In this document: piece by piece, positions 1-61,596 of the stretch
Layout: each line of letters begins with the position of its first letter
How positions within the stretch are numbered: position 1 is the first letter of the stretch
From: a virus
Length of the DNA: 61,596 nucleotides
Strand: one strand, 5' to 3'
Virus record (IMG/VR): IMGVR_UViG_3300005366_000004
Coordinates: 1 to 61,596 of that record
Notes under the pieces: model-generated
Told to the model about the DNA's origin: nothing
The model's database searches: none
The model's input: the letters and a program-made list of their open reading frames with translations, nothing else
Translations under genes and position numbers: made by a program

Positions 1-337
1 GGAAGCGATGGAAGAAGCGGCCCGAGTAATTGAGGCTTTGAAGCCAGCGGAATACGGGAACGGAACGATTGTCCGCTTGCGTCGAGCACACGCCGCCCTC
101 TCCGCTCCCTTGCCGAAGGATGCGCAGCCCGAGCCGTGGCGCATTGGCAGCCCGCCAGAAAAGGGATGGTACGACACTAAGCGCGACACCGATGGAATCG
201 AGGTAACCCTGTGGTGGAACGGTAAGCGGTGGAAGGCCTCGCCACACAGCCCCGAAGGCATCTGGTTGGATGAGCGCCGGAAGTACAGACCGGCCACCAC
301 CCAAGCAGCACAAGACAAGGAGCATGGGCATGACTGA
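1..337 (+). CDS. Hypothetical phage protein, 3' part of a gene spanning the window ends
   Basis: The frame is open from base 2, so the ATG at 8 is probably internal. Joined to the right end, the reading frame runs from ATG 61487 through 61596 and on to 337 without a stop, giving 148 residues. The C-terminal half has a Trp-rich stretch (residues WRIGSPPEKGWYDTKRD, then TLWWNGKRWK) that looks like a small beta domain. I do not recognise a family. It overlaps the next gene by a few bases, as expected in an early phage operon. It lies near the end of the PL operon, between the HNH insertion and the excisionase. Confidence 0.75.
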   Translation, partial: EAMEEAARVIEALKPAEYGNGTIVRLRRAHAALSAPLPKDAQPEPWRIGSPPEKGWYDTKRDTDGIEVTLWWNGKRWKASPHSPEGIWLDERRKYRPATTQAAQDKEHGHD

Positions 338-950
338 CGCAGTGCGCAGGGAGTTTGAAGAGTGGCAGGCGCAGCAAGACCCACGCAGCTACCCGAAGGA
401 GCGACAAGCGTTCGAGGCTGGCTACGCCGCAGGCCGAGCAGCAGCGGAAGCGGATAGGGAGATGATGATGCAACTGAAGCGGCAGAACAAAAAGCTGCAG
501 CAGTCCCTCGCTTACGCAGAGAGTCAGGCATCAGAGTACCGCGCCAGATATGACGCGCAAACGAACGGGCTTCGTAGGGTCATGGCAGAACTGGCAGAGG
601 CGCAGAAGGATGCGCAGAGATGGCGGGAGTTCTGCGCGTCGGTCAAACAGGCGCTCGCGGGTGGCTTTGGATATGCGCCGCTATGGGGTGAAGACGAGCG
701 CCTATTTGCCAATATCATTTCGCAGCGTCGCGGAGAGGGCCAAGTCAAGGTGGAATTCTGGTACGACGCGCCGAACGAGATCATAAATGACCTGGACGCC
801 GCCATCAGTGCTTTAACGGGAGCAGATAAGAACGGGCCGGAACCGGCCCAGCTTGAGGACGTGAATCATGCAGTACCCAGTAAAGAGCGAAGCGGTGATG
901 GCAATCTGCCGGACACGATGGGCAGGCCAAATCGAGTGGCCGAAAGTTGA
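330..950 (+). CDS. Hypothetical coiled-coil early protein
   Basis: About 206 residues from the ATG at 330, chosen because AAGGAG at 317-322 is 7 nt upstream; an in-frame ATG at 324 is too close to it. The middle (roughly residues 30-110) is rich in Glu, Arg, Gln and Ala with heptad character, so a coiled coil is likely. A more globular segment follows (FGYAPLWGEDERLFANIIS). No enzyme motif is visible. Function unknown. Confidence 0.7.
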   Translation: MTDAVRREFEEWQAQQDPRSYPKERQAFEAGYAAGRAAAEADREMMMQLKRQNKKLQQSLAYAESQASEYRARYDAQTNGLRRVMAELAEAQKDAQRWREFCASVKQALAGGFGYAPLWGEDERLFANIISQRRGEGQVKVEFWYDAPNEIINDLDAAISALTGADKNGPEPAQLEDVNHAVPSKERSGDGNLPDTMGRPNRVAES

Positions 951-1086
951 CCCGTGCGAAGGATGTCCACTGCTCAGTAAGTGCGAAGACGCGCCGGAGG
1001 AATCAGGCATCGAGCCTTATCTTCTCTGGCTGGTGGAAATCAATATGGAAGCGGAACGGATTGAGAAGGAAGCGAGGAGGAATTAG
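868..1086 (+). CDS. Small Cys-containing phage protein
   Basis: 72 residues. A cysteine group (CRTRW, then DPCEGCPLLSKC) could bind a metal, followed by an acidic, helical tail. It overlaps the previous gene by 83 bases in another frame. GAGG lies upstream of ATG 868; an internal ATG at 898 is an alternative start. The stop abuts the next start codon. Function unknown. Confidence 0.6.
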   Translation: MQYPVKSEAVMAICRTRWAGQIEWPKVDPCEGCPLLSKCEDAPEESGIEPYLLWLVEINMEAERIEKEARRN

Positions 1087-1299
1087 ATGAGCAAATTTGA
1101 GGAATCATCAATATATCAAGTCGGCATGCTTTACACGGAGCTTGGCAAACTGCTGACATTCCCGGATACGAGCCTTAATGACATTGCCGATTTCTGCGAT
1201 GCACATGGGTTTAGCGTTGATTTCCTGTTCAAGACGAAGGCAAAAGAGCCTGGAGATCAAGCAGAACCAGTTCAAGCCGCATCGCAGAACAAGGATTGA
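1087..1299 (+). CDS. Small hypothetical early protein
   Basis: 70 residues. The ATG directly follows the stop of the previous gene and is preceded by GAGGAGG, so the pair are likely translationally coupled. The sequence is mixed alpha with a hydrophobic centre and a polar C-terminus. No motif recognised. Confidence 0.65.
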   Translation: MSKFEESSIYQVGMLYTELGKLLTFPDTSLNDIADFCDAHGFSVDFLFKTKAKEPGDQAEPVQAASQNKD

Positions 1300-1316
1300 C
1301 GGAAGGAGATTGAGAG

Positions 1317-1592
1317 ATGATCGTAGCTGTGAAACCGCTTTACGTACAATTGGCAGATTTGCCGAAGGTGATTTCTCTAAGCACGGCGACAATAGAGAGG
1401 GAAATCAGATCAGGTGACTTCCCGAAGCCCAGGCAAATCTCAGGGCGTCGGGTGGCATGGCTGCTTAGAGAGGTGGAAGAATGGGCAGAAAAGCGCCCAG
1501 TATCCGATCTTCCACCGCCGCCAAATACTGGAAAGCCAAAGAAGGCTACCGAACAGCCGCAAGCTCTTCCAGCTTCCGATCAAGACGAGTAA
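1317..1592 (+). CDS. AlpA/MerR-type HTH protein, probable excisionase
   Basis: 91 residues. Residues 10-60 show the AlpA-like winged-helix pattern: LADLPKVISLSTATIEREI (helix-turn-helix), SGDFPKPRQI (wing), then RRVAWLLREVEEWAEKRP. Proteins of this type act as excisionases or activators in prophages. It is the last gene of the rightward PL operon and its 3' end overlaps the convergent integrase by 47 bases, the position where xis is expected. AAGGAG precedes the start. The excisionase role is inferred from family and position. Confidence 0.8.
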   Translation: MIVAVKPLYVQLADLPKVISLSTATIEREIRSGDFPKPRQISGRRVAWLLREVEEWAEKRPVSDLPPPPNTGKPKKATEQPQALPASDQDE

Positions 1593-2841
1593 GCCATTCC
1601 CGCCGCTCATTGTCGTAGGAGTGGCGGTTGTAAACACCCTTCACGCCCGGTTGCATGTGGCCGAGTACCGCCTCTGCAACCCCGTCAGGGCAGCCCATCG
1701 AGGCAAGCAACGTTCTCACTGTGCGACGCAGATCATGCGGCGACCAGCGGGTTACAGGAAGTCGCGGACGTTCTAGATCAGGGCGCGTTGAGCTATATGG
1801 TTGGTGGTAATGGACAGCATTCTGGACTATTTTCTGGCTTATCGGCTTGTCTTTCTTTCTACTCCCCGCCGGGAACAAAAAGCTTGATTTCGCAACCTCC
1901 ATTCTTCTTCGAACAACCGCCTCAGCCCGGCCAATAATTGGAACACGCAAATCAGTTGCATTCTCGTGGCGGGCATTCTTTGTCTTGCTCTTTGGAATCG
2001 TCCACCAGAACCCGTCTTTCTCTTCTGAAAGCTCTTGAGCCTCCATTGCTACAATCTCCGCCCCGCGAGTTCCGGTCCAGAGGTATATGGTCAACACATC
2101 GTGTAAAGTGCGGCTGAAGTTCGGCAGCCACCTAATCAACTCGCCGACTTCTGATGCTGACAGGACGCGCTTCGTTGTTCCAACATACTCCCCGTCTATC
2201 TTCTTACCCTTGCTCTTAATCTTCCCGTGCATGATCTGCCGCCACCAGTTCGGCGTAGAGTCTGGAAGTTTCCCGGCATCAAGGCAATAGTCCCATGCCG
2301 CCCCGAGTTCTGCCCGCAATGCTTTACACACGCCAGGCCTGTCTATGTTGGAATTGAGCAAGTCGAAAGCCTGCCCTCGGGTGAGAGTTGTTGCAGGCAA
2401 GTCAGCAAAATCCCCAAGCATGTTGTCGAACATCCAGCGCACCTCTTGCGCCCCCTTCTCCTTTCGATTCCGCTCGACATGTCCGGTGAGGTAGATTTCA
2501 CAGACTTTCCCGACAGTAAAGTCCGCTTCTTGCTTGGCTTTTTTCTCCTGCCTCACCTCGGCGGCTGCTTTCTGTCGCGCAGCCTTTTTCTCCAGCGATG
2601 GATCTTCGCCAGCTTCCCTTTTCTGGCGTAGGTCTTCCCATGCGACCATTGCCCGAACATGGGACATGGCGGGCCACTCGCCAATCTTGATCTGACGCAT
2701 CCGGCCATCCACTGGACTCTTATATCGGTATGTCCAGGTTTTGGTGCTCCGCGTAGCTTCCAGACGTAGCCCCGGACAGTCATCAATGGTAAGGTGTGCC
2801 CCCGGCTGCAGTAGCTTTGCAGCTCGTGCATCGAATTGCAT
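1546..2841 (-). CDS. int: Tyrosine integrase (P4-like)
   Basis: 431 residues, usual length for P4-type integrases. The N-terminus has the DUF4102-like DNA-binding domain (PGLRLEATRSTKTWTYRYKSPVDGRMRQIKIGEWP). A SAM-like core-binding domain follows at about 105-210. The catalytic domain keeps all key residues: Arg in TGTRGAEI, Lys in the PKSKTKN region, HDLRR, LGH and the nucleophile Tyr in VYNRHSY. It should catalyse site-specific integration and excision of the genome. It is convergent with the AlpA-like gene. GGGGA lies just upstream of the ATG. Confidence 0.97.
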   Translation of the reverse strand: MQFDARAAKLLQPGAHLTIDDCPGLRLEATRSTKTWTYRYKSPVDGRMRQIKIGEWPAMSHVRAMVAWEDLRQKREAGEDPSLEKKAARQKAAAEVRQEKKAKQEADFTVGKVCEIYLTGHVERNRKEKGAQEVRWMFDNMLGDFADLPATTLTRGQAFDLLNSNIDRPGVCKALRAELGAAWDYCLDAGKLPDSTPNWWRQIMHGKIKSKGKKIDGEYVGTTKRVLSASEVGELIRWLPNFSRTLHDVLTIYLWTGTRGAEIVAMEAQELSEEKDGFWWTIPKSKTKNARHENATDLRVPIIGRAEAVVRRRMEVAKSSFLFPAGSRKKDKPISQKIVQNAVHYHQPYSSTRPDLERPRLPVTRWSPHDLRRTVRTLLASMGCPDGVAEAVLGHMQPGVKGVYNRHSYDNERREWLTRLDRKLEELAAVR

Positions 2842-2851
2842 AATTTTCCCC

Positions 2852-2921
2852 GGCGTAGGTTTTGAGTGATATAAAATAGATGCCGGGATTTTAGCGTAGG
2901 TTCATACATAAAACCTACGCC
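2852..2921. repeat. Three GGCGTAGGTT-type repeats upstream of int (possible attP arm sites)
   Basis: GGCGTAGGTTTT at 2852-2863, GCGTAGGTT at 2894-2902, and the exact inverse AAAACCTACGCC at 2910-2921. The last two form an inverted pair with a short spacer. They begin 11 bases upstream of the integrase start codon. Repeats beside int are typical of integrase arm-type sites or an autoregulatory operator. Which of these applies cannot be told from sequence. Confidence 0.55.
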
Positions 2922-3073
2922 ATTTTGCGAAGTGTAGTGGGTGTGTTGTGATAGGCAGTGATGACAACCCACCACGCCAGCGGCAGGAATAAGAATTGAA
3001 AAATCAAGCACTTAACGAAATTTCCAAGGAAACACGCGGTTTTAGCGAGGCCGAAATTTCTAAGCATACTCCT

Positions 3074-3112
3074 ATGATGCATTAGAGGCTCCCCCCTCTG
3101 TAAACGCATCAT
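3074..3112. other. Two-part hairpin between int and the cargo operon
   Basis: ATGATGC (3074-3080) pairs with GCATCAT (3106-3112), and inside it AGAGG (3084-3088) pairs with CCTCT (3095-3099). No T-run follows, so it is not an obvious terminator. The rest of the ~360-bp gene-free stretch 2842-3205 holds the two repeat sets listed separately. Confidence 0.5.
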
Positions 3113-3122
3113 CAATGTTTAG

Positions 3123-3162
3123 AAGTTACGCCAAAAGTTACGCCGGATTTCTGGCGTAACTT
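3123..3162. repeat. AAGTTACGCC x3 repeat/palindrome, probable operator
   Basis: AAGTTACGCC occurs at 3123-3132 and 3135-3144, and its exact inverse GGCGTAACTT at 3153-3162. The last two form a perfect 10-bp palindrome with an 8-bp spacer. The set ends 43 bases before the first gene of the rightward cargo operon (3206), so it may be an operator for that operon or an arm site of the attachment region. Confidence 0.6.
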
Positions 3163-3205
3163 CCTCGCCTCCGCACGATTCCATCGAGCAACCAAGGAGG
3201 ATCAA

Positions 3206-3334
3206 ATGAACAAAAAACTAATCTCCATCGCGCTTGTGGCTGTTATTGCGCTGATTTTCGGGATCGAGTGGCTGGATCTTCGAGGCAATCAATACCTGGA
3301 CATGGTTTCTCGTGCTGTTCTTTGGGGTAAGTGA
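3206..3334 (+). CDS. 42-aa single-span membrane protein
   Basis: Reads MNKKLISIALVAVIALIFGI followed by a short polar tail. A near-perfect AAGGAGG lies 5 bases upstream of the ATG. One N-terminal hydrophobic segment suggests an inner-membrane peptide or uncleaved signal anchor. It is the first gene of the rightward cargo operon. An 11-codon ORF beginning at 3334 overlaps its stop and carries the ribosome site for the next gene. Confidence 0.65.
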   Translation: MNKKLISIALVAVIALIFGIEWLDLRGNQYLDMVSRAVLWGK

Positions 3335-3369
3335 TGCCCTTCCAGCCCGTAACCGCCATGGAGGAATAG

Positions 3370-3582
3370 ATGAGCCCAGCCAGAAAGCTAAGCACCGGTT
3401 TCGCGCCGTCCGAGTACAGTTTCGCAATGGCAATGGCAGCAATTCTCGGCACCAAACGGAAGCGCAAGCCAGTGCCGCCAACCGAAGAGGAAAAGGTCCG
3501 TATCGCGGCAGACAAGGAGCGCGCCGACTGGAACGCGGAAGTCGAGCGCCGCAAGGCTGAGAAGAAAGGGAGGAATAGATGA
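3370..3582 (+). CDS. Small basic hypothetical protein
   Basis: 70 residues with a basic centre (GTKRKRKPVPP) and a charged helical C-terminus. GGAGGAATAG precedes the ATG. It overlaps the next gene by 4 bases (ATGA). A longer ORF in another frame (3312-3560) has no ribosome site and was not used. Function unknown. Confidence 0.6.
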   Translation: MSPARKLSTGFAPSEYSFAMAMAAILGTKRKRKPVPPTEEEKVRIAADKERADWNAEVERRKAEKKGRNR

Positions 3583-4094
3583 CAACCGAACAGAATGCGA
3601 CGGAACTCAAGCCGTGCCCATTTTGCGGAGACGCAGCATCGATCTACGGCGTCGAAACTCAGAATTTCCATAGCGTCGAGTGCATAGATTGCGGGGCGTC
3701 TGGCAAAGTTTACAGATCGAAAGAAGAAGCCATCGCCGCCTGGAACAAGCGAGCACAGCAGCCGATGCAACGAGGCAATGTCCCGCTTAGTGCTGACGGC
3801 AAATCTGTTTTCATCGAAGGCTTCGGGGAAGTTGCACTTGATTACAAGGCTGGACGAGATGCGCAGCCGACGCCAGTACCAGCGGGGCAAGTGCCTGCAA
3901 TAGTGCACGATGCGCTCTTGCGGGCGTATTCAGCACTGGTCTCATGCAGCATCAAGAAAAATAGCGATTTCCGCGAAGACCAATTCTATTTCAACGAGGT
4001 CAAGGTAAGAGACGCCATGCAGGCAATCAAGCCTATCCTTGATGCGATACCAGCCGCCCCGCAGCCTGAAAGGAGGAATGATGCAAATCGTTGA
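3579..4094 (+). CDS. Lar-like restriction alleviation zinc-ribbon protein
   Basis: 171 residues. The N-terminus matches the Lar family: LKPCPFCGD (first CxxC), then HSVECIDCGASG (second CxxC) and the closing SKEEAIAAWNKRA. Lar of the Rac prophage reduces host type I restriction. Here the ribbon covers residues 10-60 and is followed by a ~110-residue extension without a known motif. GGAGGAATAG precedes the start. Restriction alleviation is inferred from the family only; many phage Lar-like proteins are untested. Confidence 0.8.
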   Translation: MTTEQNATELKPCPFCGDAASIYGVETQNFHSVECIDCGASGKVYRSKEEAIAAWNKRAQQPMQRGNVPLSADGKSVFIEGFGEVALDYKAGRDAQPTPVPAGQVPAIVHDALLRAYSALVSCSIKKNSDFREDQFYFNEVKVRDAMQAIKPILDAIPAAPQPERRNDANR

Positions 4095-4263
4095 TATAGA
4101 TTTCAGGTTCGCGGTCCCTGATAAGACCACAACGAACCCGCCTGTTCTGCAATGGCGGAAGAAGGTTCCTATTCCGTCGGAAGAAACAAAGCACATGCCG
4201 GTGCCGTACATTACCGGCTACGAATGGACCGAATGGCAGGACGTGCGGACGGAGGAGGAATGA
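4081..4263 (+). CDS. 60-aa hypothetical protein
   Basis: AGGAGG at 4071-4076 fits ATG 4081 better than the adjacent ATG 4078. Residues include a Trp-rich end (GYEWTEWQDV). It overlaps the previous gene and, by TGATG, the next one. Not recognised. Confidence 0.6.
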   Translation: MQIVDIDFRFAVPDKTTTNPPVLQWRKKVPIPSEETKHMPVPYITGYEWTEWQDVRTEEE

Positions 4264-4412
4264 TGCAAAACAAGATCGATCTCGACGAGCTTGAGGCGGC
4301 AACTTTGAAATTCTGGTCTGGCGAAATTGATATGGAAGCCTACATAGCCGCCGCGAGTCCTGCCGTTATCCTGGAGCTTATACGTATGGCAAGGGAGAAA
4401 AATGCTAGTTAA
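4263..4412 (+). CDS. 49-aa hypothetical protein
   Basis: Starts at the TGATG overlap after GGAGGAGG. Acidic, helical: KIDLDELEAATLKFWSGEID. Its 3' end overlaps the next gene. Function unknown. Confidence 0.6.
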   Translation: MQNKIDLDELEAATLKFWSGEIDMEAYIAAASPAVILELIRMAREKNAS

Positions 4413-4614
4413 TGCACATGACCATCCCGGACCAGCCTTATTCCAAGGAATCGGTTTTATGGTGATAGCTGTGTGGCTCTTTCTTAGGGCACATACTGGC
4501 GATATGAAGATGCCAAAACCCCGCGAGGAATTGCGGCCACCAAAGAAGACAAAGCGCAAAAAGTTTTGGGAGTACGCGAACGATCCCGGCAATCTCATCG
4601 AGGATGATAAATGA
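4402..4614 (+). CDS. 70-aa membrane protein
   Basis: One hydrophobic segment near the N-terminus (GIGFMVIAVWLFLRA) followed by a strongly basic tail (KPREELRPPKKTKRKKF), which by the positive-inside rule would face the cytoplasm. Overlaps both neighbours. Role unknown. Confidence 0.55.
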   Translation: MLVNAHDHPGPALFQGIGFMVIAVWLFLRAHTGDMKMPKPREELRPPKKTKRKKFWEYANDPGNLIEDDK

Positions 4615-5036
4615 TGGACATTGAAGAACTGAAGAAGCGCCTGCGCATGATGCGCAATGCAGCGGCAACCGGAGCCGCCGACGCCCTATCCCAGCTACAA
4701 GCCGAAAACAAGGAATTGGCTGCGTTCGTAATTGCATGCGGTGGATTCTGGGAGAATAGCAAGAGCAAACTCCTTGGCGATGAATCTCTGCATGCGGTTA
4801 TTGAGAGCGCATTCTCAGGGGCAGCCGAAGCCGAGAAGCTCCAAGCCGAAAACGCCGAACTGCGGCGCGAGCTGGAAGAGGCGCGGAAGGATGCGGCAAC
4901 GGAGATTGTCTCAATTGCAGAATCGAAGGGATGGGGAATGCGAAACGATGAACCGTTTGAGGATTCGGTTCGAGAAGTCTGCGATGAGTTCTTGCGCACC
5001 GCCCGCCAGCAGCAAGGCGATGACGCCAAAGGGTAG
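4611..5036 (+). CDS. Coiled-coil hypothetical protein
   Basis: 141 residues. Two coiled-coil stretches (DIEELKKRLRMMRNAA and AEKLQAENAELRRELEEARK) flank a short hydrophobic block (LAAFVIACGGFW). The start ATGA overlaps the stop of the previous gene. Similar coiled-coil proteins of unknown function are common in phage early regions. Confidence 0.6.
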   Translation: MMDIEELKKRLRMMRNAAATGAADALSQLQAENKELAAFVIACGGFWENSKSKLLGDESLHAVIESAFSGAAEAEKLQAENAELRRELEEARKDAATEIVSIAESKGWGMRNDEPFEDSVREVCDEFLRTARQQQGDDAKG

Positions 5037-5053
5037 GATACCGGAAGGGATAT

Positions 5054-5221
5054 ATGTTGAACTACGCCGCACTTCGAGAAATTGCCGATCAAATTGGAAG
5101 AAAGAAGGCGTCCCTCATGTATCCGCCTGACGACAAGCGCAGGGAGACCGAGGCTTCTCGGATTGCGGATGCGGAGTACAGAAAAATGGTAATACCGCCA
5201 CTGAAAAACAGTAACATTTAG
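5054..5221 (+). CDS. 55-aa hypothetical protein
   Basis: Reads MLNYAALREIADQIGRKKAS and onward, a charged helical protein. GGAAGGGATAT precedes the ATG. Its stop codon lies inside the AGTAAC/GTTACT palindrome at 5210-5226. Confidence 0.6.
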   Translation: MLNYAALREIADQIGRKKASLMYPPDDKRRETEASRIADAEYRKMVIPPLKNSNI

Positions 5222-5226
5222 TTACT
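5210..5226. promoter_or_regulatory. AGTAAC-ATTTA-GTTACT palindrome before the glycosyltransferase
   Basis: A 6-bp perfect inverted repeat with a 5-base spacer, followed 6 bases later by TACAAT (5233-5238), a good -10 hexamer without a clear -35. It may be an operator over a weak promoter for the glycosyltransferase, or a short transcription-pausing hairpin. Confidence 0.4.
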
Positions 5227-5279
5227 TTCTAGTACAATCCCCCTAAGGTTGACGTTTGCGCAATAACAAGGGGGATGGA

Positions 5280-6176
5280 ATGGCAAAGACTTATCTGCTT
5301 GTGCATGAGGTGAGCTATCGGTATGTGACGGCAATGGTTGATTACATCGCCGCGCAGCTAAAAAAGCATTCGCTATTAGATACGGAAATCCACTTCTGCA
5401 AATCAGTCGAAGATGTTTCGTTAGAGCAGAATTCCCTTGTCTATATCATTGGCGACCCTTTCAAGAAATTCACCAGAACAAAGAGCTGCAAATACGTATT
5501 CCTGAATTTCTCGGTGCTGTATGTGCTTGGGAATCCATTCAAATGCAGCTTCTCGGCGTTCAAGCTGATCAGGAAGAAGTGGAAGATTTTCGAGGATAAG
5601 CTGGAATGCTACGACTACGTGCTTGATTATTGGGCCGAGCAGACCGCAGTAATGCAGAAGAAAGTGTCAGTGCCGGTCAAAACCTTCCCGGTGTCGGTCG
5701 ATGTCAGGCAAGATCTGAGCGACCCAAGAAAGTACGATGTCTGCTTCGTTGGCGGCGTCACGCCTCGGCGGGCAAAGATTCTCAAGAAGCTGCAAGCCTT
5801 GGGGATCAGTGTTTCGCCGACGGAGGGCGTTGTCTTTGAGGACGTGGCAGCCGAGTCTAAGATCGTGCTGAATCTTCGCGCACGCCGCAGCAATCATCTT
5901 GAGCTACCGCGAATTGTCGGCGCGTTCGCCACCAAAGCCGCGCTGATTACCGAGCATGATCCCGCGCTAGAAAAGTTCTGCCCTGCCGACATTTACGTCT
6001 CTGCAAAATATGGCGACCTTGTGGATCAGATACAGGCATTGCTGAAGAACCCCGGTCGATTGAACGATATCGCCAGCCGCGCATATTCATGGATGGCAAA
6101 CTCTCATGCTGTTAGATGCGAACGTGAGTGGGGAAATCGCGTTCTTGAGATACACGCAGCACTCGCCGGAAAATGA
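5280..6176 (+). CDS. GT-B-type glycosyltransferase (group 1/CgeB-like), cargo gene
   Basis: 298 residues from ATG 5280; GGGGGATGG lies upstream and the longer frame from 5256 has no ribosome site. The C-terminal half looks like a GT-B nucleotide-sugar domain: YDVCFVGGVTPRRAKILKKL (start of the second Rossmann fold), KIVLNLRARRSNHLELPRIVGAFATKAALITEHDPAL, with the conserved Glu in the donor-site region. Phage glycosyltransferases modify host lipopolysaccharide (blocking superinfection) or phage DNA; which one here is unknown. No DNA-base-modification partner gene is visible, so surface modification in the lysogen is the likelier guess. It sits in the int-proximal rightward operon, a usual place for lysogenic conversion genes. 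Confidence 0.75.
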   Translation: MAKTYLLVHEVSYRYVTAMVDYIAAQLKKHSLLDTEIHFCKSVEDVSLEQNSLVYIIGDPFKKFTRTKSCKYVFLNFSVLYVLGNPFKCSFSAFKLIRKKWKIFEDKLECYDYVLDYWAEQTAVMQKKVSVPVKTFPVSVDVRQDLSDPRKYDVCFVGGVTPRRAKILKKLQALGISVSPTEGVVFEDVAAESKIVLNLRARRSNHLELPRIVGAFATKAALITEHDPALEKFCPADIYVSAKYGDLVDQIQALLKNPGRLNDIASRAYSWMANSHAVRCEREWGNRVLEIHAALAGK

Positions 6177-6361
6177 CGGAATCCGCCCTCTCCCGCCTAC
6201 AGCCCGATGAAATCTGCACTATCGTCATGTGCGACGGGACAAAACGCGACGGCGCATGGTCACCGCGTGACAACGGATTCCATTTATGCGATGGTAAGGG
6301 AGAGGGCTTCATCGCCCACAAGGATGTCTATGAGTGGTGGCCTGCTAGTGTGAAGTTTTAA
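6173..6361 (+). CDS. 62-aa hypothetical protein after the glycosyltransferase
   Basis: ATGA overlap with the glycosyltransferase stop indicates coupled translation. Sequence CDGTKRDGAWSPRDNGFHLC suggests a small beta domain. Its stop overlaps the convergent end of the M14-Kelch gene, so the two operons meet here with no spacer or visible terminator. Confidence 0.6.
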   Translation: MTESALSRLQPDEICTIVMCDGTKRDGAWSPRDNGFHLCDGKGEGFIAHKDVYEWWPASVKF

Positions 6362-9282
6362 AGATGCGGGCCATGGTCGAGCACTCCGCAGCCGGTCATT
6401 GTGTAGCCGCTGATTGCCGTGGTCGAGCAAGTGATGTCGGTGGACATCAAGTTGCCATAGAACCACAGGTCGAACGTCAGGCCCGTCCCCGTCGGCGTGA
6501 TCCGCCAGAAAACCATATCCTTCCGCCATTCCACCTCTGAGCGCGTGTGGTTGAGCATAAAGACCGGGAAGGTATGCGATTGATCGGCACCGTCATTCCA
6601 TCGCAATTGAAACGCGCCGTTTGGGTCAGTGTCGGTCGTATCGCTGGCTGTGTACCAGAGTTCGAGCGACGATAACCCGCCGCTGACTGTGAAGCCCATG
6701 ACCTGCTGATCAACCTGCGACCGACTCGTCCAGTACGGAGAAAACACGCCAGCGACAGGATCGCCAGCGCTGCCGGTGGTGATCGACATCGGGCACGTGC
6801 GCACCACTGCCGCCTGAGATGTGCCTCTGATCAGGTCGAATGCTGCCGCTGCTTTGCTGTCCGTGATTTTCAACACTTGAAAACCGTCGTGGAACTTCAA
6901 CGTTTTACCCGGCGTCCAGACGCGGAAGTAAGCCCGCAACGCTGCCGTCGCGCCCTCGCCTGCCCGAATATAGACGGGCAGCGTCATGGGCGTGGCGTGC
7001 CTCGGCGGGACTCGCCGGAGCGGGTCGATATAACGCCGCGTGCCTCCGGTCTGGCCAAGGATCGCCACTGGCGTGCATTGGACCATCCGATTTTGATCTG
7101 GCGATGTATCAGTCCCCACCCTGGCAACAATGACGTATCGATCACCGTCCGCCGTATCGAATGCCTGCGTCGATCTGATGTACCCGTGCGACGTGGCGGC
7201 GCTGCGAAGGCCAATCGTCGTGCTCCCATCCTGCAGCTCCCACACCTCCGCAGTCCGACCGGCGAGATTCGCGCCAGTCATAAAGGTCATGACCTGATCG
7301 GCGCTCCGATAGCGAGCGATACCGTCTGCATATGCTGGGCTTGTGATCGTGATCAGGGTGCCGTCGTCGTCATAGTCTCCATCGAGGTCGTATGAGTATG
7401 ACGATACTGTTTCGCTCGCCGCATCGAAGATATAAATATCAGACTTCCAATCGGTATCAACGGCGGGCGATGTGGCATTGGTGCCGAATGCAAGATATAC
7501 GCTGGCCGTGCTGTCCGAGGCCGTCGCCGCAATGACCTGCCGGTTGCGCGCCGCTGGCAAGGTCGCAGCGATCACGCTTCGTGCCGCTGTGCTGAGGTTT
7601 AGCTTCTCAATCGATGATTTCACCGACGCCCCGCCGTCGCCGCCGAACACGTAGATATAACCATCCGACCTCAACCAGCTTCTGTGCCGCTGCGTCAGGC
7701 CGGACAGTTGCGCAAACAGCGTCGCCACGCCGGTGGCTGGATTTACCTTGTAAATGTCCTTCGAGACTGCCGACGAGGTTCGACCGCCGATCACGTACAG
7801 ATAGCCACCGTAATAATGCATGGTGTGGCGCTGCAGGGCGATGGGCGATCCGCTGACGGTCACGGATGCCACCTCTACCCAGGCATCCGCTCCGGCCCAT
7901 GTCTTCACATAGAGCTTGTCACTGTACGCGCTCGCCGCCGTGAAACCGCCATAGAACCATACTGACGTGCCATCCGTCGCCACCGCTCCCGATTGGATCG
8001 CCACCGGCAGCGCTGGCGCAGATGTGATTGTTCCATCGACGTTATCGCGGTAACAGGTCGCGGTCGCTCCAGCACCGTCAGCGCCGCCAGCTACAAATCC
8101 GACATCGCCATAGGTGCAATATGCCGCCTTTTCTAGCGCCTTCGGGAATGCGTCGTTGGTTGTTCGGCTCAAGCGGAACCTTCGCCTGGAGTTCCTGCCG
8201 CTGAGATTCGCCCTTGTGTAGTTGAAGAAGCTCGGCCTGTTTTCGGCATCGTTCCACGCAGAGAAATCACTGTTGGAATTGATAACGGATAGCGCGGGCG
8301 TGACAGCCACGCCCATTAGATTTCGCGCCGTCGTGGCGTCTACAGCAGCGGCCATAATCCCGGTGAACAAATCTAAGCCAACAGTCGCGGACACGCCCTG
8401 ATTTTCCGTTTCGGGCACCTCAACGACCAGACTGAAAGCGTCCGGTCTGGAGTGTTGGCGGAACCATGTATTAAGGTACGGTTTCCGATAGCTCCTGTAC
8501 TCCGTCAAAAACGGCGTGTCGTTCACAATCGTGAAGCCGGACCAATCGCGCTGCGATACCAATTGCTGGCAGTAGTTGTACCCGAGCCGGTGCGTGCGCT
8601 CCGCTTCCGGTGCGTGATAAATTTCTTCGACAAGGAACCCCCAAGTGGTCCTACTCCACCAAGCGTGGGTATCCAATGTGCAGATGATCCGCCGGGCGAA
8701 CGTGAGGCCCCATGCCTGTATGCCCGCTGTCTCCGGCTGATCCGAGGGGGCCGCGCCTTTATCTGTGTCCGGTGCCTCGGCCCAAAACCACGGCCAGTTA
8801 CGATTCAGGTTGACACTGTTGGCATTCTGCCGCGTGTCGGCAACCATCCCATCGGGATTGACACCAAGGATCACAACAAGCGCTATATGCTGACGTGCCA
8901 AGGCCAGGATATTGTTGCTGTCGCTTGTGGCGAACTCCTTGGCCGCCGTCATGACGCCCTTGGCAAGATTGAGTTCGTTGCCGTGGATGCCGAGCGAAAT
9001 CAAGACGACAGGCCGCACGCCATCATCGTTGATCCGCATGGCCTTGATCTGCCGCCCACTCGGCAGCGTCGTCACGGTCTCGATCACAACATCAAGATCG
9101 GCGCTTGCGGCAATGTCCGCAGCCGCTGTCTGCAATGTTGCGTAATTGTGCTCAACAGTGGCATCGTCAAAGGGCGACGCGATGTTCTCCAGCTCTTGAA
9201 ATGCAAAATTGGAGGCGAGCAGCGTGCGTCTTGTCGGCGAGTTCGCAGTCGCACTAGATGCAGCATGTGCGGCGACTGTCAT
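6358..9282 (-). CDS. Zinc carboxypeptidase (M14-like) fused to Kelch beta-propeller; last late gene
   Basis: 974 residues. Residues ~60-300 carry the M14 metallocarboxypeptidase signature: H100xxE103 in GIHGNE (zinc ligands), VNPDG and NLNRNW (substrate-carboxylate Asn/Arg, R161), H206 in LDTHAWW (third zinc ligand) and E288 in VVEVPETE (candidate catalytic Glu). Residues ~390-640 hold Kelch-like blades with GG and YGG/VFGG turns (GGRTSSAVSKDIYKVNP, VFGGDGGASVKSSIEKLN). A beta-rich C-terminal region of ~300 residues follows. It overlaps the 116-aa gene upstream by 4 bases and closes the late operon after the lysis genes. M14 enzymes trim C-terminal residues from peptides; in a virion this could act on peptidoglycan stem peptides or surface protein. 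It may be a tailspike or fibre. The role is inferred; the motifs are visible. Confidence 0.85.
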   Translation of the reverse strand: MTVAAHAASSATANSPTRRTLLASNFAFQELENIASPFDDATVEHNYATLQTAAADIAASADLDVVIETVTTLPSGRQIKAMRINDDGVRPVVLISLGIHGNELNLAKGVMTAAKEFATSDSNNILALARQHIALVVILGVNPDGMVADTRQNANSVNLNRNWPWFWAEAPDTDKGAAPSDQPETAGIQAWGLTFARRIICTLDTHAWWSRTTWGFLVEEIYHAPEAERTHRLGYNYCQQLVSQRDWSGFTIVNDTPFLTEYRSYRKPYLNTWFRQHSRPDAFSLVVEVPETENQGVSATVGLDLFTGIMAAAVDATTARNLMGVAVTPALSVINSNSDFSAWNDAENRPSFFNYTRANLSGRNSRRRFRLSRTTNDAFPKALEKAAYCTYGDVGFVAGGADGAGATATCYRDNVDGTITSAPALPVAIQSGAVATDGTSVWFYGGFTAASAYSDKLYVKTWAGADAWVEVASVTVSGSPIALQRHTMHYYGGYLYVIGGRTSSAVSKDIYKVNPATGVATLFAQLSGLTQRHRSWLRSDGYIYVFGGDGGASVKSSIEKLNLSTAARSVIAATLPAARNRQVIAATASDSTASVYLAFGTNATSPAVDTDWKSDIYIFDAASETVSSYSYDLDGDYDDDGTLITITSPAYADGIARYRSADQVMTFMTGANLAGRTAEVWELQDGSTTIGLRSAATSHGYIRSTQAFDTADGDRYVIVARVGTDTSPDQNRMVQCTPVAILGQTGGTRRYIDPLRRVPPRHATPMTLPVYIRAGEGATAALRAYFRVWTPGKTLKFHDGFQVLKITDSKAAAAFDLIRGTSQAAVVRTCPMSITTGSAGDPVAGVFSPYWTSRSQVDQQVMGFTVSGGLSSLELWYTASDTTDTDPNGAFQLRWNDGADQSHTFPVFMLNHTRSEVEWRKDMVFWRITPTGTGLTFDLWFYGNLMSTDITCSTTAISGYTMTGCGVLDHGPHL

Positions 9283-9629
9283 AAGGGAACCCCTAATGCA
9301 AAGGGCTGAATTACCCAGGGCGCACCAGCTCGTGACGTAATGAGCGTGTATATGTCCATCAGTCCCGGCCCGATACTTTGCGCTGGTAATACACCATCAC
9401 TTGGCACCACATTGGCAGGCCACGTGTCAGAGTAGTTGCCAGTGCGCTCAATCATCACTATGAGTGCGGTTGCCTGCGTGACGCTGGAAAAGCTGAATTG
9501 AATATTGCCCGTTTGCGTGATGTCAAACAGGTTATTGCTGCAATCCAAGACAATAGCGCCACTGGCGTTATTAAGTGTCGCCAGCTTTCCATCATTCCTG
9601 TACTCGCCGTATAGCCAATTCTGAGTCAT
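9279..9629 (-). CDS. Small beta-rich structural-type protein
   Basis: 116 residues. Sequence such as GNIQFSFSSVTQATALIVMIERTGNYSDTWPANV resembles the repeating beta modules of phage fibre/neck-decoration proteins. Its start is 21 bases after the lysozyme gene and its end overlaps the M14-Kelch gene, so it may be its partner or chaperone. Not assigned to a family. Confidence 0.6.
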   Translation of the reverse strand: MTQNWLYGEYRNDGKLATLNNASGAIVLDCSNNLFDITQTGNIQFSFSSVTQATALIVMIERTGNYSDTWPANVVPSDGVLPAQSIGPGLMDIYTLITSRAGAPWVIQPFALGVPL

Positions 9630-9650
9630 GTTTATCCAGTATTCCTAGTG

Positions 9651-10112
9651 TTATTCAAGAGAGCATGGATTCATCAATAGAGTGCACTCAACCTCGCGAC
9701 GCATGACTAAGCCGGGTAATTTTCTACCTCCACCCATGACCCATTTACGCAGTTCATTTGCAGCGCCGTCGATATCACCCGCGTTCAGTCGGCGGCGCAG
9801 CGTGGAAGCTTTGAGCCGCCCAAGCCCAAGGTTGAAGGAGAAATCCGCGATTGCAGCGAGTGCATGCGGCTTATCGGTAAGCGTCGGGCATAGCGCTAAA
9901 GTCCCGCGAATGAAGCGCTCCGCATCCATGCGCATGACGACGATGCATTTCTCGCGGCTCCATTCATCTCCAAGGCGTACTTCCGGTCCTGTGTGGCCGA
10001 CACCGATGGTGATTTTTCCCGCTGGGCAGATGTATGATTTCGTCCGCAAACCCTCAAACCTGAGAAGCAACGGCTCTAAGATCTGCATTGCGGCCTCAAT
10101 TGAGGTTTTCAT
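9651..10112 (-). CDS. Endolysin, T4-type lysozyme (GH24)
   Basis: 153 residues, normal for RrrD/T4-like lysozymes. The catalytic set has spacing E20-8 residues-C29-5 residues-T35 (FEGLRTKSYICPAGKITIGVGHT), the E-C-T variant of the usual E-D-T triad. Downstream ALAAIADFSFNLGLGRLKASTLRRRLN and RKWVMGGGRKLPGLVMRRE are the standard family motifs. It cleaves the glycan strands of peptidoglycan. No clear signal or SAR segment is present, so release probably depends on the holin whose gene it overlaps by 4 bases. Confidence 0.93.
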   Translation of the reverse strand: MKTSIEAAMQILEPLLLRFEGLRTKSYICPAGKITIGVGHTGPEVRLGDEWSREKCIVVMRMDAERFIRGTLALCPTLTDKPHALAAIADFSFNLGLGRLKASTLRRRLNAGDIDGAANELRKWVMGGGRKLPGLVMRREVECTLLMNPCSLE

Positions 10113-10576
10113 TTTCGCAGGCTGTTATGGATGCGCTCACCGACGAACACGCCAAGGAAAGCGGCGATCAGCGTTTCGTCGAACTCGCGCAGCACAAATC
10201 CGGCGGCGACCATAGTCGCGATCCAGATAAGAAGGGAAACGGTAGCACCGGCAGGACGAATTGCGGCGTTCCAGGCATCTGCCCACAGCACGCCAGTCTT
10301 TACGCCGGTTGCCTTAACCGCCTCGATAAAGGCGCTTGCCTCGGCCTGCGAGATAGCGGCATCGGCCACGACCTGCACTTGCTGCACCTGGAGCTGGGCC
10401 TGAAGTTTGATGCGCTCCATGTCGCGGCTGTGTCGCTGCGCTTCGAGTTCGGACTGCAGGCGCTGCAGCTCCATTTCTTGCTCGTGGTCTTGGCGCTTGT
10501 CGAGGAAGTCCATCACTGCGCCGAAGATTAGACGGAATGCAGAACCGCCTAGGAACGAGAATAATGCCGTAAACAT
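10109..10576 (-). CDS. Holin_3TM-like membrane protein
   Basis: 155 residues. An N-terminal hydrophobic helix (LFSFLGGSAFRLIFGAVM), a long amphipathic coiled coil (~25-95), then NAAIRPAGATVSLLIWIATMVAAGFVL and a final segment AAFLGVFVGERI. This order (helix, coiled coil, xxIRP, two membrane segments) matches the three-span holin family of gene-transfer-agent and phage lysis cassettes. It overlaps the endolysin gene. Ribosome site GGAGG lies at the end of the 21-codon ORF upstream. Confidence 0.75.
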   Translation of the reverse strand: MFTALFSFLGGSAFRLIFGAVMDFLDKRQDHEQEMELQRLQSELEAQRHSRDMERIKLQAQLQVQQVQVVADAAISQAEASAFIEAVKATGVKTGVLWADAWNAAIRPAGATVSLLIWIATMVAAGFVLREFDETLIAAFLGVFVGERIHNSLRK

Positions 10577-10580
10577 AGTG

Positions 10581-10646
10581 TCACCCTCCGAATATCATTC
10601 GCCAGACCAATTCCCAAAAATCAAACGAAAAATCAATATCAGTCAT
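10581..10646 (-). CDS. 21-codon ORF between spanin-like gene and holin
   Basis: Reads MTDIDFSFDFWELVWRMIFG plus Gly. Its ATG overlaps the stop of the preceding gene (ATGA) and its last codons carry the GGAGGG ribosome site for the holin. It may be a translated coupling leader setting holin level, or a tiny membrane-active peptide (aromatic, hydrophobic C-terminal half). Too short for any homology claim. Confidence 0.45.
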   Translation of the reverse strand: MTDIDFSFDFWELVWRMIFGG

Positions 10647-10963
10647 CTCTGATTCCTCGCCTCGCGTTCCGCCTTTAGCACGTCAGCCACAACCGCCATC
10701 GCTTGATTTCCCTTGCCCATGGCAGCCATCATTCCAAGGCTTCTCTCGATACGAGTAATCGTGTCCCATCCGACCATCTTGCTTTCAATGACAGTTACCC
10801 TAGACTGAAGCGCCGCGATTTGGCTTTGCTGCACGGTGATCGTGTTCAGCAGTTGCGTTTGGCCTTCATTGACCTTCCATAGGAGCCCAGCTACCCCAAC
10901 AATCAGCAACTTTGCTAACCAGTCCGCGAATTGAACCAAATACTTCCTCATCTCGTTTTTCAT
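10643..10963 (-). CDS. Membrane-anchored coiled-coil protein in the lysis cassette
   Basis: 106 residues from ATG 10963, preceded by GGAGG; the longer frame has no ribosome site. One transmembrane helix (LLIVGVAGLLW) then a coiled coil (GQTQLLNTITVQQSQIAALQSRVTVIES). This is the topology of an i-spanin or an accessory lysis protein. No separate lipoprotein o-spanin was found nearby on this strand. Spanin role is only a suggestion. Confidence 0.6.
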   Translation of the reverse strand: MKNEMRKYLVQFADWLAKLLIVGVAGLLWKVNEGQTQLLNTITVQQSQIAALQSRVTVIESKMVGWDTITRIERSLGMMAAMGKGNQAMAVVADVLKAEREARNQR

Positions 10964-11421
10964 GCTGCCTCCGGGTGAATTGCCATCAGCATGTTTCCGC
11001 TGATATGGCCGGTGTCTTGGAATATGATTCTTCCGGCCTTGTGAATGGTTGCCGCAGCAAGCTCGAAGCACTCCCATCTATCGTCTTCTTGCCAATCACG
11101 ATCAGGCGATAGCGCAAGACCGAGAGCGCCCTTCCAGTCGTATCCCTTATCTACCTGATGCCGTGCCCACTCAAGACCAGCCTCGGCATTCGGCACCTGA
11201 TACGTAATGCGCTCGACTTCTACGCATCCTTTCATCGCCTCGGAAAGCAATACCCGGCGCGCACCCTGCAGCATGTTTGCCTCAATCACATAGTCGCCAT
11301 CGACAACCATGCAGTGAGAGGCGCGGGCGAAATAGAAGCGGCTTCGAGGCAAAGCCCATCGGATCAGCCATGAGGCAGGATTGAAGCGCCGTTTTGTGAA
11401 AATTATCGTGATGGTGTCCAT
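10960..11421 (-). CDS. YiiX/permuted NlpC-P60-like cysteine hydrolase
   Basis: 153 residues. The order of candidate catalytic residues is permuted: His in ASHCMVVDGDYVIEA comes first and Cys in RWECFELAAATIH comes last, with a DWKGALGLAL segment between. That is the YiiX/YebB-like layout seen in many phage and bacterial proteins. Substrate unknown; peptide or lipid amide bonds are the family's targets. ATGA overlap with the next gene. It lies just upstream of the lysis genes, so a part in envelope breakdown or entry is possible. Confidence 0.75.
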   Translation of the reverse strand: MDTITIIFTKRRFNPASWLIRWALPRSRFYFARASHCMVVDGDYVIEANMLQGARRVLLSEAMKGCVEVERITYQVPNAEAGLEWARHQVDKGYDWKGALGLALSPDRDWQEDDRWECFELAAATIHKAGRIIFQDTGHISGNMLMAIHPEAA

Positions 11422-11474
11422 GAACTTTTTATGTTTTCTGTTATCTAAATGTCTTCTTGAATTTCGTTAAAAGT

Positions 11475-12512
11475 TCACCAAAGACCGAAAATTTTTGCTG
11501 CAACAGCAATCGCGATCAGAGCGCCTATGATCAGGATCGGCGTGCTGTCCGATTTCTCGGGCTGCGGTTCTGGTTTTGGTGGAGTCGGAGGAACTGGCGC
11601 AGGGTCTGGCTTCGGCGGTGCTGGGTCTGGCGGCGGAACGACTTCCGGGCCGGGTGAGACTGGTGGCGGTTCTGGCTGTGGCGCGGGAACTGGCGCAGGC
11701 TTGGTCAGATCAGCGCCTACACTGTCAATACCCGCAAACTCCCTCACCACCCACAAGTCGATGAGATCAACGATAACGACAAGTGCGGAGCAAGTGAAAT
11801 ATCCCTTGTCGCACCAATCCTCGCCCCATGAATTGGCGATCTTCAGCATTACCCTGTCAGGCAGGCGCTTGTATCCGCCGATGACCAAGGCATGATTTCC
11901 CCAATAGGGATTGGTCGTCGGATTGATGAGGCTGTACGGCGTACCGGCTGGGAGATCGCGCAGCTTCTGCCCTACCCGCATGGCGGCCATCACCGGCCAG
12001 CCTTTCGCCAGCGCGTACATGATTTTGTGGATCATGTCGTCGTTTGCGCTGACCGGAATGCGCAGGTACTCACCCACCTTGTAATTCAGAGCGTCTGCGT
12101 ATGCCTCCGGCTGGGGGCGCTCGTTGATCTTCTCATCGTCGTATTGGCAGAACTTCTCACGCGATATGCCGAGCTTGTTTGCCGCTCTCAGCGCCATCCG
12201 GAGCGTGCTGCCTGGATCGCCTTCTAGGAATTGCGGGCCGAGTAGCTCGCGGCTCGTGAAGTAGTTGAACCTTGGCGATAGGTCGCCATCGTCGTCGGCT
12301 GGCGTATCTTGAAAAAGGCCAGCCGCAGCACGGTACATCTCCCCCGTCTTGACCATGCTTTGCGCTGTGCATGAACCAGCGCTCAGTTGATTCTGAGGGA
12401 ATCCGCCGTAGGTGAATAGATCGACCTCATCAGGCAATAGCGCGTCCGGATCGACTTCGAACAGAAAGTCGCGGCTGTCCTGCGGATCAGGCTGGAGGTT
12501 GGAGAGTTGCAT
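11475..12512 (-). CDS. Papain-like (C1) cysteine peptidase with Pro-rich stalk and C-terminal membrane anchor
   Basis: 345 residues. Catalytic elements of family C1: Q42 and C48 in QLSAGSCTAQSM, H207 in WGNHALVIGGYK, N227 in IANSWGEDWCDKGYF. The order Q-C-H-N and spacing fit papain. No propeptide of normal size is present. After residue 270 comes a ~50-residue Pro-rich linker (KPAPVPAPQPEPPP and similar), then one transmembrane helix (TPILIIGALIAIAVAAKIFGLW). The protein would be tethered to a membrane with the protease on a stalk. It is the first gene of the lysis side of the late operon. Targets are unknown. Confidence 0.88.
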   Translation of the reverse strand: MQLSNLQPDPQDSRDFLFEVDPDALLPDEVDLFTYGGFPQNQLSAGSCTAQSMVKTGEMYRAAAGLFQDTPADDDGDLSPRFNYFTSRELLGPQFLEGDPGSTLRMALRAANKLGISREKFCQYDDEKINERPQPEAYADALNYKVGEYLRIPVSANDDMIHKIMYALAKGWPVMAAMRVGQKLRDLPAGTPYSLINPTTNPYWGNHALVIGGYKRLPDRVMLKIANSWGEDWCDKGYFTCSALVVIVDLIDLWVVREFAGIDSVGADLTKPAPVPAPQPEPPPVSPGPEVVPPPDPAPPKPDPAPVPPTPPKPEPQPEKSDSTPILIIGALIAIAVAAKIFGLW

Positions 12513-12541
12513 ATGGGCCTCGCAAAATTCTTGGTTTTGCT

Positions 12542-12559
12542 AAAGCCCATACGGCTTTT
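12542..12559. terminator. Small hairpin before the antisense cargo pair
   Basis: AAAGCC (12542-12547) pairs with GGCTTT (12553-12558), followed by TAAAA on the plus strand and preceded by an A/T-rich run on the other. It could be a weak bidirectional terminator between the protease gene and the lipoprotein promoter. The rest of 12513-12669 holds only promoter-like sequence. Confidence 0.4.
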
Positions 12560-12623
12560 AAAATGTACTGCTAGAATTCAAGTTCTGATTGAGAAATAAG
12601 CGCATCCCGCGCTTGCAATCTAA

Positions 12624-12655
12624 TTACCACATTTTGCCATTGTAAGCTATACATC
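12624..12655 (+). promoter_or_regulatory. Candidate promoter for the lipoprotein cargo gene
   Basis: TTACCA then an 18-base spacer and TATACA, ending about 15 bases before the lipoprotein start. Both hexamers match 4 of 6 consensus bases, so this is only a candidate. A cargo gene transcribed against the late operon needs its own promoter. Confidence 0.35.
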
Positions 12656-12669
12656 ATTAGGGGGCTGGC

Positions 12670-12990
12670 ATGAAAATATTCCCGCTTGCATTCGGTGCTT
12701 TTGTGGCAATTTACGCATTATCCGGGTGCTCTTCTGGCCCTCGTGCGCCAGATACGCGGACAGAAGAACAAAAGGCACGGGAAAGAGCGGCGTGGGCCTG
12801 TTATTCGGCGATGTCGCTTACTTCAACAAAATCAGGATCTTCTGCGGAAGCATCTGCCCGTGCGAATCGATGCTTCCAAGACCCGGACGCATACCAAAAA
12901 TACCAAGAACAAGAAGAACAACGCCGAAACGCACCTTCGTATAACTGCCAACGAAACTTCAACGGCACTTTTAACTGCACACCATACTAA
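12670..12990 (+). CDS. Small lipoprotein, cargo gene
   Basis: 106 residues. Signal peptide KIFPLAFGAFVAIYALSGC ends in a lipobox with Cys at residue 20 (LSGC); position +2 is Ser, which favours the outer membrane. The mature part is charged and ends CQRNFNGTFNCTPY with two Cys pairs overall. AGGGGGCTGGC precedes the ATG. It is the only gene of any size in the late region on the opposite strand, consistent with expression from the prophage. Possible roles are superinfection exclusion or host surface change; unproven. Confidence 0.75.
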   Translation: MKIFPLAFGAFVAIYALSGCSSGPRAPDTRTEEQKARERAAWACYSAMSLTSTKSGSSAEASARANRCFQDPDAYQKYQEQEEQRRNAPSYNCQRNFNGTFNCTPY

Positions 12991-12992
12991 CC

Positions 12993-13073
12993 ATGGAAAT
13001 CATATTGATCATAGGCGGCGTTTGGGTCGCTGGCCTTATATTTTTCGCCGCCATAGAAGCAATTCGCCATTAA
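12993..13073 (+). CDS. 26-aa membrane peptide downstream of the lipoprotein
   Basis: Reads MEIILIIGGVWVAGLIFFAA then IEAIRH: one complete membrane span with a short basic tail. It starts 2 bases after the lipoprotein stop. Its TAA overlaps the TAA of the convergent ejection-protein gene within a 4-base shared sequence. A real two-gene cargo unit is plausible. Confidence 0.5.
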   Translation: MEIILIIGGVWVAGLIFFAAIEAIRH

Positions 13074-15448
13074 TCACTCGTGTTACCACTTGATAACATG
13101 GAGTTAATGAACATTTGCTGTTTGATTGGGTCATAAACCCCATTCAAGCGGGCTAATTCCTCAAGTCTCGACACCGTATCAGGGCCAGCAGCAAGAGCGT
13201 CATGCAGGTCATTTATTGCCAAGCCATTCTGCCACTTGTCAAGAACTGTCGGAATCGCCTTTGTTGGACGCTTGAACATCTCCAGCCATCCTCCAAACTG
13301 TTGCCCCTCACTGGCGTTTGCCATGGTTGGAGAACCAATCGGCGGCTTCATCCCTTGAGCGCGAAAGATGTCCAATGCGCCACCAAAAGGTGCAACATCA
13401 CCGCCAGCGGCACGGATAGCTTCCATCAAGTTAGCCTCTTGAATATCATTCCCCGCTACCTCATTAGCAAAACGTGACCCAGCAGTCGGCAATTCACCAG
13501 AAAGCTTGTCCCTCGATGCTGCCTCATACTTCCGGCGCAAGTCTTGAGCGAGGAATCGCTTCACGATGTCAGGATTCTGCGCGCCGAGTGTGGTTGCAGT
13601 GCGAGACACCACCGAAGGCGTCACGTCGGCGGGATCTTTCGGCAAAAAAGTCTCAGATTGCTGCTTGAAGTCGTTGCTTTGTGCGAGCTTGCCGACTTGA
13701 CTTGCCTCCAGTGGCTCAATCACGTCCTGCGTAATCTGCTTATACTTCTCGCGACCGGCGGCGATGTCGGGGCTGACATCTTTGATCAGCGAATCCAAGT
13801 TCTTCACATGTGGCCCGAGTACGCCAGCCTGTGTCTTATCAAAAGGAGTCGGCTGGAATGGCAAATCCAGTTTGTCACGGTTCGCCTTGTAGACACTTTC
13901 GAGCTGCGAAGGGTAGAAAATCATCTCTCCGTTCGGGGCTAACTCGTCGCGGAAGGACTTCAAAATCTTCCCCTCCGTTGTGTTCGGATTCGCAAGGCGA
14001 ATTTGCTTGTCCAAATCAGACAGAAAACCGGAGACTTTACCTTGTACTTCCGGCAAATTCTTCTCGGCCAAAGCATCTTGAGCATCATAGAACTGACGTT
14101 CTGCGTCGATAGCCTCATCAAGCCGAGTGCGCGAGATGTCCTTAGCCTCATCCGATGCTTGCTGGTACTCCTTCGAGCGCTCAAGCTGATGCGTATAGCG
14201 TTGCGGGAATTTCGGTTGGCCCGGAACTGGGTAAAAATTCTTGGAAATCTGCTCTTGCTGGTTTGCGTCAGCGCCCAATTTCCCCGAAATCTGACTTGCT
14301 AGATTGCGAGAGTTGATCCTGTCGTCCCAAATATTCTTTGTTGCTGACACCTGATCGGCCAAATTCATGGCCTCGGCATCGCTTGATCTAGCGGATTGAT
14401 AGTTCGGGCGCACGGCCTCTGTGCGTTCCTTTCTCGCTTGATCAATCGCGTCTCTTGCGGCTTTCTGGAACAGACCAGCCAAAGTATCAGGATATGCCTC
14501 AGCAGGAGCAATCGTATTGATCGCGTTGCCGACGAGTGTTCTGTTGGCGTCAGGCCGCGCCTGCATAATCGATGTCAGGCCGCCTGGTCTCCCTGCGCGG
14601 TCGGATTGTTCAGCAAGACGCTGCTGCGTCTGCATCTTAGGATTCTGTCCGGTGACTTTCTGGATCGCCTCATATCCTGTGATTGGCGACCCTTTTTCCG
14701 CCGCCATCTTCGCCAGCGCGCCTGCTTGCTGCCATTGTTGCGGCGTGACACCATTGGCCGCCGCTGCTACACGATCCCCGGCAGTTCCACGAGTTGCAGG
14801 TAAACCGCCGAGAAGCGCCCCGCCGCCGAACGTGCCGCCGATCTTGATCAGATTATCAAGCGATTGATTGCCGGTATTCACGTCATGCAGTGCGTTGTAA
14901 CCAATACCAGCGCCAAGTCCAGACATACCAGTTGACGCAACGTCGCGCACTATTGGCTTGATAAGTCCGCGCTGCGCGTTTTTGAGAACCGCAGAAGGTC
15001 TGAGTCCTCCCCCGGTGAATGCCTGAGTCGTAAAATCCACCAACCGCCCAGCGGCATCCGTCGGCGCATAGTCGTCATTGATGAGGCCAGCCTTCCGGAA
15101 CATCATGTTCCAGACGCTCAATTTTTCCGGATCTGTTACTTCGGGCAACTGATCAGTATTCAACACGCCGAATTTGTGCCCAAGATAGCCAGCGCCAGCC
15201 TTTGCAAGATTACCGACAGCCACAATCCCGCGTGGGATGGTATCCAGAAGATTAGCAACGCCCGAACCAGCGGAATATCTGACAGCAGTGTCAAACTTCC
15301 CGGCATCCTGAACACCCTCAAGCCGAGCTTTGAATTTGTCCGGCGTGAATCCCTCTTGCAAAAGATAGTCGTTGATGTGTTCCGGAGGCGCACCCTTGGA
15401 TGCCATCAATTCAACATTCTTCCGAACGCGGTCAAAGTCGTTTTTCAT
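13070..15448 (-). CDS. Large internal virion/ejection protein
   Basis: 792 residues. Starts with a small helical domain (NDYLLQEGFTPDKFKARLEGV), then Gly/Ala-rich hydrophobic stretches (~85-220: GIVAVGNLAKAGAGYLGHK, GMSGLGAGIGYNALHD, GGTFGGGALLGGLP) and long charged helices to the end. That pattern (amphipathic Gly/Ala membrane-active segments plus helices) is typical of podovirus ejection proteins delivered with the DNA. It is the last of three consecutive candidates and starts within an ATGA overlap. No lytic transglycosylase motif is seen. Function inferred from position and composition. Confidence 0.65.
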   Translation of the reverse strand: MKNDFDRVRKNVELMASKGAPPEHINDYLLQEGFTPDKFKARLEGVQDAGKFDTAVRYSAGSGVANLLDTIPRGIVAVGNLAKAGAGYLGHKFGVLNTDQLPEVTDPEKLSVWNMMFRKAGLINDDYAPTDAAGRLVDFTTQAFTGGGLRPSAVLKNAQRGLIKPIVRDVASTGMSGLGAGIGYNALHDVNTGNQSLDNLIKIGGTFGGGALLGGLPATRGTAGDRVAAAANGVTPQQWQQAGALAKMAAEKGSPITGYEAIQKVTGQNPKMQTQQRLAEQSDRAGRPGGLTSIMQARPDANRTLVGNAINTIAPAEAYPDTLAGLFQKAARDAIDQARKERTEAVRPNYQSARSSDAEAMNLADQVSATKNIWDDRINSRNLASQISGKLGADANQQEQISKNFYPVPGQPKFPQRYTHQLERSKEYQQASDEAKDISRTRLDEAIDAERQFYDAQDALAEKNLPEVQGKVSGFLSDLDKQIRLANPNTTEGKILKSFRDELAPNGEMIFYPSQLESVYKANRDKLDLPFQPTPFDKTQAGVLGPHVKNLDSLIKDVSPDIAAGREKYKQITQDVIEPLEASQVGKLAQSNDFKQQSETFLPKDPADVTPSVVSRTATTLGAQNPDIVKRFLAQDLRRKYEAASRDKLSGELPTAGSRFANEVAGNDIQEANLMEAIRAAGGDVAPFGGALDIFRAQGMKPPIGSPTMANASEGQQFGGWLEMFKRPTKAIPTVLDKWQNGLAINDLHDALAAGPDTVSRLEELARLNGVYDPIKQQMFINSMLSSGNTSD

Positions 15449-17052
15449 TTTTTCAGCCTGACTCCATAAAGTTGCTGATAATCCACCTTGCCGCTATTTG
15501 ATGGCTGCATTGGAGCCGGTGACTGCGGCTTCTCCACCTTCGGAACGTATGCCGGAGGAACATCTACCGTCAACGGGTACGGAGCATTGATGCCGGATGC
15601 CCGCTTGTTGTGCTGCTCAATAGCCCTGATGGAAATCTCTCGATTAAATTTGAGCAGTTCAGGCAACGCATTCGGATCTTTCCCAATTGTGCCGAGAATC
15701 GTATCGAGTCGTTTTGCGTCGGCGTCAGTGGGGTTATATCCGAGCGCTTTTGCCTTTGCGAGCAGCGGCATGCCAAGCGTGGAGCGCAGGAAGTCAGTGT
15801 TCGTTACTTTATCCGGCGAAATCTCCATGCCAAACACGTTATTGAGCACCTTTGCGGTATCTGTCTTTAGATCCGCTCCAGAGCCGAGAATTGCCCCCTT
15901 CTGAATCAAATCCAGGCTCTTGTCGATAGCGCGCACGCCTTCCGCAAGATCTTCGGCTTTCTTCTGCCCCTCTGTTATATCTTTCCCCATGGTCGTGCCG
16001 AGACTTTTCTGGAACTGTTCCTCAACAGTGCTTTGGCCATATGAGGAGCCTTGACCGGATTGTTGCGAGCCACCCACCGGAGCGGCTAGATCGACTTGCC
16101 CCCGCACGACCCTGCCGTTCGGCAATTGGTAATTGACGCCAAACTGGCTTTCACCAGTTTTACGGGCATTTGCCAAAAGATCGGCGCGCACATTCCCAGG
16201 CAACTGTTCAAGCAGATCCTGACCTTGATAACGCGCCTCTTGATTGGCGTTGCCGCCATCCGTTGCCCCGTCAACAATTTGACCAATTGTCTTAGGATTG
16301 TATTTGCCATCGGATTTTTTGAGCAATTCGAGCGGTGCAATCGTATTCTTGTTTGTCGCCCTGATGGTTGCCTCTGTTTCTGCGCCCTTGATTTCTGCGT
16401 TCGCTTGCGGGAACCCGCGCTTTACGATGACGCTCCCATCCGGCGCAATATCAAATCCCTTAGTCGGATCAGCAATGTATTCGCGAGTCCCGTCAGGTTT
16501 GTCATAGAACGATCCTGGCTTACGCTCGAATCCCTCTTTTGCCATTTTGTACTCAGGAAGAATGTCCTTGCCAAAATACTTAAACAAGGCGACATCATCC
16601 GGGGACATATTTGCAAGATTGCCTCCCCTCCCTCCAGACGGGATTGCTGGCGCACCACTTGGCGGCGCAACATCGCCGTACATGCCGCTTCCAAGCTGTC
16701 CGGGCGCGGAGGCGGTTGGAGCACTTCCGCCGCTGGATAACAGACGGCTAGTAAGCATGTTGTCAATTTCTCGTTGACGCTGGAACTGAGCCGCTTGGAG
16801 CAATGCTTGCGTCACATGCGGGACATATGATGCCCGGAGCGCCTCTTGCTGCTTCTGCGCTTCGTTCATCGCCGCCAATGCATTACCGAACCCTTCCGCC
16901 GATGATCCGCTCTTTGTGGGAGAAAGAGCGCCAGCGGCATAGGCAAGCCATCCGCGATTCTGGTCGATTGGATCTTGCGCGAGCTTCGACAATACGCCGG
17001 TGATGTCCGTGCCGCCTAATTGAGAAAGTGCGCCTTGTTGTTCGTCAGCCAT
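15445..17052 (-). CDS. Internal virion/ejection protein
   Basis: 535 residues. The N-terminal ~90 residues carry GWLAYAAGALSPTKSGSSAEGFGNALAAMNEAQKQQEALR, a motif common to internal proteins of short-tailed phages with large genomes. A low-complexity Ser/Gly/Pro segment (~105-150) follows, then mixed helical sequence to a C-terminus with SIRAIEQHNKRASGI. It overlaps the next gene by 4 bases. Probably ejected or inside the capsid; inferred. Confidence 0.6.
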   Translation of the reverse strand: MADEQQGALSQLGGTDITGVLSKLAQDPIDQNRGWLAYAAGALSPTKSGSSAEGFGNALAAMNEAQKQQEALRASYVPHVTQALLQAAQFQRQREIDNMLTSRLLSSGGSAPTASAPGQLGSGMYGDVAPPSGAPAIPSGGRGGNLANMSPDDVALFKYFGKDILPEYKMAKEGFERKPGSFYDKPDGTREYIADPTKGFDIAPDGSVIVKRGFPQANAEIKGAETEATIRATNKNTIAPLELLKKSDGKYNPKTIGQIVDGATDGGNANQEARYQGQDLLEQLPGNVRADLLANARKTGESQFGVNYQLPNGRVVRGQVDLAAPVGGSQQSGQGSSYGQSTVEEQFQKSLGTTMGKDITEGQKKAEDLAEGVRAIDKSLDLIQKGAILGSGADLKTDTAKVLNNVFGMEISPDKVTNTDFLRSTLGMPLLAKAKALGYNPTDADAKRLDTILGTIGKDPNALPELLKFNREISIRAIEQHNKRASGINAPYPLTVDVPPAYVPKVEKPQSPAPMQPSNSGKVDYQQLYGVRLKK

Positions 17053-17076
17053 AATTCGTATCCTGTATCTTATGCG

Positions 17077-18336
17077 TCAGGAAAAAAGCTTGTCCCAAAG
17101 ACCGCTACTCTTCGCCAAACCAACACCGGCATTAATTTGATCCAACGTACTCGGACCATAGCCAGCCCCCTGCAACGGAGCAGAGGATGTCTGCGTGCTG
17201 GACGACGGTACGATATTGTTCTTGATCATGCCGCTCAACCATGTGAGATTGTTCTTGTCCCAATCCCGTTGGTTCAAGAAGTCTTGATAGCCAGTGTCCA
17301 AGCCCTTCTGATTCAGTTGCTGCTGCAGTGCGCCGATGCCACCCAAAGCATTCGCGTCATTGTTGCCCAGAGTCTGGCGCAACTGGCCGAGCGCACCTAA
17401 CTGCTGCGCCACCCCCAAACCAGCATTTGCGCCGATCTGCGCGCCTTGGTTCTGCAGATTTCCAGCGGAGATGTTGGCATTTGCTCCGAGCTGGCCGCCA
17501 CTAATCGCGGTATTCGCGCCGAGCTGACCGGCGTTGATTCCAACGCCAGACGCAAGCTGCCCCGCGCCAAGCGCGGTCTGTGCCCGCATCTGCTGCTGCT
17601 GTTGCTGTCGAGTGGCATCATTGCCAAAGATACCGGCTGCCGTGCCATAGCCGCTTTCCAGTGCCGCCGCCTGCTTGCCCGATATGTCGGCCTGCGCGTC
17701 ACGGATAGAGCGGCCAAGGATGTCAGCATTCCGCGTCGATCCGAACTGACCGCTTCCGATGAATTGATCCTGCACGCCGGGGATGATGTTTTCCATCAGA
17801 TTCTGATTCCCCAGGCGGCCAATCTCATTCACGACTGCCGAGGTATAGGGGGACATGTACTGTTGCCAGTTATTTGTCCACGTCTGCGCGGGTCCGGCGA
17901 CAGCAGCGTTCGCCTGCCGTCCTGCGCCGAGCGCATTACCATACGCAGCATTCCCGTATTGAACGGCCAGTTGATTTGCATTGCCACTGGCTGCAGATGC
18001 GATATCTGTGGCATTTGCTCCGTATTGCGCACCAGCACCGAGGCGAGCGTTAACATCGGGCATAACGCCGGAAGCAATGCCAGATGCCATGCCTACATCA
18101 GGTATCCAATTGCCTTGGTTGGTGCGGATCTGTTGGAATGCAGACTGTTGATCAGGGGTGAAGTCGGCCAGACGTTGCCCAGGATATGGCGTATATCCCT
18201 GATTGGCGAGACCGATTGCCTTACCAGCAAGCCCGGCCTGATAGTCGGCCAACCATTGCGGAATTTGCCCAACGTTCTGCGTGGTTGTGTTGACGTTCTG
18301 CGGCGCGGAACCTTGGGTTAGCCATTCAAGTGCCAT
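17077..18336 (-). CDS. Ala/Gly/Gln/Asn-rich ejection-type protein with repeats
   Basis: 419 residues, very low in charge. Contains repeated short blocks (ASGVGINAGQLGANTAISGGQLGANANISAGNLQNQGAQIGANAGLG) and a QQQQQQ run. The conserved start PQWLADYQAGLAGKAIGLANQGYTPYPGQRLADFTPDQQSAFQ is shared with proteins found upstream of ejection genes in podovirus-like phages. Likely a virion internal or tail-lumen protein. ATG follows the end of the previous late gene by one base. Confidence 0.6.
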   Translation of the reverse strand: MALEWLTQGSAPQNVNTTTQNVGQIPQWLADYQAGLAGKAIGLANQGYTPYPGQRLADFTPDQQSAFQQIRTNQGNWIPDVGMASGIASGVMPDVNARLGAGAQYGANATDIASAASGNANQLAVQYGNAAYGNALGAGRQANAAVAGPAQTWTNNWQQYMSPYTSAVVNEIGRLGNQNLMENIIPGVQDQFIGSGQFGSTRNADILGRSIRDAQADISGKQAAALESGYGTAAGIFGNDATRQQQQQQMRAQTALGAGQLASGVGINAGQLGANTAISGGQLGANANISAGNLQNQGAQIGANAGLGVAQQLGALGQLRQTLGNNDANALGGIGALQQQLNQKGLDTGYQDFLNQRDWDKNNLTWLSGMIKNNIVPSSSTQTSSAPLQGAGYGPSTLDQINAGVGLAKSSGLWDKLFS

Positions 18337-18337
18337 G

Positions 18338-19555
18338 TTATTTTCCTTTCATGCCATCGCGCATGTATTCGAGTGGAGATTTTGCGCGCGGAGGAATGTC
18401 GTTCGGATCGGTGGAACGGTGATGCTGGCGGACTGCGTGCATCATGCCGTGCAGGGCTTCCGCTCCCGCATCACTGCTGCCCGAGCCAAGCGCGCTCACA
18501 ACATCAGCGGGCACCATGAATTCCCCGCGAGATCCCATAATCGGCACATCATCCGACTGGCCATCCGAGATTTGCGACAATGCGCCCTTTACTTGGCCGC
18601 CGTGCGCCATCTTTGCGGGTTGATTCTGATTACCAAACCACATGTGCTCACCGCCTGTAATGGGAGCGCGGGCCAAGTCGCCTTGATATGGGTTTATAGT
18701 GTGATCGGGGAGCGTGTTGAAATACTGATTCGCCCATTGCTGCTGCGTTGGCGACCAGCTTCCACCGGCAGGGCCTATCCCAGAGAGTGCGCCAGATCCC
18801 GATCCAGTAGGGGCCGGGTTCTTGTTCTTCAGAAGACTGCCGATGATGTTAGCGCCGCTAGTGAGCAGACTTGGGTTATTCTTAACCGCATCCATTATCG
18901 ACGATAGCGCACCCCCGCCAGATAATGCGCTGCCCGAGCCTGCCAAATCGGCGGCGGTCAAACCTGAAAGGCCAGATCCAAGTTCACCGATGCCACCTGT
19001 TGTCCCCATGAGGGAGCCGACGCCCTCGGTTGTCGCGCCATAAGTTCCACTGCCAAGCGTCCCGAGTTCTCCGGTGGTGCCAGCCCATGGAGCTGTCGTT
19101 CCAGTCGCCGTCATGCCCTCTGCAGGGAGCGATGAGAACCCTCCTGCGGCCTCACTACCAGCGCCTGCCGCCCCTGCTGCGCCACCTGCAGCGCTACCCA
19201 ACGCGCCAACGCCGAAATACATTCCGACTGCAGGCAAAACGAAATCGTTGACAATCCCTCTTACGCCATCCCAAAAGGTGTCTTGCTCATACCTCTTTAA
19301 ACGGAATGGATTCTTATCGTCCCCCTGAGTGATCATGTAGCTATTGCCGGGGTGATCAGGGTCGGCAACGTTAATGTTGGAAACGTTGACCGGGCCATGA
19401 TAATCTTCATCACTACGCGCAAACGTTACTTGACCACTACCTAGCCCAGGAATGTCTATGGCATCAATATTCCCGCCAGAATAATAAGGGTCGCCACCAG
19501 TAACTTGATTTACTAGGTCGTTCCAAGTTTTATATCTGCTGAAGTCTAAAGGCAT
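18338..19555 (-). CDS. Gly-rich virion protein, probable ejection/internal protein
   Basis: 405 residues from ATG 19555, 2 bases after the stop of the 80-aa gene; the longer frame overlaps that gene without a ribosome site. A Gly/Ala/Ser/Thr-rich middle (~90-240) separates an N-terminal globular part from the C-terminal motif KMAHGGQVKGALSQISDGQSDDVPIMGSRGEFMVPADVV, which recurs at the C-termini of phage internal proteins. Role inferred. Confidence 0.6.
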   Translation of the reverse strand: MPLDFSRYKTWNDLVNQVTGGDPYYSGGNIDAIDIPGLGSGQVTFARSDEDYHGPVNVSNINVADPDHPGNSYMITQGDDKNPFRLKRYEQDTFWDGVRGIVNDFVLPAVGMYFGVGALGSAAGGAAGAAGAGSEAAGGFSSLPAEGMTATGTTAPWAGTTGELGTLGSGTYGATTEGVGSLMGTTGGIGELGSGLSGLTAADLAGSGSALSGGGALSSIMDAVKNNPSLLTSGANIIGSLLKNKNPAPTGSGSGALSGIGPAGGSWSPTQQQWANQYFNTLPDHTINPYQGDLARAPITGGEHMWFGNQNQPAKMAHGGQVKGALSQISDGQSDDVPIMGSRGEFMVPADVVSALGSGSSDAGAEALHGMMHAVRQHHRSTDPNDIPPRAKSPLEYMRDGMKGK

Positions 19556-19557
19556 GG

Positions 19558-19800
19558 CTATCCTTGAGCAATGTCCGATAACCGTTGAGCCCAAGATTGC
19601 CAATCATCGAATCCGTTCGGATTCGGCAATCCTTCTGCCTCAAGGTCTAAGATCTCGTACACCCTCAGCGCCCAAGATAGCCACTTATCTTCGCTTTCAG
19701 GGATACCAACATTATACTGTGCTAGTTCCTCAGTTACTACACCAGCCCATCGCATGAAGTCAATACCGATAGGGACAGGAGCGAAAAAATTTGTTGTCAT
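19558..19800 (-). CDS. 80-aa hypothetical virion-region protein
   Basis: Trp-containing helical protein (DFMRWAGVVTEELAQYNVGIPESEDKWLSWALRVYEI). It overlaps the nozzle-like gene by 4 bases, so is probably co-translated with tail genes. Short proteins of this kind recur beside gp10-like genes; function unknown. Confidence 0.6.
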   Translation of the reverse strand: MTTNFFAPVPIGIDFMRWAGVVTEELAQYNVGIPESEDKWLSWALRVYEILDLEAEGLPNPNGFDDWQSWAQRLSDIAQG

Positions 19801-21560
19801 CCGCGTTCGTCCCCAGGCTCGACAGTGACAAGCACTTGCCCCATCTCGAAATTGCCGCCGATGACGTTTGATTCAAACTTGATGGACATGATGCCTCTCT
19901 GCTCTCTTGGGTCGATGTGCTCAGTCGATGAGGTGAACGAATACGGGGCCGACTCGATATTCTCGCTGTTGGCGTAATTTCCACCCTCAACGTACATGTT
20001 CATCTCGCCGGACTGCACAAAGTCAGGCTCAACCCGAACAAGAGTTGTTTGCACGTTCGTCGGCATCAGGTTTTCCGCTGGGCCTGCAGTCTTATAAGAG
20101 AAATTTGCAGTAGTGACGTAGCTTTGAATTGCCGTCACATCTTGGCCGCTTATCTTGTCGTGTCCGGTCTCATGCTTCCACACCACATCCAATTGCTGGC
20201 TTTGCTGCGCTGCGGTCAGAACTCCAGTCGCGCTCCCATTTGTAATGGTTTCTCCGTTTGTGAATGGCACAGCCGTCCCGGCATCAACAAGATTCATTGA
20301 GCCAGGAAGGAGTCTAGCAATCGTTCCCGTTGCGCTCGACGACATTCCTGTGATCGTGTCACCTTCGCTGAATGATCCAACCAGCGGCGCGTAAGTGAGA
20401 TACACTGAATCGCGACTGTCCTCTATGCCAGCCATTACCGGGTAGCCTAAAAGCTGCGCCGACATTCCAGCACTGCGCCCAGCATGATTGTCATACCATG
20501 TCTGCTCGCGCACGTTGTAGATAATGACATCCGTGCATTCTGTTGCGGTTCCGCGAGGGTAAAACCACCAGATCTCCCCATATCGAGGAACCTTTACCCC
20601 CCATACTTTCTGCCGCTGCGAGTAGTTCAGGTTATCGAAGAACCAGTTCGCGTTCATCTGGTTCGGCAGCTCCTGCACAACGCCGTTATAGACATAGAAC
20701 CGGTCGATTCCGATCCAGAAGTACAGGCCGCTGTATTCCACCATGGAATGCTTCGACATTACGGAGATATCAGCGGACACCGTGTCGTATGTCCAGATTC
20801 TCGTTCCGCCAACAAACGTCACGCGGATGAGCGAATCGAGAGACCAGAACAGACCAGCCGGGGAGCCTGACCCGCCGCGCATCGGCATGCCTTTCACTAT
20901 CTTCGTACTGCACGGATTGGCAGAGTTCGCGAAGTTACCCCCGCCAGTTGTCCACCCGGTTGACGCAGAAAAGTCATTTGCATTCGAATTCCGGATTAGC
21001 CCGTTGCTGCCATAGACAAAAAGGAACGGCTGCAATACGGTGCAACCGCCCGATACCTGAATCACTCCAGAGCCGTCCGAGATCTGGGAAAATGCCGCTG
21101 TCCCGGTGATGTCGCCATAATAGATGCCTCCAGCCGTGTCACTGGAAATATCGTTCATGTCAGGCGTCGATGCAGCTATCAATGCGGTAAATGACCCGCC
21201 TGTGCTGCTGTACATGGCAGCGGTAGACCATGAGTAATTGTCGTTCTCGGTTAATCCCGACGGAGTGCGGTCGTATACAGCACCGCCAACGCCGTTATCG
21301 TCTACCTGCAGCCGCTGAATGCCCCATGGACTGAAGGAATGAATCGAGTTCGTCGAAAGTCGGCTATCTGTATAGATGGATCGGATGGGGCCGGTTAGCT
21401 TGTTGCTGATCGCGCTATAGCCGCCGATCTTCTTCGGCCTGCCACGCTGAAACCGTATCCATTGACCATCTGAATAGAAGTCCTTGTCGAACGAGGTCCC
21501 ATCCCGTTTGATCCCCGGTTTGCTGGTGATCTCGAATATCTTCTGGATCTGATCAGCCAT
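19797..21560 (-). CDS. Tail nozzle/hub protein (P22 gp10-like)
   Basis: 587 residues. The start RDGTSFDKDFYSDGQWIRFQRGRPKKIGGYSAISNKLTGPIRSIYTDSR is characteristic of podovirus tail nozzle / packaged-DNA stabilisation proteins, followed by a beta-propeller-like series (GLFWSLDSLIRVTFVGGTRIWTYDTVSADISVMSKHSMVEYSGLYFWIGIDRFYVYNGVVQELP). It should form the tail tube end below the adaptor ring. It overlaps the gp4-like adaptor gene by 8 bases. The length fits the family. Confidence 0.75.
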   Translation of the reverse strand: MADQIQKIFEITSKPGIKRDGTSFDKDFYSDGQWIRFQRGRPKKIGGYSAISNKLTGPIRSIYTDSRLSTNSIHSFSPWGIQRLQVDDNGVGGAVYDRTPSGLTENDNYSWSTAAMYSSTGGSFTALIAASTPDMNDISSDTAGGIYYGDITGTAAFSQISDGSGVIQVSGGCTVLQPFLFVYGSNGLIRNSNANDFSASTGWTTGGGNFANSANPCSTKIVKGMPMRGGSGSPAGLFWSLDSLIRVTFVGGTRIWTYDTVSADISVMSKHSMVEYSGLYFWIGIDRFYVYNGVVQELPNQMNANWFFDNLNYSQRQKVWGVKVPRYGEIWWFYPRGTATECTDVIIYNVREQTWYDNHAGRSAGMSAQLLGYPVMAGIEDSRDSVYLTYAPLVGSFSEGDTITGMSSSATGTIARLLPGSMNLVDAGTAVPFTNGETITNGSATGVLTAAQQSQQLDVVWKHETGHDKISGQDVTAIQSYVTTANFSYKTAGPAENLMPTNVQTTLVRVEPDFVQSGEMNMYVEGGNYANSENIESAPYSFTSSTEHIDPREQRGIMSIKFESNVIGGNFEMGQVLVTVEPGDERG

Positions 21561-22179
21561 TTACCGTTGTCCTGTCTGGAATTCGGTTATTGTTCTCGGC
21601 ATTGAATGCGGCTAGCCCTCGATCATACGTACCCTGCCACTTCTGCAATTCAGTGCCGTTCTTTGTCCACGTGTACGCTTGCACAAGAGTTGCCGCAAGC
21701 AGAAGCTGAGGCGCGTTCACAGTAAGCCAATTCGTTTGGTGTGAGCTATCCAGCGGCTGCAGGCGAACATGACACAACAGCTCAAAATTGAAGGCAGTGC
21801 TGGGCGTCGGAACTATCAGGAAATTGTCGAAGTTGTAGTCCGCATAAAAGCGCGGGCTTCCTGTGGAGGTCGGATTCGGCCAGTAATTGCGGCAATACTC
21901 ATAGGAACGCGGGAGGATTTCGACTCTGTTCCCAGATGCATCCGTGTAATTAAAGCTGATGTTATCGCGCCAGAATGCGGGCTTCGGCAGCGTGCTTTGG
22001 TTTGACTTGAATGTACCAGTAAGCGGAAGCTGAAACCCCAGGATCTTGAGTTCCGTAGCGAGCGTATTCTCTGCCAGCATGATGAAACGCGGGATTTGAG
22101 CGATTGTCGCAGCGTCAGCGCGCTCCAGGTAACTCTGAACGTCGCTAACCAGCGAATCGTACGTCATTGATGCGGACAT
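21553..22179 (-). CDS. Head-tail adaptor protein (gp6/gp4-like)
   Basis: 208 residues: YDSLVSDVQSYLERADAATIAQIPRFIMLAENTLATELKILGF at the N-terminus and PQLLLAATLVQAYTWTKNGTELQKWQGTYDRGLAAFNAENNNR at the C-terminus are the helical parts conserved in phage adaptor proteins that dock on the portal ring. Preceded in the operon by fibre genes, followed by the nozzle gene. Confidence 0.75.
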   Translation of the reverse strand: MSASMTYDSLVSDVQSYLERADAATIAQIPRFIMLAENTLATELKILGFQLPLTGTFKSNQSTLPKPAFWRDNISFNYTDASGNRVEILPRSYEYCRNYWPNPTSTGSPRFYADYNFDNFLIVPTPSTAFNFELLCHVRLQPLDSSHQTNWLTVNAPQLLLAATLVQAYTWTKNGTELQKWQGTYDRGLAAFNAENNNRIPDRTTVNG

Positions 22180-22182
22180 ATG

Positions 22183-22611
22183 TCACTCCGGAATAATCCA
22201 AACAGCAGATTGCGCCTGAAGGGCGAGCGCAAGTGCCTGCGCCAGTTCATCTTTCGTTACATCGACCGCGCTGTTATCGTGCAAGACCCAGGTGCATGAT
22301 GTTTGGCCGGTGATGTCCGCCACTTTCAGCGCCCGCGCCATGCGCTCTTGGCTGATCTCGTCGCCGTCGAAGACTTTTCCGTTCACCTCGACCGTGATTG
22401 CATCAACTATTGCTTGGCGCTGAGCCTTCAGCTCGTCGCGTGTTGGGGGCGGCAATTGAGGTGCGTACCCATCCGGCGCATCGATAACTTCGGCAGCCCC
22501 AATCACGTCGAACTGCATGTCCAAATCGCCGTTGCAGCGGTAGCGGTCGCTCAAAACCTCAACTGTATGAAATGGCCCGAACGTCTCGGTAGCGGTCTGA
22601 ATCAGTTTCAT
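22183..22611 (-). CDS. DUF4376-type protein, tail-fibre accessory
   Basis: 142 residues from ATG 22611, in ATGA overlap with the fibre-like gene. The C-terminal ~100 residues have the DUF4376 pattern (RDELKAQRQAIVDAITVEVNGKVFDGDEISQERMARALK, then WVLHDNSAVDVTKDELAQALALA). Members usually follow tail-fibre genes and may act in fibre assembly or attachment. Role inferred. Confidence 0.75.
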   Translation of the reverse strand: MKLIQTATETFGPFHTVEVLSDRYRCNGDLDMQFDVIGAAEVIDAPDGYAPQLPPPTRDELKAQRQAIVDAITVEVNGKVFDGDEISQERMARALKVADITGQTSCTWVLHDNSAVDVTKDELAQALALALQAQSAVWIIPE

Positions 22612-24329
22612 GCTGCTGCCTCCACTTTGCAGAATATGAGACCTGTTGTGCTGAATGCTCCTTGTATCCAAGATGCGTTCGTTGCGATTGGATATCCGGC
22701 TGGTCCTAGAGAGGCGGCAAGAACGTTAGGTAACGGAAGCTGGAAAATGCCGGTTGAGCTAACGTAAATGCCGTTGACTACACCAGCAGTGGAGCTCGGC
22801 GCAATGGCATATGCTGCACCTCCTGCTATAAGGTTTTGCCATGCTCGAAGGTTGTAAATATTTGCTGGTCTTAGCCTACTTACGGATGCGGTGGCAATCG
22901 GAATAATCGATGACAATACCGGCGACGTTCCAGAGGTATCAACATTAATTGCCATGCAAACGCTGGTGGATGTATCTGCGTAAAACAGGCCATTTGATCC
23001 AGATAGCGATATTGCCGCCTGCGCGGAAATCTGCATGTTACCGACAACGTTTTGTAAAACTTCCGTTCCAGCAGAAGCGGTTCCAGCCGTGTCGATTAGA
23101 TGATTAAGCCCAAAACTCGTATTGCTCGCATGGTAAAGGACGCATAGTTTCGTGTTGCTTACTGCCAGCGTGTCGATTGCGGTCGTGGCATTCGTCGGGG
23201 TGATGCCAGAACTGAGCGTCGCTACACTGATAGCGGCTACTGTTCCAGACACCGAAACCACTGCGCCTTTAAGTGACGTGTTCATGTGGAATACGGCGAT
23301 ATTCCCAGACCCTAGAGCCTGCGACCGATAAGCAGCGGAAGATGTTGCAGTGTTGGCCTCAGTACCAGCGGACAAAGCTGATCCTGATACTGTCCAAGGC
23401 TTGGCGTAGAGGTTTGTTGCCGTCGCCTCAATCGCCAGAACCACACTGGAGCTGATTGTGTAAATCGTCGGCGCAGTCGCAACAGATCCTGATGCCGTTG
23501 TAGCCGCAGACTCAGATCCGATTGTTGGCGTGGTGCCCGATATTGTGATTGCGCGAATTGCGGATACACTGGCGGCCCGGCCATAGCTGACTACCCAAGA
23601 CGACCCCACTGCCTTCAACTGACCGAATGCATTCCAGTTCCCTGCGAGAGTTGCAGTGCCCTTTGTCCCGCTATTGACCGTGATTCCGGTTGTAGAGTCG
23701 ATGGTCAGCGTTACGGCTTCCATCGCCGTTGTGCCATCGCATGAAACAATAAGAACTTGGCTTGCAGCAGATAAGATCGCCAAGAAGTTTCCTGAGCTTA
23801 TGCCGGTTCTGACCGTGGCAACAGCTCCCCACTGCGATCCTGCAGCCTGACTTGAATCGTAAACAACCGCGTAGAGCGTCGTCCCAGCGCCGCCAACAAG
23901 GCAAACACGATTAGAATCGATAGTGATCGCCGTAAAATAGCTCGAACTTACGCCAGTATTCGTAGCAGTCGCATTGACGAGCTGCGCCGTGACGCCAGTT
24001 TTCGCAATTCCAGGGATCGACCAAGTGCCAGCCGCAGAATTTGCCGCCAGACTGATAGAAACGCCAGTTTTCGGGCGAATCCATCCGAGTTGGGTGCCGG
24101 TGCTGTCCTTGATCCCGTAGTCGTAATCCCCGGCGTTATAAATGCTGGCTATCTGCGCTCCCACTGCCGCAGCGTTCCCGTTTGGCAGCGTTGCGTAATA
24201 ACCGGGAGCGGCTGGTGTCACGACATATGCCGAAGATGTCCCGCCGGTTAGCGTTACGTTACCCGTCGCCGTACTCCCGCTTCCGAGGAATGCGGATGGC
24301 GCAGGAAATCCAAACGTCCCATTATTCAT
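22608..24329 (-). CDS. Beta-rich tail fibre-like protein
   Basis: 573 residues of Ser/Thr/Ala/Gly-rich beta repeats, e.g. NSGTKGTATLAGNWNAFGQLKAVGSSWVVSYGRA, with blade-like repeats of ~45-50 residues suggesting a beta-propeller or repeated sheet. Few charged residues. Starts 2 bases after the 215-aa gene. Likely receptor-binding or fibre component together with its neighbours; not assignable further. Confidence 0.65.
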   Translation of the reverse strand: MNNGTFGFPAPSAFLGSGSTATGNVTLTGGTSSAYVVTPAAPGYYATLPNGNAAAVGAQIASIYNAGDYDYGIKDSTGTQLGWIRPKTGVSISLAANSAAGTWSIPGIAKTGVTAQLVNATATNTGVSSSYFTAITIDSNRVCLVGGAGTTLYAVVYDSSQAAGSQWGAVATVRTGISSGNFLAILSAASQVLIVSCDGTTAMEAVTLTIDSTTGITVNSGTKGTATLAGNWNAFGQLKAVGSSWVVSYGRAASVSAIRAITISGTTPTIGSESAATTASGSVATAPTIYTISSSVVLAIEATATNLYAKPWTVSGSALSAGTEANTATSSAAYRSQALGSGNIAVFHMNTSLKGAVVSVSGTVAAISVATLSSGITPTNATTAIDTLAVSNTKLCVLYHASNTSFGLNHLIDTAGTASAGTEVLQNVVGNMQISAQAAISLSGSNGLFYADTSTSVCMAINVDTSGTSPVLSSIIPIATASVSRLRPANIYNLRAWQNLIAGGAAYAIAPSSTAGVVNGIYVSSTGIFQLPLPNVLAASLGPAGYPIATNASWIQGAFSTTGLIFCKVEAAA

Positions 24330-24331
24330 AT

Positions 24332-24979
24332 TTAGAAATCCCCGCCGCTAACCAGCACATTGAATGCCTCTGCGTTATTTGGAGCAGCCCTAAGAGACCA
24401 TCCGGGAGGAAGAACAAGCGGCAGGTATCCGGCATCTGCCGTGTTGGTGGAGGATGCGGTGTTCGTAAATGCGGAGACAGTTCCGGATGGAGTAGCCGCG
24501 CTTACCGTGATCTCGCGCCACAGATTCGAAACCGGCGTGGATGGCGTGCTGCTATACGCGCCCACGGTCGATGCATTCAACGTCGGTGTCGTTGACATCG
24601 TGTAGGTGAACGTTGTCGCCCCCGTCACAGTAACTGCAACGTCGGTCACGTTGTAATCATCCGGGAATGCGCCCTGCACCGTAATCTTGTTTCCGGTTGA
24701 GAGGCCGTGCGCGGCTGCCGTGGTGACTGTTGCCGTCGTGCCGACAAACGTAATCGTCGAGATGGTGACGCCAGCCTTCCCCTTTGTGATGAACAGCCGG
24801 ACCATGCCTGCTGTCGTCGTGCTGGTCGCCTCGATAACGACCTTGTCAATGCGCGATCCGCTCGACCCGGCCACGAACGCGGCAACGATTGTTCCCGTTC
24901 CATCCCGGTTGGTGTTCGCAGTCGAAATATTCGCAATACCGACACGGGGCGAGTTTGCGTATTGTGCAGTTGAGGACAT
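24332..24979 (-). CDS. Structural protein, fibre/baseplate type
   Basis: 215 residues. Starts NSPRVGIANISTANTNRDGTGTIVAAFVAGSSGSRIDKVVIEATSTTTAGMVRLFI, a pattern of virion beta-sandwich proteins. An inserted segment (~75-140, TATVTTAAAHGLSTGNKITVQGAFPDDYNVT) is a recurring phage module. It shares its start codon overlap with the 428-aa gene. Exact role unknown. Confidence 0.65.
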   Translation of the reverse strand: MSSTAQYANSPRVGIANISTANTNRDGTGTIVAAFVAGSSGSRIDKVVIEATSTTTAGMVRLFITKGKAGVTISTITFVGTTATVTTAAAHGLSTGNKITVQGAFPDDYNVTDVAVTVTGATTFTYTMSTTPTLNASTVGAYSSTPSTPVSNLWREITVSAATPSGTVSAFTNTASSTNTADAGYLPLVLPPGWSLRAAPNNAEAFNVLVSGGDF

Positions 24980-26265
24980 TAGATAATTCCTTGTGCGAAG
25001 AGTAGATAATCAGGAACTGGCGCACTCGGCAAAGTGACGCCGGAGATGGTGCCGCCTGTGATGTTCACATTGGGGATAGTCACTTGGCCTGATGCGCTGA
25101 CAGAAATCGACATCGTGCCGTTTGAGGACAGCGAAAAGTTGTTAGCGCCAGACGAATACAGGCCGGTGGACGGGTAGCTGGAAAATGTGAGAGACGGAGC
25201 AGTTACCGTCCCGGCATTAAGAATCAGGGAACTGACGTTCGTGGCGAGCGAATTATTAGCCTGCGTGACGTTAACTCCATCGCAGAACACGATCACACTT
25301 TGTCCTTGCGGGATCGTGAGCGTTGATCCAGGCGTTGGCGATTGCATGGTGAACGTGTATGAGCCGCTAGTGGCGTTCGTCACGTAGTAAATCTGGACGA
25401 CCGCTGGCAGCACAACAGTTTCGTTCGATGTAAGCGTCCCCGTGTAGCGCTGAACAACGTTTGCCGCTTCTGTCATCGTCAGCGTGTCAGTGCCGCCGGT
25501 GACAGTTTTTGTCAGTTGGGTGAAATTGAACTGCGTATTCCGGCCAAGACCGACCGTGTACCAAGTAGCTGCTGCAGCAGCATGCACGAAACAGGAGTCG
25601 TTCGGCTGTAGCGTGATGGACGCGAGAGAGTTGATTGTCTCGCCGGTTGCTGCGGCAATCGTCAGCGTTCCAGTTCCTTGGTTACGAACCGCGAACACAA
25701 AACCAGTGGTTGCCGTTGCCTCTGCCGGTAAGGTGATTGTTCCCGCGCCGCCAGTCCAGACATACAGACGTGCCCTGTCTGTCGTGGCGATTGTGAACGA
25801 TGCCGCCGTGGAGGTGGACGGCCAATCCAGGTTAAGAGTTGCGCCAATTGCCTTGACGCCGTACCCCTGCACTGAAGCAGCAGACAGCGAACTTGACCCA
25901 GAACCGAACAGGAATGAATTCCACGTCCCAGCCACAGTCGAATTGTCGGTGACGTAAATCATCACCTGCTGACCGGCAGTCACAGAAACCAGCGTTGACC
26001 CGTCGTTCTTCAGGATCGTGTAGGTATTCGACCCCGGATTCGTAAAAAGGACGTTTTCGCCGGTCGATACCTGATTGGCGGGGGGCATGGTGATCGTCAG
26101 GCTGCCAGATGTGGCGGTGACGTCCATGATCCGCGCAACGTAATCAGTCGCTGTCGTGCTCAGATCCGGCCATTGCAGAGTGACGTTGGCCGATAGCGTA
26201 ACTGTACGCTGCGCTACGTCGGCAGGTTGCAATACTCCCCCGCCGAATACGTTCGTGAAACTCAT
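24979..26265 (-). CDS. Tail fibre-like protein with repeated beta modules
   Basis: 428 residues made of repeats containing segments such as TITLPAEATATTGFVFAVRNQGTGTLTIAAATGETI and TLTSNETVVLPAVVQIYYVTNATSGSYTFTM; each ~100-residue module resembles the beta-sandwich units of phage fibres. The C-terminus ends PNVNITGGTISGVTLPSAPVPDYLLFAQGII, typical of fibre tips. Virion surface protein by inference. Confidence 0.7.
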   Translation of the reverse strand: MSFTNVFGGGVLQPADVAQRTVTLSANVTLQWPDLSTTATDYVARIMDVTATSGSLTITMPPANQVSTGENVLFTNPGSNTYTILKNDGSTLVSVTAGQQVMIYVTDNSTVAGTWNSFLFGSGSSSLSAASVQGYGVKAIGATLNLDWPSTSTAASFTIATTDRARLYVWTGGAGTITLPAEATATTGFVFAVRNQGTGTLTIAAATGETINSLASITLQPNDSCFVHAAAAATWYTVGLGRNTQFNFTQLTKTVTGGTDTLTMTEAANVVQRYTGTLTSNETVVLPAVVQIYYVTNATSGSYTFTMQSPTPGSTLTIPQGQSVIVFCDGVNVTQANNSLATNVSSLILNAGTVTAPSLTFSSYPSTGLYSSGANNFSLSSNGTMSISVSASGQVTIPNVNITGGTISGVTLPSAPVPDYLLFAQGII

Positions 26266-26274
26266 CTCTATCCT

Positions 26275-26502
26275 TTAAACAGAAATGTCCGTATCAGGAC
26301 GTGGGTATTGGATGGTGATCTTGTCCGGCTGCCGCGCAGGTAGTCGCCACGGGTCGTACTGGTCCATGCAGTGCTTATGTCCACGGATACCGGGTGAATT
26401 TGGATCGGATGTCATGTCAGCGTGCGGCATCTTCTGCGAACATCTTGAGCAAATCCCAATCGCCACGTCTGACTTTCCGAGTGTGTTTAGATACAAAGGC
26501 AT
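26275..26502 (-). CDS. 75-aa Cys/His protein (possible zinc knuckle)
   Basis: CSRCSQKMPHADMTSDPNSPGIRGHKHCMDQYDPWRLP places C-x2-C and H-x2-C-like pairs suitable for zinc. Short proteins with this motif recur beside adaptor genes in related phages. Function unknown. Confidence 0.65.
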   Translation of the reverse strand: MPLYLNTLGKSDVAIGICSRCSQKMPHADMTSDPNSPGIRGHKHCMDQYDPWRLPARQPDKITIQYPRPDTDISV

Positions 26503-26504
26503 GA

Positions 26505-27503
26505 TTACCTCGTGTATGCCGAAATGCGAGGAGCTATCCGAATCGGTGCGCCGTCGCGCTCGCCGTCCTCTGCTTGTTTAAGGTGATATTCGGCCTGTTG
26601 CATCAATAGCTCGATGCGGCCCGGTGGTAGTTTCTCCGGCGGCAGTTCCATCGCCATACGGGAGGCAATCAGAAAGATGATTCCCTCAAGCCAGCGCTGA
26701 GGAACCTCAAGCGTGTTTGTGAGTGCGCCAACATCCTGAATTTGCCTCTGGTTCCAAACTACGACTTGGGCCGTCGTGTCTTCAGGAACGGGCCATAGAT
26801 ATAGACGCGGGACTTGATACTGCTTGTCGTACCAATACTGCAGCGGCCTACCCGGGAAAGCCTTGTTCGGCAGATCCGAGTACTCGTCGCGGTTATAGGG
26901 CGACATCGTGATTTCGAGAGGCGTATTGCCGAAGCTGGCAGATGAGACATCCAAGCTGGCAAGTACAGTCTCACGGATGCGCCAATATTGCGATGTCGTG
27001 GTTGGCTCCAGGTCGAACCAGTACGGGAGGTTTGCGGTCGTCGTGAAGGATGGAACGGTGTAAAACGTTGTCCATGACGCGCCGTCGGTCGATGTCTCGA
27101 CAACTAGGTTGTACGTCGCCGCGCTTGTCGGAACGATTCCTATCGTGTTGATGGCATAGTCGTTGCCCGATCCGAAATCAATCGCTTGCGTCGTTGAAGT
27201 GCTCGATGTCGTCCCTGTCGGGTAAGTCATCGTCCGATACATGCAGTTCAGCACGTCCACGGTGCCGACAGGCAGGTTGTATGCGGCTTGATTGAGTGCC
27301 AGACCGAGAATCGTGCGCTGGACACACCAGAGGCTCACGCCACGGTTAGCAAGATCGGAAAGCAGGAAGAAGAGATTTTCTTTTGCCGAAAGCTGCTGCT
27401 CGGCTGAGAGCGAAGGCGCGAGAACGCCGCAGCGCCTAGCCGCGTGCTCGATGATGGTCGTGACGTCGATTGTGGTCGCGCCAACTGTACCGGAAGTTGC
27501 CAT
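26505..27503 (-). CDS. Head-tail connector/adaptor-type protein with an inserted beta-sandwich domain
   Basis: 332 residues. The ends (IEHAARRCGVLAPSLSAEQQLSAKENLFFLLSDLANRG and WLEGIIFLIASRMAMELPPEKLPPGRIELLMQQAEYHLKQAEDGERDGA) resemble the helices of adaptor proteins. Between ~100 and ~190 lies an extra beta-rich segment (NDYAINTIGIVPTSAATYNLVVETSTDGASWTTFY, ending SQYWRIRE) resembling a discoidin (F5/8 C)-like fold. After it the core resumes (EITMSPYNRDEYSDLPNKAFPGRPLQYWYDK). Function from context: neck of the virion. Confidence 0.65.
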   Translation of the reverse strand: MATSGTVGATTIDVTTIIEHAARRCGVLAPSLSAEQQLSAKENLFFLLSDLANRGVSLWCVQRTILGLALNQAAYNLPVGTVDVLNCMYRTMTYPTGTTSSTSTTQAIDFGSGNDYAINTIGIVPTSAATYNLVVETSTDGASWTTFYTVPSFTTTANLPYWFDLEPTTTSQYWRIRETVLASLDVSSASFGNTPLEITMSPYNRDEYSDLPNKAFPGRPLQYWYDKQYQVPRLYLWPVPEDTTAQVVVWNQRQIQDVGALTNTLEVPQRWLEGIIFLIASRMAMELPPEKLPPGRIELLMQQAEYHLKQAEDGERDGAPIRIAPRISAYTR

Positions 27504-27506
27504 TTG

Positions 27507-27629
27507 TCAGTTCTCGATATTCTCTCCTTTGCGGCGTCTAAGCTGTTCAGCTATGCCGCAGTGGTATTTGTTCGATTGAGGTGCGCAGAACAAAGCCGGT
27601 CGGCTTATTGCGCAACCATCACACCTGTG
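27507..27629 (-). other. Short Cys-rich ORF without a standard start codon
   Basis: A 40-codon frame downstream of the 248-aa gene encodes CDGCAISRPALFCAPQSN and then KYHCGIAEQLRRRKGENIEN, with paired cysteines as in a zinc finger. No ATG or GTG is available; a TTG at 27593 would give 28 residues. It could be a small gene with a rare start or the 3' end of a frameshift product of the upstream gene (+1 frame). Real coding is only a possibility. Confidence 0.3.
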
Positions 27630-28365
27630 TCACGCCAAATGCGCCAGCAGTCGTACTATTCGGGCCGCAAGCAAGCGCAGGCAGGGCGATGCACATTACC
27701 AGACGCTTGGAGCCATCCGAAGCACTGGACAGCGCATAAGTGCCGCGCACATCGCCCGTTGCGGTCGTCGCCGGTGATGTGGTGTCAGCCACGGTCAACG
27801 TTCCAGTGTCGCGAGCTAGAGTGTTGTTCCAGTTGACGCTGACGGTATAGACGCGATCAGTGACGCGCACAGGAAGGCCGACCGTATCGGTAAAGCCAAC
27901 CGAAATGTTGCCAGCGCAGGTCGCACTGATGGCGGCGCGGTAAATCGACTTGAACGCTTTCAACGTGGCGACGCGAGTAGTGCCGTTCAGCGTGATCAAC
28001 TGCGACATTGGGTTGCCGTAGATGTCGTATCCATAGAACGTGATTGTCTGGGTTGTGTCGCCAGCATCTGAAGATACGGCATCGATACACCGTGCGCAGT
28101 CAAGCACATATCGGGTCGTTCCAGTCGGGTCCACCGTAGTGGTTACGCCGGTGCCAGCCGTCAGTGTGAGATTCCCAGCGCCACTAACTGCCTGAGCAGT
28201 GGCAAGGCCGGAAGTTTGCTTGGTAAGCGGGACCAGATCGAAGATATAGACGCGCCCCATTGGGCCGACGCCTTTTGACATGGGGGACGGGCCTGCGGTG
28301 CTGGTCGCACCTTCCATATTGGGCGCGTACGCATTGCCCAGATACAGGTCATCGGAAATTTGCAT
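27619..28365 (-). CDS. Structural protein downstream of the capsid gene
   Basis: 248 residues, beta-rich, with a central segment (RYVLDCARCIDAVSSDAGDTTQTITFYGYDIYGNPMSQLITLNG) seen in virion proteins that follow the major capsid gene. Probably a head decoration, head-closure or tail-tube component. No stronger assignment is possible by eye. Confidence 0.6.
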   Translation of the reverse strand: MQISDDLYLGNAYAPNMEGATSTAGPSPMSKGVGPMGRVYIFDLVPLTKQTSGLATAQAVSGAGNLTLTAGTGVTTTVDPTGTTRYVLDCARCIDAVSSDAGDTTQTITFYGYDIYGNPMSQLITLNGTTRVATLKAFKSIYRAAISATCAGNISVGFTDTVGLPVRVTDRVYTVSVNWNNTLARDTGTLTVADTTSPATTATGDVRGTYALSSASDGSKRLVMCIALPALACGPNSTTAGAFGVTQV

Positions 28366-28433
28366 TTGAAGCTCCTTCTTGAAAAGTTTGCTTGCAGTTT
28401 AAAAACGGAGCGCCGAAGCGCCCCGTGTATTGC

Positions 28434-29366
28434 TTACGCCCCAGCGGTGGAGAAAAAGCATCTCGGGTCAGTAAAACCATAGGCTTTTCTCATAGTGCTC
28501 TTGTAGCGGACCGAGTCCGTTTCAAAGTCACCTTCCATCGATTTCTCGATGTTGCGACGCACGAGAACCTGCAACCCCTTCGGCGCATCGGTGGTAATAC
28601 CCCACTGAGTCGCGGAAGTCATGCGGGAGATGACTGCCACTTCCTTCAGGTAGCCCATCGACTTGACCGGGTTGATGTCGTTGTTGTTGGTGCCGGTGCG
28701 CAGAACCGAGTTCAGCAGAACCTCTGCTTGCAGTTCGTTGCCCGGAGCGACAACCAGCTTTTGCGGCATCAGGCGAATCTTCTTGCCGTTGTTGTCAACG
28801 CCATTCGTGCGGATCTGGATCAGCAACTGCTCAAGCGAGGTCTGCGAGAGGGCTGCCGGAGTCGCCAGAATGTTGGAGAACGTAGAACCGAAGTTGACGT
28901 TCGGTGCCAGCGGGTGCGAAGCCGAACCAAGAGCCACACCATCACCGCCTGTGTACGATGCGTTGTAGGCGCGGTTGATGATGTTGGCGCAGTTCAGTTC
29001 ATCGGTTTCGATCATCGATTGCGCCAGATGCTCGGAATACTCCTTGCCGATTCGGATATGGTCGCCGTCTTCTACCAGGACTTTCGTTAAGGCGAAAGCG
29101 AGACCGTACACCGAATAGACGTAGCGCTTCTGGAACAGAATACCGCCAGCTTGATACGTTACCGGGGAGCCATCCGGCAGCAACGGAGCCGCACCGAATC
29201 CGTACTGGACCGGCTCTTCGTGGTACGCACGCGGAATGCCATCACGGACGGCGAAGATTTGTTTGTACTCGTCCTTCCGCTGATCGTAGATGCCGTCAAA
29301 AGCTTCGTTGAGGATCGGTTCGACTATCGGGCGAAAGTCGGTACTGCGCATAATATTAGTAGCCAT
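28434..29366 (-). CDS. Major capsid protein
   Basis: 310 residues, size and position right for an HK97-fold capsid protein. Features: N-terminal NIMRSTDFRPIVEPILNEAFDGIYDQRKDEYKQIF, the surface-forming middle GKEYSEHLAQSMIETDELNCANIINRAYNAS, and C-terminal GLQVLVRRNIEKSMEGDFETDSVRYKSTMRKAYGFTDPRCFF, as in Mu-type and related capsid proteins. GGAGG lies 7 bases upstream of the ATG (strong site). Preceded by the decoration and scaffold genes. Confidence 0.82.
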   Translation of the reverse strand: MATNIMRSTDFRPIVEPILNEAFDGIYDQRKDEYKQIFAVRDGIPRAYHEEPVQYGFGAAPLLPDGSPVTYQAGGILFQKRYVYSVYGLAFALTKVLVEDGDHIRIGKEYSEHLAQSMIETDELNCANIINRAYNASYTGGDGVALGSASHPLAPNVNFGSTFSNILATPAALSQTSLEQLLIQIRTNGVDNNGKKIRLMPQKLVVAPGNELQAEVLLNSVLRTGTNNNDINPVKSMGYLKEVAVISRMTSATQWGITTDAPKGLQVLVRRNIEKSMEGDFETDSVRYKSTMRKAYGFTDPRCFFSTAGA

Positions 29367-29377
29367 GGCTTACCTCC

Positions 29378-29938
29378 TTAGATCGCTACTTTGTTGGACA
29401 CGTATTGCGAACGCGCCAACTGGACTTGAACGACCGTGTAAGCATCGCCCACGGCATTACCCGGATCACCGTTGAACCCGATGATACGGAACTGTTTCTG
29501 AACACCAGCACCGCCAAGGGTGCTATTCAGGGCGGACGAACCCAGGCCGGTCGAAGTGGAGCCGGAGGTCGGATTCACTACGTCTGCCTGATCGCCGATA
29601 GCTGTTTGCGCAATCGATCCGTTCGCCTGCACGTTGTAGACGATAGCCGGATCAGCCCAAACGTAGGCAGTGATGTTGGTGGCGGTCGTGCTGGCGGGCC
29701 AGTAGTTAGACCACGTCGGCTTGCCGGTGGAATCGGTATACTCACAACCGGCGAAGATGCCAAGCAGGTCGGCGGCAGTCGTTCCAGCGGTAATCGTGCC
29801 GTTGGTGTCGAGGATGACAGGGTTGTACTTGTACAGAGCCGTACCATATGCCGAAGCGATGGTGTACGGATAGGCGTACGCACTCCCCGTCGGATGGTCC
29901 GCCGGAACGAATCCGAACGGTGACGATGATGCACTCAT
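29378..29938 (-). CDS. Capsid-associated/decoration protein
   Basis: 186 residues. SPFGFVPADHPTGSAYAYPYTIASAYGTALYKYNPVILDTNGTITAG resembles small capsid-decoration proteins encoded just before the major capsid gene in short-tailed phages. All-beta composition, few charges. Spacing to the capsid gene is 11 bases. Confidence 0.65.
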   Translation of the reverse strand: MSASSSPFGFVPADHPTGSAYAYPYTIASAYGTALYKYNPVILDTNGTITAGTTAADLLGIFAGCEYTDSTGKPTWSNYWPASTTATNITAYVWADPAIVYNVQANGSIAQTAIGDQADVVNPTSGSTSTGLGSSALNSTLGGAGVQKQFRIIGFNGDPGNAVGDAYTVVQVQLARSQYVSNKVAI

Positions 29939-29957
29939 TTTTAAATCTCCAAATTAG

Positions 29958-30527
29958 TTAGCTGAAAACCGGCGCTCTGCGGGAGCGGCCTAGTTCGTCG
30001 AAGCCGTCGCCCTCGATTTGTCCGAGTTTGCGGCCATTGCTGTCTTCTTGGGCGTTTTGCTCTTCAATCTGCTGCCGAATTCCTTGCTCGTATTCCAGCG
30101 GCATGTTGTGATGGAATTCCGTCATGATCATCTGATAGATGTCCTCGGGGATTTTGAACAAGACCATCTCGTTACAAGACACGAATCCTGCGAACTCGCC
30201 GTCTTTCATAGTGAACTTGTCCATGCCATACACTTCGCTGGCCCTAACCGGCTCGTAGCCAAGACGAATACGGTTGTGGATAGGATCGACCTTGCTGTTT
30301 GTTGACAGCCAGCAGAGGTGATAACCAGGAATTGCGGGGGGGGATGGAAGAACTTCCTGCTTCCATTCGCTGCGGATCATCCTGCGACGTTCTTCAGCGG
30401 AGAATGCAGTGCCATCGGATTGGGTGCGGCCAATATCGGCAGATTCACGTCCTGCGCGGGCTTCTGCACCGTCGGATTTTTTCAAGCGGTCGTCGCCGCC
30501 AATAAAGCCTGAGTGATTTTTGGACAT
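29958..30527 (-). CDS. Hypothetical head-region protein
   Basis: 189 residues. Conserved-looking core: PAIPGYHLCWLSTNSKVDPIHNRIRLGYEPVRASEVYGMDKFTMKDGEFAGFVSCNEMVLFKIPEDIYQMIM, with charged tails. It lies between the scaffold-like gene and the decoration gene, so it is probably needed for head assembly. The family is recognisable in such clusters but has no assigned function that I know. Confidence 0.65.
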   Translation of the reverse strand: MSKNHSGFIGGDDRLKKSDGAEARAGRESADIGRTQSDGTAFSAEERRRMIRSEWKQEVLPSPPAIPGYHLCWLSTNSKVDPIHNRIRLGYEPVRASEVYGMDKFTMKDGEFAGFVSCNEMVLFKIPEDIYQMIMTEFHHNMPLEYEQGIRQQIEEQNAQEDSNGRKLGQIEGDGFDELGRSRRAPVFS

Positions 30528-30539
30528 GTCTCTCTCCTA

Positions 30540-31490
30540 TTAGCTGCGGTTCTTATCGTATTCACGATATGCTTTGATCATCTTGGTGCGTTTTTCTGGG
30601 TTGTCCCACGCACCAGCTTCTTTCAAAGCCTGAACTCGCTCAGGAGAGAGGTTGTATTCGCTCTTGGATGCGCCGGAAGAAGACTCCCTTCCCGATCCAG
30701 TAACGACACTCTTGCGGCTTTCTCTACGTGTTTCAACGCTACCACTAACATAGCGATGTGGCAAGTATTTTTTGAGGCGCGCCTTGTACTCATCCCAGTA
30801 TTGGGGCGTGCGCGGGTCCCATCCTTCACGAGTTAGACCGGCATCGACAGTTAGAGCAATGCGGCTGTCTTCATCTTTCCCATTAAGGTCAAGCCAACGG
30901 TGCTCAGACATGAACTGTTCGCCATATGTCCTAACACGCGGGTCAAGCGTTTGCGGTTGCTGCTGGCGCTGCGAATAGGACGTCTTGATGTTCGCAAGAC
31001 GTGAAGCCTCTTCACGTGCTGCAACCATCTTTTCTGTGTAGTCAGCGGCTGCGGCATGGTTCCCGCTCTCATATGCTGCTGCGATCTGCGCCTTGAACCA
31101 GGACGAAGCATCGGAAGCCTCTTTGATCTTGGCGTCAAGCTGCGCAATCTCGCTGCCTGTTGACCTGCGCTCGACCAGATCGAGGCGCTGACGCATTTCG
31201 TTGAGCAATTCATCACGTGCAGCAATCTCTCGGCGAAGCGAATCCTCGCGCTCCCGCTGGACTTGCTTCTTGCGCTGACGTTCTTCGCGGCGGCGTTGAC
31301 GGATTAGCTCGCGCTCTTCATCGCTGATGTCGTCTGAGTCGTCCTCATGATGATCCTCATGCTGATCTTCGCTTTCGGATTTGGTGCGACTATCACCATC
31401 AGAACCATCTTCCTTACCAGTCTCCAGCTCTTCGCCTTCCACCAGATCGTCTTCTTGGTCTTGCTGCAAATCTGCATTTGCTTTTGCCAT
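30540..31490 (-). CDS. Scaffolding-type protein
   Basis: 316 residues from ATG 31490, with GGAG 8 bases upstream; the frame from 31499 begins with GTG. The first ~70 residues are strongly acidic (EDDLVEGEELETGKEDGSDGD, EDQHEDHHEDDSDD), followed by a long Arg/Glu coiled coil and a smaller C-terminal domain ending KMIKAYREYDKNRS. Acid tail plus coiled coil beside the capsid gene is typical of scaffolding proteins, which direct procapsid assembly. Confidence 0.7.
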   Translation of the reverse strand: MAKANADLQQDQEDDLVEGEELETGKEDGSDGDSRTKSESEDQHEDHHEDDSDDISDEERELIRQRRREERQRKKQVQREREDSLRREIAARDELLNEMRQRLDLVERRSTGSEIAQLDAKIKEASDASSWFKAQIAAAYESGNHAAAADYTEKMVAAREEASRLANIKTSYSQRQQQPQTLDPRVRTYGEQFMSEHRWLDLNGKDEDSRIALTVDAGLTREGWDPRTPQYWDEYKARLKKYLPHRYVSGSVETRRESRKSVVTGSGRESSSGASKSEYNLSPERVQALKEAGAWDNPEKRTKMIKAYREYDKNRS

Positions 31491-31504
31491 GTGGGGCACT
31501 CCAA

Positions 31505-31528
31505 ATAAAAAAGGCCCATACGGGCCTC
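31505..31528 (-). terminator. Intrinsic terminator directly upstream of the scaffold gene
   Basis: On the minus strand AGGCCC-GTAT-GGGCCT is followed by a 6-T run, then TATTTGGAG, whose GGAG is the ribosome site of the scaffold gene. Hairpin and ribosome site are fused into one cassette, repeated at other late genes. Confidence 0.7.
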
Positions 31529-31551
31529 GTTGATTAAATCTTTTCTGCTGG

Positions 31552-31773
31552 TTAGTTCTTCGTCGATGTTGCTTCGTAGAATTTATCTAAGATCTCCACC
31601 GCATCTTCAATATCTTCAGAATGGATGCCGTGCTTTATTTCGTCAGATTGGCACTTCAGCCATTCCTCAAATTTCTCAGACTTCACATCCTTTTCCCAAT
31701 CTGGGTGGATACGCCTCACGATAGCGAGTCTTCTCTCACGTGCTTGAGCGCTAAGTTTGGATATCTTCATCAT
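31552..31773 (-). CDS. 73-aa hypothetical protein
   Basis: Charged helical protein (RERRLAIVRRIHPDWEKDVKSEKFEEWLKCQSDEIKHG). AGGAAGGG precedes the two start ATGs. Sits between the co-chaperonin-like and scaffold genes. Role unknown. Confidence 0.6.
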   Translation of the reverse strand: MMKISKLSAQARERRLAIVRRIHPDWEKDVKSEKFEEWLKCQSDEIKHGIHSEDIEDAVEILDKFYEATSTKN

Positions 31774-31780
31774 TCCCTTC

Positions 31781-32266
31781 CTACAGGATGTAAGCTTTGA
31801 CGTTGCGCGGATCTTCGGTAATCAAGCTGATCAGCTCGTGATCATTGAAGATGCAGAATGTGGCTTTCTCTTCTTCGCCGGGGATCTCTTTTTCCCAGCG
31901 GTCGCCACCCCAGCGGGGGACGCTCACATAATCGCCAACCTTCGCCCATGCGCCCTCGGGCCATGGCTCCTTCGTTTCGCGATTGCAGAAGGCAAGAGGT
32001 CCAAGCGCCACAACACGGGCAACCTGATCATTCCATTTGTCCGTTTGCTGTGTCTCTTCCACGATGAGGATGCCGCCCTTGGTCTTTTTCTTCGTGCGGC
32101 GTAGTTGAACCAGGACACGCGCCCCAAACGGGCGACGACCGGGTTCAAGCTCAGGGAAATACCAGTCAAGCGTGTCTTCAGGTTCTTGTTCGGCTTGTTT
32201 GCCAGTGTTCAGGATGCTTGCGACATCCTCTGTGGAGGGGATTACCAACATCGATTCAGCAGTCAT
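31781..32266 (-). CDS. GroES-like co-chaperonin (phage head-assembly type)
   Basis: 161 residues. RPFGARVLVQLRRTKKKTKGGILIVEETQQTDKWNDQVARVVALGPL followed by PWPEGAWAKVGDYVSVPRWGGDRWE is the Cpn10 beta-barrel with its mobile loop (KKTKGGILI). Phage versions such as T4 gp31 work with host GroEL to fold the capsid protein. An N-terminal ~45-residue extension precedes the barrel. GGAG lies 8 bases upstream of ATG and just after a terminator hairpin. Position beside scaffold and capsid fits the role. Confidence 0.8.
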   Translation of the reverse strand: MTAESMLVIPSTEDVASILNTGKQAEQEPEDTLDWYFPELEPGRRPFGARVLVQLRRTKKKTKGGILIVEETQQTDKWNDQVARVVALGPLAFCNRETKEPWPEGAWAKVGDYVSVPRWGGDRWEKEIPGEEEKATFCIFNDHELISLITEDPRNVKAYIL

Positions 32267-32282
32267 GCGATTGCTCCAAAAT

Positions 32283-32303
32283 AAAAAAGCGCCTTCCGGC
32301 GCT
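32283..32303 (-). terminator. Intrinsic terminator directly upstream of the co-chaperonin gene
   Basis: Minus strand AGCGCC-GGAAG-GGCGCT then TTTTTTATTTTGGAG. The T-run merges with the GGAG ribosome site of the co-chaperonin gene, as at the other late cassettes. Confidence 0.7.
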
Positions 32304-32311
32304 CGGTTGAT

Positions 32312-32458
32312 TTACTTCTTGTTCATGCTTTTCAGCGTTTTCGCCAGTCTGGCGCGCTGACCTAGTTTCCCACCAGCTTTCGCCGCCTTATCAAGCGTCT
32401 TGGCTTGGATATTCTTTTCCTGAGATACCGCTAATTCCTTGTGGAACGACCATTTGTT
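32312..32458 (-). other. Short basic ORF without a standard start codon
   Basis: Open frame ending just before the terminator at 32303. It encodes a basic, Lys/Arg-rich C-terminus (KAAKAGGKLGQRARLAKTLK then SMNKK) that looks like a real phage small protein. It is in the +1 frame relative to the 92-aa gene it overlaps, and has no ATG, GTG or TTG. Either a rare start codon or a frameshifted extension of the 92-aa protein would be needed. Confidence 0.35.
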
Positions 32459-32669
32459 TTAGGTCGCGTCCTTTATCCAATTCGCCACTTGATGCCTCTT
32501 GCGTTTCGCTCACTTTCACGGAGTCGCCAATCAACTCCACCGTCACGCCATGCGAGGCATAATCCACATAGCCGAACTTGGTATTCGCGTACTGCTCAAT
32601 AGTGTCGCAGTCTGATTGTTCGACTTCTTCGGCCTCTCCGCTTGGATACGTCACGCGGAATCTACTCAT
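32391..32669 (-). CDS. 92-aa hypothetical late protein
   Basis: FRVTYPSGEAEEVEQSDCDTIEQYANTKFGYVDYASHGVTVELIG: small mixed alpha/beta protein. Its ATG overlaps the stop of the 58-aa gene (ATGAGTAG). Function unknown. Confidence 0.6.
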   Translation of the reverse strand: MSRFRVTYPSGEAEEVEQSDCDTIEQYANTKFGYVDYASHGVTVELIGDSVKVSETQEASSGELDKGRDLKQMVVPQGISGISGKEYPSQDA

Positions 32670-32838
32670 CCTCTTTTCCTTTCAATATGTCTTCGATCTC
32701 GCCAATCAAAGCGCAGCATTCCTCGTACTTCCCGACGAGGTATTGAAGCTGCTCCATCGACTTCGGCGGATGCGAGAGCACATTTGCTTCGTACTCACGC
32801 TTACGCTCAAGCAGGAACTCAAGCGCCTGCTCTAGCAC
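32662..32838 (-). CDS. 58-aa coiled-coil protein, GTG start
   Basis: Translates as VLEQALEFLLERKREYEANV then LSHPPKSMEQLQYLVGKYEE and on to EIEDILKGKEDE. The GTG overlaps the stop of the 57-aa gene and the stop overlaps the ATG of the next, a tight coupling chain. Highly helical and charged. Too short for the usual ORF cut-off, but composition and coupling support it. Confidence 0.55.
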   Translation of the reverse strand: MLEQALEFLLERKREYEANVLSHPPKSMEQLQYLVGKYEECCALIGEIEDILKGKEDE

Positions 32839-33005
32839 TTGCCGCCCTTCTTGATCTGGCCGCCCTTCTTGTAGCCGGGGACGCCGTTATCGCGCTTGGC
32901 TGTGGTGATCGGGCCTGCTGGCAAGCCTTTAACCATCCCGCCCGTTTTCAGCTTCTGGGCCATTGCCATCTGCTTGTGTTGCGGAACCGATTTGTTGCCT
33001 TTCAT
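32832..33005 (-). CDS. 57-aa Lys/Gly-rich protein overlapping the portal 3' end
   Basis: Reads MKGNKSVPQHKQMAMAQKLK, then TGGMVKGLPAGPITTAKRDN and GVPGYKKGGQIKKGGKC. AGGAGAAGCAT precedes the ATG. It overlaps the last 77 bases of the portal gene in another frame. Small basic proteins ending in GGQIKKGGK are common after the portal in podovirus genomes; function unknown. Confidence 0.65.
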   Translation of the reverse strand: MKGNKSVPQHKQMAMAQKLKTGGMVKGLPAGPITTAKRDNGVPGYKKGGQIKKGGKC

Positions 33006-35643
33006 ATGCTTCTCCTATTTGCTGGTTGCTGTCTTTCGCTGCCAATTGAAGAATGGTTCGCAGCGTCGCCATCTGCTCTTGGTACTGCAAACGTTCCATT
33101 TCGCGCTCTTGACGACTTCTCTCGCGCTCGGACTCCATCGTCTCCCGCATCTGCTGCAAGAAAGCATCGAACTTGTTGTCCTGCTCGTTCTTTGCAAGTT
33201 CGGTTTGCTGCTCTGCTGCGGTCTGGTCAGCTTCGGCCTTCGCCGCCAACTGTGAGGCATGAGTATCAGCAGCGAATTTAGCCGCATCGCGTTGCTGTTC
33301 TGCCTGCAAATCCTGCGCCTTCTCTGCGGATTCCTGCTGCATCTCCATGGTCTTCAACTTCTCGTTGGATGCGATCTGCATCTGACCGAGATTCATCGTG
33401 ACCTGTGATGCCGGATCAAGTTGCGGAGGCGGCTGGAATTGCTGCATGAGTTGCTGGGCCTGCTGGAGCATCTGCATGATTGGCGCAAGTTCTTGCGCCA
33501 TTCTCTGATCAGCTAGAGCCGAACCGTGAAGCTGCGTCTTGCTGTCGTCTTCCGGCTGGCCGGTGACTTCGGTCAGTGCCCCAGTTGCAGCCGCCACATG
33601 TTGCGCGTAGTACATCGGCAGATGCTCTTTCACCACGTGCTGAATCAGCGTCGGTAAAGCCGGTATTGCTGCAATCGGATTGGCGCAAAAGATCGGGGAG
33701 AGCGCATAGTGCATGTGCGTCATCATGTGCGCTAAGTGGTCCTGATCTTCGTACGCCTTCAGCGGCTGCTTGCCTTCGGATGCCTTCACGTTCTCCTGAA
33801 TCGCATCGAGGCGCTCCGGCTCGAATGTCTCAATCAGAACCTCGTTTGCTTCCGGGAAGTTCAGCAGTCGCAGAGCGCGCCGATTGAGTTGATCCAGCTT
33901 GTAGAACTGCGGGAACTGCTCTGCAAGCTGCATCACAGCCTGGAGCTGTGCGTAACGCTGCGCCTCAGAGAAGATATTCGGGTCCGAGACGGGAATCACA
34001 TCCATCGGGCCTTCAAAATCAGCCCGACTGACGATCAAATCGCCCAGTTCTTCGACTGTCTCCTGATCGTCTAGGTGATCGCGGTTGATGCGATGCAGGA
34101 TCTCCAGCACCTTCATCTGCGCCGCGTGAAGTCTCGAATGGATCGCCGAGAACGTAACGCTGCCCTGCTCGATCAATGCCAATGCAGTGCCGACCGGCAT
34201 ATTGTTCGAGGCATCGGCGATCTTCTCCTCTGCCGTTGCCACAACACCCTTGGCCTGATTCGTCAGCCAATCCAGAAGTTGGAACAGGACTTCAGATGGC
34301 GGATTGAACGGCATCGGCATCGCGATTTTGCGGATGTCGTCAATGTTCGGCGTTGCGTCAATCTCCGTTACTTCGGTAGGCGAAATCGAGATATTCTGAC
34401 CGGCTTCTCGTGCGCCCTTCAATTTCAGCATGCCGGGCATGTTGTTGATGTGCGCCGAGTCCATCAGTGCACGCAACGCGCCAGTCAAAGCGCCAGACAT
34501 AGAGCCGATGATGTGCGGCAAACCTATGCCATACGCGCCACGCCACGGGATGAACTTGAACTCAACAATCCACTCCAGCGCTTCCGGGTTGATGTCGTCG
34601 GCGTCATTGTCGCCGTCGTCTTCCCAGTTGCGGTAAATCGCCAGAACCTTGCGCGTGCAGTCATCAACCGTGATGATGTACGGCGCTGGCTTCGGCATCA
34701 GCGGGTCGGAGATTTCGTAATCCACGTATATCTCGTAGATTTTACGAAGCCCGTCTTCGTTGTCGTATGCTGCATCCTCCAAGCCTTCGATCTTATCCGT
34801 CGCCTTCTTGGAGTCAGACCCCTCCGGCAATTGTGGATCGGCTATCGTAATGTCTCGATAGAGGCCAGATACAATGCGCGACTCGAACGCCTGCCGCGTG
34901 ATCATCTGCTGATGCGTCTTGCGGTGCGCGCTGTAGAAGTCGGAGCACGCATACGGCAGGAAGATGTCATCAATCGGGATGAACTCAGAACGCGGGCGCT
35001 CTACTCGCTCGTCGTACCAGACCTTCAGATACTGGCTACCACCAAGCGGCAATTGCGTCAGGAGCTGCTCAAGCTCGGCGCGGTACTCTCGAATCTGCTT
35101 CGTGAGCTGCCAGTTCATGTATGACTTCTTGCGCTCGGCTTTCTCGATCTTGGCATCCGTTGCCTCGCCGATAATCTGCGTTTTGCACGGGCCAGCAGCA
35201 GGGAAAATTTCCTTGATCGCCCGTGCGGCGAAGTCGATGCAGCCTTCAGCCAGAACAGGATGCACCACCTTGCTTGCGCCGTCGAAGTCCGCGCCGCCTG
35301 GAGCGTCATCACCCAGGCCAGTCCGGCGAATGCCATCGGCATACTGCTTATCGCGCTTCTCGCGGGCTTTCTTGTCCTTCTCGATCAGATCAAGCAAGTC
35401 ACCAGCGATGGCGCGCAGCTCGTTCTCTTCCAGTCGTTCGGCGAGGTTGTCGAGGAAATCGCCAGCGTCTTCCTCTTCATCCTCGTCGAGAACGATGGTT
35501 GCAGAGCCGTCGGGATTCTCGATGACGTTGCCCTCGGCCAGCGGGTCATCCTCTTCGGGTGCTGGCGGCTCGTCCACGATGGGCGCAATATTCCTGCCGT
35601 ACTCCTGTTCGATTTCTGGGATATGCGGTGGCTTGTTCGGCAT
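32929..35643 (-). CDS. Portal protein
   Basis: 904 residues. N-terminal acidic tail (EEDDPLAEGNVIENPDGSATIVLDEDEEED), then the portal core: DLLDLIEKDKKAREKRDKQYADGIRRTGLGDDAPGGADFDGASKVVHPVLAEGCIDFAARAIKEIFP. A large wing region follows and MSGALTGALRALMDSAHINNMPGMLK and the helices of the crown. The last ~200 residues are a Gln/Ala/Glu coiled coil typical of large podovirus portals. It forms the dodecameric DNA channel at the capsid vertex. Starts after a terminator-ribosome site cassette. Confidence 0.85.
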   Translation of the reverse strand: MPNKPPHIPEIEQEYGRNIAPIVDEPPAPEEDDPLAEGNVIENPDGSATIVLDEDEEEDAGDFLDNLAERLEENELRAIAGDLLDLIEKDKKAREKRDKQYADGIRRTGLGDDAPGGADFDGASKVVHPVLAEGCIDFAARAIKEIFPAAGPCKTQIIGEATDAKIEKAERKKSYMNWQLTKQIREYRAELEQLLTQLPLGGSQYLKVWYDERVERPRSEFIPIDDIFLPYACSDFYSAHRKTHQQMITRQAFESRIVSGLYRDITIADPQLPEGSDSKKATDKIEGLEDAAYDNEDGLRKIYEIYVDYEISDPLMPKPAPYIITVDDCTRKVLAIYRNWEDDGDNDADDINPEALEWIVEFKFIPWRGAYGIGLPHIIGSMSGALTGALRALMDSAHINNMPGMLKLKGAREAGQNISISPTEVTEIDATPNIDDIRKIAMPMPFNPPSEVLFQLLDWLTNQAKGVVATAEEKIADASNNMPVGTALALIEQGSVTFSAIHSRLHAAQMKVLEILHRINRDHLDDQETVEELGDLIVSRADFEGPMDVIPVSDPNIFSEAQRYAQLQAVMQLAEQFPQFYKLDQLNRRALRLLNFPEANEVLIETFEPERLDAIQENVKASEGKQPLKAYEDQDHLAHMMTHMHYALSPIFCANPIAAIPALPTLIQHVVKEHLPMYYAQHVAAATGALTEVTGQPEDDSKTQLHGSALADQRMAQELAPIMQMLQQAQQLMQQFQPPPQLDPASQVTMNLGQMQIASNEKLKTMEMQQESAEKAQDLQAEQQRDAAKFAADTHASQLAAKAEADQTAAEQQTELAKNEQDNKFDAFLQQMRETMESERERSRQEREMERLQYQEQMATLRTILQLAAKDSNQQIGEAYERQQIGSATQADGNGPEAENGRDG

Positions 35644-35661
35644 GTTTTATGTTCAGGCAAT

Positions 35662-35684
35662 AAAAAAGCCGCTCAATGGCGGCT
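35662..35684 (-). terminator. Intrinsic terminator directly upstream of the portal gene
   Basis: Minus strand AGCCGC-CATTGA-GCGGCT then TTTTTTATTGCC; it overlaps the terminase stop by one base. The stem and T-run are clear; the next ATG follows ~20 bases later with a poor ribosome site. Confidence 0.7.
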
Positions 35685-37273
35685 TATGTTGCATATGGGT
35701 TGCTGCGTTTTCGGCTGTAATCCGCCGTCTCCGGCTCGTCATCCTCATACTCAGGAAGCACAAGCATGTTCGTATCTTTGAGATAGATCATTGCCTGCGT
35801 GAAAGAATCAACCAGGTCGTCATGTTCTCCGTTCGGGAACTGCTCGCACTGCTTCAGCAGCTTGCGCGCCCATGTGATCGGCTTGCCCGGCTCCTTCTTC
35901 GACTCCAGTACGTAGATCACATCCATTTCGAGGACTGGCGCAGTCAAGTGCGCTCTCAGCTCCTTGCTTGCCTTCCCTGGGTTGTACGTGTGAACCGGGA
36001 TGCCAGTGCGGCGCAAGTCCCGAATCAGCGCGATCCCGCTCGCCTTTTCCTCGATCATCAGCATGTCAGCCCTGCGCGCCGGATGCATCGGGTCATCCTT
36101 GACACCGCCGTACCTTGCGCTCCAGTCGTCGATCAGCTTCGGGCGAAGATCTGGATAGCTGATATGCTCGTCCCACGCATCCAGCAGCAATGCACACTTG
36201 CGGCGCTTGTGCGTGAAGATCCCCCACACAGTGCAGGCTGTCGGATCGTTGGACTCGTCATCTGTAAATGCTGTGTCGTAGCTTTGCAGGACGAATTCCA
36301 AGTCTGGCAATGGCGTGTGTGCGGGCCAGAGCTGGAAATGATCAGTCCTCAGAATGCCACCACCGGCTGGAGACGGACGCTGCTGCAACTGCCCTGCCGC
36401 GCCGTACTCACCGAGTCGCGTGGACAGCGTCTTGACCACGTTCTTCGGGTACAAACTTGGCCACAGAAGCTCACCGTGCTCAGTGCGCGGATCGCCGTCC
36501 AACGGTGTCCTACACTGCGGCCCCTCGTACTCCATCGGCAAGCAGAGATGCACCCAGTCTTTCTTATAGTCCGCCTGCTCCATGATGTGACCGGACAGGT
36601 CTTTCTCGTGGAGCCGCTGCATTACCACGACAGTGGCAGCACCACGAGATGCGCCACGAGACGAGAGCGTGCGGTCAAACCAGTTCAACGCTTGGACACG
36701 TTCAGCATCCGATTCCGCCTTTTTGACGTTGTGCGGATCGTCGATGATCTTGCGGTCTGGGTGGTGACCAGTGCCGCGCCCGCCGACAGAGGACGACATG
36801 CGGAAGCCGCCAGCAGTCAATGCGTAATGCAGCTTCTGGTTGATATCCTTGCGGATCGCAATGCTAGGCCACAGCCGCTGATACCATTCGGACGTAATGA
36901 TGTCCCGGCATTTCATCGCGTCGCGGATAGACAGCGATTCATCGTATGACGCACCAAAGTACCGAAGCGCCGGGTTCTGCGTCCACTCCCACGCGGGCCA
37001 CATGACCGACACGAGAATTGACTTCATCGTCCCTGGAGGAACGTTAATCAACAGGTTCTTGATCTCGCCGCGAGTGACGGCTTCGAGATGCTCACAAATG
37101 ACATCGATGTGCCAGTTGTGTTTGTATTCTTCGGCTGGCTCAATGACGTGCCATGCTTGCTCTACGAAATTAACTAGCTTTGTGCAGTGACGGCGCTCTT
37201 GCTCCAGTTCTGCAGCGGCCAGCAGTTCCTTGATCCTAGCTGGCGTGAGGTTGCCTAGGTCTGAGAGGTTCAT
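35684..37273 (-). CDS. Terminase large subunit
   Basis: 529 residues. ATPase: Walker A-like VPPGTMKS at 78-85, then RYFGASYDESLSIRDAMK and the DDPHN acid pair near 175. Nuclease domain: DTAFTDDES (~345), EEKASG, and GEHDDLVDSFTQA (~490) supply the RNase-H-type acidic residues. This is the packaging motor of phages with headful or cos packaging; the type cannot be told. It starts 3 bases after the HEAVH gene's stop. Confidence 0.95.
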   Translation of the reverse strand: MNLSDLGNLTPARIKELLAAAELEQERRHCTKLVNFVEQAWHVIEPAEEYKHNWHIDVICEHLEAVTRGEIKNLLINVPPGTMKSILVSVMWPAWEWTQNPALRYFGASYDESLSIRDAMKCRDIITSEWYQRLWPSIAIRKDINQKLHYALTAGGFRMSSSVGGRGTGHHPDRKIIDDPHNVKKAESDAERVQALNWFDRTLSSRGASRGAATVVVMQRLHEKDLSGHIMEQADYKKDWVHLCLPMEYEGPQCRTPLDGDPRTEHGELLWPSLYPKNVVKTLSTRLGEYGAAGQLQQRPSPAGGGILRTDHFQLWPAHTPLPDLEFVLQSYDTAFTDDESNDPTACTVWGIFTHKRRKCALLLDAWDEHISYPDLRPKLIDDWSARYGGVKDDPMHPARRADMLMIEEKASGIALIRDLRRTGIPVHTYNPGKASKELRAHLTAPVLEMDVIYVLESKKEPGKPITWARKLLKQCEQFPNGEHDDLVDSFTQAMIYLKDTNMLVLPEYEDDEPETADYSRKRSNPYAT

Positions 37274-37276
37274 GCA

Positions 37277-37663
37277 TTACTTCCTCGCCTTTTCCGGGAA
37301 GACGGCAGAAATCATGCATTGCGTGATGTATTGAATGGTGTACGCCTCAAACTCGTCACCCGGTTTTTTTTCGCCAGTCTCACACAGCAATTGTTGATAC
37401 ACATGCACAGCCTCGTGCGCCAAAAGACCGCACACTGAGGCTTTGCTGCGGCGACCGCGCAAATCTATGCAGACGATACAAAGAGCACTCGCCCCCTTGC
37501 GATCAAGTATGTGAGTGGTGGCGTTCGCGCCCTCATTAATCCATCGCGGCAGCGGTTTTACGCCAAGGCGGCGCATCTCGCGCTGAAATGCCTTTTCGCT
37601 GGCTGTGAACCCGAAGTACATCGGGAACATCGCCATGTCAAAGTAGTGCATTCGGTCGCTCAT
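37277..37663 (-). CDS. HExxH-type (HEAVH) putative metallopeptidase
   Basis: 128 residues from ATG 37663, which overlaps the stop of the 104-aa gene (ATGA). SVCGLLAHEAVHVYQQLL carries HEAVH, a zincin-type HExxH, followed by EKKPGDEFEAYTIQYIT where the Glu could be the third ligand. Small HExxH proteins are often encoded between terminase subunits. Peptidase activity is inferred; a structural role is equally possible. Confidence 0.6.
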   Translation of the reverse strand: MSDRMHYFDMAMFPMYFGFTASEKAFQREMRRLGVKPLPRWINEGANATTHILDRKGASALCIVCIDLRGRRSKASVCGLLAHEAVHVYQQLLCETGEKKPGDEFEAYTIQYITQCMISAVFPEKARK

Positions 37664-37974
37664 TCTGACCTCGGCGGAACGACAATCACGTCCATCGACA
37701 TGAAATGTGCACCATCCTCTTGCCACGTCTTCGGCTGATCACGCCAAGCAATCGTTGATCCGTCAGGCTGACGATCAAAGAACATTGCGGCCAATTGCGC
37801 GAACTCGTATTCTGCATCTTCCGCACTACAGCCGCGCACTTGTAGGGTCGTTTGCCCGATCTGACTTGAGCTGCACTGGTCGAGCACTATCATGCGCAGC
37901 GGCGCGTTCGGAGCGATCAATTGAAAGTTGAAATGCTTGCCGATCTTCTCGGATATCTGTTTGAGTTCAGTCAT
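37660..37974 (-). CDS. 104-aa hypothetical protein between terminase subunits
   Basis: Mixed alpha/beta protein (LIAPNAPLRMIVLDQCSSSQIGQTTLQVRG). ATGA overlap with the HEAVH gene. Function unknown. Confidence 0.6.
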   Translation of the reverse strand: MTELKQISEKIGKHFNFQLIAPNAPLRMIVLDQCSSSQIGQTTLQVRGCSAEDAEYEFAQLAAMFFDRQPDGSTIAWRDQPKTWQEDGAHFMSMDVIVVPPRSE

Positions 37975-38090
37975 TCAATATTCCTCCGAATATTATTCGT
38001 TTCCGCCCGGCGGGCGAATGTCACTTTAGGCCGTTTTTTCTTGGCCATCACAAAACAAGAATCGGCAAAACTCAATTGCACAAAATTTTC

Positions 38091-38582
38091 TTACTTCGCC
38101 GCCTTCTTCAGCAGCGAGGTCAGCGCCTCAAGCTCAGACCCCGACAGCTTCGTCATGTCGATTTCGCCCGCGTCTTGGTTGATGTTGTGGTTGGTGTTCT
38201 GCGCTGTCACATCAAGCCTATCGCCGTACTTCTTCGGGGCCATCTTGGACAGCAGCCACTTGCGTGCATCCACGCGCAGCCTAGAGCGCGCAACAACCTC
38301 ACTATTCGTGCGCTCGTTACCGTTCTCGTCCGTGTAAGTGTCGTTGCGCCCGTCGTCGGATATTTCAAGGATTTCTTCGGCCATTTGTTCTTGCTGCACC
38401 TCGCGGGCCTTCGCGTACTGCTTTGAAAATTCCTCGTGCTCTGCCAGCCAAGCAAAAATCGTTGACATGACAGGCATCCCTTCGGATGCGCAAATCTTCC
38501 GCAGAGTCTCGCCTTCAGCAATGCGCTGACATATTTCTGCGGCAATTTCGTCGTTATACGTACTTGGCCTTCCGGCTGGCAT
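38091..38582 (-). CDS. Terminase small subunit (Sf6 gp1-like)
   Basis: 163 residues. N-terminal HTH: GRPSTYNDEIAAEICQRIAEGETLRKICASEGMPVMSTIFAWL, then helix-rich oligomerisation core and C-terminus KYGDRLDVTAQNTNHNINQDAGEIDMTKLSGSELEALTSLLKKAAK. This pattern fits Sf6-type small terminases, which recognise the packaging site and recruit the large subunit. Confidence 0.85.
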   Translation of the reverse strand: MPAGRPSTYNDEIAAEICQRIAEGETLRKICASEGMPVMSTIFAWLAEHEEFSKQYAKAREVQQEQMAEEILEISDDGRNDTYTDENGNERTNSEVVARSRLRVDARKWLLSKMAPKKYGDRLDVTAQNTNHNINQDAGEIDMTKLSGSELEALTSLLKKAAK

Positions 38583-38584
38583 GA

Positions 38585-38661
38585 CAGTAATCTTTCATTA
38601 CTAGATTGTTAATTAACATGGATTGGAATCGAGACATGAACCTTGCAGATTCGTGATTCCA
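38585..38661 (-). other. Structured spacer between fibre cluster and terminase
   Basis: Minus strand: GGAATC ... GATTCC (6-bp arms, ~29-base loop), and within the loop GAATCT-GCA-AGGTTC forms a 6-bp stem (one G-T pair). No T-run and no tRNA cloverleaf is found. The segment could carry a packaging (pac) site since it abuts the small terminase gene. Nothing else was found here. Confidence 0.35.
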
Positions 38662-38958
38662 CTATGCTGTGGGGCCAGCACCGAAATAGACAATATTCAG
38701 CTTTGCGCCTGCGGCCTGCTCGATGAATTTGACGCTCGACAGGTCCGCAGCCTCGATCTCTAACTCACTTCCTGCGGGGAGTGGATAGCCAACTGTTGCC
38801 GTTGGATCTACGCCGCCGGATCTCCAGCGCACGGCTTGCGATTCAGGTGTCACCAATGCATATAGTGTGTATACAGGTACTGTGAGCGCGGTTGCAGAGG
38901 ATAAGTCTGTGATCTGCTGATAACCGAGATACTTACTGAAACGATAATACAAGTTCAT
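38662..38958 (-). CDS. 98-aa late protein of fibre cluster
   Basis: Beta-rich: YQQITDLSSATALTVPVYTLYALVTPESQAVRWRSGGVDPTATVGYPLPAGSELEIEAADLSSVKFI. Looks like a small beta-sandwich, perhaps a fibre tip or connector. Clustered with other tail-fibre-like genes upstream of the terminase. Confidence 0.6.
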   Translation of the reverse strand: MNLYYRFSKYLGYQQITDLSSATALTVPVYTLYALVTPESQAVRWRSGGVDPTATVGYPLPAGSELEIEAADLSSVKFIEQAAGAKLNIVYFGAGPTA

Positions 38959-38961
38959 TTT

Positions 38962-39423
38962 CTACATCCTCCTTGTTTGTGTGCCAGTGTGGCGGCGATT
39001 TCTTCGGGAATGCAGGCCGCTCTTTATCGATATGCCGGAATCTGCAACGACCTCGCCGCCGCCTGAGCCGTTACCCACGCCGAGGATCGTGAACTGGCCA
39101 GTATTGGTGATCGCGTTTGACCCGCCTGCATTCGTCAGCGTGCCGGAATAGCTATATGTCCCAGGTACCGCAGTGAATGCAGCGGAGCCTGTGCCACTTC
39201 CCAGCGTGGCCGCGGTCGGTCCTTGACTTACCGCGCCGCCCGAGACTGCTGTGATTGTTACGGTCCCGGACGTTGGAGTGTTTGCGGTCGTGAAGTTGAT
39301 CGTTACGTTCTGCCCGTCGATAGTTGGGTCTGTGAATGCCCCAGTCGGCGCAAGCGTAACTCCCGATGAATCCGCGCTTAATACGCCGACCGAAAACGAG
39401 CCGACCGGATCTGTGCCCAGCAT
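38962..39423 (-). CDS. 153-aa Ser/Thr/Gly-rich late protein (Ig-like)
   Basis: Ig-like beta module (TITAVSGGAVSQGPTAATLGSGTGSAAFTAVPGTYSYSGTLTNAGGSN) followed by a basic tail (SGLHSRRNRRHTGTQTRRM). Possibly a fibre-associated or cell-surface-binding protein. Not assignable. Confidence 0.55.
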   Translation of the reverse strand: MLGTDPVGSFSVGVLSADSSGVTLAPTGAFTDPTIDGQNVTINFTTANTPTSGTVTITAVSGGAVSQGPTAATLGSGTGSAAFTAVPGTYSYSGTLTNAGGSNAITNTGQFTILGVGNGSGGGEVVADSGISIKSGLHSRRNRRHTGTQTRRM

Positions 39424-39424
39424 G

Positions 39425-40300
39425 TCATACGCTCTCTAAGAGGATGTGCAGAACGCCACCAGAGTTTGACATGGTGGTTGACAAACTTGTTGGGGGGCTT
39501 GGAAGCCCCGAAGCGTAAGTAACGGATGCGAACAGTCGGCTTAGAGCCAAGCGCGAGTCAGAGTTATGCGAGCCGATTGGACACATGACCGCACCAGAAA
39601 TCACCGCTATTGTCGGCGTAGAGTCAGACAATAGACCGACCCAATACCATCCCGGCGAAAGGTGCACGTTCGACTGAGATACTGTTCCGCGTACGATACC
39701 TGTTGAGGTTGTCGAGACGCCTGTCGTGCTGCCGAGGAGCGTGCCAGGAGACCCGTCAACGGCCATTGCCCATACACCGATTGCGAGATTGCCGCCTGCA
39801 GCCCCGGAAGTTATGTACGTCGTCAGGGCCGCGAGAGTCATCCCCGCATCTAGTCTATATGGCGAAAGATAGAGTGTATTGGCCGACATCGCGAATGTAC
39901 TCGTCGAGCCCAGCATAGGTGCAGCACTCGCCACCCTCTTAGCAATCGTGTTGCCGAATGTGTTCGAACCAAGACCGGATGCGCTCCCCCCCGCCATTTC
40001 TGCAGCAAGCGCGATTCCGACCTCGGCAGAACTTGTCAGCGAGAGGAACGTCGCATGATTCTTCGAGGGCGTTCCGCTCTCTAGCTTGGAAATGCCTCTG
40101 GTGCGCGTGAGTGTCGTACTTGTCGCTAAAGTGCACTCCACTAACTCACGATTATTGCCATCCTTGATGGCAACAGTCACAGTTGCGCCGACGGGAACAA
40201 AATCCTGAAATCTGACGAAACTAGCAACGGCACCAGTCAGGGTTATTGTTGCGCCTGTGCCGGTCGTTGAAGTTGTTTCTTTTACCCAATCTGCGAGCAT
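39425..40300 (-). CDS. Tail fibre-like protein with conserved phage N-terminus
   Basis: 291 residues. MLADWVKETTSTTGTGATITL then GAVASFVRFQDFVPVGATVTVAIKDGNNRELVECTL resembles the N-terminus of several phage fibre/tailspike proteins, where it binds the virion. The C-terminal ~180 residues are beta-rich (LAIGVWAMAVDGSPGTLLG, SPGWYWVGLLSD). Likely an attachment or baseplate-type component. Confidence 0.65.
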   Translation of the reverse strand: MLADWVKETTSTTGTGATITLTGAVASFVRFQDFVPVGATVTVAIKDGNNRELVECTLATSTTLTRTRGISKLESGTPSKNHATFLSLTSSAEVGIALAAEMAGGSASGLGSNTFGNTIAKRVASAAPMLGSTSTFAMSANTLYLSPYRLDAGMTLAALTTYITSGAAGGNLAIGVWAMAVDGSPGTLLGSTTGVSTTSTGIVRGTVSQSNVHLSPGWYWVGLLSDSTPTIAVISGAVMCPIGSHNSDSRLALSRLFASVTYASGLPSPPTSLSTTMSNSGGVLHILLESV

Positions 40301-40309
40301 GTCTCAACC

Positions 40310-43300
40310 TTAATAAGTATCCGCGAAGTAATATTTCGGGTCGTCTGAGTAGTCAATTCCAGTAGCACGCGATGCCAGATCATCGATGAGCGCTTGATTG
40401 ACCGTCGCGCCTGCTGCTTTGGCTAGCTTCAAAGCGCCATGAATATTTGATAGGTAACCGCTTGCAGACAGAATGCCTCCAATGCAGTTTGTCGAAGGCG
40501 GATTTGCGACCACGGTGAAGGTGGCTCCGGGTGCCGCAGTATTTGTCGGTGCAATCGGCGTTCCGCCAGGCGTAGCGGCTAGTTGGAAAGTGGTGCCAGA
40601 TTTATTGACGACGTAGTACGGGGTGCAAGCAGAGAATCCGCCGGGAGCGGTAGTCTCAATGTTTTCCCACATCATCACATCACCGTTTTGTACAGAGAAT
40701 CCTTGGAGCTGAGTCCCAATCGTGAATAATCCAGTCCCTGAATCCCACGACGCAGCAGGCTGAAGCGTGTGATATGCAGTCTGCGAAGGCGACGTAATCA
40801 GGTTTGCCGCGCCAGTGCTTCCGACACGAACGACTGAGCGATATGCAGTGATGTGCCATGCACCATGATTGGTGCGCACCCAGTCGTACCACTTCGACAG
40901 ATGGCTAGCCACAGCAGTGGCTGAAGAGCTTTCCGTCATCTTTGCGACATGCGACGCAGCCTGCAAATAGTATCCATTCATCCATGGCGACAAATTGCAA
41001 ATATCCGTGAAATGCAGCAGGCCGGATGTCTTCCAGAACGTTGTTGCTAGGTTGTTCGTGAAGTCCATCACTGCCGCATAATTCGCCGTTGAAAGATCGT
41101 TGAAGTATGTCTTGTACGCTGCACATTGAGGCGGCGAATCTGGCAGTAGAGCTGCAGTCCAGCCAATATCACGAGCCGCCCATGCGCCAGCACGTAGCTG
41201 TACGTTGAACGTAACAACGCCGTTATAGCTGGTGCCGTTGATCGATATATTCCGCTCCGCGCCGCAGTTTTGGGCTGTTGCAGTCGTGACCCCTGTATAC
41301 CCACCAGAAACCGCAACGTTAGCCATCTCCAGCATCAAATCCAGATATTGCGGCTCGCCGGTCATCATGTACGGATAAGACGCGAACGCAGGCATATGGT
41401 CAAACGTCAGCGATTGCAAGGCGCTAAACGTCATTGACCCAGTTGGATTCGTAAACCCGGACGTATGCGACGTGTTGCCATCCCAGCGGAAGCTATTGCT
41501 AGACGCAGGCATGCCGCTGTAAGTGCCGCTGTTGCACGGTTTGACTGTCTTGGTGCTCGAATTGAGCACGTGAATCGCTGCATGCCCAAGAGCCAGCCCG
41601 ACAACACGCGACACCTGCTGATCGGTGGCGCGCTGGGACAGTAGAGTCTTGACGTGCCACGTCGGCATCACGCCGATGTCCGACCGTTCGCCAGTTCCGC
41701 CGTTGGCGCGCTGTACCGGACCCATCGTGCCCAGTGAATAGCTATAGCTCTGTTGAGTCGTCGGGGTTGTTGTTGCGTATGTCGGCACGAGGCCGGTTGA
41801 CATCCAATACTGAGCGTTATGCACGACTCTGACTGTCGCATCAGCAGAAACGCTGCCGCCTGCCTGCACGTAGTCCCACATTGCCGACGTGCCGCAAGTC
41901 CACAGCGAGCCGAAATGTGTGAGATACGGATACGCCGTCAATGTCATTCCTGACGCGGAGCCGGACAGAGAAATTGGAGCAGTCCCGCCGAGGAAGTTGG
42001 AGGCAGCTTGAAGCTTTAAGGTATCTGTTCCGAAGCTTTGCGTGAAATACGAGGTGCCGGAGACCAACGGCGATGGTAACGTTGTGCCAGATGCGCGGAC
42101 AAGCGTCTGATCCTCAAATCCATGCGCGGTAACAGTTAAGCTATCGCCGCTTGTGTAGCTTGCACTCCTCGGAGTCGTATTCGTCCAGCAGTCCCGCACC
42201 GTGGACGCGCCATTCTTCAGCAGGAAACTTGAGAACGAACGCCCGCATTTCGCAGGGCTATCCACGTCATACCAGGGCTGCGTTACGCGCCCGAGGTAGC
42301 GCAAACCGTAAAGATTGCCGCTTGCATCCTGAAGCGCCGAGACGTACCAGTAGCATTCCAATTGGCCGTGGTTCGATCCCGACTGCATGAATTGCTGACG
42401 AATACGCCACACCTTGCCGACTGGCCCATCTCCAAACGTCAGGATGTCATCGTTATCCGTAACGCCTTGGTTAAGGCTGGATGTCCACGTACCGGACAGG
42501 TTATCCAAGCCTGTGACGACCACTTGCAAGTCTGTCGAACCCGAGGACAAGTCCGCAAGTGAGCGCGACGAACTGCCCGGTGCCGTGATGGTTGACTTGA
42601 CGTTGACCGTAATGGAGCCGCTACCAGCAACAGTCGTCGGCACGCGAATCAGGAAAGACGCAAACTTCAGCGAGCCGTCAGACCAATACGTCTGGCCGAA
42701 CATCGTGTAGGGGATATTCGTCCCGCCTACAGTCTCAAATTTCGGATAATGCCCGGTTGCGATGTCGCCCTTTTTGAAAGGGTGGCCAAACATCGGCGGG
42801 ATAAAATCTGCGGCAACCGTTGACCCGGATGTGTTCGAGACAGTAAATGTCGTCAGAACGCTACTGTCAGAGTCCGGCAAGTTAGCTGGTGCGTCAATGT
42901 GGAAGCTAGAGGTAAGACCGAGACCTGAGACACCATCCAAATTGGCCGACAGCACGTAATCACGCGCCGCGCCTGTGAGGCCAAGTGTCCCCTGCACCCA
43001 TTCGCCGCCTGCGCTGGTAATGCGAATAACTGCCGCGCCTGTATTGAGATCCGCCGCGCTGTTCGTGGTTACGCTTGATACAGTGCCCAAGCTGGTCGTG
43101 CTGCCGTTGGCATAGGTGATGGAGCCGGTCAGGCTCGCCTGGAAGCGAGTTGTCCCCGTACTCCATACGGTTGCTGCGCTGGCGTTAGATGCAGCAGACG
43201 GATTGTGCTTGATGGTGATCGTCTTATTCGATCCAAGGACGGTGGCAAGCGTCTCAAGCCATCCGCCCTTCGTAACCGCATCACCTAAAGCATCTTCCAA

Positions 43301-43321
43301 TGCCGCGCTGTAACCAACCAT
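40310..43321 (-). CDS. Large tail-fibre/tailspike with RIFT-barrel lyase-like middle and helical toroid-like domain
   Basis: 1003 residues from ATG 43321; AAAGG lies 8 bases upstream. Residues ~175-230 read FGHPFKKGDIATGHYPKF and then FGQTYWSDGSLKFASFLI, like the N-terminal RIFT barrel of PcRGLX/YetA-type polysaccharide lyases. Residues ~640-860 (YLDLMLEMANVAVSGGYTG, RAGAWAARDIGWTAALLPDS, FTDICNLSPWMNGYYLQAASHVAKM) look like an alpha/alpha toroid found in lyases. The N-terminal ~160 residues would bind the virion. Proposed depolymerase for capsule or exopolysaccharide; this is inferred from fold-like patterns, without a confirmed active site. Confidence 0.65.
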   Translation of the reverse strand: MVGYSAALEDALGDAVTKGGWLETLATVLGSNKTITIKHNPSAASNASAATVWSTGTTRFQASLTGSITYANGSTTSLGTVSSVTTNSAADLNTGAAVIRITSAGGEWVQGTLGLTGAARDYVLSANLDGVSGLGLTSSFHIDAPANLPDSDSSVLTTFTVSNTSGSTVAADFIPPMFGHPFKKGDIATGHYPKFETVGGTNIPYTMFGQTYWSDGSLKFASFLIRVPTTVAGSGSITVNVKSTITAPGSSSRSLADLSSGSTDLQVVVTGLDNLSGTWTSSLNQGVTDNDDILTFGDGPVGKVWRIRQQFMQSGSNHGQLECYWYVSALQDASGNLYGLRYLGRVTQPWYDVDSPAKCGRSFSSFLLKNGASTVRDCWTNTTPRSASYTSGDSLTVTAHGFEDQTLVRASGTTLPSPLVSGTSYFTQSFGTDTLKLQAASNFLGGTAPISLSGSASGMTLTAYPYLTHFGSLWTCGTSAMWDYVQAGGSVSADATVRVVHNAQYWMSTGLVPTYATTTPTTQQSYSYSLGTMGPVQRANGGTGERSDIGVMPTWHVKTLLSQRATDQQVSRVVGLALGHAAIHVLNSSTKTVKPCNSGTYSGMPASSNSFRWDGNTSHTSGFTNPTGSMTFSALQSLTFDHMPAFASYPYMMTGEPQYLDLMLEMANVAVSGGYTGVTTATAQNCGAERNISINGTSYNGVVTFNVQLRAGAWAARDIGWTAALLPDSPPQCAAYKTYFNDLSTANYAAVMDFTNNLATTFWKTSGLLHFTDICNLSPWMNGYYLQAASHVAKMTESSSATAVASHLSKWYDWVRTNHGAWHITAYRSVVRVGSTGAANLITSPSQTAYHTLQPAASWDSGTGLFTIGTQLQGFSVQNGDVMMWENIETTAPGGFSACTPYYVVNKSGTTFQLAATPGGTPIAPTNTAAPGATFTVVANPPSTNCIGGILSASGYLSNIHGALKLAKAAGATVNQALIDDLASRATGIDYSDDPKYYFADTY

Positions 43322-43335
43322 CAGCAGCCTTTCAA

Positions 43336-43371
43336 ATAAAAAAGGCCCGCTCACATTTCTGCGGCGGGCCG
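43336..43371 (-). terminator. Intrinsic terminator directly upstream of the 1003-aa fibre gene
   Basis: Minus strand GGCCCGC ... GCGGGCC (7-bp arms, 13-base loop) followed by TTTTTTATTTG and AAAGG, the ribosome site of the fibre gene. Confidence 0.75.
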
Positions 43372-43402
43372 AAGTACCCAAGGGAGGTTGGGGTGAAGGA
43401 AA

Positions 43403-43594
43403 TTAGGTATTACCGACTCTCAGGCTATCCAGCAGCCGATCCACGCTTTCTCGCGCTCTGATCGGCTTCATCGCCTCTTCTTCGAGGACGTATTGCGCAA
43501 ATCCGCGCAGCGTGGCGACTATCGTGTTTCTGTCGGGTCGCGTAGCTACCAAGCTGTCAGCCAGTGCTTCGATGCTCTCTGCTACGCGATCCAT
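43403..43594 (-). CDS. 63-aa helical hypothetical protein
   Basis: DRVAESIEALADSLVATRPDRNTIVATLRGFAQYVLEEEAMKPIRARESVDRLLDSLR: helical. ATG 43594 directly follows the stop of the N4 gp49-like gene. An upstream in-frame ATG (43648) inside that gene is possible but has no ribosome site. Function unknown. Confidence 0.6.
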   Translation of the reverse strand: MDRVAESIEALADSLVATRPDRNTIVATLRGFAQYVLEEEAMKPIRARESVDRLLDSLRVGNT

Positions 43595-43599
43595 TTGCC

Positions 43600-43956
43600 T
43601 TATTGTGCTGCCAGCTTCGAGCGCAGCTCGTAACCCATCAGCGGCCAAATCTTCTGCACGGCGTTCTGGCGGGCGATCTTGCGGCCAATCTCGGCGTCGA
43701 AGTTCTCAGGCGACGCGCAGGCGCTTTCGCCAGTTACGGTGAAGCCGTTTTTCAGGACTAGGACGCAGAAGGTCAGAAGGTCAAGCGCCTTATCTGCTGC
43801 TTGCACTTCGGGGCCACCCCGGTAGTAGCCGCAGACACCGTCGAATGCTGTGAAGTAATACTCGCTTGCGATATTCGCTTCGATGTCGTCCGGCGTGATG
43901 CGCGGCGCGGTCAGGCCCTTGGCTTGGATTTCCTGCTCAATTGCTTGATCATTCAT
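43600..43956 (-). CDS. N4 gp49/Sf6 gp66 family protein
   Basis: 118 residues. ITPDDIEANIASEYYFTAFDG and LTFCVLVLKNGFTVTGESACASPENFDAEIGRKIARQNAVQKIWPLMGYELR match the family closely. Its biochemical role is not established. Common in podovirus genomes. Confidence 0.85.
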   Translation of the reverse strand: MNDQAIEQEIQAKGLTAPRITPDDIEANIASEYYFTAFDGVCGYYRGGPEVQAADKALDLLTFCVLVLKNGFTVTGESACASPENFDAEIGRKIARQNAVQKIWPLMGYELRSKLAAQ

Positions 43957-44280
43957 TCGGTATTCCTTGGCTGGTTTAAGCCCGGTCCATGATTAAGATG
44001 CGCGGTGCTTTTCCGCGTGATGCAGAGGGGGCTGATGTTGCCTTGCCGATAGTTCGTAACTATTTAGCATCATTGCTCCATGGGAATGGTTGACGGCCAG
44101 CCGAAACGCCACCCATGAAGGGAGGGGCATGGATAACGTTCAGCCGCGCCATCAAAAGAGCCGCCTATACTCGGCCAAGTCTATTTACCGCCAGGAATCC
44201 CCAGCGGATAAGCGGCTCTCTTCATAGCGCGATTACTGGCCGCCAGTACAGCAGCAGCCAGAATATCCACATTGGATAGG
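43957..44280. other. Gene-free stretch in the early late operon
   Basis: About 320 bases. AGAGCCGC (44157-44164) pairs with GCGGCTCT (44212-44219) across a 47-base loop, followed on the minus strand by TTTT, a weak terminator candidate. CATGGG ... CCCATG form another inverted pair around 44080-44115. A 45-codon minus ORF (43993-44130, start not preceded by a ribosome site) is doubtful. Nothing else recognised. Confidence 0.4.
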
Positions 44281-44496
44281 TCATCGCAGTATCCCGAGAC
44301 GGATCATGCGATCTACAGCGTCTTCCAGCTCTTGGAATGGCGCTTTCGGAGGTGGCACGAATAGCGTGAAGCCCTCCAGCAGATCGATTGGCGGCTTTGC
44401 TGGCTTGCGATGGATAACGCGGAATGTTTTGCCTGCCAGCTTATTGGAGCCGGTTGGCATGCCGCCGAGTTGCTTTCTAATGTCGGAGTTGCTCAT
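44281..44496 (-). CDS. 71-aa hypothetical late protein
   Basis: KQLGGMPTGSNKLAGKTFRVIHRKPAKPPIDLLEGFTLFVPPPKAPFQELEDAVDRMI. Starts at ATG 44496 within an ATGA overlap with the 46-aa gene. The longer frame up to 44691 would run through the tR'-like hairpin, so was not used. Unknown function. Confidence 0.6.
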   Translation of the reverse strand: MSNSDIRKQLGGMPTGSNKLAGKTFRVIHRKPAKPPIDLLEGFTLFVPPPKAPFQELEDAVDRMIRLGILR

Positions 44497-44633
44497 GATC
44501 CCAATCTCCCCCAGAACTTTGCCACCCACTCCGGGCTTTTGTGCTCCGGCGTATTGCGCTCGCGGCGCTCCATTAAGGACTGCATTTGACGGCGCACATC
44601 GCGCTTGGTCTTTGATCTGGACTGAGACTGCAT
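44493..44633 (-). CDS. 46-aa basic protein, first late gene after tR'
   Basis: QSQSRSKTKRDVRRQMQSLMERRERNTPEHKSPEWVAKFWGRL. GGAGGTTGCC precedes the ATG at 44633, and the terminator tail runs straight into it. Arg-rich, helical. Unknown function. Confidence 0.6.
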   Translation of the reverse strand: MQSQSRSKTKRDVRRQMQSLMERRERNTPEHKSPEWVAKFWGRLGS

Positions 44634-44647
44634 GGCAACCTCCAAAT

Positions 44648-44681
44648 GAAAAAGGCCGATCCTTTTCAGGTTTCGGCCTTT
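44648..44681 (-). terminator. tR'-like terminator after the late promoter
   Basis: Minus strand AAAGGCCGA (44673-44681 on the other strand as TCGGCCTTT) pairs with TCGGCCTTT at 44651-44659, then TTC. It lies ~30-60 bases downstream of the candidate late promoter. In lambdoid phages such a terminator is read through only with Q. Confidence 0.7.
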
Positions 44682-44714
44682 GTAGACGCACTTTTGACGT
44701 GTATCTAATTCGGC

Positions 44715-44743
44715 ACTATAGCGGACAAGTTTGTTTTTGTCAA
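44715..44743 (-). promoter_or_regulatory. Consensus late promoter (pR'-like)
   Basis: On the minus strand TTGACA (44743-44738), a spacer of exactly 17 bases, then TATAGT (44720-44715). This is the strongest promoter match in the window. A terminator follows within ~65 bases and the whole structural operon lies downstream. It lies at the end of the HNH gene and downstream of the Q-like gene, matching the order Q-pR'-tR' in lambdoid phages. Confidence 0.8.
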
Positions 44744-45420
44744 AATGATTCATGATTAAACTTGTTCGACTTCGTTCTATTTTCCTGCCGCGGAATTACC
44801 CGGAGATTGAACTCACAATGAAGTCCGCAGACCCTTTTATTTACGATTGGAATAATGTGGTCGACCTCATGAGGAACCCCGGTTTTCTCACTGAGCCTAT
44901 CCCGCTCTAAATAAACCTCAACCATCTTGTCCTGGTTAGCCCATCTTGGGGTGGCTAGCCTAATCAGGACCGCCCTTCGCTCTTTTGGATCTTTTGTATT
45001 TTGAATAACAGAATGCCAATGTTTTTTCAATTCTGGATTCGTCCATGGGTTTTTCAATGCAATCATCTCTATTGCATTTTTTGTCCAATCGAGCTGACTC
45101 ATGCGGAATTTTGACCCTCTAAATCGCTCGGAATACTCGTAGGGCGTTATTAGAATTTGGCAAAGGAAGTAACTTACATCCTCCCCGGTTGTCGCTTCAT
45201 ACCAAGCCTTAAATCCTGCGCCGCGCAGTTCTTCGTGAATCTTGGCCAAGAGAAGCGCATCATGCTCCTGCGCCCGAATCAAACTTAAGCGGCGCGATTC
45301 TTTCTTCCTCGCAATTTCTTCCCGCTCGCCCTGCATATTACGAAGATGGTGAATTTCGGCCTTCCATTCTTGGCGTTTCTGCCTTGCCTGCTCATTGCGC
45401 TGCTCTCTAGTCATTGCCAT
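44740..45420 (-). CDS. HNH endonuclease
   Basis: 226 residues from ATG 45420, preceded by GGGGGG. C-terminal GVPHEVDHIIPIVNKRVCGLHCEFNLRVIPRQENRTKSNK is the HNH core (DHIIP, NLRVI, N in the last helix). The N-terminal half is a basic coiled coil (REQRNEQARQKRQEWKAEIHHLRNMQGEREEIARKKESRR). Phage HNH enzymes near terminase or late genes aid packaging, or are homing-type. The role here is unknown. It lies between the Q-like gene and pR'. Confidence 0.8.
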   Translation of the reverse strand: MAMTREQRNEQARQKRQEWKAEIHHLRNMQGEREEIARKKESRRLSLIRAQEHDALLLAKIHEELRGAGFKAWYEATTGEDVSYFLCQILITPYEYSERFRGSKFRMSQLDWTKNAIEMIALKNPWTNPELKKHWHSVIQNTKDPKERRAVLIRLATPRWANQDKMVEVYLERDRLSEKTGVPHEVDHIIPIVNKRVCGLHCEFNLRVIPRQENRTKSNKFNHESF

Positions 45421-45440
45421 GAATCCCCCCCGAAAACCAA

Positions 45441-45980
45441 TTAAGCATCTAAAAATCCGCACATCTTTTCTAATCTATCTGCCGCTTCGCGCTGAGCATC
45501 GCAATCAAGCTGCCTTAGCTTTTCCCAGATCGCATTTTTCTGATCATAGGCAGTTGATTTTGGAACATTGATCCTCTCAGCAATTTCCCTGATCGACACG
45601 CCGCGTTCGTAGTACGCCCGGATGATTGCATGCCGCATGGTTCGGACTGACATTCCAGTAATCCATTGCGTAGACCACTCGGCCAAGTTCGCCACGGCTT
45701 CCTTGTACTCGTCCAGCATCTTGTCCGATCCGCAGCAAGGGCACTCTTCATATTTGAGTGAGTAGCGCGCAATGATGCAAGACCTCTTAAACGACGGCAT
45801 TTTATCGATCTCGCCTCGGATAAATCCGGCTTGGCCAGCTCCATCCAAGGAAACAAGACCTTTACCAGAGCCAACGATTCCAGTCTTCATCATCTTTGCA
45901 TGCGGCGATACGGCATATTGCTGCGCCGAGAAGCGGAACGCAAAAATCAAAGCCTCGTTTGTGTTCTTAAACAATTCCAT
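45441..45980 (-). CDS. Q-like late antiterminator candidate (zinc finger + HTH)
   Basis: 179 residues from ATG 45980, with GGGAGG 5 bases upstream. A CPCCG motif (YEECPCCGSDKM) suggests a zinc site; the C-terminal part SIREIAERINVPKSTAYDQKNAIWEKLRQL is a helix-turn-helix. It is the last PR-operon gene before the HNH gene and the pR'-like promoter, the place of Q in lambdoid phages. Lambda Q likewise has a zinc-containing DNA-binding domain. Sequence identity to a known Q cannot be claimed. Confidence 0.6.
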   Translation of the reverse strand: MELFKNTNEALIFAFRFSAQQYAVSPHAKMMKTGIVGSGKGLVSLDGAGQAGFIRGEIDKMPSFKRSCIIARYSLKYEECPCCGSDKMLDEYKEAVANLAEWSTQWITGMSVRTMRHAIIRAYYERGVSIREIAERINVPKSTAYDQKNAIWEKLRQLDCDAQREAADRLEKMCGFLDA

Positions 45981-46057
45981 TTCGCGCCTCCCAATGTGTT
46001 TAAAATACGGTCGCAACTCATCACTTTTAGCCTCGGTCTTTGTGCCGGGGCGTTTTC

Positions 46058-46303
46058 TTAGTAGTCGGGAGAAATATTCTTTGCCGCCTTGTGCGCCGTC
46101 TCAAGATTCCTAACAGAGTCAAGGCAATATTCCCCGCTACCCATAAAACGCCAGTAACTCGTATAGTCGCGGAATATCCGTAGTTCTCTGGTTTTCTTCC
46201 ACCACAAATATCCCGTAGTGACATCGACCGTAGCAAAATACCTATAGTTGAGAACTGTTTGCCCGGTACGGCTGTAGTCTCTAAAGTTTTTTATTTCCAT
46301 CAT
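46058..46303 (-). CDS. 81-aa Tyr/Trp-rich hypothetical protein
   Basis: FRDYSRTGQTVLNYRYFATVDVTTGYLWWKKTRELRIFRDYTSYWRFMGSGEYC: small beta protein of unknown function. AAAGGAGGAAGAG precedes the two start ATGs. Confidence 0.6.
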   Translation of the reverse strand: MMEIKNFRDYSRTGQTVLNYRYFATVDVTTGYLWWKKTRELRIFRDYTSYWRFMGSGEYCLDSVRNLETAHKAAKNISPDY

Positions 46304-46321
46304 CTCTTCCTCCTTTTCGCT

Positions 46322-46519
46322 CTACTTCACACCGGTCAAAATTACTTGCGCCTGGATGCATCTCGCCGAATAAGCGTCATAGTCCGCTTTTGGTAGGTTT
46401 TTTCGGACTTGCTCGCACTGCTCAACCGTCGGAAATCTCTCCAATACGTCCACGTTCCCCCTGTTGTAATCACCATTGGAGACCACAACTAGCAACCACA
46501 AAAACACTGCTTGCATCAC
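46322..46519 (-). CDS. 65-aa exported-type protein
   Basis: MMQAVFLWLLVVVSNGDYNRG looks like a short signal peptide or anchor, followed by a small region with two cysteines (VEQCEQVRKNL, SARCIQAQ). A periplasmic disulphide-bonded protein is possible. GGAGGAGG lies just upstream. Confidence 0.55.
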   Translation of the reverse strand: MMQAVFLWLLVVVSNGDYNRGNVDVLERFPTVEQCEQVRKNLPKADYDAYSARCIQAQVILTGVK

Positions 46520-46591
46520 CTCCTCCTTTTCGCTCTCTGCTCCTGCCTCGCCTTTTCCCTGCGTAGGCGCTCTGTTGGGTATTCGTAGTGG

Positions 46592-47014
46592 TCAAACAAA
46601 ATAATCAAGCTCCAAGTGTTTGCGCATGATCGCCCTTGCATCGGCTAGCGCGTTATGAGGCAGGAGGGAAACCGCGTCCAGATCGCGCCGGATTTCCATC
46701 GTCAGCGGCGGCGTGTCGAGCCTGTAGCCGGGGCCGGTAATCAGCAAGTTGCAGAAGTGCGCGATGTCTTCCGGCCAGTCCGCAATGATGTGCACGGACG
46801 GATAGCGCGACAGGAACAACGACAAACCAGTCTGCATCTCGATCTTCGGAATCGGGTCTTTGTTGAGGATCGGCATCACGTTCTGCGCTACCCATTGGCC
46901 CGGATTCTCGCAATAGGTCACCTCGTACCATTCCTGACCGTCTTCAGCGACTAGGGCCATGGAAATCAAATCGCCCTTGAACTCGTTGAACTCCGTGTCT
47001 ATCCAAATTCGCAT
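46592..47014 (-). CDS. DnaQ-like DEDD exonuclease
   Basis: 140 residues. IDTEFNEFKGDLISMALVAEDG supplies Asp/Glu of motif I, IIADWPEDIAHF motif II, and PHNALADARAIMRKHL the His/Asp of motif III (DEDDh). Similar to 3'-5' exonucleases of the Rv2179c/RNase T type. Overlaps the VRR-NUC gene by one base. Substrate unknown. Confidence 0.8.
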   Translation of the reverse strand: MRIWIDTEFNEFKGDLISMALVAEDGQEWYEVTYCENPGQWVAQNVMPILNKDPIPKIEMQTGLSLFLSRYPSVHIIADWPEDIAHFCNLLITGPGYRLDTPPLTMEIRRDLDAVSLLPHNALADARAIMRKHLELDYFV

Positions 47015-47304
47015 TACTTCCCCTCCTTCACTACGTTAAGAGCCTGCTCGACGGTTTCAACCACATGCACCGGCGCGGTCTTGGCTGCGTTCAGAATCCA
47101 GTTGATTTCGTCCTGCGTCAGCTCCCGCTTACTGGCGACCTTCTTCGAATCCTTCACTTCGAGCAGATGCCAGTTGCCACCAAACCCCACCAACAAATCC
47201 GGACATCCTTTGCCAATACTTGCCAGCGACTGGACGTAGGCCCCAATGCCGCGTAGAGCCTTGACGATGTCGTTCTGATTGGCGTCGATCTTGGCGAACT
47301 TCAT
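47014..47304 (-). CDS. VRR-NUC-domain nuclease
   Basis: 96 residues, usual for a stand-alone VRR-NUC. IGKGCPDLLVGFGGNWHLLEVKDSKK shows the PD-(D/E)xK core: Asp in GCPDLL, Glu and Lys in LLEVKD, and LTQDEINWI the following helix. Enzymes of this family cut branched DNA in repair and phage replication. ATGA overlap with the 36-aa gene. Confidence 0.8.
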   Translation of the reverse strand: MKFAKIDANQNDIVKALRGIGAYVQSLASIGKGCPDLLVGFGGNWHLLEVKDSKKVASKRELTQDEINWILNAAKTAPVHVVETVEQALNVVKEGK

Positions 47305-47411
47305 TTATCCACCTTCTCCACCCCAATCTTGACGACGCCAAACATCACGCCAATCAGTAGCAGGCAGACCACAAAAATAAACGCAGCACCGATACAAGCA
47401 AGAATCTCCAT
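47301..47411 (-). CDS. 36-aa membrane peptide
   Basis: MEILACIGAAFIFVVCLLLI then GVMFGVVKIGVEKVDK: one transmembrane helix with a charged tail. Overlaps the VRR-NUC start (ATGA). Unknown function. Confidence 0.55.
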   Translation of the reverse strand: MEILACIGAAFIFVVCLLLIGVMFGVVKIGVEKVDK

Positions 47412-47430
47412 CACAATCCCCTTTCCCTAA

Positions 47431-47673
47431 TCAACCGTTACGATTCCTGCGCCCCATCTTCCGGCGAGCGCGGTTATAGACGCCAACCAGGCCGAATCCA
47501 GCGAAAAGCAGGATGATGATTGCTACCCACAGGCCAACACCGCCCCATATCGGCAATGTGACCAACCACCAGGAGATGTCAGCAAGGCCGGTGATTTTCA
47601 GCACGGACAAGAAAAAGACCAGCACCGCGCAGTAGGTGACCGTGTAGCTCGTGTTTTCGTTTTCTGTCGCCAT
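47431..47673 (-). CDS. 80-aa two-span membrane protein
   Basis: VTYCAVLVFFLSVLKITGLADISWWLVTLPIWGGVGLWVAIIILLFAGFGLV holds two membrane segments; C-terminus RARRKMGRRNRNG is strongly basic and so cytoplasmic. It resembles the small FXF-type membrane proteins found in phages. Function unknown. Confidence 0.65.
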   Translation of the reverse strand: MATENENTSYTVTYCAVLVFFLSVLKITGLADISWWLVTLPIWGGVGLWVAIIILLFAGFGLVGVYNRARRKMGRRNRNG

Positions 47674-47674
47674 T

Positions 47675-47950
47675 TCATTCCTCCTCGTCTATGCCGTCGC
47701 CGGTTTCTGATGTGCGCATAGCATCTTCGATAGCTGTATCAGCTTCAATTCGAGCAAGTAATTCTGTCGCTTCACTACTCGGCCCACACCCCTCAGCAGA
47801 AAGGCGGTAAAACAATGCCGCCTGCACAAATGAGTGCGCCGACCAGATCAAATCAACTTCGTCATACGCCAGATTCGCTGGGACAGTGCGATCTGTCATT
47901 TCCAACATCATCATCGCGTTGATCAAATATCGCCTCTGGATTTCATTCAC
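47675..47950 (-). CDS. 91-aa helical protein, GTG start
   Basis: GTG at 47950 has AAAGGAG 6 bases upstream; an ATG at 47983 has none. YLINAMMMLEMTDRTVPANLAYDEVDLIWSAHSFVQAALFYRL is helical. Acidic C-terminus. Function unknown. Confidence 0.6.
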   Translation of the reverse strand: MNEIQRRYLINAMMMLEMTDRTVPANLAYDEVDLIWSAHSFVQAALFYRLSAEGCGPSSEATELLARIEADTAIEDAMRTSETGDGIDEEE

Positions 47951-48006
47951 CTGCTTCTCCTTTTCCGTTGTACGGCTCTGCAAACCACTCTCGTCTGAAC
48001 TGCCAA

Positions 48007-48288
48007 TTACCGCGCGCGCTGCTGATCGTTTTTGCGGTTGCTACCCGGTTCGCTAGGGATAGCAGCAGTCTTGCAATTGCGTTCCTCATGTACCCTCCGC
48101 TCTAGTGCAACAAAAAGCTTGTCCTCGATTCGTTCCTTATGCCCCGGCTTACCGAATCTATCCAGCGAGTCGATTGTCTGCAGCAGGTGCCGAACGCAGC
48201 AATCGACGCAGCGCATGTCCACGGCTCGCGACGTTATGGCGTCGGCTGCCATCAGGCAGGTCTTGCAGCAGATGTCTGAGCTAATCAT
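48007..48288 (-). CDS. 93-aa Cys-rich protein
   Basis: ISSDICCKTCLMAADAITSRAVDMRCVDCCVRHLL contains three C-x(1-2)-C pairs, a likely zinc site. AAGGGGGTAGC precedes ATG 48288. Unknown function. Confidence 0.6.
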   Translation of the reverse strand: MISSDICCKTCLMAADAITSRAVDMRCVDCCVRHLLQTIDSLDRFGKPGHKERIEDKLFVALERRVHEERNCKTAAIPSEPGSNRKNDQQRAR

Positions 48289-48298
48289 TGCTACCCCC

Positions 48299-48541
48299 TT
48301 ATTCCGGCTTTGTTGGCACATCCTTCACCAAGGCCCAGCCCTGGCTAGTTGTATGCATTCGTCTGATCGATACGCTGGTCGTGCGTGATGATGTCAGCGC
48401 GCCGCTCGGATGGCATCTAGACATCAAAGCCTTTCCATTTGCGACTTGCATTACCCGGCAATGCCTGCCATCCATCCTTACATCGAGATCGCGCCAGACT
48501 TGCCCAACTTTCACCTCTGTGCCTTCTTTCGTAATGTTCAC
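48299..48541 (-). CDS. 80-aa small beta-fold protein
   Basis: VKVGQVWRDLDVRMDGRHCRVMQVANGKALM ... RTTSVSIRRM: pattern VGQVW(x)DxDxR(x)xGR seen in many phage-encoded small proteins. Function unknown. Confidence 0.65.
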   Translation of the reverse strand: MNITKEGTEVKVGQVWRDLDVRMDGRHCRVMQVANGKALMSRCHPSGALTSSRTTSVSIRRMHTTSQGWALVKDVPTKPE

Positions 48542-48638
48542 ATTTCCTCCCTATCCCATCGTTATCTTCAAAAAGCTCTAAATCGCCTCGTATTGCGTTT
48601 TCTCGATGAGTTGACATGCATCTACCTAGTCACTCATT

Positions 48639-48869
48639 TCATCGCCTTGTAGGGCCGATGCTTGGCCTCCAATCACCCCATTCCCCACGACTCCCACGAC
48701 TCCACTGCTTGCTACAGTCTTCCCGCAACCTCTGCCCCGACTCCTTTCCCCGTCTCGCTATCACCTTGTCGATGTATGCAAGTGCTGCTTCTTGGCTCTT
48801 GGTGCGCATCTTTAGGATGTGGCGGACTTCGCAGCGGTGGCGGTGAGTTTCCGTGTCTGCTGGCTTCAT
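48639..48869 (-). CDS. 76-aa hypothetical early protein
   Basis: RCEVRHILKMRTKSQEAALAYIDKVIARRGKESGQRLREDC followed by a Trp/Gly-rich tail. ATGA overlap with the next gene upstream suggests coupling with the 217-aa gene. Function unknown. The ~100 bases between 48541 and 48639 hold no gene. Confidence 0.6.
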   Translation of the reverse strand: MKPADTETHRHRCEVRHILKMRTKSQEAALAYIDKVIARRGKESGQRLREDCSKQWSRGSRGEWGDWRPSIGPTRR

Positions 48870-49519
48870 CCTTGGTTATCAACCACCAGTCGCAGCATTC
48901 CAACCGAAGAACTGGCATCCAACTGCTTGACCGGCAAAAGTGGCTTGTCAGATCCGTTCCCGATAACCTTCTTTGCCCGCTCCTCATTCCCGATCAGCAT
49001 TGGCGGCTCGGTATGTGCATAGCCGCTCTTGCTGTTCGATGCTTCAGAAATTCCGATTAGGGTCGGCGGGTATTCGGGTATTTCGCTGCGCATCCGGTAG
49101 CCGCGATACCGGTTCACAAACTCGTTGCGCACGAACGGCCATTCATCCTCGTTCTTGTTCCCGAACTGAATCCAACCACCCATTTCCGTCACCACCCGAT
49201 GAATCAGCGGATCGTCAAAAACCACTGAGCGATAAGTGCCAACAGTCCGAACAGCGCGATCCACTTTCGCCCAGGCTTGCAGGGCCGAATCCTGCGTGGA
49301 GCCTTGCAGCATCTTCACGATGTCCGCAATCTTCGGCATGAACTGCCCGCTGTCAGGATTCTGCGTATGGGCCCATAGAGCCTTTTCCACAGCCTCAACG
49401 TCGTACTGCTGCAATCCCTGCCAATAGAGGTCGGCAACTCCCTTCGACATTTCTTTGCCGTAGTAGTCGCATACCGCTGTCAGCACCGTCGCGAACCGCT
49501 TTTTGTCAATGTCCTGCAT
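48866..49519 (-). CDS. Replication-associated hypothetical protein (DUF6475-type)
   Basis: 217 residues. KKRFATVLTAVCDYYGKEMSKGVADLYWQGLQQYDVEAVEKALWAHTQNPDSGQFMPKIADIVKML is the conserved core of proteins that follow replication initiators in phages. It overlaps the initiator-like gene by 14 bases. Possibly a helicase loader or its substitute; inferred from position. Confidence 0.65.
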   Translation of the reverse strand: MQDIDKKRFATVLTAVCDYYGKEMSKGVADLYWQGLQQYDVEAVEKALWAHTQNPDSGQFMPKIADIVKMLQGSTQDSALQAWAKVDRAVRTVGTYRSVVFDDPLIHRVVTEMGGWIQFGNKNEDEWPFVRNEFVNRYRGYRMRSEIPEYPPTLIGISEASNSKSGYAHTEPPMLIGNEERAKKVIGNGSDKPLLPVKQLDASSSVGMLRLVVDNQG

Positions 49520-50303
49520 CTGATTCCTCCAGCCACCGTTGAAGATTTGCCGCCGTCGCTTGTCCCGCTTTCCCTAATGTCGGATGAGATTGAGTCGGAG
49601 AAGCGCGGGCTTGTGGAGATGCCCGCTCGTTCCGTACCCAATTGCGCCAGGTTGCCGACCAATCGAGCTTGCAACCCTTCTGGCCTCCAATCCCATGCCA
49701 GTAATCGCGAAACCTTGCGGCAGTCTCGCCAACATGCAAATCCGGTCTTTCGGCTTTGCAGAACTCGAAATCAGCATCGCTAGGCTGCCAGTCAGCAGGC
49801 AACCGCGTAGCGCGTTGCGTCTCTGCTTTTGACTTACTCTTCTTCTCTTCTTCTCTTATCTCTTCTTCTCTAGGCGTGACATGGTGTGACATGGTGTGAC
49901 ATGGTGTGACAGCATTCTCTTGCTGCTCTTGTGGCGTGACATTCTTCCCCTCCCGCTCACGCTCACGCTGGGCGCGCTTTCTGTCTGCAGCGGTGTCATC
50001 TTCGCGTTCACGCTTCGGCTGGCGCTTCTCCCAGCCCGTCAAGTAATTGCCGTTCAAAAAACGACCTTGCATTGCGCCACGAATTGCCTCGATATCTTCG
50101 ATATCAATATCCAATGCCGTGGCAATATCCTCGTCGCTCCACCCCTCGATATGTCCGCGCTCTGTCGCATTTGATGCGCAGGTCATCATATGAAGAGCAA
50201 CCGCAATCACGCGGCTGATCTCTTGCTTGGAAACACGGGAAATCGTCCGCCACTTCGGATCGTTCACCATGTCAGTCCACAGGCGGAACCATGGGTTAGC
50301 CAT
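49506..50303 (-). CDS. Replication initiator-like protein (O-type position)
   Basis: 265 residues. N-terminal ~95 residues resemble a winged-helix DNA-binding domain (WFRLWTDMVNDPKWRTISRVSKQEISRVIAVALHMM, EGWSDEDIATALDIDIEDIEAIRGAM). A charged middle (~95-160, KREREDDTAADRKRAQRERERE) contains the iterons at DNA level, and the C-terminus RFRDYWHGIGGQKGCKLDWSATWRNWVRNE is a domain common in phage replication proteins. Lambda O has the same plan, with origin repeats inside its gene. Confidence 0.7.
   Translation of the reverse strand: MANPWFRLWTDMVNDPKWRTISRVSKQEISRVIAVALHMMTCASNATERGHIEGWSDEDIATALDIDIEDIEAIRGAMQGRFLNGNYLTGWEKRQPKREREDDTAADRKRAQREREREGKNVTPQEQQENAVTPCHTMSHHVTPREEEIREEEKKSKSKAETQRATRLPADWQPSDADFEFCKAERPDLHVGETAARFRDYWHGIGGQKGCKLDWSATWRNWVRNERASPQARASPTQSHPTLGKAGQATAANLQRWLEESDAGH
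49876..49912. repeat. Iteron-like GTGACATGGT repeats inside the initiator gene
   Basis: GTGACATGGT occurs three times head to tail (49876-49885, 49886-49895, 49896-49905), followed by GTGACA and another GTGACAT near 49936. A pyrimidine-rich tract (CTTCTT-type, about 49837-49872) lies beside them. This is the layout of an initiator-bound origin next to an easily melted strand. Confidence 0.6.
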
Positions 50304-50734
50304 TAATCAAGCCCTCCATGAGACTCAGGCCAGTAGATCGGGTCGGCACATTGCTGAAAGAAGTACCGAACAGGCCACCCTCTCCGCTCCATGAAATCAA
50401 AATGATCAACTTCGCAATCTAGTGCGACGGTATAGCAAGCATCTGTGCAGCTATCGGCGTTCTGGCGAATGAGATCCTGGATTATGGCTAGAGGAGCCTT
50501 AAAAAACTCCCTAGATGCATTTACTCGGTACTCCGCAAGATCGTTATGCAATGACTGCTCAATCTCGTACGGATGACTTGTGCCAAAAAATGCCAACAAG
50601 GTAAAAGGGGTTGGGCATGCGGTGGCGGCGGACAACTCCATCATTCGCTCTTTCGGATGCTTCAGAGTGAAGCCGATCTTATAAATGCCGGGCATCGATT
50701 GATTCGCCAACACGTAGACAAAGCCGTATGTCAT
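50303..50734 (-). CDS. GIY-YIG/T5orf172-type protein
   Basis: 143 residues from ATG 50734 with GGGGA upstream. FVYVLANQSMPGIYKIGFTLKHPKERMMELSAATACPTPFTLLAFFGTSHPYEIEQSLHNDL has the GIY-YIG pattern (Y-V then G-I-Y-K-I-G) of the T5orf172/MUG113 family, and EFFKA closes the core. Putative nuclease of unknown target. Confidence 0.75.
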   Translation of the reverse strand: MTYGFVYVLANQSMPGIYKIGFTLKHPKERMMELSAATACPTPFTLLAFFGTSHPYEIEQSLHNDLAEYRVNASREFFKAPLAIIQDLIRQNADSCTDACYTVALDCEVDHFDFMERRGWPVRYFFQQCADPIYWPESHGGLD

Positions 50735-50768
50735 TCCCCTACTCCCCTTACAGTCACATTTCTTCTGT

Positions 50769-51038
50769 TCAACCAATCAGCCGCTCAATCGTCACTGCCA
50801 AGGCATCGATCTCGTCCATTTTCTTAATCCGCCACATGCCGCGCTCCCCGTGCAAACCGAGTTTTGGCCCTTGGTGGCAGCTCTTGCATAAGGCAACGGA
50901 TGTGTACCATTGCCCTTGTTTGATCTCGTGGCAGTCACAGGGACCCGGATCATCACAAACTGAGCAAGGCAATGACTTCACGGCTTCGATGTGTTTGCGC
51001 TCAGCCACGGTCGGCGCTTTCTTGTTTTTGCTTTGCAT
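50769..51038 (-). CDS. Ref-like HNH recombination nuclease
   Basis: 89 residues. SLPCSVCDDPGPCDCHEIKQGQWYTSVALCKSCHQGPKLGLHGERGMW carries CxxC and C(x)2C zinc pairs and an HNH-like core similar to Ref of phage P1, a RecA-dependent nuclease, though P1 Ref is longer. Position within the replication region fits. Confidence 0.7.
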   Translation of the reverse strand: MQSKNKKAPTVAERKHIEAVKSLPCSVCDDPGPCDCHEIKQGQWYTSVALCKSCHQGPKLGLHGERGMWRIKKMDEIDALAVTIERLIG

Positions 51039-51047
51039 GGCGGTTAC

Positions 51048-51470
51048 TCAGCCGAACACCGTAAGGCCGCCAGACGTGGAATAGCCAGCTTGGAAGCCAA
51101 TCGAGCCGTTTTTAAAGCAGATGTCAGTGCGGAACCGGCCCACTAGAAGAGGATCTAAACTCGGGATGTTCTTGGCTTGGAGCGGTCGATATGTGGGCAG
51201 CTTTGGGGCCTTTGTGACCTCCGAATCTGCAGGAGCAGCGCTGTATTGCTGCAGCACCTTCAGGACAGGCTCATGCTTCTTGCCATTCATCTTGAGCCAG
51301 TTGTTCTCATGCATATGGCGCAGGGTATTGCGAACTGTGTTAGGGCTCATGCCCTGTTTTGTCAGGGTCTGGACAATCCCCCTGTATTCCATCGGCCCTG
51401 CTTTGCACAGAAGCGCGGCAATCCTGTCACCGGCAGTTCCTTGTTTTGGTCCCCTGAATACGTCTTTCAT
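51048..51470 (-). CDS. Winged-helix DNA-binding protein
   Basis: 140 residues from ATG 51470. DRIAALLCKAGPMEYRGIVQTLTKQGMSPNTVRNTLRHMHENNWLKMNGKKHEPVLKVL is a winged-helix pattern. Followed by a Gly/Ser-containing C-terminus without a motif. Probable transcription regulator. Confidence 0.6.
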   Translation of the reverse strand: MKDVFRGPKQGTAGDRIAALLCKAGPMEYRGIVQTLTKQGMSPNTVRNTLRHMHENNWLKMNGKKHEPVLKVLQQYSAAPADSEVTKAPKLPTYRPLQAKNIPSLDPLLVGRFRTDICFKNGSIGFQAGYSTSGGLTVFG

Positions 51471-51553
51471 GACATCCCCCAAACGTAAATGAACGAGAAA
51501 ACTGCTACAGCAACCACCGTCAGCGCGGCGGCAAAAATGACGGGCGTATCCAT
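51467..51553 (-). CDS. 28-aa membrane peptide
   Basis: MDTPVIFAAALTVVVAVAVF-like single transmembrane helix, ending SFIYVWGMS. Start overlaps the stop of the 88-aa gene (TAATG) and stop overlaps the winged-helix gene (ATGA). Coupled chain supports it. Confidence 0.5.
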   Translation of the reverse strand: MDTPVIFAAALTVVAVAVFSFIYVWGMS

Positions 51554-51819
51554 TACGCTGCCTTTTGATTCTTCGTTCTCAGCGCATCGAGACGCATGTT
51601 CTCGAACTTGATTTGCTCGTTGAGAGAGCGCAGACTCTGAACGGCGTGGTTTGAGGCACGGATCACGCGATTCAGCTTTGCGGTATAGGCTGACTTGATG
51701 TCGGATTGGCTTGCGTTCAGGTCGATCTGAAGGCGCAGATAACGCGCATCTTGGTTAAGCGTGTCGATGTGGCTCAGCAGCTCAAGACGCTCAGATTGCA
51801 TTTGTTCGAGGGGTGTCAT
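51553..51819 (-). CDS. 88-aa coiled-coil protein
   Basis: From ATG 51819 with CGGAGGCGAAC upstream. LEQMQSERLELLSHIDTLNQDARYLRLQIDLNASQSDIKSAYTAKLNRVIRASNHAVQSLRSLNEQIKFENMRLDALR: nearly all heptad. Function unknown. Confidence 0.6.
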   Translation of the reverse strand: MTPLEQMQSERLELLSHIDTLNQDARYLRLQIDLNASQSDIKSAYTAKLNRVIRASNHAVQSLRSLNEQIKFENMRLDALRTKNQKAA

Positions 51820-51832
51820 GTTCGCCTCCGGG

Positions 51833-52084
51833 TCAGAATTTGTACTCGGGGCTGACATCGAGAATGCGGCGGATGTCACTGAATGTGATTCCGGCTATCT
51901 CATGGGCGCGAATCAGAAAAGTCGCGCCGGGAGCAAGGATACCGTGACGGATCTTGCTGATAACAGGGGGGGCGAATTCAAGCTTGCGGCTAAGTGCTGC
52001 GTCGTTTTTGCAGCCAAGCATCTCCTTAGTGACATCCAATAAGAGGTTTGCGCGGTCCACGGCTATCTTGGTTTGGTGTGTCAT
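51833..52084 (-). CDS. Cro/CI-type HTH regulator
   Basis: 83 residues from ATG 52084 with AAGGGAGAAGG upstream. MLGCKNDAALSRKLEFAPPVISKIRHGILAPGATFLIRAHEI is an XRE-type HTH. In position it resembles cII or an additional regulator after cro in a lambdoid operon. Target unknown. Confidence 0.65.
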   Translation of the reverse strand: MTHQTKIAVDRANLLLDVTKEMLGCKNDAALSRKLEFAPPVISKIRHGILAPGATFLIRAHEIAGITFSDIRRILDVSPEYKF

Positions 52085-52101
52085 TTTTCCTTCTCCCTTT
52101 G

Positions 52102-52269
52102 TCAATCACGTTTCTCCACGACCTTAGCGGCGTGGGCGTTATAAAAACGGAGCCAGACATGATGCAAATCCGGCTGGTAACGAGGCAGGCAATGCTCAGG
52201 CAACTTGCCTGCCGTGGCTGCTAATTTGGCGTTGTGCTGCAGTTCTGCGATGGGGCGAATTTCACTCAT
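52102..52269 (-). CDS. 55-aa hypothetical protein
   Basis: MSEIRPIAELQHNAKLAATA then GKLPEHCLPRYQPDLHHVWL and RFYNAHAAKVVEKRD. Start overlaps the stop of the 63-aa gene (ATGA). Unknown function. Confidence 0.6.
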   Translation of the reverse strand: MSEIRPIAELQHNAKLAATAGKLPEHCLPRYQPDLHHVWLRFYNAHAAKVVEKRD

Positions 52270-52457
52270 AAAATCTGTTCTTCTTTAATGTAAATATCGA
52301 CTGATCGAAAAAAATACCGCTCTATCTGTCGATACTCTGATTGCCTTGCTGGCCTCTCTTCAGGGGAGACCCCTTTAAGAGCCTCCTTCGCTGTCCTCAA
52401 GCAGCATGCATAATGGAGGACGTAGTCTGCTGGCTTTAGATTCTTGATCTCCCCCAT
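52266..52457 (-). CDS. 63-aa hypothetical protein
   Basis: KPADYVLHYACCLRTAKEALKGVSPEERPARQSEYRQIERYFFRSVDIYIKEEQIL. Helical, two adjacent Cys. ATGA coupling to the next gene. Unknown function. Confidence 0.6.
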   Translation of the reverse strand: MGEIKNLKPADYVLHYACCLRTAKEALKGVSPEERPARQSEYRQIERYFFRSVDIYIKEEQIL

Positions 52458-52464
52458 CTCGGCC

Positions 52465-52731
52465 TCACATCCTCATGTGCATTTTTGTTGCTCCGTAATT
52501 CACGCGGCCCGGTAGAAACATGGCCCTGTTCTGGCCCGGAATGGACCATTCGTTTTTCCTCCGGCGGCGCTTATGATTCTCATCAGCGGTCCACTCGATG
52601 GCTTTGTCATTTAGGACGGCGCTTTGCGATTTCCCTGCTGACTGGCATACATCCCTGAATGCAACATAATCAGTGGGACGCATTGCGACCTTAACAATGA
52701 TGCTGCGGGTTTCTTTTGCTGCTTGCTTCAT
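52465..52731 (-). CDS. 88-aa basic protein, possible RHH regulator
   Basis: From ATG 52731 with GAGGAAACC upstream. RSIIVKVAMRPTDYVAFRDVCQSAGKSQSAVLNDKAIEWTADENHKRRRRKNEW resembles a ribbon-helix-helix arm plus helices and a basic tail. First gene after the cro terminator in the PR operon. Function unknown. Confidence 0.55.
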   Translation of the reverse strand: MKQAAKETRSIIVKVAMRPTDYVAFRDVCQSAGKSQSAVLNDKAIEWTADENHKRRRRKNEWSIPGQNRAMFLPGRVNYGATKMHMRM

Positions 52732-52828
52732 GGTTTCCTCGTGAAAAAGAAGGACTTCGGTAAAAAAAATGAAAAGTTCAAACAACTGCAAACTGCTGTG
52801 ACATTGGTCAAAAACTCGAATCCGGGCG

Positions 52829-52858
52829 GAAAAAATGCGGCCCTGTGTGAGCGACCGC
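52829..52858 (-). terminator. tR1-like terminator after cro
   Basis: Minus strand GCGGTC (52858-52853) pairs with GGCCGC (52842-52837), one G-T pair, followed by ATTTTTT. It lies 37 bases after the Cro-like stop, like tR1 in lambda. The remainder of 52732-52894 shows no gene. Confidence 0.5.
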
Positions 52859-52894
52859 CTAACTTCCTAGGGACAGCTAAATCGTTTCTTGCTT

Positions 52895-53110
52895 CTATTT
52901 CTTGGTGCGGCGAGCCTTAGTGGTGCACTTGCTGTGATCTTCAAAGAGGTCTGGGCGAGCAACTTTCAAGAATTTCAGTTGCTGCTTTGGAATTCCCTTA
53001 ATGCCCTTCCATTGAGAAACCGCGCTAGGCGTAACCTCGCAATACTCGGCGGCAGCCGTCGTCCCGCCGAGGCGATCAATGATTGATATGGCTTGTTCCT
53101 GTGCATTCAT
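52895..53110 (-). CDS. Cro-like (YdaS-type) repressor
   Basis: 71 residues. IIDRLGGTTAAAEYCEVTPSAVSQWKGIKGIPKQQLKFLKVARPDLF is the YdaS/Cro-type HTH. First gene from the PR promoter (53117-53145). It should bind the TTTAG-N4-CTAAA operators and oppose CI. Basic tail (KARRTKK) at the end. Confidence 0.85.
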   Translation of the reverse strand: MNAQEQAISIIDRLGGTTAAAEYCEVTPSAVSQWKGIKGIPKQQLKFLKVARPDLFEDHSKCTTKARRTKK

Positions 53111-53116
53111 GCACTT

Positions 53117-53145
53117 ACTTTAGCGCACTAAAGCATAAAATGCAA
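53117..53145 (-). promoter_or_regulatory. PR promoter
   Basis: Minus strand TTGCAT (53145-53140), 17-base spacer, TAAAGT (53122-53117). The -10 overlaps the operator at 53119-53132. The arrangement is the same as at PL (TTGCAC-17-TAAAGT). Confidence 0.75.
53119..53132. promoter_or_regulatory. Operator TTTAG-CGCA-CTAAA
   Basis: Perfect inverted repeat TTTAG/CTAAA with 4-base spacer, inside PR. A degenerate half-site (CTAAA preceded by GCAAG-type bases) lies between it and the second operator. Expected binding site for CI and Cro. Confidence 0.75.
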
Positions 53146-53165
53146 GCACGCTAAAGCACCTTTTG

Positions 53166-53179
53166 TTTAGAGTGCTAAA
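53166..53179. promoter_or_regulatory. Operator TTTAG-AGTG-CTAAA touching the cI start codon
   Basis: Same palindrome as at PR. It ends one base before the cI ATG (53181), leaving no room for a ribosome site, so cI may be translated from a leaderless or very short transcript and autoregulated through this site. Confidence 0.75.
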
Positions 53180-53180
53180 C

Positions 53181-53606
53181 ATGGAAAAAATGACACTTGG
53201 GGATCGACTGCGAGAAGTAATGCAGGAATTGGGCATTAACTCGCCCAGGGAATTTGCGGAGTTCTGCGATGTTTCGGAGGGGCTGGTATCTCAGTGGTTC
53301 TCCGGCACAACAAAACTTGGAGCAAAGCCACTTATCGCGCTATCACGCACGAAGTTCAGTCTCGACTGGATTGTTGACGGGAAGCTTCCGAAATACAGTA
53401 AAGAACGAGGTCACATAACTGTGGCTCCGGAGCCGGAGTCAAAAGGGTGTGACCCAGGTACCATTGTTGAGATGACAACTGTCTATTACTACACGGACGA
53501 CGCAGGTCGCGATGCAATAAATTCTGCCATTGAGGCTGCAAAAACAAATCTACCGACCCGCATTAGAAACCAACTGGAGATGAACAGGCGTAACAGGCTT
53601 GGGTAA
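53181..53606 (+). CDS. CI-like repressor lacking an S24 peptidase domain
   Basis: 141 residues. HTH at ~5-60: LGDRLREVMQELGINSPREFAEFCDVSEGLVSQWFSGTTKLGAKPLIALSRTKFSLDWIVDGK. The C-terminal ~60 residues carry no S24-type Ser/Lys dyad region, so RecA-driven self-cleavage is not expected. ATG 53181 is preferred over 53163 because 53166-53179 is an operator. Relief of repression could then come from the KilA-N antirepressor-like protein. Confidence 0.8.
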   Translation: MEKMTLGDRLREVMQELGINSPREFAEFCDVSEGLVSQWFSGTTKLGAKPLIALSRTKFSLDWIVDGKLPKYSKERGHITVAPEPESKGCDPGTIVEMTTVYYYTDDAGRDAINSAIEAAKTNLPTRIRNQLEMNRRNRLG

Positions 53607-53720
53607 TGGCAATGGCGATGCTTGCGCCATATTTGAAAGGTAAATAAGTGAAAGCTTTAATCGTGCTGGGTCCATGCGTTCCAGGTCGTTAATAGCTTGC
53701 TGCTTCTCCTGTTCCGTCAT
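53550..53720 (-). CDS. 56-aa protein antisense to the end of cI
   Basis: MTEQEKQQAINDLERMDPAR then LKLSLIYLSNMAQASPLPLP and the rest. A near-perfect AAGGAGG lies 5 bases upstream of ATG 53720. Its 3' third overlaps the cI C-terminus on the opposite strand. Probably translated, but its function is unknown. Confidence 0.6.
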   Translation of the reverse strand: MTEQEKQQAINDLERMDPARLKLSLIYLSNMAQASPLPLPKPVTPVHLQLVSNAGR

Positions 53721-53743
53721 AAATCCCTCCTTGATGGGATCGG

Positions 53744-53771
53744 CTTGACGTCTTGAATCTTGACGTCTTGA
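53744..53771. repeat. CTTGACGTCTTGA direct repeat
   Basis: CTTGACGTCTTGA at 53744-53756 and 53759-53771, so CTTGA occurs four times at 7-8 base steps. Close by, CCTACA-GA-TGTAGG forms a palindrome at 53789-53802. Regulator-binding sequence upstream of the 56-aa and Arc-like genes is suspected. Apart from these and the palindrome at 53992 the 53607-54038 stretch on the plus strand has no gene. Confidence 0.5.
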
Positions 53772-53991
53772 CCTATGCTAATACATCGCCTACAGATGTA
53801 GGGGCTTTCTTACAAAACACTTACAAAATCTCAACCATCGCAATAGACCATTACTTTTTATTGATAGTTGCCGAAAATATGTAACGCAATTGAAAATACC
53901 CCTGTATGTAAGAACAGTGTACCGCAAGTTACATTTTGAAACTACACCATAAAGACCTAGTTTTAGAGCAAGAAAAGCGGGTCTAGTTTCG

Positions 53992-54021
53992 CCACCGTGG
54001 TGTTATTGTATGGCACGGTGG
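53992..54021. promoter_or_regulatory. CCACCGTG/CACGGTGG inverted repeat before the Arc-like gene
   Basis: Arms 53992-53999 and 54014-54021 with a 14-base A/T-rich centre, 18 bases upstream of the Arc-like start. Probable operator for autoregulation. Confidence 0.6.
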
Positions 54022-54038
54022 ATTCTTACACTAGGGGC

Positions 54039-54308
54039 ATGAGTTTTCGAAACATTGCCCCGTCAAATATCCGCTTTCCTGACGAGCTGAAAGAGCAAAT
54101 CGACAGGTCATGCAAAGAAAATCGACGCTCCATGAACTCTGAAGTTATTTTCGCTGTGGAATCACACTACGCGGACAAAGAAAAATACAGGAGTCTCAAG
54201 AATTTCAGTACTGGCGATCTACTGGAGGAGCTGATCCGCCGCCTTGGCGCTGAGGGATTGACTATCCAGCCAGCGAAAGAGAAAGAAGAGCCGCCAGATA
54301 GTGCGTGA
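54039..54308 (+). CDS. Arc-like ribbon-helix-helix regulator
   Basis: 89 residues from ATG 54039. SFRNIAPSNIRFPDELKEQIDRSCKENRRSMNSEVIFAVESHY is the Arc/MetJ ribbon-helix-helix: beta ribbon, then two helices with the conserved SMNSE start. Helical C-terminus. P22 Arc controls the ant antirepressor; here the KilA-N gene lies nearby, so a similar task is possible. Autoregulation through the palindrome just upstream is expected. Confidence 0.8.
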   Translation: MSFRNIAPSNIRFPDELKEQIDRSCKENRRSMNSEVIFAVESHYADKEKYRSLKNFSTGDLLEELIRRLGAEGLTIQPAKEKEEPPDSA

Positions 54309-54337
54309 GTTGGCCCGATAGCAACACGCATACATAT

Positions 54338-54358
54338 ATATACGCAGATTGCGTATAT
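54338..54358. promoter_or_regulatory. Toxin-antitoxin operator palindrome ATATACGCA/TGCGTATAT
   Basis: Perfect 9-bp arms with a 3-base centre, beside TATACT (54363-54368), a good -10, and upstream of the toxin start at 54396. Typical antitoxin-bound operator; further TATA/GCG repeats flank it. Confidence 0.65.
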
Positions 54359-54395
54359 CTGCTATACTGCGCGTATTCAATAAGTAGAAATACAG

Positions 54396-54740
54396 ATGCG
54401 CGCCACCTTCGTAGAATTACCGCCATTCGAGCGTCACCGCAAAGAATATCTCGATGACAGTGCTTTTCAAGCCCTTCAAAATGAGATGCTAAAAAATCCA
54501 CAAGCTGGCGATGTCATTAAGGATACTGGCGGATTGCGTAAGTTGCGTTTTTCTGATCGGCGACGCGGTAAGGGGAAGCGTGGAGGATTACGGGTTATTT
54601 ATTATTGGTGGATTGATGAGTCGCAATTTTTGCTTTTCACGGTCTACGACAAAGATGAAATGAGCGACCTATCGCCCGACGAACGTAAGAAACTCGGCAT
54701 CATGCTGGACAAAGAGCTGAAAGCGAGGATTATCAAATGA
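54396..54740 (+). CDS. RelE/HigB-type toxin
   Basis: 114 residues. GDVIKDTGGLRKLRFSDRRRGKGKRGGLRVIYYWWIDESQFLLFTVYDKDEMSDLSPDERKKLG is the RelE/HigB2-like fold core, with the basic loop and YYWW/F-LL-YDKDE ends. These toxins cleave mRNA in ribosomes. Toxin precedes antitoxin, as in HigBA and NadS-type pairs; ATGA overlap with the antitoxin. Confidence 0.85.
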   Translation: MRATFVELPPFERHRKEYLDDSAFQALQNEMLKNPQAGDVIKDTGGLRKLRFSDRRRGKGKRGGLRVIYYWWIDESQFLLFTVYDKDEMSDLSPDERKKLGIMLDKELKARIIK

Positions 54741-55051
54741 AAAAGCGGAAACTTTTTGATGAATTGGTCGAGGGATTTGATGCGCTAAAAGACCAGCGAC
54801 AAGGGAAAATAACGCTGCGCACCCACACCATCGAGGCAAAGCCAGTGCCGAAAATTACCGGCAAGGAAATTGTAGAGTTACGAGAAAGAATGCACGTCTC
54901 TCGGGCTGTGTTTGCAAATCGCCTACGGACAAATGTTCGCACCTTGGAAAATTGGGAGCAAGAAAGAGCGCAGCCAAGTGCGCAGGCTGTTTTACTGATC
55001 AAGCTGGTAGAAAGAAATCCTGAGATGCTAGAGATTTTGGAGACAATTTAG
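54737..55051 (+). CDS. HigA/NadS-type antitoxin
   Basis: 104 residues. N-terminal DELVEGFDALKDQRQGKITLRTHTIE is the toxin-binding part; XRE HTH ITGKEIVELRERMHVSRAVFANRLRTNVRTLENWEQERAQPSAQAVLLIKLVERNPEMLEIL follows. The pair is in the immunity region and probably stabilises the prophage or excludes other phages. Confidence 0.87.
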   Translation: MKKRKLFDELVEGFDALKDQRQGKITLRTHTIEAKPVPKITGKEIVELRERMHVSRAVFANRLRTNVRTLENWEQERAQPSAQAVLLIKLVERNPEMLEILETI

Positions 55052-55058
55052 CCAAGAT

Positions 55059-55081
55059 AGCCGCCCAAAAGGCGGCTTTTT
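55059..55081 (+). terminator. Terminator after the antitoxin gene
   Basis: AGCCGCC (55059-55065), loop CAAAA, GGCGGCT (55071-55077), then TTTT. Isolates the toxin-antitoxin operon from the convergent KilA-N gene. Confidence 0.75.
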
Positions 55082-55088
55082 CATTTCC

Positions 55089-55913
55089 TCACGCCACTAG
55101 TTTCAATATCCTAGACCGTCGCCAATCCTCCGCGTATTTCTGCAATGCCGGTTTCCGTGTCGCATAGTCTGCGCCGGAGCCGATCAGCACGGTGTTCAGT
55201 TCTTCCAGCTTGGCAAGTAGGTCAAGCTGGGCAGAATCAAGGCTGTCGCGGTCCAGCCCCTTAAACTCCCCCGCCAGCGCCCAATTAACCAGCTTTGCCT
55301 CGGCCATGTAATGGTGCGCCTGGCAGTCCTTGCCCTGCTTCTGGCGTGTGATCTGCAGGACTGCAGCCATTATCTTGTGCGATGCCGATGCCTCGTGCCG
55401 CAGCCTGCGCTGATCGTGGACTGAGTGAGTGCCGCGTATCAATAATTCGATCTGCTCATCGCACCAGACAGCAAAGTCTATATCTAGCCACTGAGCAAAT
55501 CGAACCGCAAGCTTGGGGTGTAGCCATGTTCCGCCGCCGTTCTCCTGAGAACCTTGTTTTGTCGAAACAAATCCAGTTTTCTTTGCTAGCGCGAGAAGTT
55601 TTGCCCTAGAGGCTGCTGATGCGCTATCTAAGTCATTGATTTTGTTCAATTCCTGCACAAAACCGGAATTGCCTATCCGCCTTGCCAGCGCAGCCATGTA
55701 TTGCACCGTGTCGCGCTGATTCAACCAATCGCTTGGCTCTTTAGAAAATCTCGCCGCAACAGTCGTTGCATTAAACCATCCATCGTCACGAAACGTGACA
55801 TCCATTCCATCGTATTGCGCAATAACTAAGTGACTCACTCGGGTTCCTTTCGTCAATAGCACGGCTTTGTTGCACTCCCGCAGCAATCGGAGTGTGGAAA
55901 TATTTTCGCACAT
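55089..55913 (-). CDS. KilA-N domain antirepressor-like protein
   Basis: 274 residues. KilA-N core: DDGWFNATTVAARFSKEPSDWLNQRDTVQYMAALARR and GGGTWLHPKLAVRFAQWLDIDFAVWCDEQIELLI. C-terminal part is helical (ASASHKIMAAVLQITRQKQ). KilA-N proteins of phages include antirepressors such as P22 Ant relatives. Its start lies 4 bases after an operator, so CI probably represses it. Since CI lacks an S24 domain, this could be the induction switch; inferred. Confidence 0.8.
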   Translation of the reverse strand: MCENISTLRLLRECNKAVLLTKGTRVSHLVIAQYDGMDVTFRDDGWFNATTVAARFSKEPSDWLNQRDTVQYMAALARRIGNSGFVQELNKINDLDSASAASRAKLLALAKKTGFVSTKQGSQENGGGTWLHPKLAVRFAQWLDIDFAVWCDEQIELLIRGTHSVHDQRRLRHEASASHKIMAAVLQITRQKQGKDCQAHHYMAEAKLVNWALAGEFKGLDRDSLDSAQLDLLAKLEELNTVLIGSGADYATRKPALQKYAEDWRRSRILKLVA

Positions 55914-55917
55914 TTCC

Positions 55918-55931
55918 TTTAGTTCGCTAAA
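55918..55931. promoter_or_regulatory. Operator TTTAG-TTCG-CTAAA upstream of the KilA-N gene
   Basis: Perfect TTTAG/CTAAA palindrome like those at PR. It lies immediately before the KilA-N ribosome site (AAAGGA) and start. Probable control of this gene by CI or Cro. Confidence 0.75.
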
Positions 55932-55938
55932 TTATTAC

Positions 55939-55967
55939 TTGCACTTATTAATTTAGGCTGCTAAAGT
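55939..55967 (+). promoter_or_regulatory. PL promoter
   Basis: TTGCAC (55939-55944), 17-base spacer, TAAAGT (55962-55967). The -10 overlaps the operator at 55952-55965. It drives the rightward early operon from 56026 onward. Confidence 0.75.
55952..55965. promoter_or_regulatory. Operator TTTAG-GCTG-CTAAA in PL
   Basis: Fourth perfect copy of the palindrome. Centre-to-centre distance to 55918-55931 is 34 bases, to the two at PR about 2.8 kb. Confidence 0.75.
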
Positions 55968-56025
55968 ACACACATCGACGCAGCACACAGAAACAAGTGC
56001 AGCGGATAACCAGGAGGGATGAGAG

Positions 56026-56298
56026 ATGGAAGCGAAACAGATTGAGATAGCCGGTTATGAGCAGGAAGGTCATTGTGAGCACTGTGGCCGCGCACTCAAG
56101 CATTGCATCCGCCTTGGTGATGGCCGAATCGTCGGCGCAACCTGCTTCGACAAGGTTCTTACGAAGCCGCGACTGTACTTTGGCAAGCCGTACCGTGTCG
56201 GCGCAGAAAACGTGATCCGGCGCGCAAAGATCGCAGAACTAGGCCGCCTTGCTCGCTATGGCATGACTGCACGTGACTTGGTTTTCGAGGCCGCATAA
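56026..56298 (+). CDS. 90-aa zinc-finger-like protein, first PL gene
   Basis: EGHCEHCGRALKHCIRLGDGRIVGATCFDKVLTKPRLYFGK: CxxC ... C spacing suggests one zinc finger; helical C-terminus. GGAGGGATGAGAG precedes the ATG. Unknown function. Confidence 0.65.
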   Translation: MEAKQIEIAGYEQEGHCEHCGRALKHCIRLGDGRIVGATCFDKVLTKPRLYFGKPYRVGAENVIRRAKIAELGRLARYGMTARDLVFEAA

Positions 56299-56307
56299 GG
56301 GTTGTCC

Positions 56308-56463
56308 ATGAGCAAAACAAGCAAATCGAAGGTAGTCGACCTCGGAAAAGAAAAGCAAAAGCGTCTCGTGCTTGATGCATTCGACAAGCTTGAGAACAAG
56401 GGCAAGCGAGAGCGCACCGAACAGAAAAAGTTGGTAGAGCGAGAAGCGCGCAAGCGGTTTTGA
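56308..56463 (+). CDS. 51-aa basic protein
   Basis: MSKTSKSKVVDLGKEKQKRL then VLDAFDKLENKGKRERTEQK and KLVEREARKRF. Lys/Arg-rich helix. Coding is supported by clean frame and position; no motif. Confidence 0.55.
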   Translation: MSKTSKSKVVDLGKEKQKRLVLDAFDKLENKGKRERTEQKKLVEREARKRF

Positions 56464-56482
56464 ATAACTGGAGGGATGAGAG

Positions 56483-56746
56483 ATGGAAAAACTATACGTG
56501 CACAGTCAGAACCGCAATCTGGTAGTAACGGCCACGAATAAGGTGGTAGCTGACACGTTAAGTGAAGACTTCACCGCAGAAGAGCAGCGTGAACACACAG
56601 AATGCATCGTCCGCGCCTGCAATAGCCGCGATGCCTTGGTTTCCGCACTGCGCAACCTATACGAAGCGATTGATAGCTGCACTGACTTGACGCCGGAGAT
56701 TCTGCAGCAGGCTAGCGCCGCACTATCCCTCGCTAAAGGTGAATGA
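56483..56746 (+). CDS. 87-aa hypothetical early protein
   Basis: NRNLVVTATNKVVADTLSEDFTAEEQREHTECIVRACNSRDALVSALRNLYEAIDSCTDLTPEILQQASAALSLAKG: shape of a phage protein repeated in many early operons. GGAGGGATGAGAG precedes it. Function unknown. Confidence 0.65.
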   Translation: MEKLYVHSQNRNLVVTATNKVVADTLSEDFTAEEQREHTECIVRACNSRDALVSALRNLYEAIDSCTDLTPEILQQASAALSLAKGE

Positions 56747-56747
56747 G

Positions 56748-57011
56748 ATGGAAGCAATCAACGCACTAGCCGCAGAACTGGGATGCTCACCGGCAGACCT
56801 GAAATGCTTAGCAGTAGGTGTCGCAGAGTCGATGAAGAAGGATGGCGCTGTTGATGCCTTCTTCAAGCATCCGGAAATGCAGGTTGCGTTATGCGAAGCA
56901 TATGTTGCTGCCCAGCTCAAGAAATTCGAGGCATTCGTGGTCACGTACATGAAGAACAAAGAGGCTCGTGAAGCTTTTCAGATCAGGGTTCTGCAACTTT
57001 TGGGGGAGTAA
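56748..57011 (+). CDS. 87-aa hypothetical early protein
   Basis: From ATG 56748, AAAGGTG 7 bases upstream. EAINALAAELGCSPADLKCLAVGVAESMKKDGAVDAFFKHPEMQVALCEAYVAAQLKKFEAFVVTYMKNKE: helical. Unknown. Confidence 0.6.
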   Translation: MEAINALAAELGCSPADLKCLAVGVAESMKKDGAVDAFFKHPEMQVALCEAYVAAQLKKFEAFVVTYMKNKEAREAFQIRVLQLLGE

Positions 57012-57013
57012 TC

Positions 57014-57358
57014 ATGGGCACACAACTATTCGCAAGACCGGCAGCACAACGTCAATGGCATGCAGAAGCAATGCGACAAGACGCAATCGACAGCGAGGCA
57101 AAAGAGGCAGCACGCCACATCAAGTCAACGCTGTCACTCAACGCACGCAACCTGTCTGCAGTAAGCGAGGCAATGCTGGATCAGATCGGGCAAGAGGAAA
57201 TGCAGATGATTCTCGAATGCTTGGAGCGCGGGAACGATGGATTGCTTGGGCTGGTGACGATCTTGAGCGCGGTGAAGGAAGCGGCGATTTACGAAGTGGC
57301 GGAATACCACGCAATCAAGGTTGTTGAGGAACATGGCACGGCTGTTTTGAACTACTGA
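57014..57358 (+). CDS. 114-aa hypothetical early protein
   Basis: QRQWHAEAMRQDAIDSEAKEAARHIKSTLSLNARNLSAVSEAMLDQIGQEEMQMILECLERGNDGLLGLVTILSAVKEAAIYEVAEYHAIKVVEE: helical. Last gene before the large RNA-like segment. Function unknown. Confidence 0.6.
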   Translation: MGTQLFARPAAQRQWHAEAMRQDAIDSEAKEAARHIKSTLSLNARNLSAVSEAMLDQIGQEEMQMILECLERGNDGLLGLVTILSAVKEAAIYEVAEYHAIKVVEEHGTAVLNY

Positions 57359-57360
57359 CT

Positions 57361-57895
57361 CTCCTCCCTGGTGCTGCCATGTGCAGCCGAGTGGTTCACG
57401 AAACGAACCGCAAAGACGCATGCGGATTAAAGATTCGATCAGTCCGCAGCCGCCTTTGAGCTCTCCTTATACGGTGCCAGAAGCGCGAAAGCGTAACCCG
57501 ATTCTGGCTAGCCCTCGCCTCGACAACGAGGGTCAACACAGAAGCGGCATCGAAGCATAGCAAGCGATGCTAGGGCCAAAGTATGCGGAGGATTCGCGAT
57601 TAATCCGCAAAGGATAACCCGACCGCTATCGAGCGGTGAGCCGGATTGCAACCATCTGGCGATGCTGTTTCTGTGTTGGTGGCGGAAGAAGTAGCGGTCA
57701 CATATGGGCTTAGAGCGAAGCCGTGCGCACGGAGCGTATCCCCCCGTATTCATCCCGCAGTCCGCCAGGATCGCAACCTAAAGCCAACACCTAAAGCCCC
57801 TCCGGGTAAGAGAGGGGCGACACGAAAGCGACCTGCTTAGGAGACGTGAGACATCTCCGAAGTACGTGCTGTGCGGGCAGGCCGCTTTCGTGTTG
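57361..57895 (+). ncRNA. Candidate large structured RNA in the PL operon
   Basis: About 535 bases with no supported ORF on either strand but with a chain of near-contiguous perfect helices: 57373-57387 (5 bp), 57391-57411 (7 bp, one G-U), 57421-57448 (8 bp), 57476-57508 (7 bp enclosing a CGC-GAAA-GCG tetraloop hairpin), 57512-57532 (6 bp). A 19-bp long-range helix 57534-57552/57660-57678 with only two G-U pairs closes a multiloop with hairpins at 57584-57609, 57622-57637 (ACCGCT-ATCG-AGCGGT) and 57641-57659. A second long-range helix 57680-57686/57761-57767 holds 57707-57722 and 57721-57732. Then 57796-57818 (7 bp) and an 11-bp helix 57820-57830/57883-57893 enclosing 57832-57836/57877-57881 and 57840-57858. 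No T-run follows, so it lies in the early transcript. It could be a GOLLD-, ROOL- or other large-RNA relative, or a new class; the family is not identified. Confidence 0.7.
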
Positions 57896-57907
57896 AGGGA
57901 GGATGAC

Positions 57908-58066
57908 ATGACACAACAGCAGCCGGAAGAAACAGAAAGCAAACGTCCAGTATGCGAGGAATGCGACAAAGAGATGTATCCATTTGCCGCAGATGTGAAT
58001 GGGCGAATGGTTGAGGGGTGGGGCTGTGATTACTGCGGATGGTCGTTTGATGACGAGGGGGAGTGA
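57908..58066 (+). CDS. 52-aa zinc-ribbon-like protein
   Basis: From ATG 57908 with GAGGGAGG upstream, directly after the RNA segment. RPVCEECDKEMYPFAADVNGRMVEGWGCDYCGWSFDD: two CxxC pairs, a small zinc ribbon. Ends acidic. Unknown function. Confidence 0.65.
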   Translation: MTQQQPEETESKRPVCEECDKEMYPFAADVNGRMVEGWGCDYCGWSFDDEGE

Positions 58067-58257
58067 TGAGCGCACAACAGCAGCCAATTAGCTACGAACG
58101 CATGCGGGAAATACTTGGGGCCAAGTTGGTGGTGCAGTACAGAGAGTCGAAGTTCCCGATGGTATGGTGCTCTCAGTGTGGCAAGGGATTCGGGCCGGGT
58201 AACAGTGGATTTTCACACTGTAAGCATCACCAACATTTGACGGTAGTGGAGGATTGA
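58066..58257 (+). CDS. 63-aa zinc-finger-like protein
   Basis: From ATG 58066 overlapping the previous stop (TGATG-type). KFPMVWCSQCGKGFGPGNSGFSHCKHHQHLTVVED: CxxC and HxxxC-like set. Unknown function. Confidence 0.6.
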   Translation: MSAQQQPISYERMREILGAKLVVQYRESKFPMVWCSQCGKGFGPGNSGFSHCKHHQHLTVVED

Positions 58258-58258
58258 G

Positions 58259-58351
58259 ATGTTCAAAACAAACGACTTTTTCGCCCGTCATGAGTACGTG
58301 ACGCTTGTCCTGATCGGTTTGCTGGTGTGTGTAGCTGGAGCGTTCAAATGA
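58259..58351 (+). CDS. 30-aa membrane peptide
   Basis: MFKTNDFFARHEYVTLVLIG then LLVCVAGAFK: short polar start and one membrane span. Overlaps the next gene by 4 bases. Lambda-like PL operons also carry tiny membrane proteins. Function unknown. Confidence 0.5.
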   Translation: MFKTNDFFARHEYVTLVLIGLLVCVAGAFK

Positions 58352-58509
58352 AACCACTTTACTCGAACGAATACACGAGAACGCATCTGATGAACCCTGA
58401 CAGACGATACGTTCCAGCATGCGCGACGAATATAGCAGAGACATTCCAGCGTATCCGTGCGAATCAGAATAAGGCAAGCAAGTCAGCCAAGGTTCGGCGG
58501 ATCAGATGA
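58348..58509 (+). CDS. 53-aa hypothetical protein
   Basis: From ATG 58348 (ATGA overlap). KPLYSNEYTRTHLMNPDRRYVPACATNIAETFQRIRANQNKASKSAKVRRIR: basic, helical C-terminus. Unknown. Confidence 0.55.
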   Translation: MKPLYSNEYTRTHLMNPDRRYVPACATNIAETFQRIRANQNKASKSAKVRRIR

Positions 58510-58580
58510 AGAAGACGCCGACATGCTGGGCAGGGAAGATTCGGCGGTTCTTGAGGTGGATAAGCAGGACGTGGAAGTAA
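58506..58580 (+). CDS. 24-codon basic Trp-rich ORF
   Basis: MKKTPTCWAGKIRRFLRWIS then RTWK: cationic and amphipathic. ATGA overlap with the 53-aa gene. Too short to be sure; it may be only the coupling leader for RecT. Confidence 0.35.
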   Translation: MKKTPTCWAGKIRRFLRWISRTWK

Positions 58581-58629
58581 CAGTATCAATAACCTAATGC
58601 GGGCAGAGTCTCCGCGAGAAAGGCAAGAA

Positions 58630-59397
58630 ATGAACGAAATAATCACACAATCGCGGGCAAGCTTCTCTCTCGCGCCTCAGGATCTTGACCAAGCACTCAG
58701 GTTCGCCGAAATGCTCTCCAAGTCAAGCATCGTCCCGAAGGACTTCCAGAACAATCCCGGCAATATCCTCGTTGCGGTTCAGTGGGGGATGGAACTCGGC
58801 CTTCAGCCAATGCAAGCAATGCAGAACATCGCCGTAATCAATGGCCGCCCTTCCCTTTGGGGCGATGCAGTTATCGGACTTGTTCGTTCTTCGTCGGTTT
58901 GCGAATACGTCATCGAAGAAAACCTTGAAGACAAGGCGATTTGCCGCGTAAAGCGTCGCGGCGAGGACGAGCAAGTTCGCATTTTCACCAAGGAGGATGC
59001 TCAGAAGGCCGGGCTTATTGGCAAGCAAGGTCCATGGACTCAGTACCCGAAACGAATGATGCAAATGAGGGCGCGATCATGGGCGTTACGCGATGTGTTC
59101 CCAGACGTGTTGCGCGGCATGCCGATTGCAGAAGAAGTCATGGACATTGAATCGCGGGACATAACTCCAATGCCGCAACGCCTGACAGGGGCGCAGGCAG
59201 CAGAGGCAGCGCGGCTATCCGCCCCGATTGACTCCGAAGAGCGAAGGCAACTGATCATCGAGCTTGAAAAAGTCATCCGCGAAAGCGGCCAAGGTGCCTA
59301 CGCAGAACGGTGGAAGGGATTGACGGCAGCTCAGCGCAAGATGGTCGGCAAGGAAGAGCACGAACGAATCTGGTCAATGGGAGATGCAAATGAGTGA
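58630..59397 (+). CDS. recT: RecT-family single-strand annealing protein
   Basis: 255 residues from ATG 58630 (AAAGG upstream). LSKSSIVPKDFQNNPGNILVAVQWGMELGLQPMQAMQNIAVINGRPSLWGDAVIGLVRSS is the RecT core, followed by WTQYPKRMMQMRARSWALRDVFPDVLRGMPIAEEV. Anneals homologous single strands, with the exonuclease next door, as a phage recombination pair. Confidence 0.92.
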   Translation: MNEIITQSRASFSLAPQDLDQALRFAEMLSKSSIVPKDFQNNPGNILVAVQWGMELGLQPMQAMQNIAVINGRPSLWGDAVIGLVRSSSVCEYVIEENLEDKAICRVKRRGEDEQVRIFTKEDAQKAGLIGKQGPWTQYPKRMMQMRARSWALRDVFPDVLRGMPIAEEVMDIESRDITPMPQRLTGAQAAEAARLSAPIDSEERRQLIIELEKVIRESGQGAYAERWKGLTAAQRKMVGKEEHERIWSMGDANE

Positions 59398-60013
59398 GCT
59401 TCAGCGAACTGAGGATTGGCATCTGGCCCGCGCAGGGAAGTTCACCGGCTCAAAGTTCTGCGACGTAATGGCCCGCAGCAAGAAGAATGGCGAGCCGCTG
59501 AAGGCGTACAACGATCTTGTTTGGCAGCTTGTCGTCGAGCGCATGACAGGACAGCCAGTGGAAGGGCCAGTCGGTCATGCTCTCAAGTGGGGAACAGAGG
59601 TTGAGCCGTACGCCCGCGAGGCATACGAGCTGGAAACCGGAAACATTGTGAGCGAAGCGGGCTTTGTGACTCACCCGAAGTTCGGATTTGCTGGAGCATC
59701 GCCTGACGGCTTGATTGGTGACGACGGCGGCTTGGAAATGAAATGCCCGAAGGATTCCCGTATTCACCTGGAGCGCTTTTCAGAAGGCATCCCAGAGGAA
59801 TACGTTCCTCAAGTGCAGGGCAACCTGTGGGTGACGAGTCGGAGGTGGTGGGACTTCGTTTCGTACGATCCGCGCATGCCCGAATCTCACCGGATTTATA
59901 TTCAGCGCATTGAGCGCGACGAAAGGTACATCGCGGAACTGGAGACGGCAATCTTGGCGGCGGAAGCGGTTGTACAGGCAAAACTCGAATACCTACTTAA
60001 AACGGCGGCTTAA
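59390..60013 (+). CDS. YqaJ-type (lambda Exo-like) exonuclease
   Basis: 207 residues from ATG 59390, overlapping recT. RTEDWHLARAGKFTGSKFCDVM at the N-terminus and GASPDGLIGDDGGLEMKCPKDSRIHLERF give Asp, Glu and Lys of the PD-(D/E)xK exonuclease site. 5'-3' resection that feeds RecT. Confidence 0.92.
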   Translation: MSELQRTEDWHLARAGKFTGSKFCDVMARSKKNGEPLKAYNDLVWQLVVERMTGQPVEGPVGHALKWGTEVEPYAREAYELETGNIVSEAGFVTHPKFGFAGASPDGLIGDDGGLEMKCPKDSRIHLERFSEGIPEEYVPQVQGNLWVTSRRWWDFVSYDPRMPESHRIYIQRIERDERYIAELETAILAAEAVVQAKLEYLLKTAA

Positions 60014-60015
60014 TC

Positions 60016-60324
60016 ATGGATTTCATCGCCATCCCCGCCGAAGTTTTGCAGTCTTCCGAGTATCAAGAACTAACGCTCGGCAACAAGCATCTTCTGATCG
60101 AGCTTTACGCGATGTTCGGGGACTGCGAGAGATTCACAATTGATTTGGAAAATCCAGTCTTGTACAAGCAGCCACAGAAGGCGCATATGGGTAGGAAAGT
60201 GATGGCACTGGTGAATTCTGGTCTCCTGAAAACGGTTGACCTTACAAAGAGTGGGAAATGTCATTACAAGCGAGTGTTCACCTTTAAGTATCCGGCAACG
60301 GAAGCATTTGAAAGGGCAGCATAA
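60016..60324 (+). CDS. 102-aa hypothetical protein
   Basis: FIAIPAEVLQSSEYQELTLGNKHLLIELYAMFGDCERFTIDL ... ALVNSGLLKTVDLTKSGKCHYKRVFTFKY: winged-helix-like. Between exonuclease and NinB; function unknown. Confidence 0.65.
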   Translation: MDFIAIPAEVLQSSEYQELTLGNKHLLIELYAMFGDCERFTIDLENPVLYKQPQKAHMGRKVMALVNSGLLKTVDLTKSGKCHYKRVFTFKYPATEAFERAA

Positions 60325-60326
60325 CC

Positions 60327-60731
60327 ATGAACAAGACGATTACATTGCGCGGCGAAAGCAATGCACAACAGCTTTGGAGTTTTCTCCGTGCGAATTGGCG
60401 CGCAATGGCCGACGCAGGCAAGCCGCTCGCAGTCAACATCACCGAAGCCAAGAGCAAGCGCAGCAGTCAGCAGAATAGATTTCACTTCGCCCGAATGGAA
60501 CACTTAAGCGAGAGTGCGTGGGTGAATGGCGCAACATTTTCAAAAGAAGCTTGGCACGAGTTCTTTGCCGACCGTTTTGCGGCAAAAACTGAAGTGCGCC
60601 TCCCAGATGGCGAGATAAAGCTAGTTCGTCAAAGTACTTCCGATATGAACGTGGAGGAATTCTCGGCATTCTGCACAAAAATCGATGTGTATTGCTCTCA
60701 GAGCCTTGGAATTGATCTAGGTGAAATATGA
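60327..60731 (+). CDS. ninB: NinB-family recombination protein
   Basis: 134 residues. ITLRGESNAQQLWSFLRANWRAMADAGKPLAVNITEAKSKRSSQQNRFHFARMEHLSE is the NinB core, ending KIDVYCSQSLGIDLGEI. NinB (lambda Orf) aids recombination by binding SSB and DNA ends. The C-terminus just before the HNH gene resembles the peptide encoded after that gene, so this 3' end may be the result of an insertion. Confidence 0.9.
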   Translation: MNKTITLRGESNAQQLWSFLRANWRAMADAGKPLAVNITEAKSKRSSQQNRFHFARMEHLSESAWVNGATFSKEAWHEFFADRFAAKTEVRLPDGEIKLVRQSTSDMNVEEFSAFCTKIDVYCSQSLGIDLGEI

Positions 60732-61393
60732 CAAAAAGTATCGCCGGTCAGCAGTTTGGTCGCCTCGTCGCATTAGAGCGGGTTGGCATGCAAAACAGAA
60801 AATCATTATGGAAATGTAAGTGTGATTGCGGCGGCATCAAGGTGGTCCGAAGCGATCACCTCTGCAGCGGGAAAATTGTCTCGTGCGGTTGCTATTTCAA
60901 GGAGGTAATGTCGAAGCGAATGACAACCCACGGGATGACAAATAGCCGCGTCTACAGAATATGGCATGACATGATCAATAGATGCCACTACGAGAAGTAC
61001 CCTGAGAGGCATCTGTACGGCGGTCGTGGGATCAAGGTATGCACTAGATGGAGAGATTCGTTCCAAGACTTTCTAGCTGATATGGGCGAGCCGGATGGAA
61101 AACAAAGTATTGACCGGATAGACGTGAATGGTGATTACGAGCCAGGAAACTGTAGATGGGCAGATGCGAGCACTCAGGCATTAAATAGGAGGCCGCCAAG
61201 GCACACCGCGTCATCGCGATTGATAACGAATAACGGTGCAACCAAATCGCTTTCCGAGTGGTCCCGGCAATGCGGCTTATCGAGAAAGACCATCGAAGGC
61301 AGGTTGCGGCGTAAATGGAACATTGAAGATGCGCTAACACTTCCGCCAAAGCCGCCAAAGTCGCCTCGTTATAAGAGGTCGCAGAATGATTAA
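60728..61393 (+). CDS. HNH-type homing endonuclease-like protein inserted after ninB
   Basis: 221 residues. GRLVALERVGMQNRKSLWKCKCDCGGIKVVRSDHLCSGKIVSCGCYFKEV is a Cys-rich N-terminal zinc domain; YGGRGIKVCTRWRDSFQDFLADMGEPDGKQSIDRIDVNGDYEPGNCRWADAS is the HNH-like core (DRID, Asn-Tyr, CRW) of a common family of mobile phage nucleases. The C-terminal part is an AP2/HTH-like DNA-binding helix set. The ATGA overlap with ninB and the duplicated ninB tail behind it mark it as a recent insertion. Confidence 0.85.
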   Translation: MTKSIAGQQFGRLVALERVGMQNRKSLWKCKCDCGGIKVVRSDHLCSGKIVSCGCYFKEVMSKRMTTHGMTNSRVYRIWHDMINRCHYEKYPERHLYGGRGIKVCTRWRDSFQDFLADMGEPDGKQSIDRIDVNGDYEPGNCRWADASTQALNRRPPRHTASSRLITNNGATKSLSEWSRQCGLSRKTIEGRLRRKWNIEDALTLPPKPPKSPRYKRSQND

Positions 61394-61445
61394 CTACGTG
61401 TACTGCTCGCAGGAACTCGGGCTGGATCTTGGCGAAGCAGCATGA
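61386..61445 (+). pseudogene. Orphan ninB 3' end after the HNH gene
   Basis: Encodes MINYVYCSQELGLDLGEAA. The stretch VYCSQELGLDLGE matches VYCSQSLGIDLGE at the end of NinB but with many silent differences, so it is not a recent copy of that sequence. Most likely it is the original ninB end, left behind when the nuclease gene arrived with its own version of the 3' end. Confidence 0.75.
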
Positions 61446-61486
61446 CTTGCACCGTGGAGCTTGAAAGCAAATTGGAGGGAGACGAG

Positions 61487-61596
61487 ATGAACGAACAGAT
61501 GAAGCAAGTGCTGGAAGTGGCGAGGTCATACGTCAAATTGCAGAACGATGCCGAAGGAATGTTTGAGGGATTTGGCGGACGCAAGCCACGGCCAAG
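61487..61596 (+). CDS. 5' part of the gene that continues at base 1
   Basis: NEQMKQVLEVARSYVKLQNDAEGMFEGFGGRKPRP, then runs off the end two bases into a codon. Joining to base 1 keeps the frame and gives 447 nt with a stop at 335-337. GGAGG lies 8 bases upstream of ATG 61487; ATG 61442 in the same frame, overlapping the orphan ninB stop, is an alternative start. Unknown function. Confidence 0.75.
   Translation, partial: MNEQMKQVLEVARSYVKLQNDAEGMFEGFGGRKPRP

Follow-up and report, generated by a model that had tools for sequence, protein, structure and literature searches.

A phage HNH endonuclease gene at the 3' end of ninB, followed downstream by a second, differently spelled ninB end

The window analysed here, a single metagenomic record from IMG/VR, is linear and 61,596 bases long, with a recombination operon near its right end. 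The genes and features of this region are listed below, with the two putative ninB ends named according to the interpretation developed in the text.

58597-59397, RecT-like annealing protein
59384-60013, YqaJ/exonuclease
60016-60324, 102-aa protein without known relatives, between the exonuclease gene and ninB
60327-60731, + strand, ninB (NinB/Orf recombination mediator), complete ORF, 134 aa (Pfam NinB 1.6e-12; phrog_72 2.4e-23)
60687-60731, + strand, present ninB 3' end, VYCSQSLGIDLGEI-stop, putative substitute tail, whose true left limit may reach further into ninB
60728-61393, + strand, HNH endonuclease gene, 221 aa (phrog_374 4.5e-70; AlphaFold2; family alignment)
61386-61397, + strand, right junction zone (ATGATTAACTAC), which holds the HNH stop codon and is without ninB homology
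61398-61445, + strand, orphan ninB 3' end, VYCSQELGLDLGEAA-stop, putative native tail
61442-61596, + strand, next gene, truncated at the end of the record, with its ATG overlapping the orphan stop as ATGA

The 102-aa gene at 60016-60324 had no match in Pfam or PHROG, and its GC content (0.47) was below that of its neighbours. The ninB ORF ended KIDVYCSQSLGIDLGEI*, and its product scored 47.8 bits against PF05772, where the curated cut-off is 23.8, placing it in the NinB family. The HNH gene started within the ninB stop codon, the two overlapping as ATGA. At the other side of the HNH gene, positions 61386-61445 encoded MINYVYCSQELGLDLGEAA*, in which homology to ninB extended from VYCSQ onward only (61398-61445). 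The residues N-Y ahead of VYCSQ conflict with the ninB family, where position 119 is I/V and position 120 is Q/E in 72 of 72 relatives, and the right junction was therefore placed within about 61386-61398. Among ninB genes without an adjacent HNH gene, the stop codon overlapped a start codon as ATGA in 56 of 73 distinct cases, so the same overlap between the orphan stop and the next gene is the junction expected of an uninterrupted ninB and its downstream neighbour.

The comparison of the ninB tail with the 206 bp following the HNH gene gave a score of 62 (BLOSUM62). The highest score among 1165 other 206-bp stretches of the window, taken from both strands, was 36. A further control was built from HNH loci, nearly all from viral contigs, by pairing mismatched upstream and downstream sequences; its 99% value was 50 with 90 loci and 42 with 157 loci. 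A few control values were larger, up to 128, and probably reflect near-identical contigs and tandem HNH genes. The repeat of the ninB tail after the HNH gene is real and not a chance match. The preliminary description, which had stated that the peptide at the end of ninB recurs behind the HNH gene with different codons, was correct on this point, and also in stating that the host gene is intact with the second end left as a fragment: the 134-aa ORF is complete, and VYCSQELGLDLGEAA-stop lies downstream of the HNH gene.

The repeat spans the last 13-15 codons of ninB. Over 13 codons, the present and orphan tails differed at 11 of 39 bases (28%), 8 of which were third positions, while 11 of 13 residues were common to both and 2 differed. 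Random substitution yields conservation of this kind with a probability of 5e-5 to 8e-5. Because the protein was kept despite the third-position changes, the tails diverged as working C-termini rather than by decay after a duplication, and divergence under purifying selection is supported by the pattern of substitutions. Both tails carry C at position 123, a residue absent there from all 72 relatives, of which 68 have A; the tails are accordingly sister alleles within a single ninB lineage. At position 126, E, the commonest residue in the family, is found in the orphan tail, and S, which was not among the residues listed for relatives, in the present one. The GC content was 44% in the present tail and 59% in the orphan tail, and base matches of the tails to relatives were confounded by GC.

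When ninB codon 120 was joined to position 61398, a complete NinB resulted, which scored 167.3 bits against the family profile versus 166.5 bits for the present protein. The orphan tail was thus favoured by 0.8 bits, and the relatives barely separate the two. At the residue level, 33 relatives were closer to the orphan and 2 to the present tail, with 39 ties, and the difference came mostly from E126. The nearest ninB among the relatives was that of L002 (70% identical), and that of L003 was 50% identical; both are without an HNH gene, and both favoured the orphan tail (7 versus 6 residues for L002, 6 versus 4 for L003). The earlier expectation that relatives would fit the orphan better therefore held in direction and was weak in strength for ninB. 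We infer that 61398-61445 is probably the resident ninB end. Neither a closer ninB/HNH relative nor a further case of a tail copy was found in ~400 Burkholderiales genomes searched for each of NinB and HNH, or in ~400 genomes of the phylum searched for HNH. Degenerate DNA patterns for the VYCSQ tail, run against all viral contigs, likewise found no ninB.

The HNH protein was assigned to the phrog_374 HNH endonucleases (4.5e-70). In an alignment of 30 members, the invariant residues Y97, G101, W108, F115, R130, Y137 and N141 were all kept in the window protein. The AlphaFold2 model had a mean pLDDT of 90.5 and predicted an N-terminal Zn-ribbon-like part (13-47), a beta-beta-alpha element in the HNH core (127-152) and a C-terminal HTH-like part (165-204); strands predicted at 127-130 and 142-145 and a helix at 147-152 make this element a candidate HNH (beta-beta-alpha metal) fold. 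Foldseek gave no match in the PDB at E 0.001. For the central part, the best solved match was the HNH restriction enzyme PacI (3ldy_A; Z 6.1, rmsd 2.3 over 72 residues), which is suggestive only. These results support the view that the gene encodes an intact member of a family of mobile-type phage nucleases.

The same layout was observed in 3 of 157 testable HNH loci of the family, namely the window, L258 and L269, and a tail copy was present at none of 19 further prophage HNH loci; the layout is therefore not the rule for this family. In L258, a phiKZ gp042-like protein of 261 aa ends DDKESYYRHIKLTSSGV-stop and is followed by the HNH gene and then by DKESFYRHIKLTSSGV-stop. Over 16 codons including the stop, 15 of 16 were the same in translation while 15 of 48 bases differed, 10 of them at third positions, and none of 100,000 simulations was as conserved. 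In L269, a putatively ASCH-type phage protein ends INGEGAWSLNPWVWVVSFHRMEGENGRS-stop and is followed by the HNH gene and then by INGPGSWDANPWVWVVEFKKLG-stop. Its two tails shared 13 of 21 residues (P 3e-5). Measured against 17 HNH-less relatives, the downstream copy of L269 fitted the family better than the present tail by 5.4 bits (247.0 versus 241.6). It matched relatives such as L374, L375 and L378 at 17-19 of 22 residues, and the present tail resembled a minority sublineage (L371, L381). We conclude with fair confidence that the displaced copy in L269 is the native end.

Three further candidates, L270 (score 52), L361 (49) and L041 (44), were rejected as low-complexity or chance matches by their look, L041 after inspection. 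Two other arrangements were recorded at gene starts. In L068, a terL-like gene (named by eye) has the HNH gene at its 5' end, in a mirror image of the ninB case: an orphan, old-looking start (MLDLSPKQKLSLMES...) precedes the HNH gene and a full new start (MLDLSLKQKHTLINS...) follows it (2886-2930 and ~3500-3560). The score of L068, 42, equals the 99% control level and is statistically only suggestive. In L027 and L028, TTTTTTATGTTCAATTTTA and a hairpin-like sequence preceding it occur on both sides of the HNH gene (2940-2990 and 3604-3660), as if the HNH gene had brought with it the leader and start of the gene that follows, in a second copy.

The ninB stop was also occupied in other genomes. 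Both a prophage of Paraburkholderia bannensis (L099, also L176) and L177 have an HNH gene of the family placed precisely within the ATGA that links ninB to its downstream neighbour, at the following positions.

L099, 2863-3483, HNH gene at the ninB site
L177, 2899-3513, HNH gene at the ninB site

L100 has the empty site, with flanks 88% and 86% identical to those of L099, so that for this pair the site is seen to be empty in a relative. The L099 and L177 nucleases belong to the same family as the window HNH and occupy the same ATGA position; unlike it, they are without the N-terminal ribbon and have an extra C-terminal domain (AP2-like by eye). Both insertions are clean, without a tail copy. 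Because clean HNH insertions are found there as well, the ninB stop is a recurrent address, and the tail copy one of two ways to use it. Family HNH genes were also noted 0.6-0.8 kb downstream of ninB in L092/L113 (3430-4077) and L175 (3607-4386). The neighbourhood of ninB may be a hotspot for HNH genes of this family. A tree of the HNH proteins, made by a quick method and poorly resolved, grouped the window, L258 and L269 proteins neither with one another nor with the ninB-site proteins of L099 and L177, and was not taken as evidence.

The explanation that we consider probable is that the gene of a free-standing homing-type HNH nuclease entered ninB at its 3' end, bringing along a copy of that end in different codons, and that the native end was displaced. 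The cassette would consist of the differently spelled ninB 3' end, the ATGA and the HNH gene. It would have joined ninB in frame, leaving NinB with a full C-terminus, as is seen in the intact ORF. The second 3' end, which is present downstream of the HNH stop and is presumably the resident one, would have been pushed there as an untranslated or irrelevant remnant. The substitution pattern suggests that the imported tail came from the ninB of a diverged sister phage, an origin that would account for a protein sequence kept with changed third positions. The nuclease would likely cut ninB alleles that have no HNH gene, in the region of codons 119-124, and the cassette would be copied in when the break is repaired from an HNH-carrying genome. 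Through its altered codons, which probably mask the cut site, the carrier allele would escape cleavage by its own nuclease. Cutting, homing and self-protection are putative for the window HNH.

A mobile nuclease with a substitute 3' end had been proposed in the preliminary description. The intact HNH gene of a mobile-type family, the silent-biased divergence of the tails and the same layout in L258 and L269 agree with this proposal; the part that was not supported is the import of the 3' end alone, since the imported tract may reach further left into ninB. The statement that the site can be mapped to the base was too strong as well: the right junction is a zone (~61386-61398), and locating the left junction requires an insert-free sister allele. 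The imported tract may be the tail alone or much of ninB, the left junction not being visible.

This length is the only point that separates the explanation above from its main rival, a mosaic exchange, which we regard as unlikely. A larger stretch, comprising all of ninB and the HNH gene and perhaps more upstream, would have come from a sister phage and been joined within the resident ninB tail, with the HNH gene marking the boundary and carrying no dedicated tail. HNH genes have been reported at boundaries of genetic exchange (PMC10448857), the invisible left junction and a ninB GC3 close to that of the neighbours fit such an exchange, and co-conversion after any homing event would blur the left edge anyway. 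Against it, the host ORF and the ATGA coupling were kept intact, and in L269 the relatives that the present tail resembles are not those that the gene body resembles, which points to a switch near the tail at that locus. A recombination breakpoint at ninB codon 46 had been suspected from the identity to L002, and was set aside when L002 and L003 showed a similar contrast by eye; higher conservation of the ninB N-terminus may be explanation enough.

A short segment present on both sides of an insert could also arise if the ninB tail had been doubled on insertion of the HNH gene and the copies had then drifted. The orphan would in that case be free of protein selection, yet with 28% of bases different the frame and 11 of 13 residues were kept (P ~5e-5 by random substitution), which makes this target duplication very improbable. 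We give equally little credence to a tandem ninB, of which the second copy was deleted save for its tail, with the HNH gene between the copies: two functional-looking tails would follow from it, but no further ninB sequence lies between the HNH gene and the orphan, tandem ninB was seen in none of the examined relatives, and the same layout occurs at two other, unrelated genes. Least probable of all is a group I intron that, once spliced out, would connect ninB with the orphan tail, since, common as HNH genes are in such introns, ninB is complete before the insert and each tail has its own stop, leaving splicing unneeded, and a search of 60000-61596 against Rfam, run to E 5, yielded a single snoRNA match attributed to chance and no recognizable group I intron.

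The layout of the window matches that of the fungal mitochondrial mobile ORFs (mORFs) described in Allomyces atp6 and in Glomus atp6, atp9, cox2 and nad3, where an endonuclease ORF near the 3' end of a gene comes with a foreign in-frame C-terminus and the native C-terminus is displaced downstream (PMC3630166). In both, an in-frame C-terminus is followed by an endonuclease ORF and then by a displaced second C-terminus. The two C-termini of Glomus atp6 are 63.5% identical in DNA and 91% in protein (PMC3630166). The mORFs encode LAGLIDADG or GIY-YIG nucleases, reside in mitochondria and have had their expression confirmed by RT-PCR (PMC3630166), whereas the window element is a phage PHROG 374 HNH gene, ATGA-coupled, with a tail of 13-15 codons, and is known from its sequence. 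The window element would work like an mORF and is not filed as one, its nuclease being HNH and not LAGLIDADG or GIY-YIG.

Among phage systems, the free-standing Mob and Seg homing endonucleases (HNH/GIY-YIG) of T4-like phages have their genes beside or within a conserved phage gene, as in the window, and spread by double-strand break repair with co-conversion (PMC2988022). Their in-gene insertions, unlike that of the window, interrupt the gene that they enter (mobE in nrdA, mobA in gene 60), and the term 'duplicat' is absent from the review of these endonucleases (PMC2988022). Cluster J mycobacteriophages resemble the window in having HNH genes inserted at gene ends (Courthouse 46, Omega 51), and clean insertions are described there along with one altered gene end (PMC3706429). 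The altered end goes with Omega 51: the 3' end of lysin A is a new one, rewritten with the loss of 35 bp, but, in contrast to the window, a second, displaced copy of the former end is not mentioned (PMC3706429). An account of the tail-copy layout in phages was not found in the open-access papers searched, which is weak evidence of its absence.

Phage nucleases seem to have used this layout repeatedly to enter genes while leaving them whole, because two unrelated phage genes (in L258 and L269) show the same arrangement as ninB. We are evenly divided on a broader proposal, according to which PHROG 374 HNH nucleases would repeatedly form gene-end-restoring cassettes with a silently altered target end, at the 3' end in ninB, presumed ASCH-type and phiKZ gp042-like genes and at the 5' end in one terL locus. 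A single event would both rebuild the target and protect it from cutting, and the old ends left stranded would record the cut sites of uncharacterised nucleases. Such ends would give direct, testable cut-site predictions for each nuclease. They also carry a warning for annotation, in that certain phage genes may end in foreign codons, and short orphan ORFs after HNH genes may be relics and not genes. For the phage, the arrangement would mean that an intron-less selfish nuclease can occupy the end of a recombination-operon gene without harming its target.
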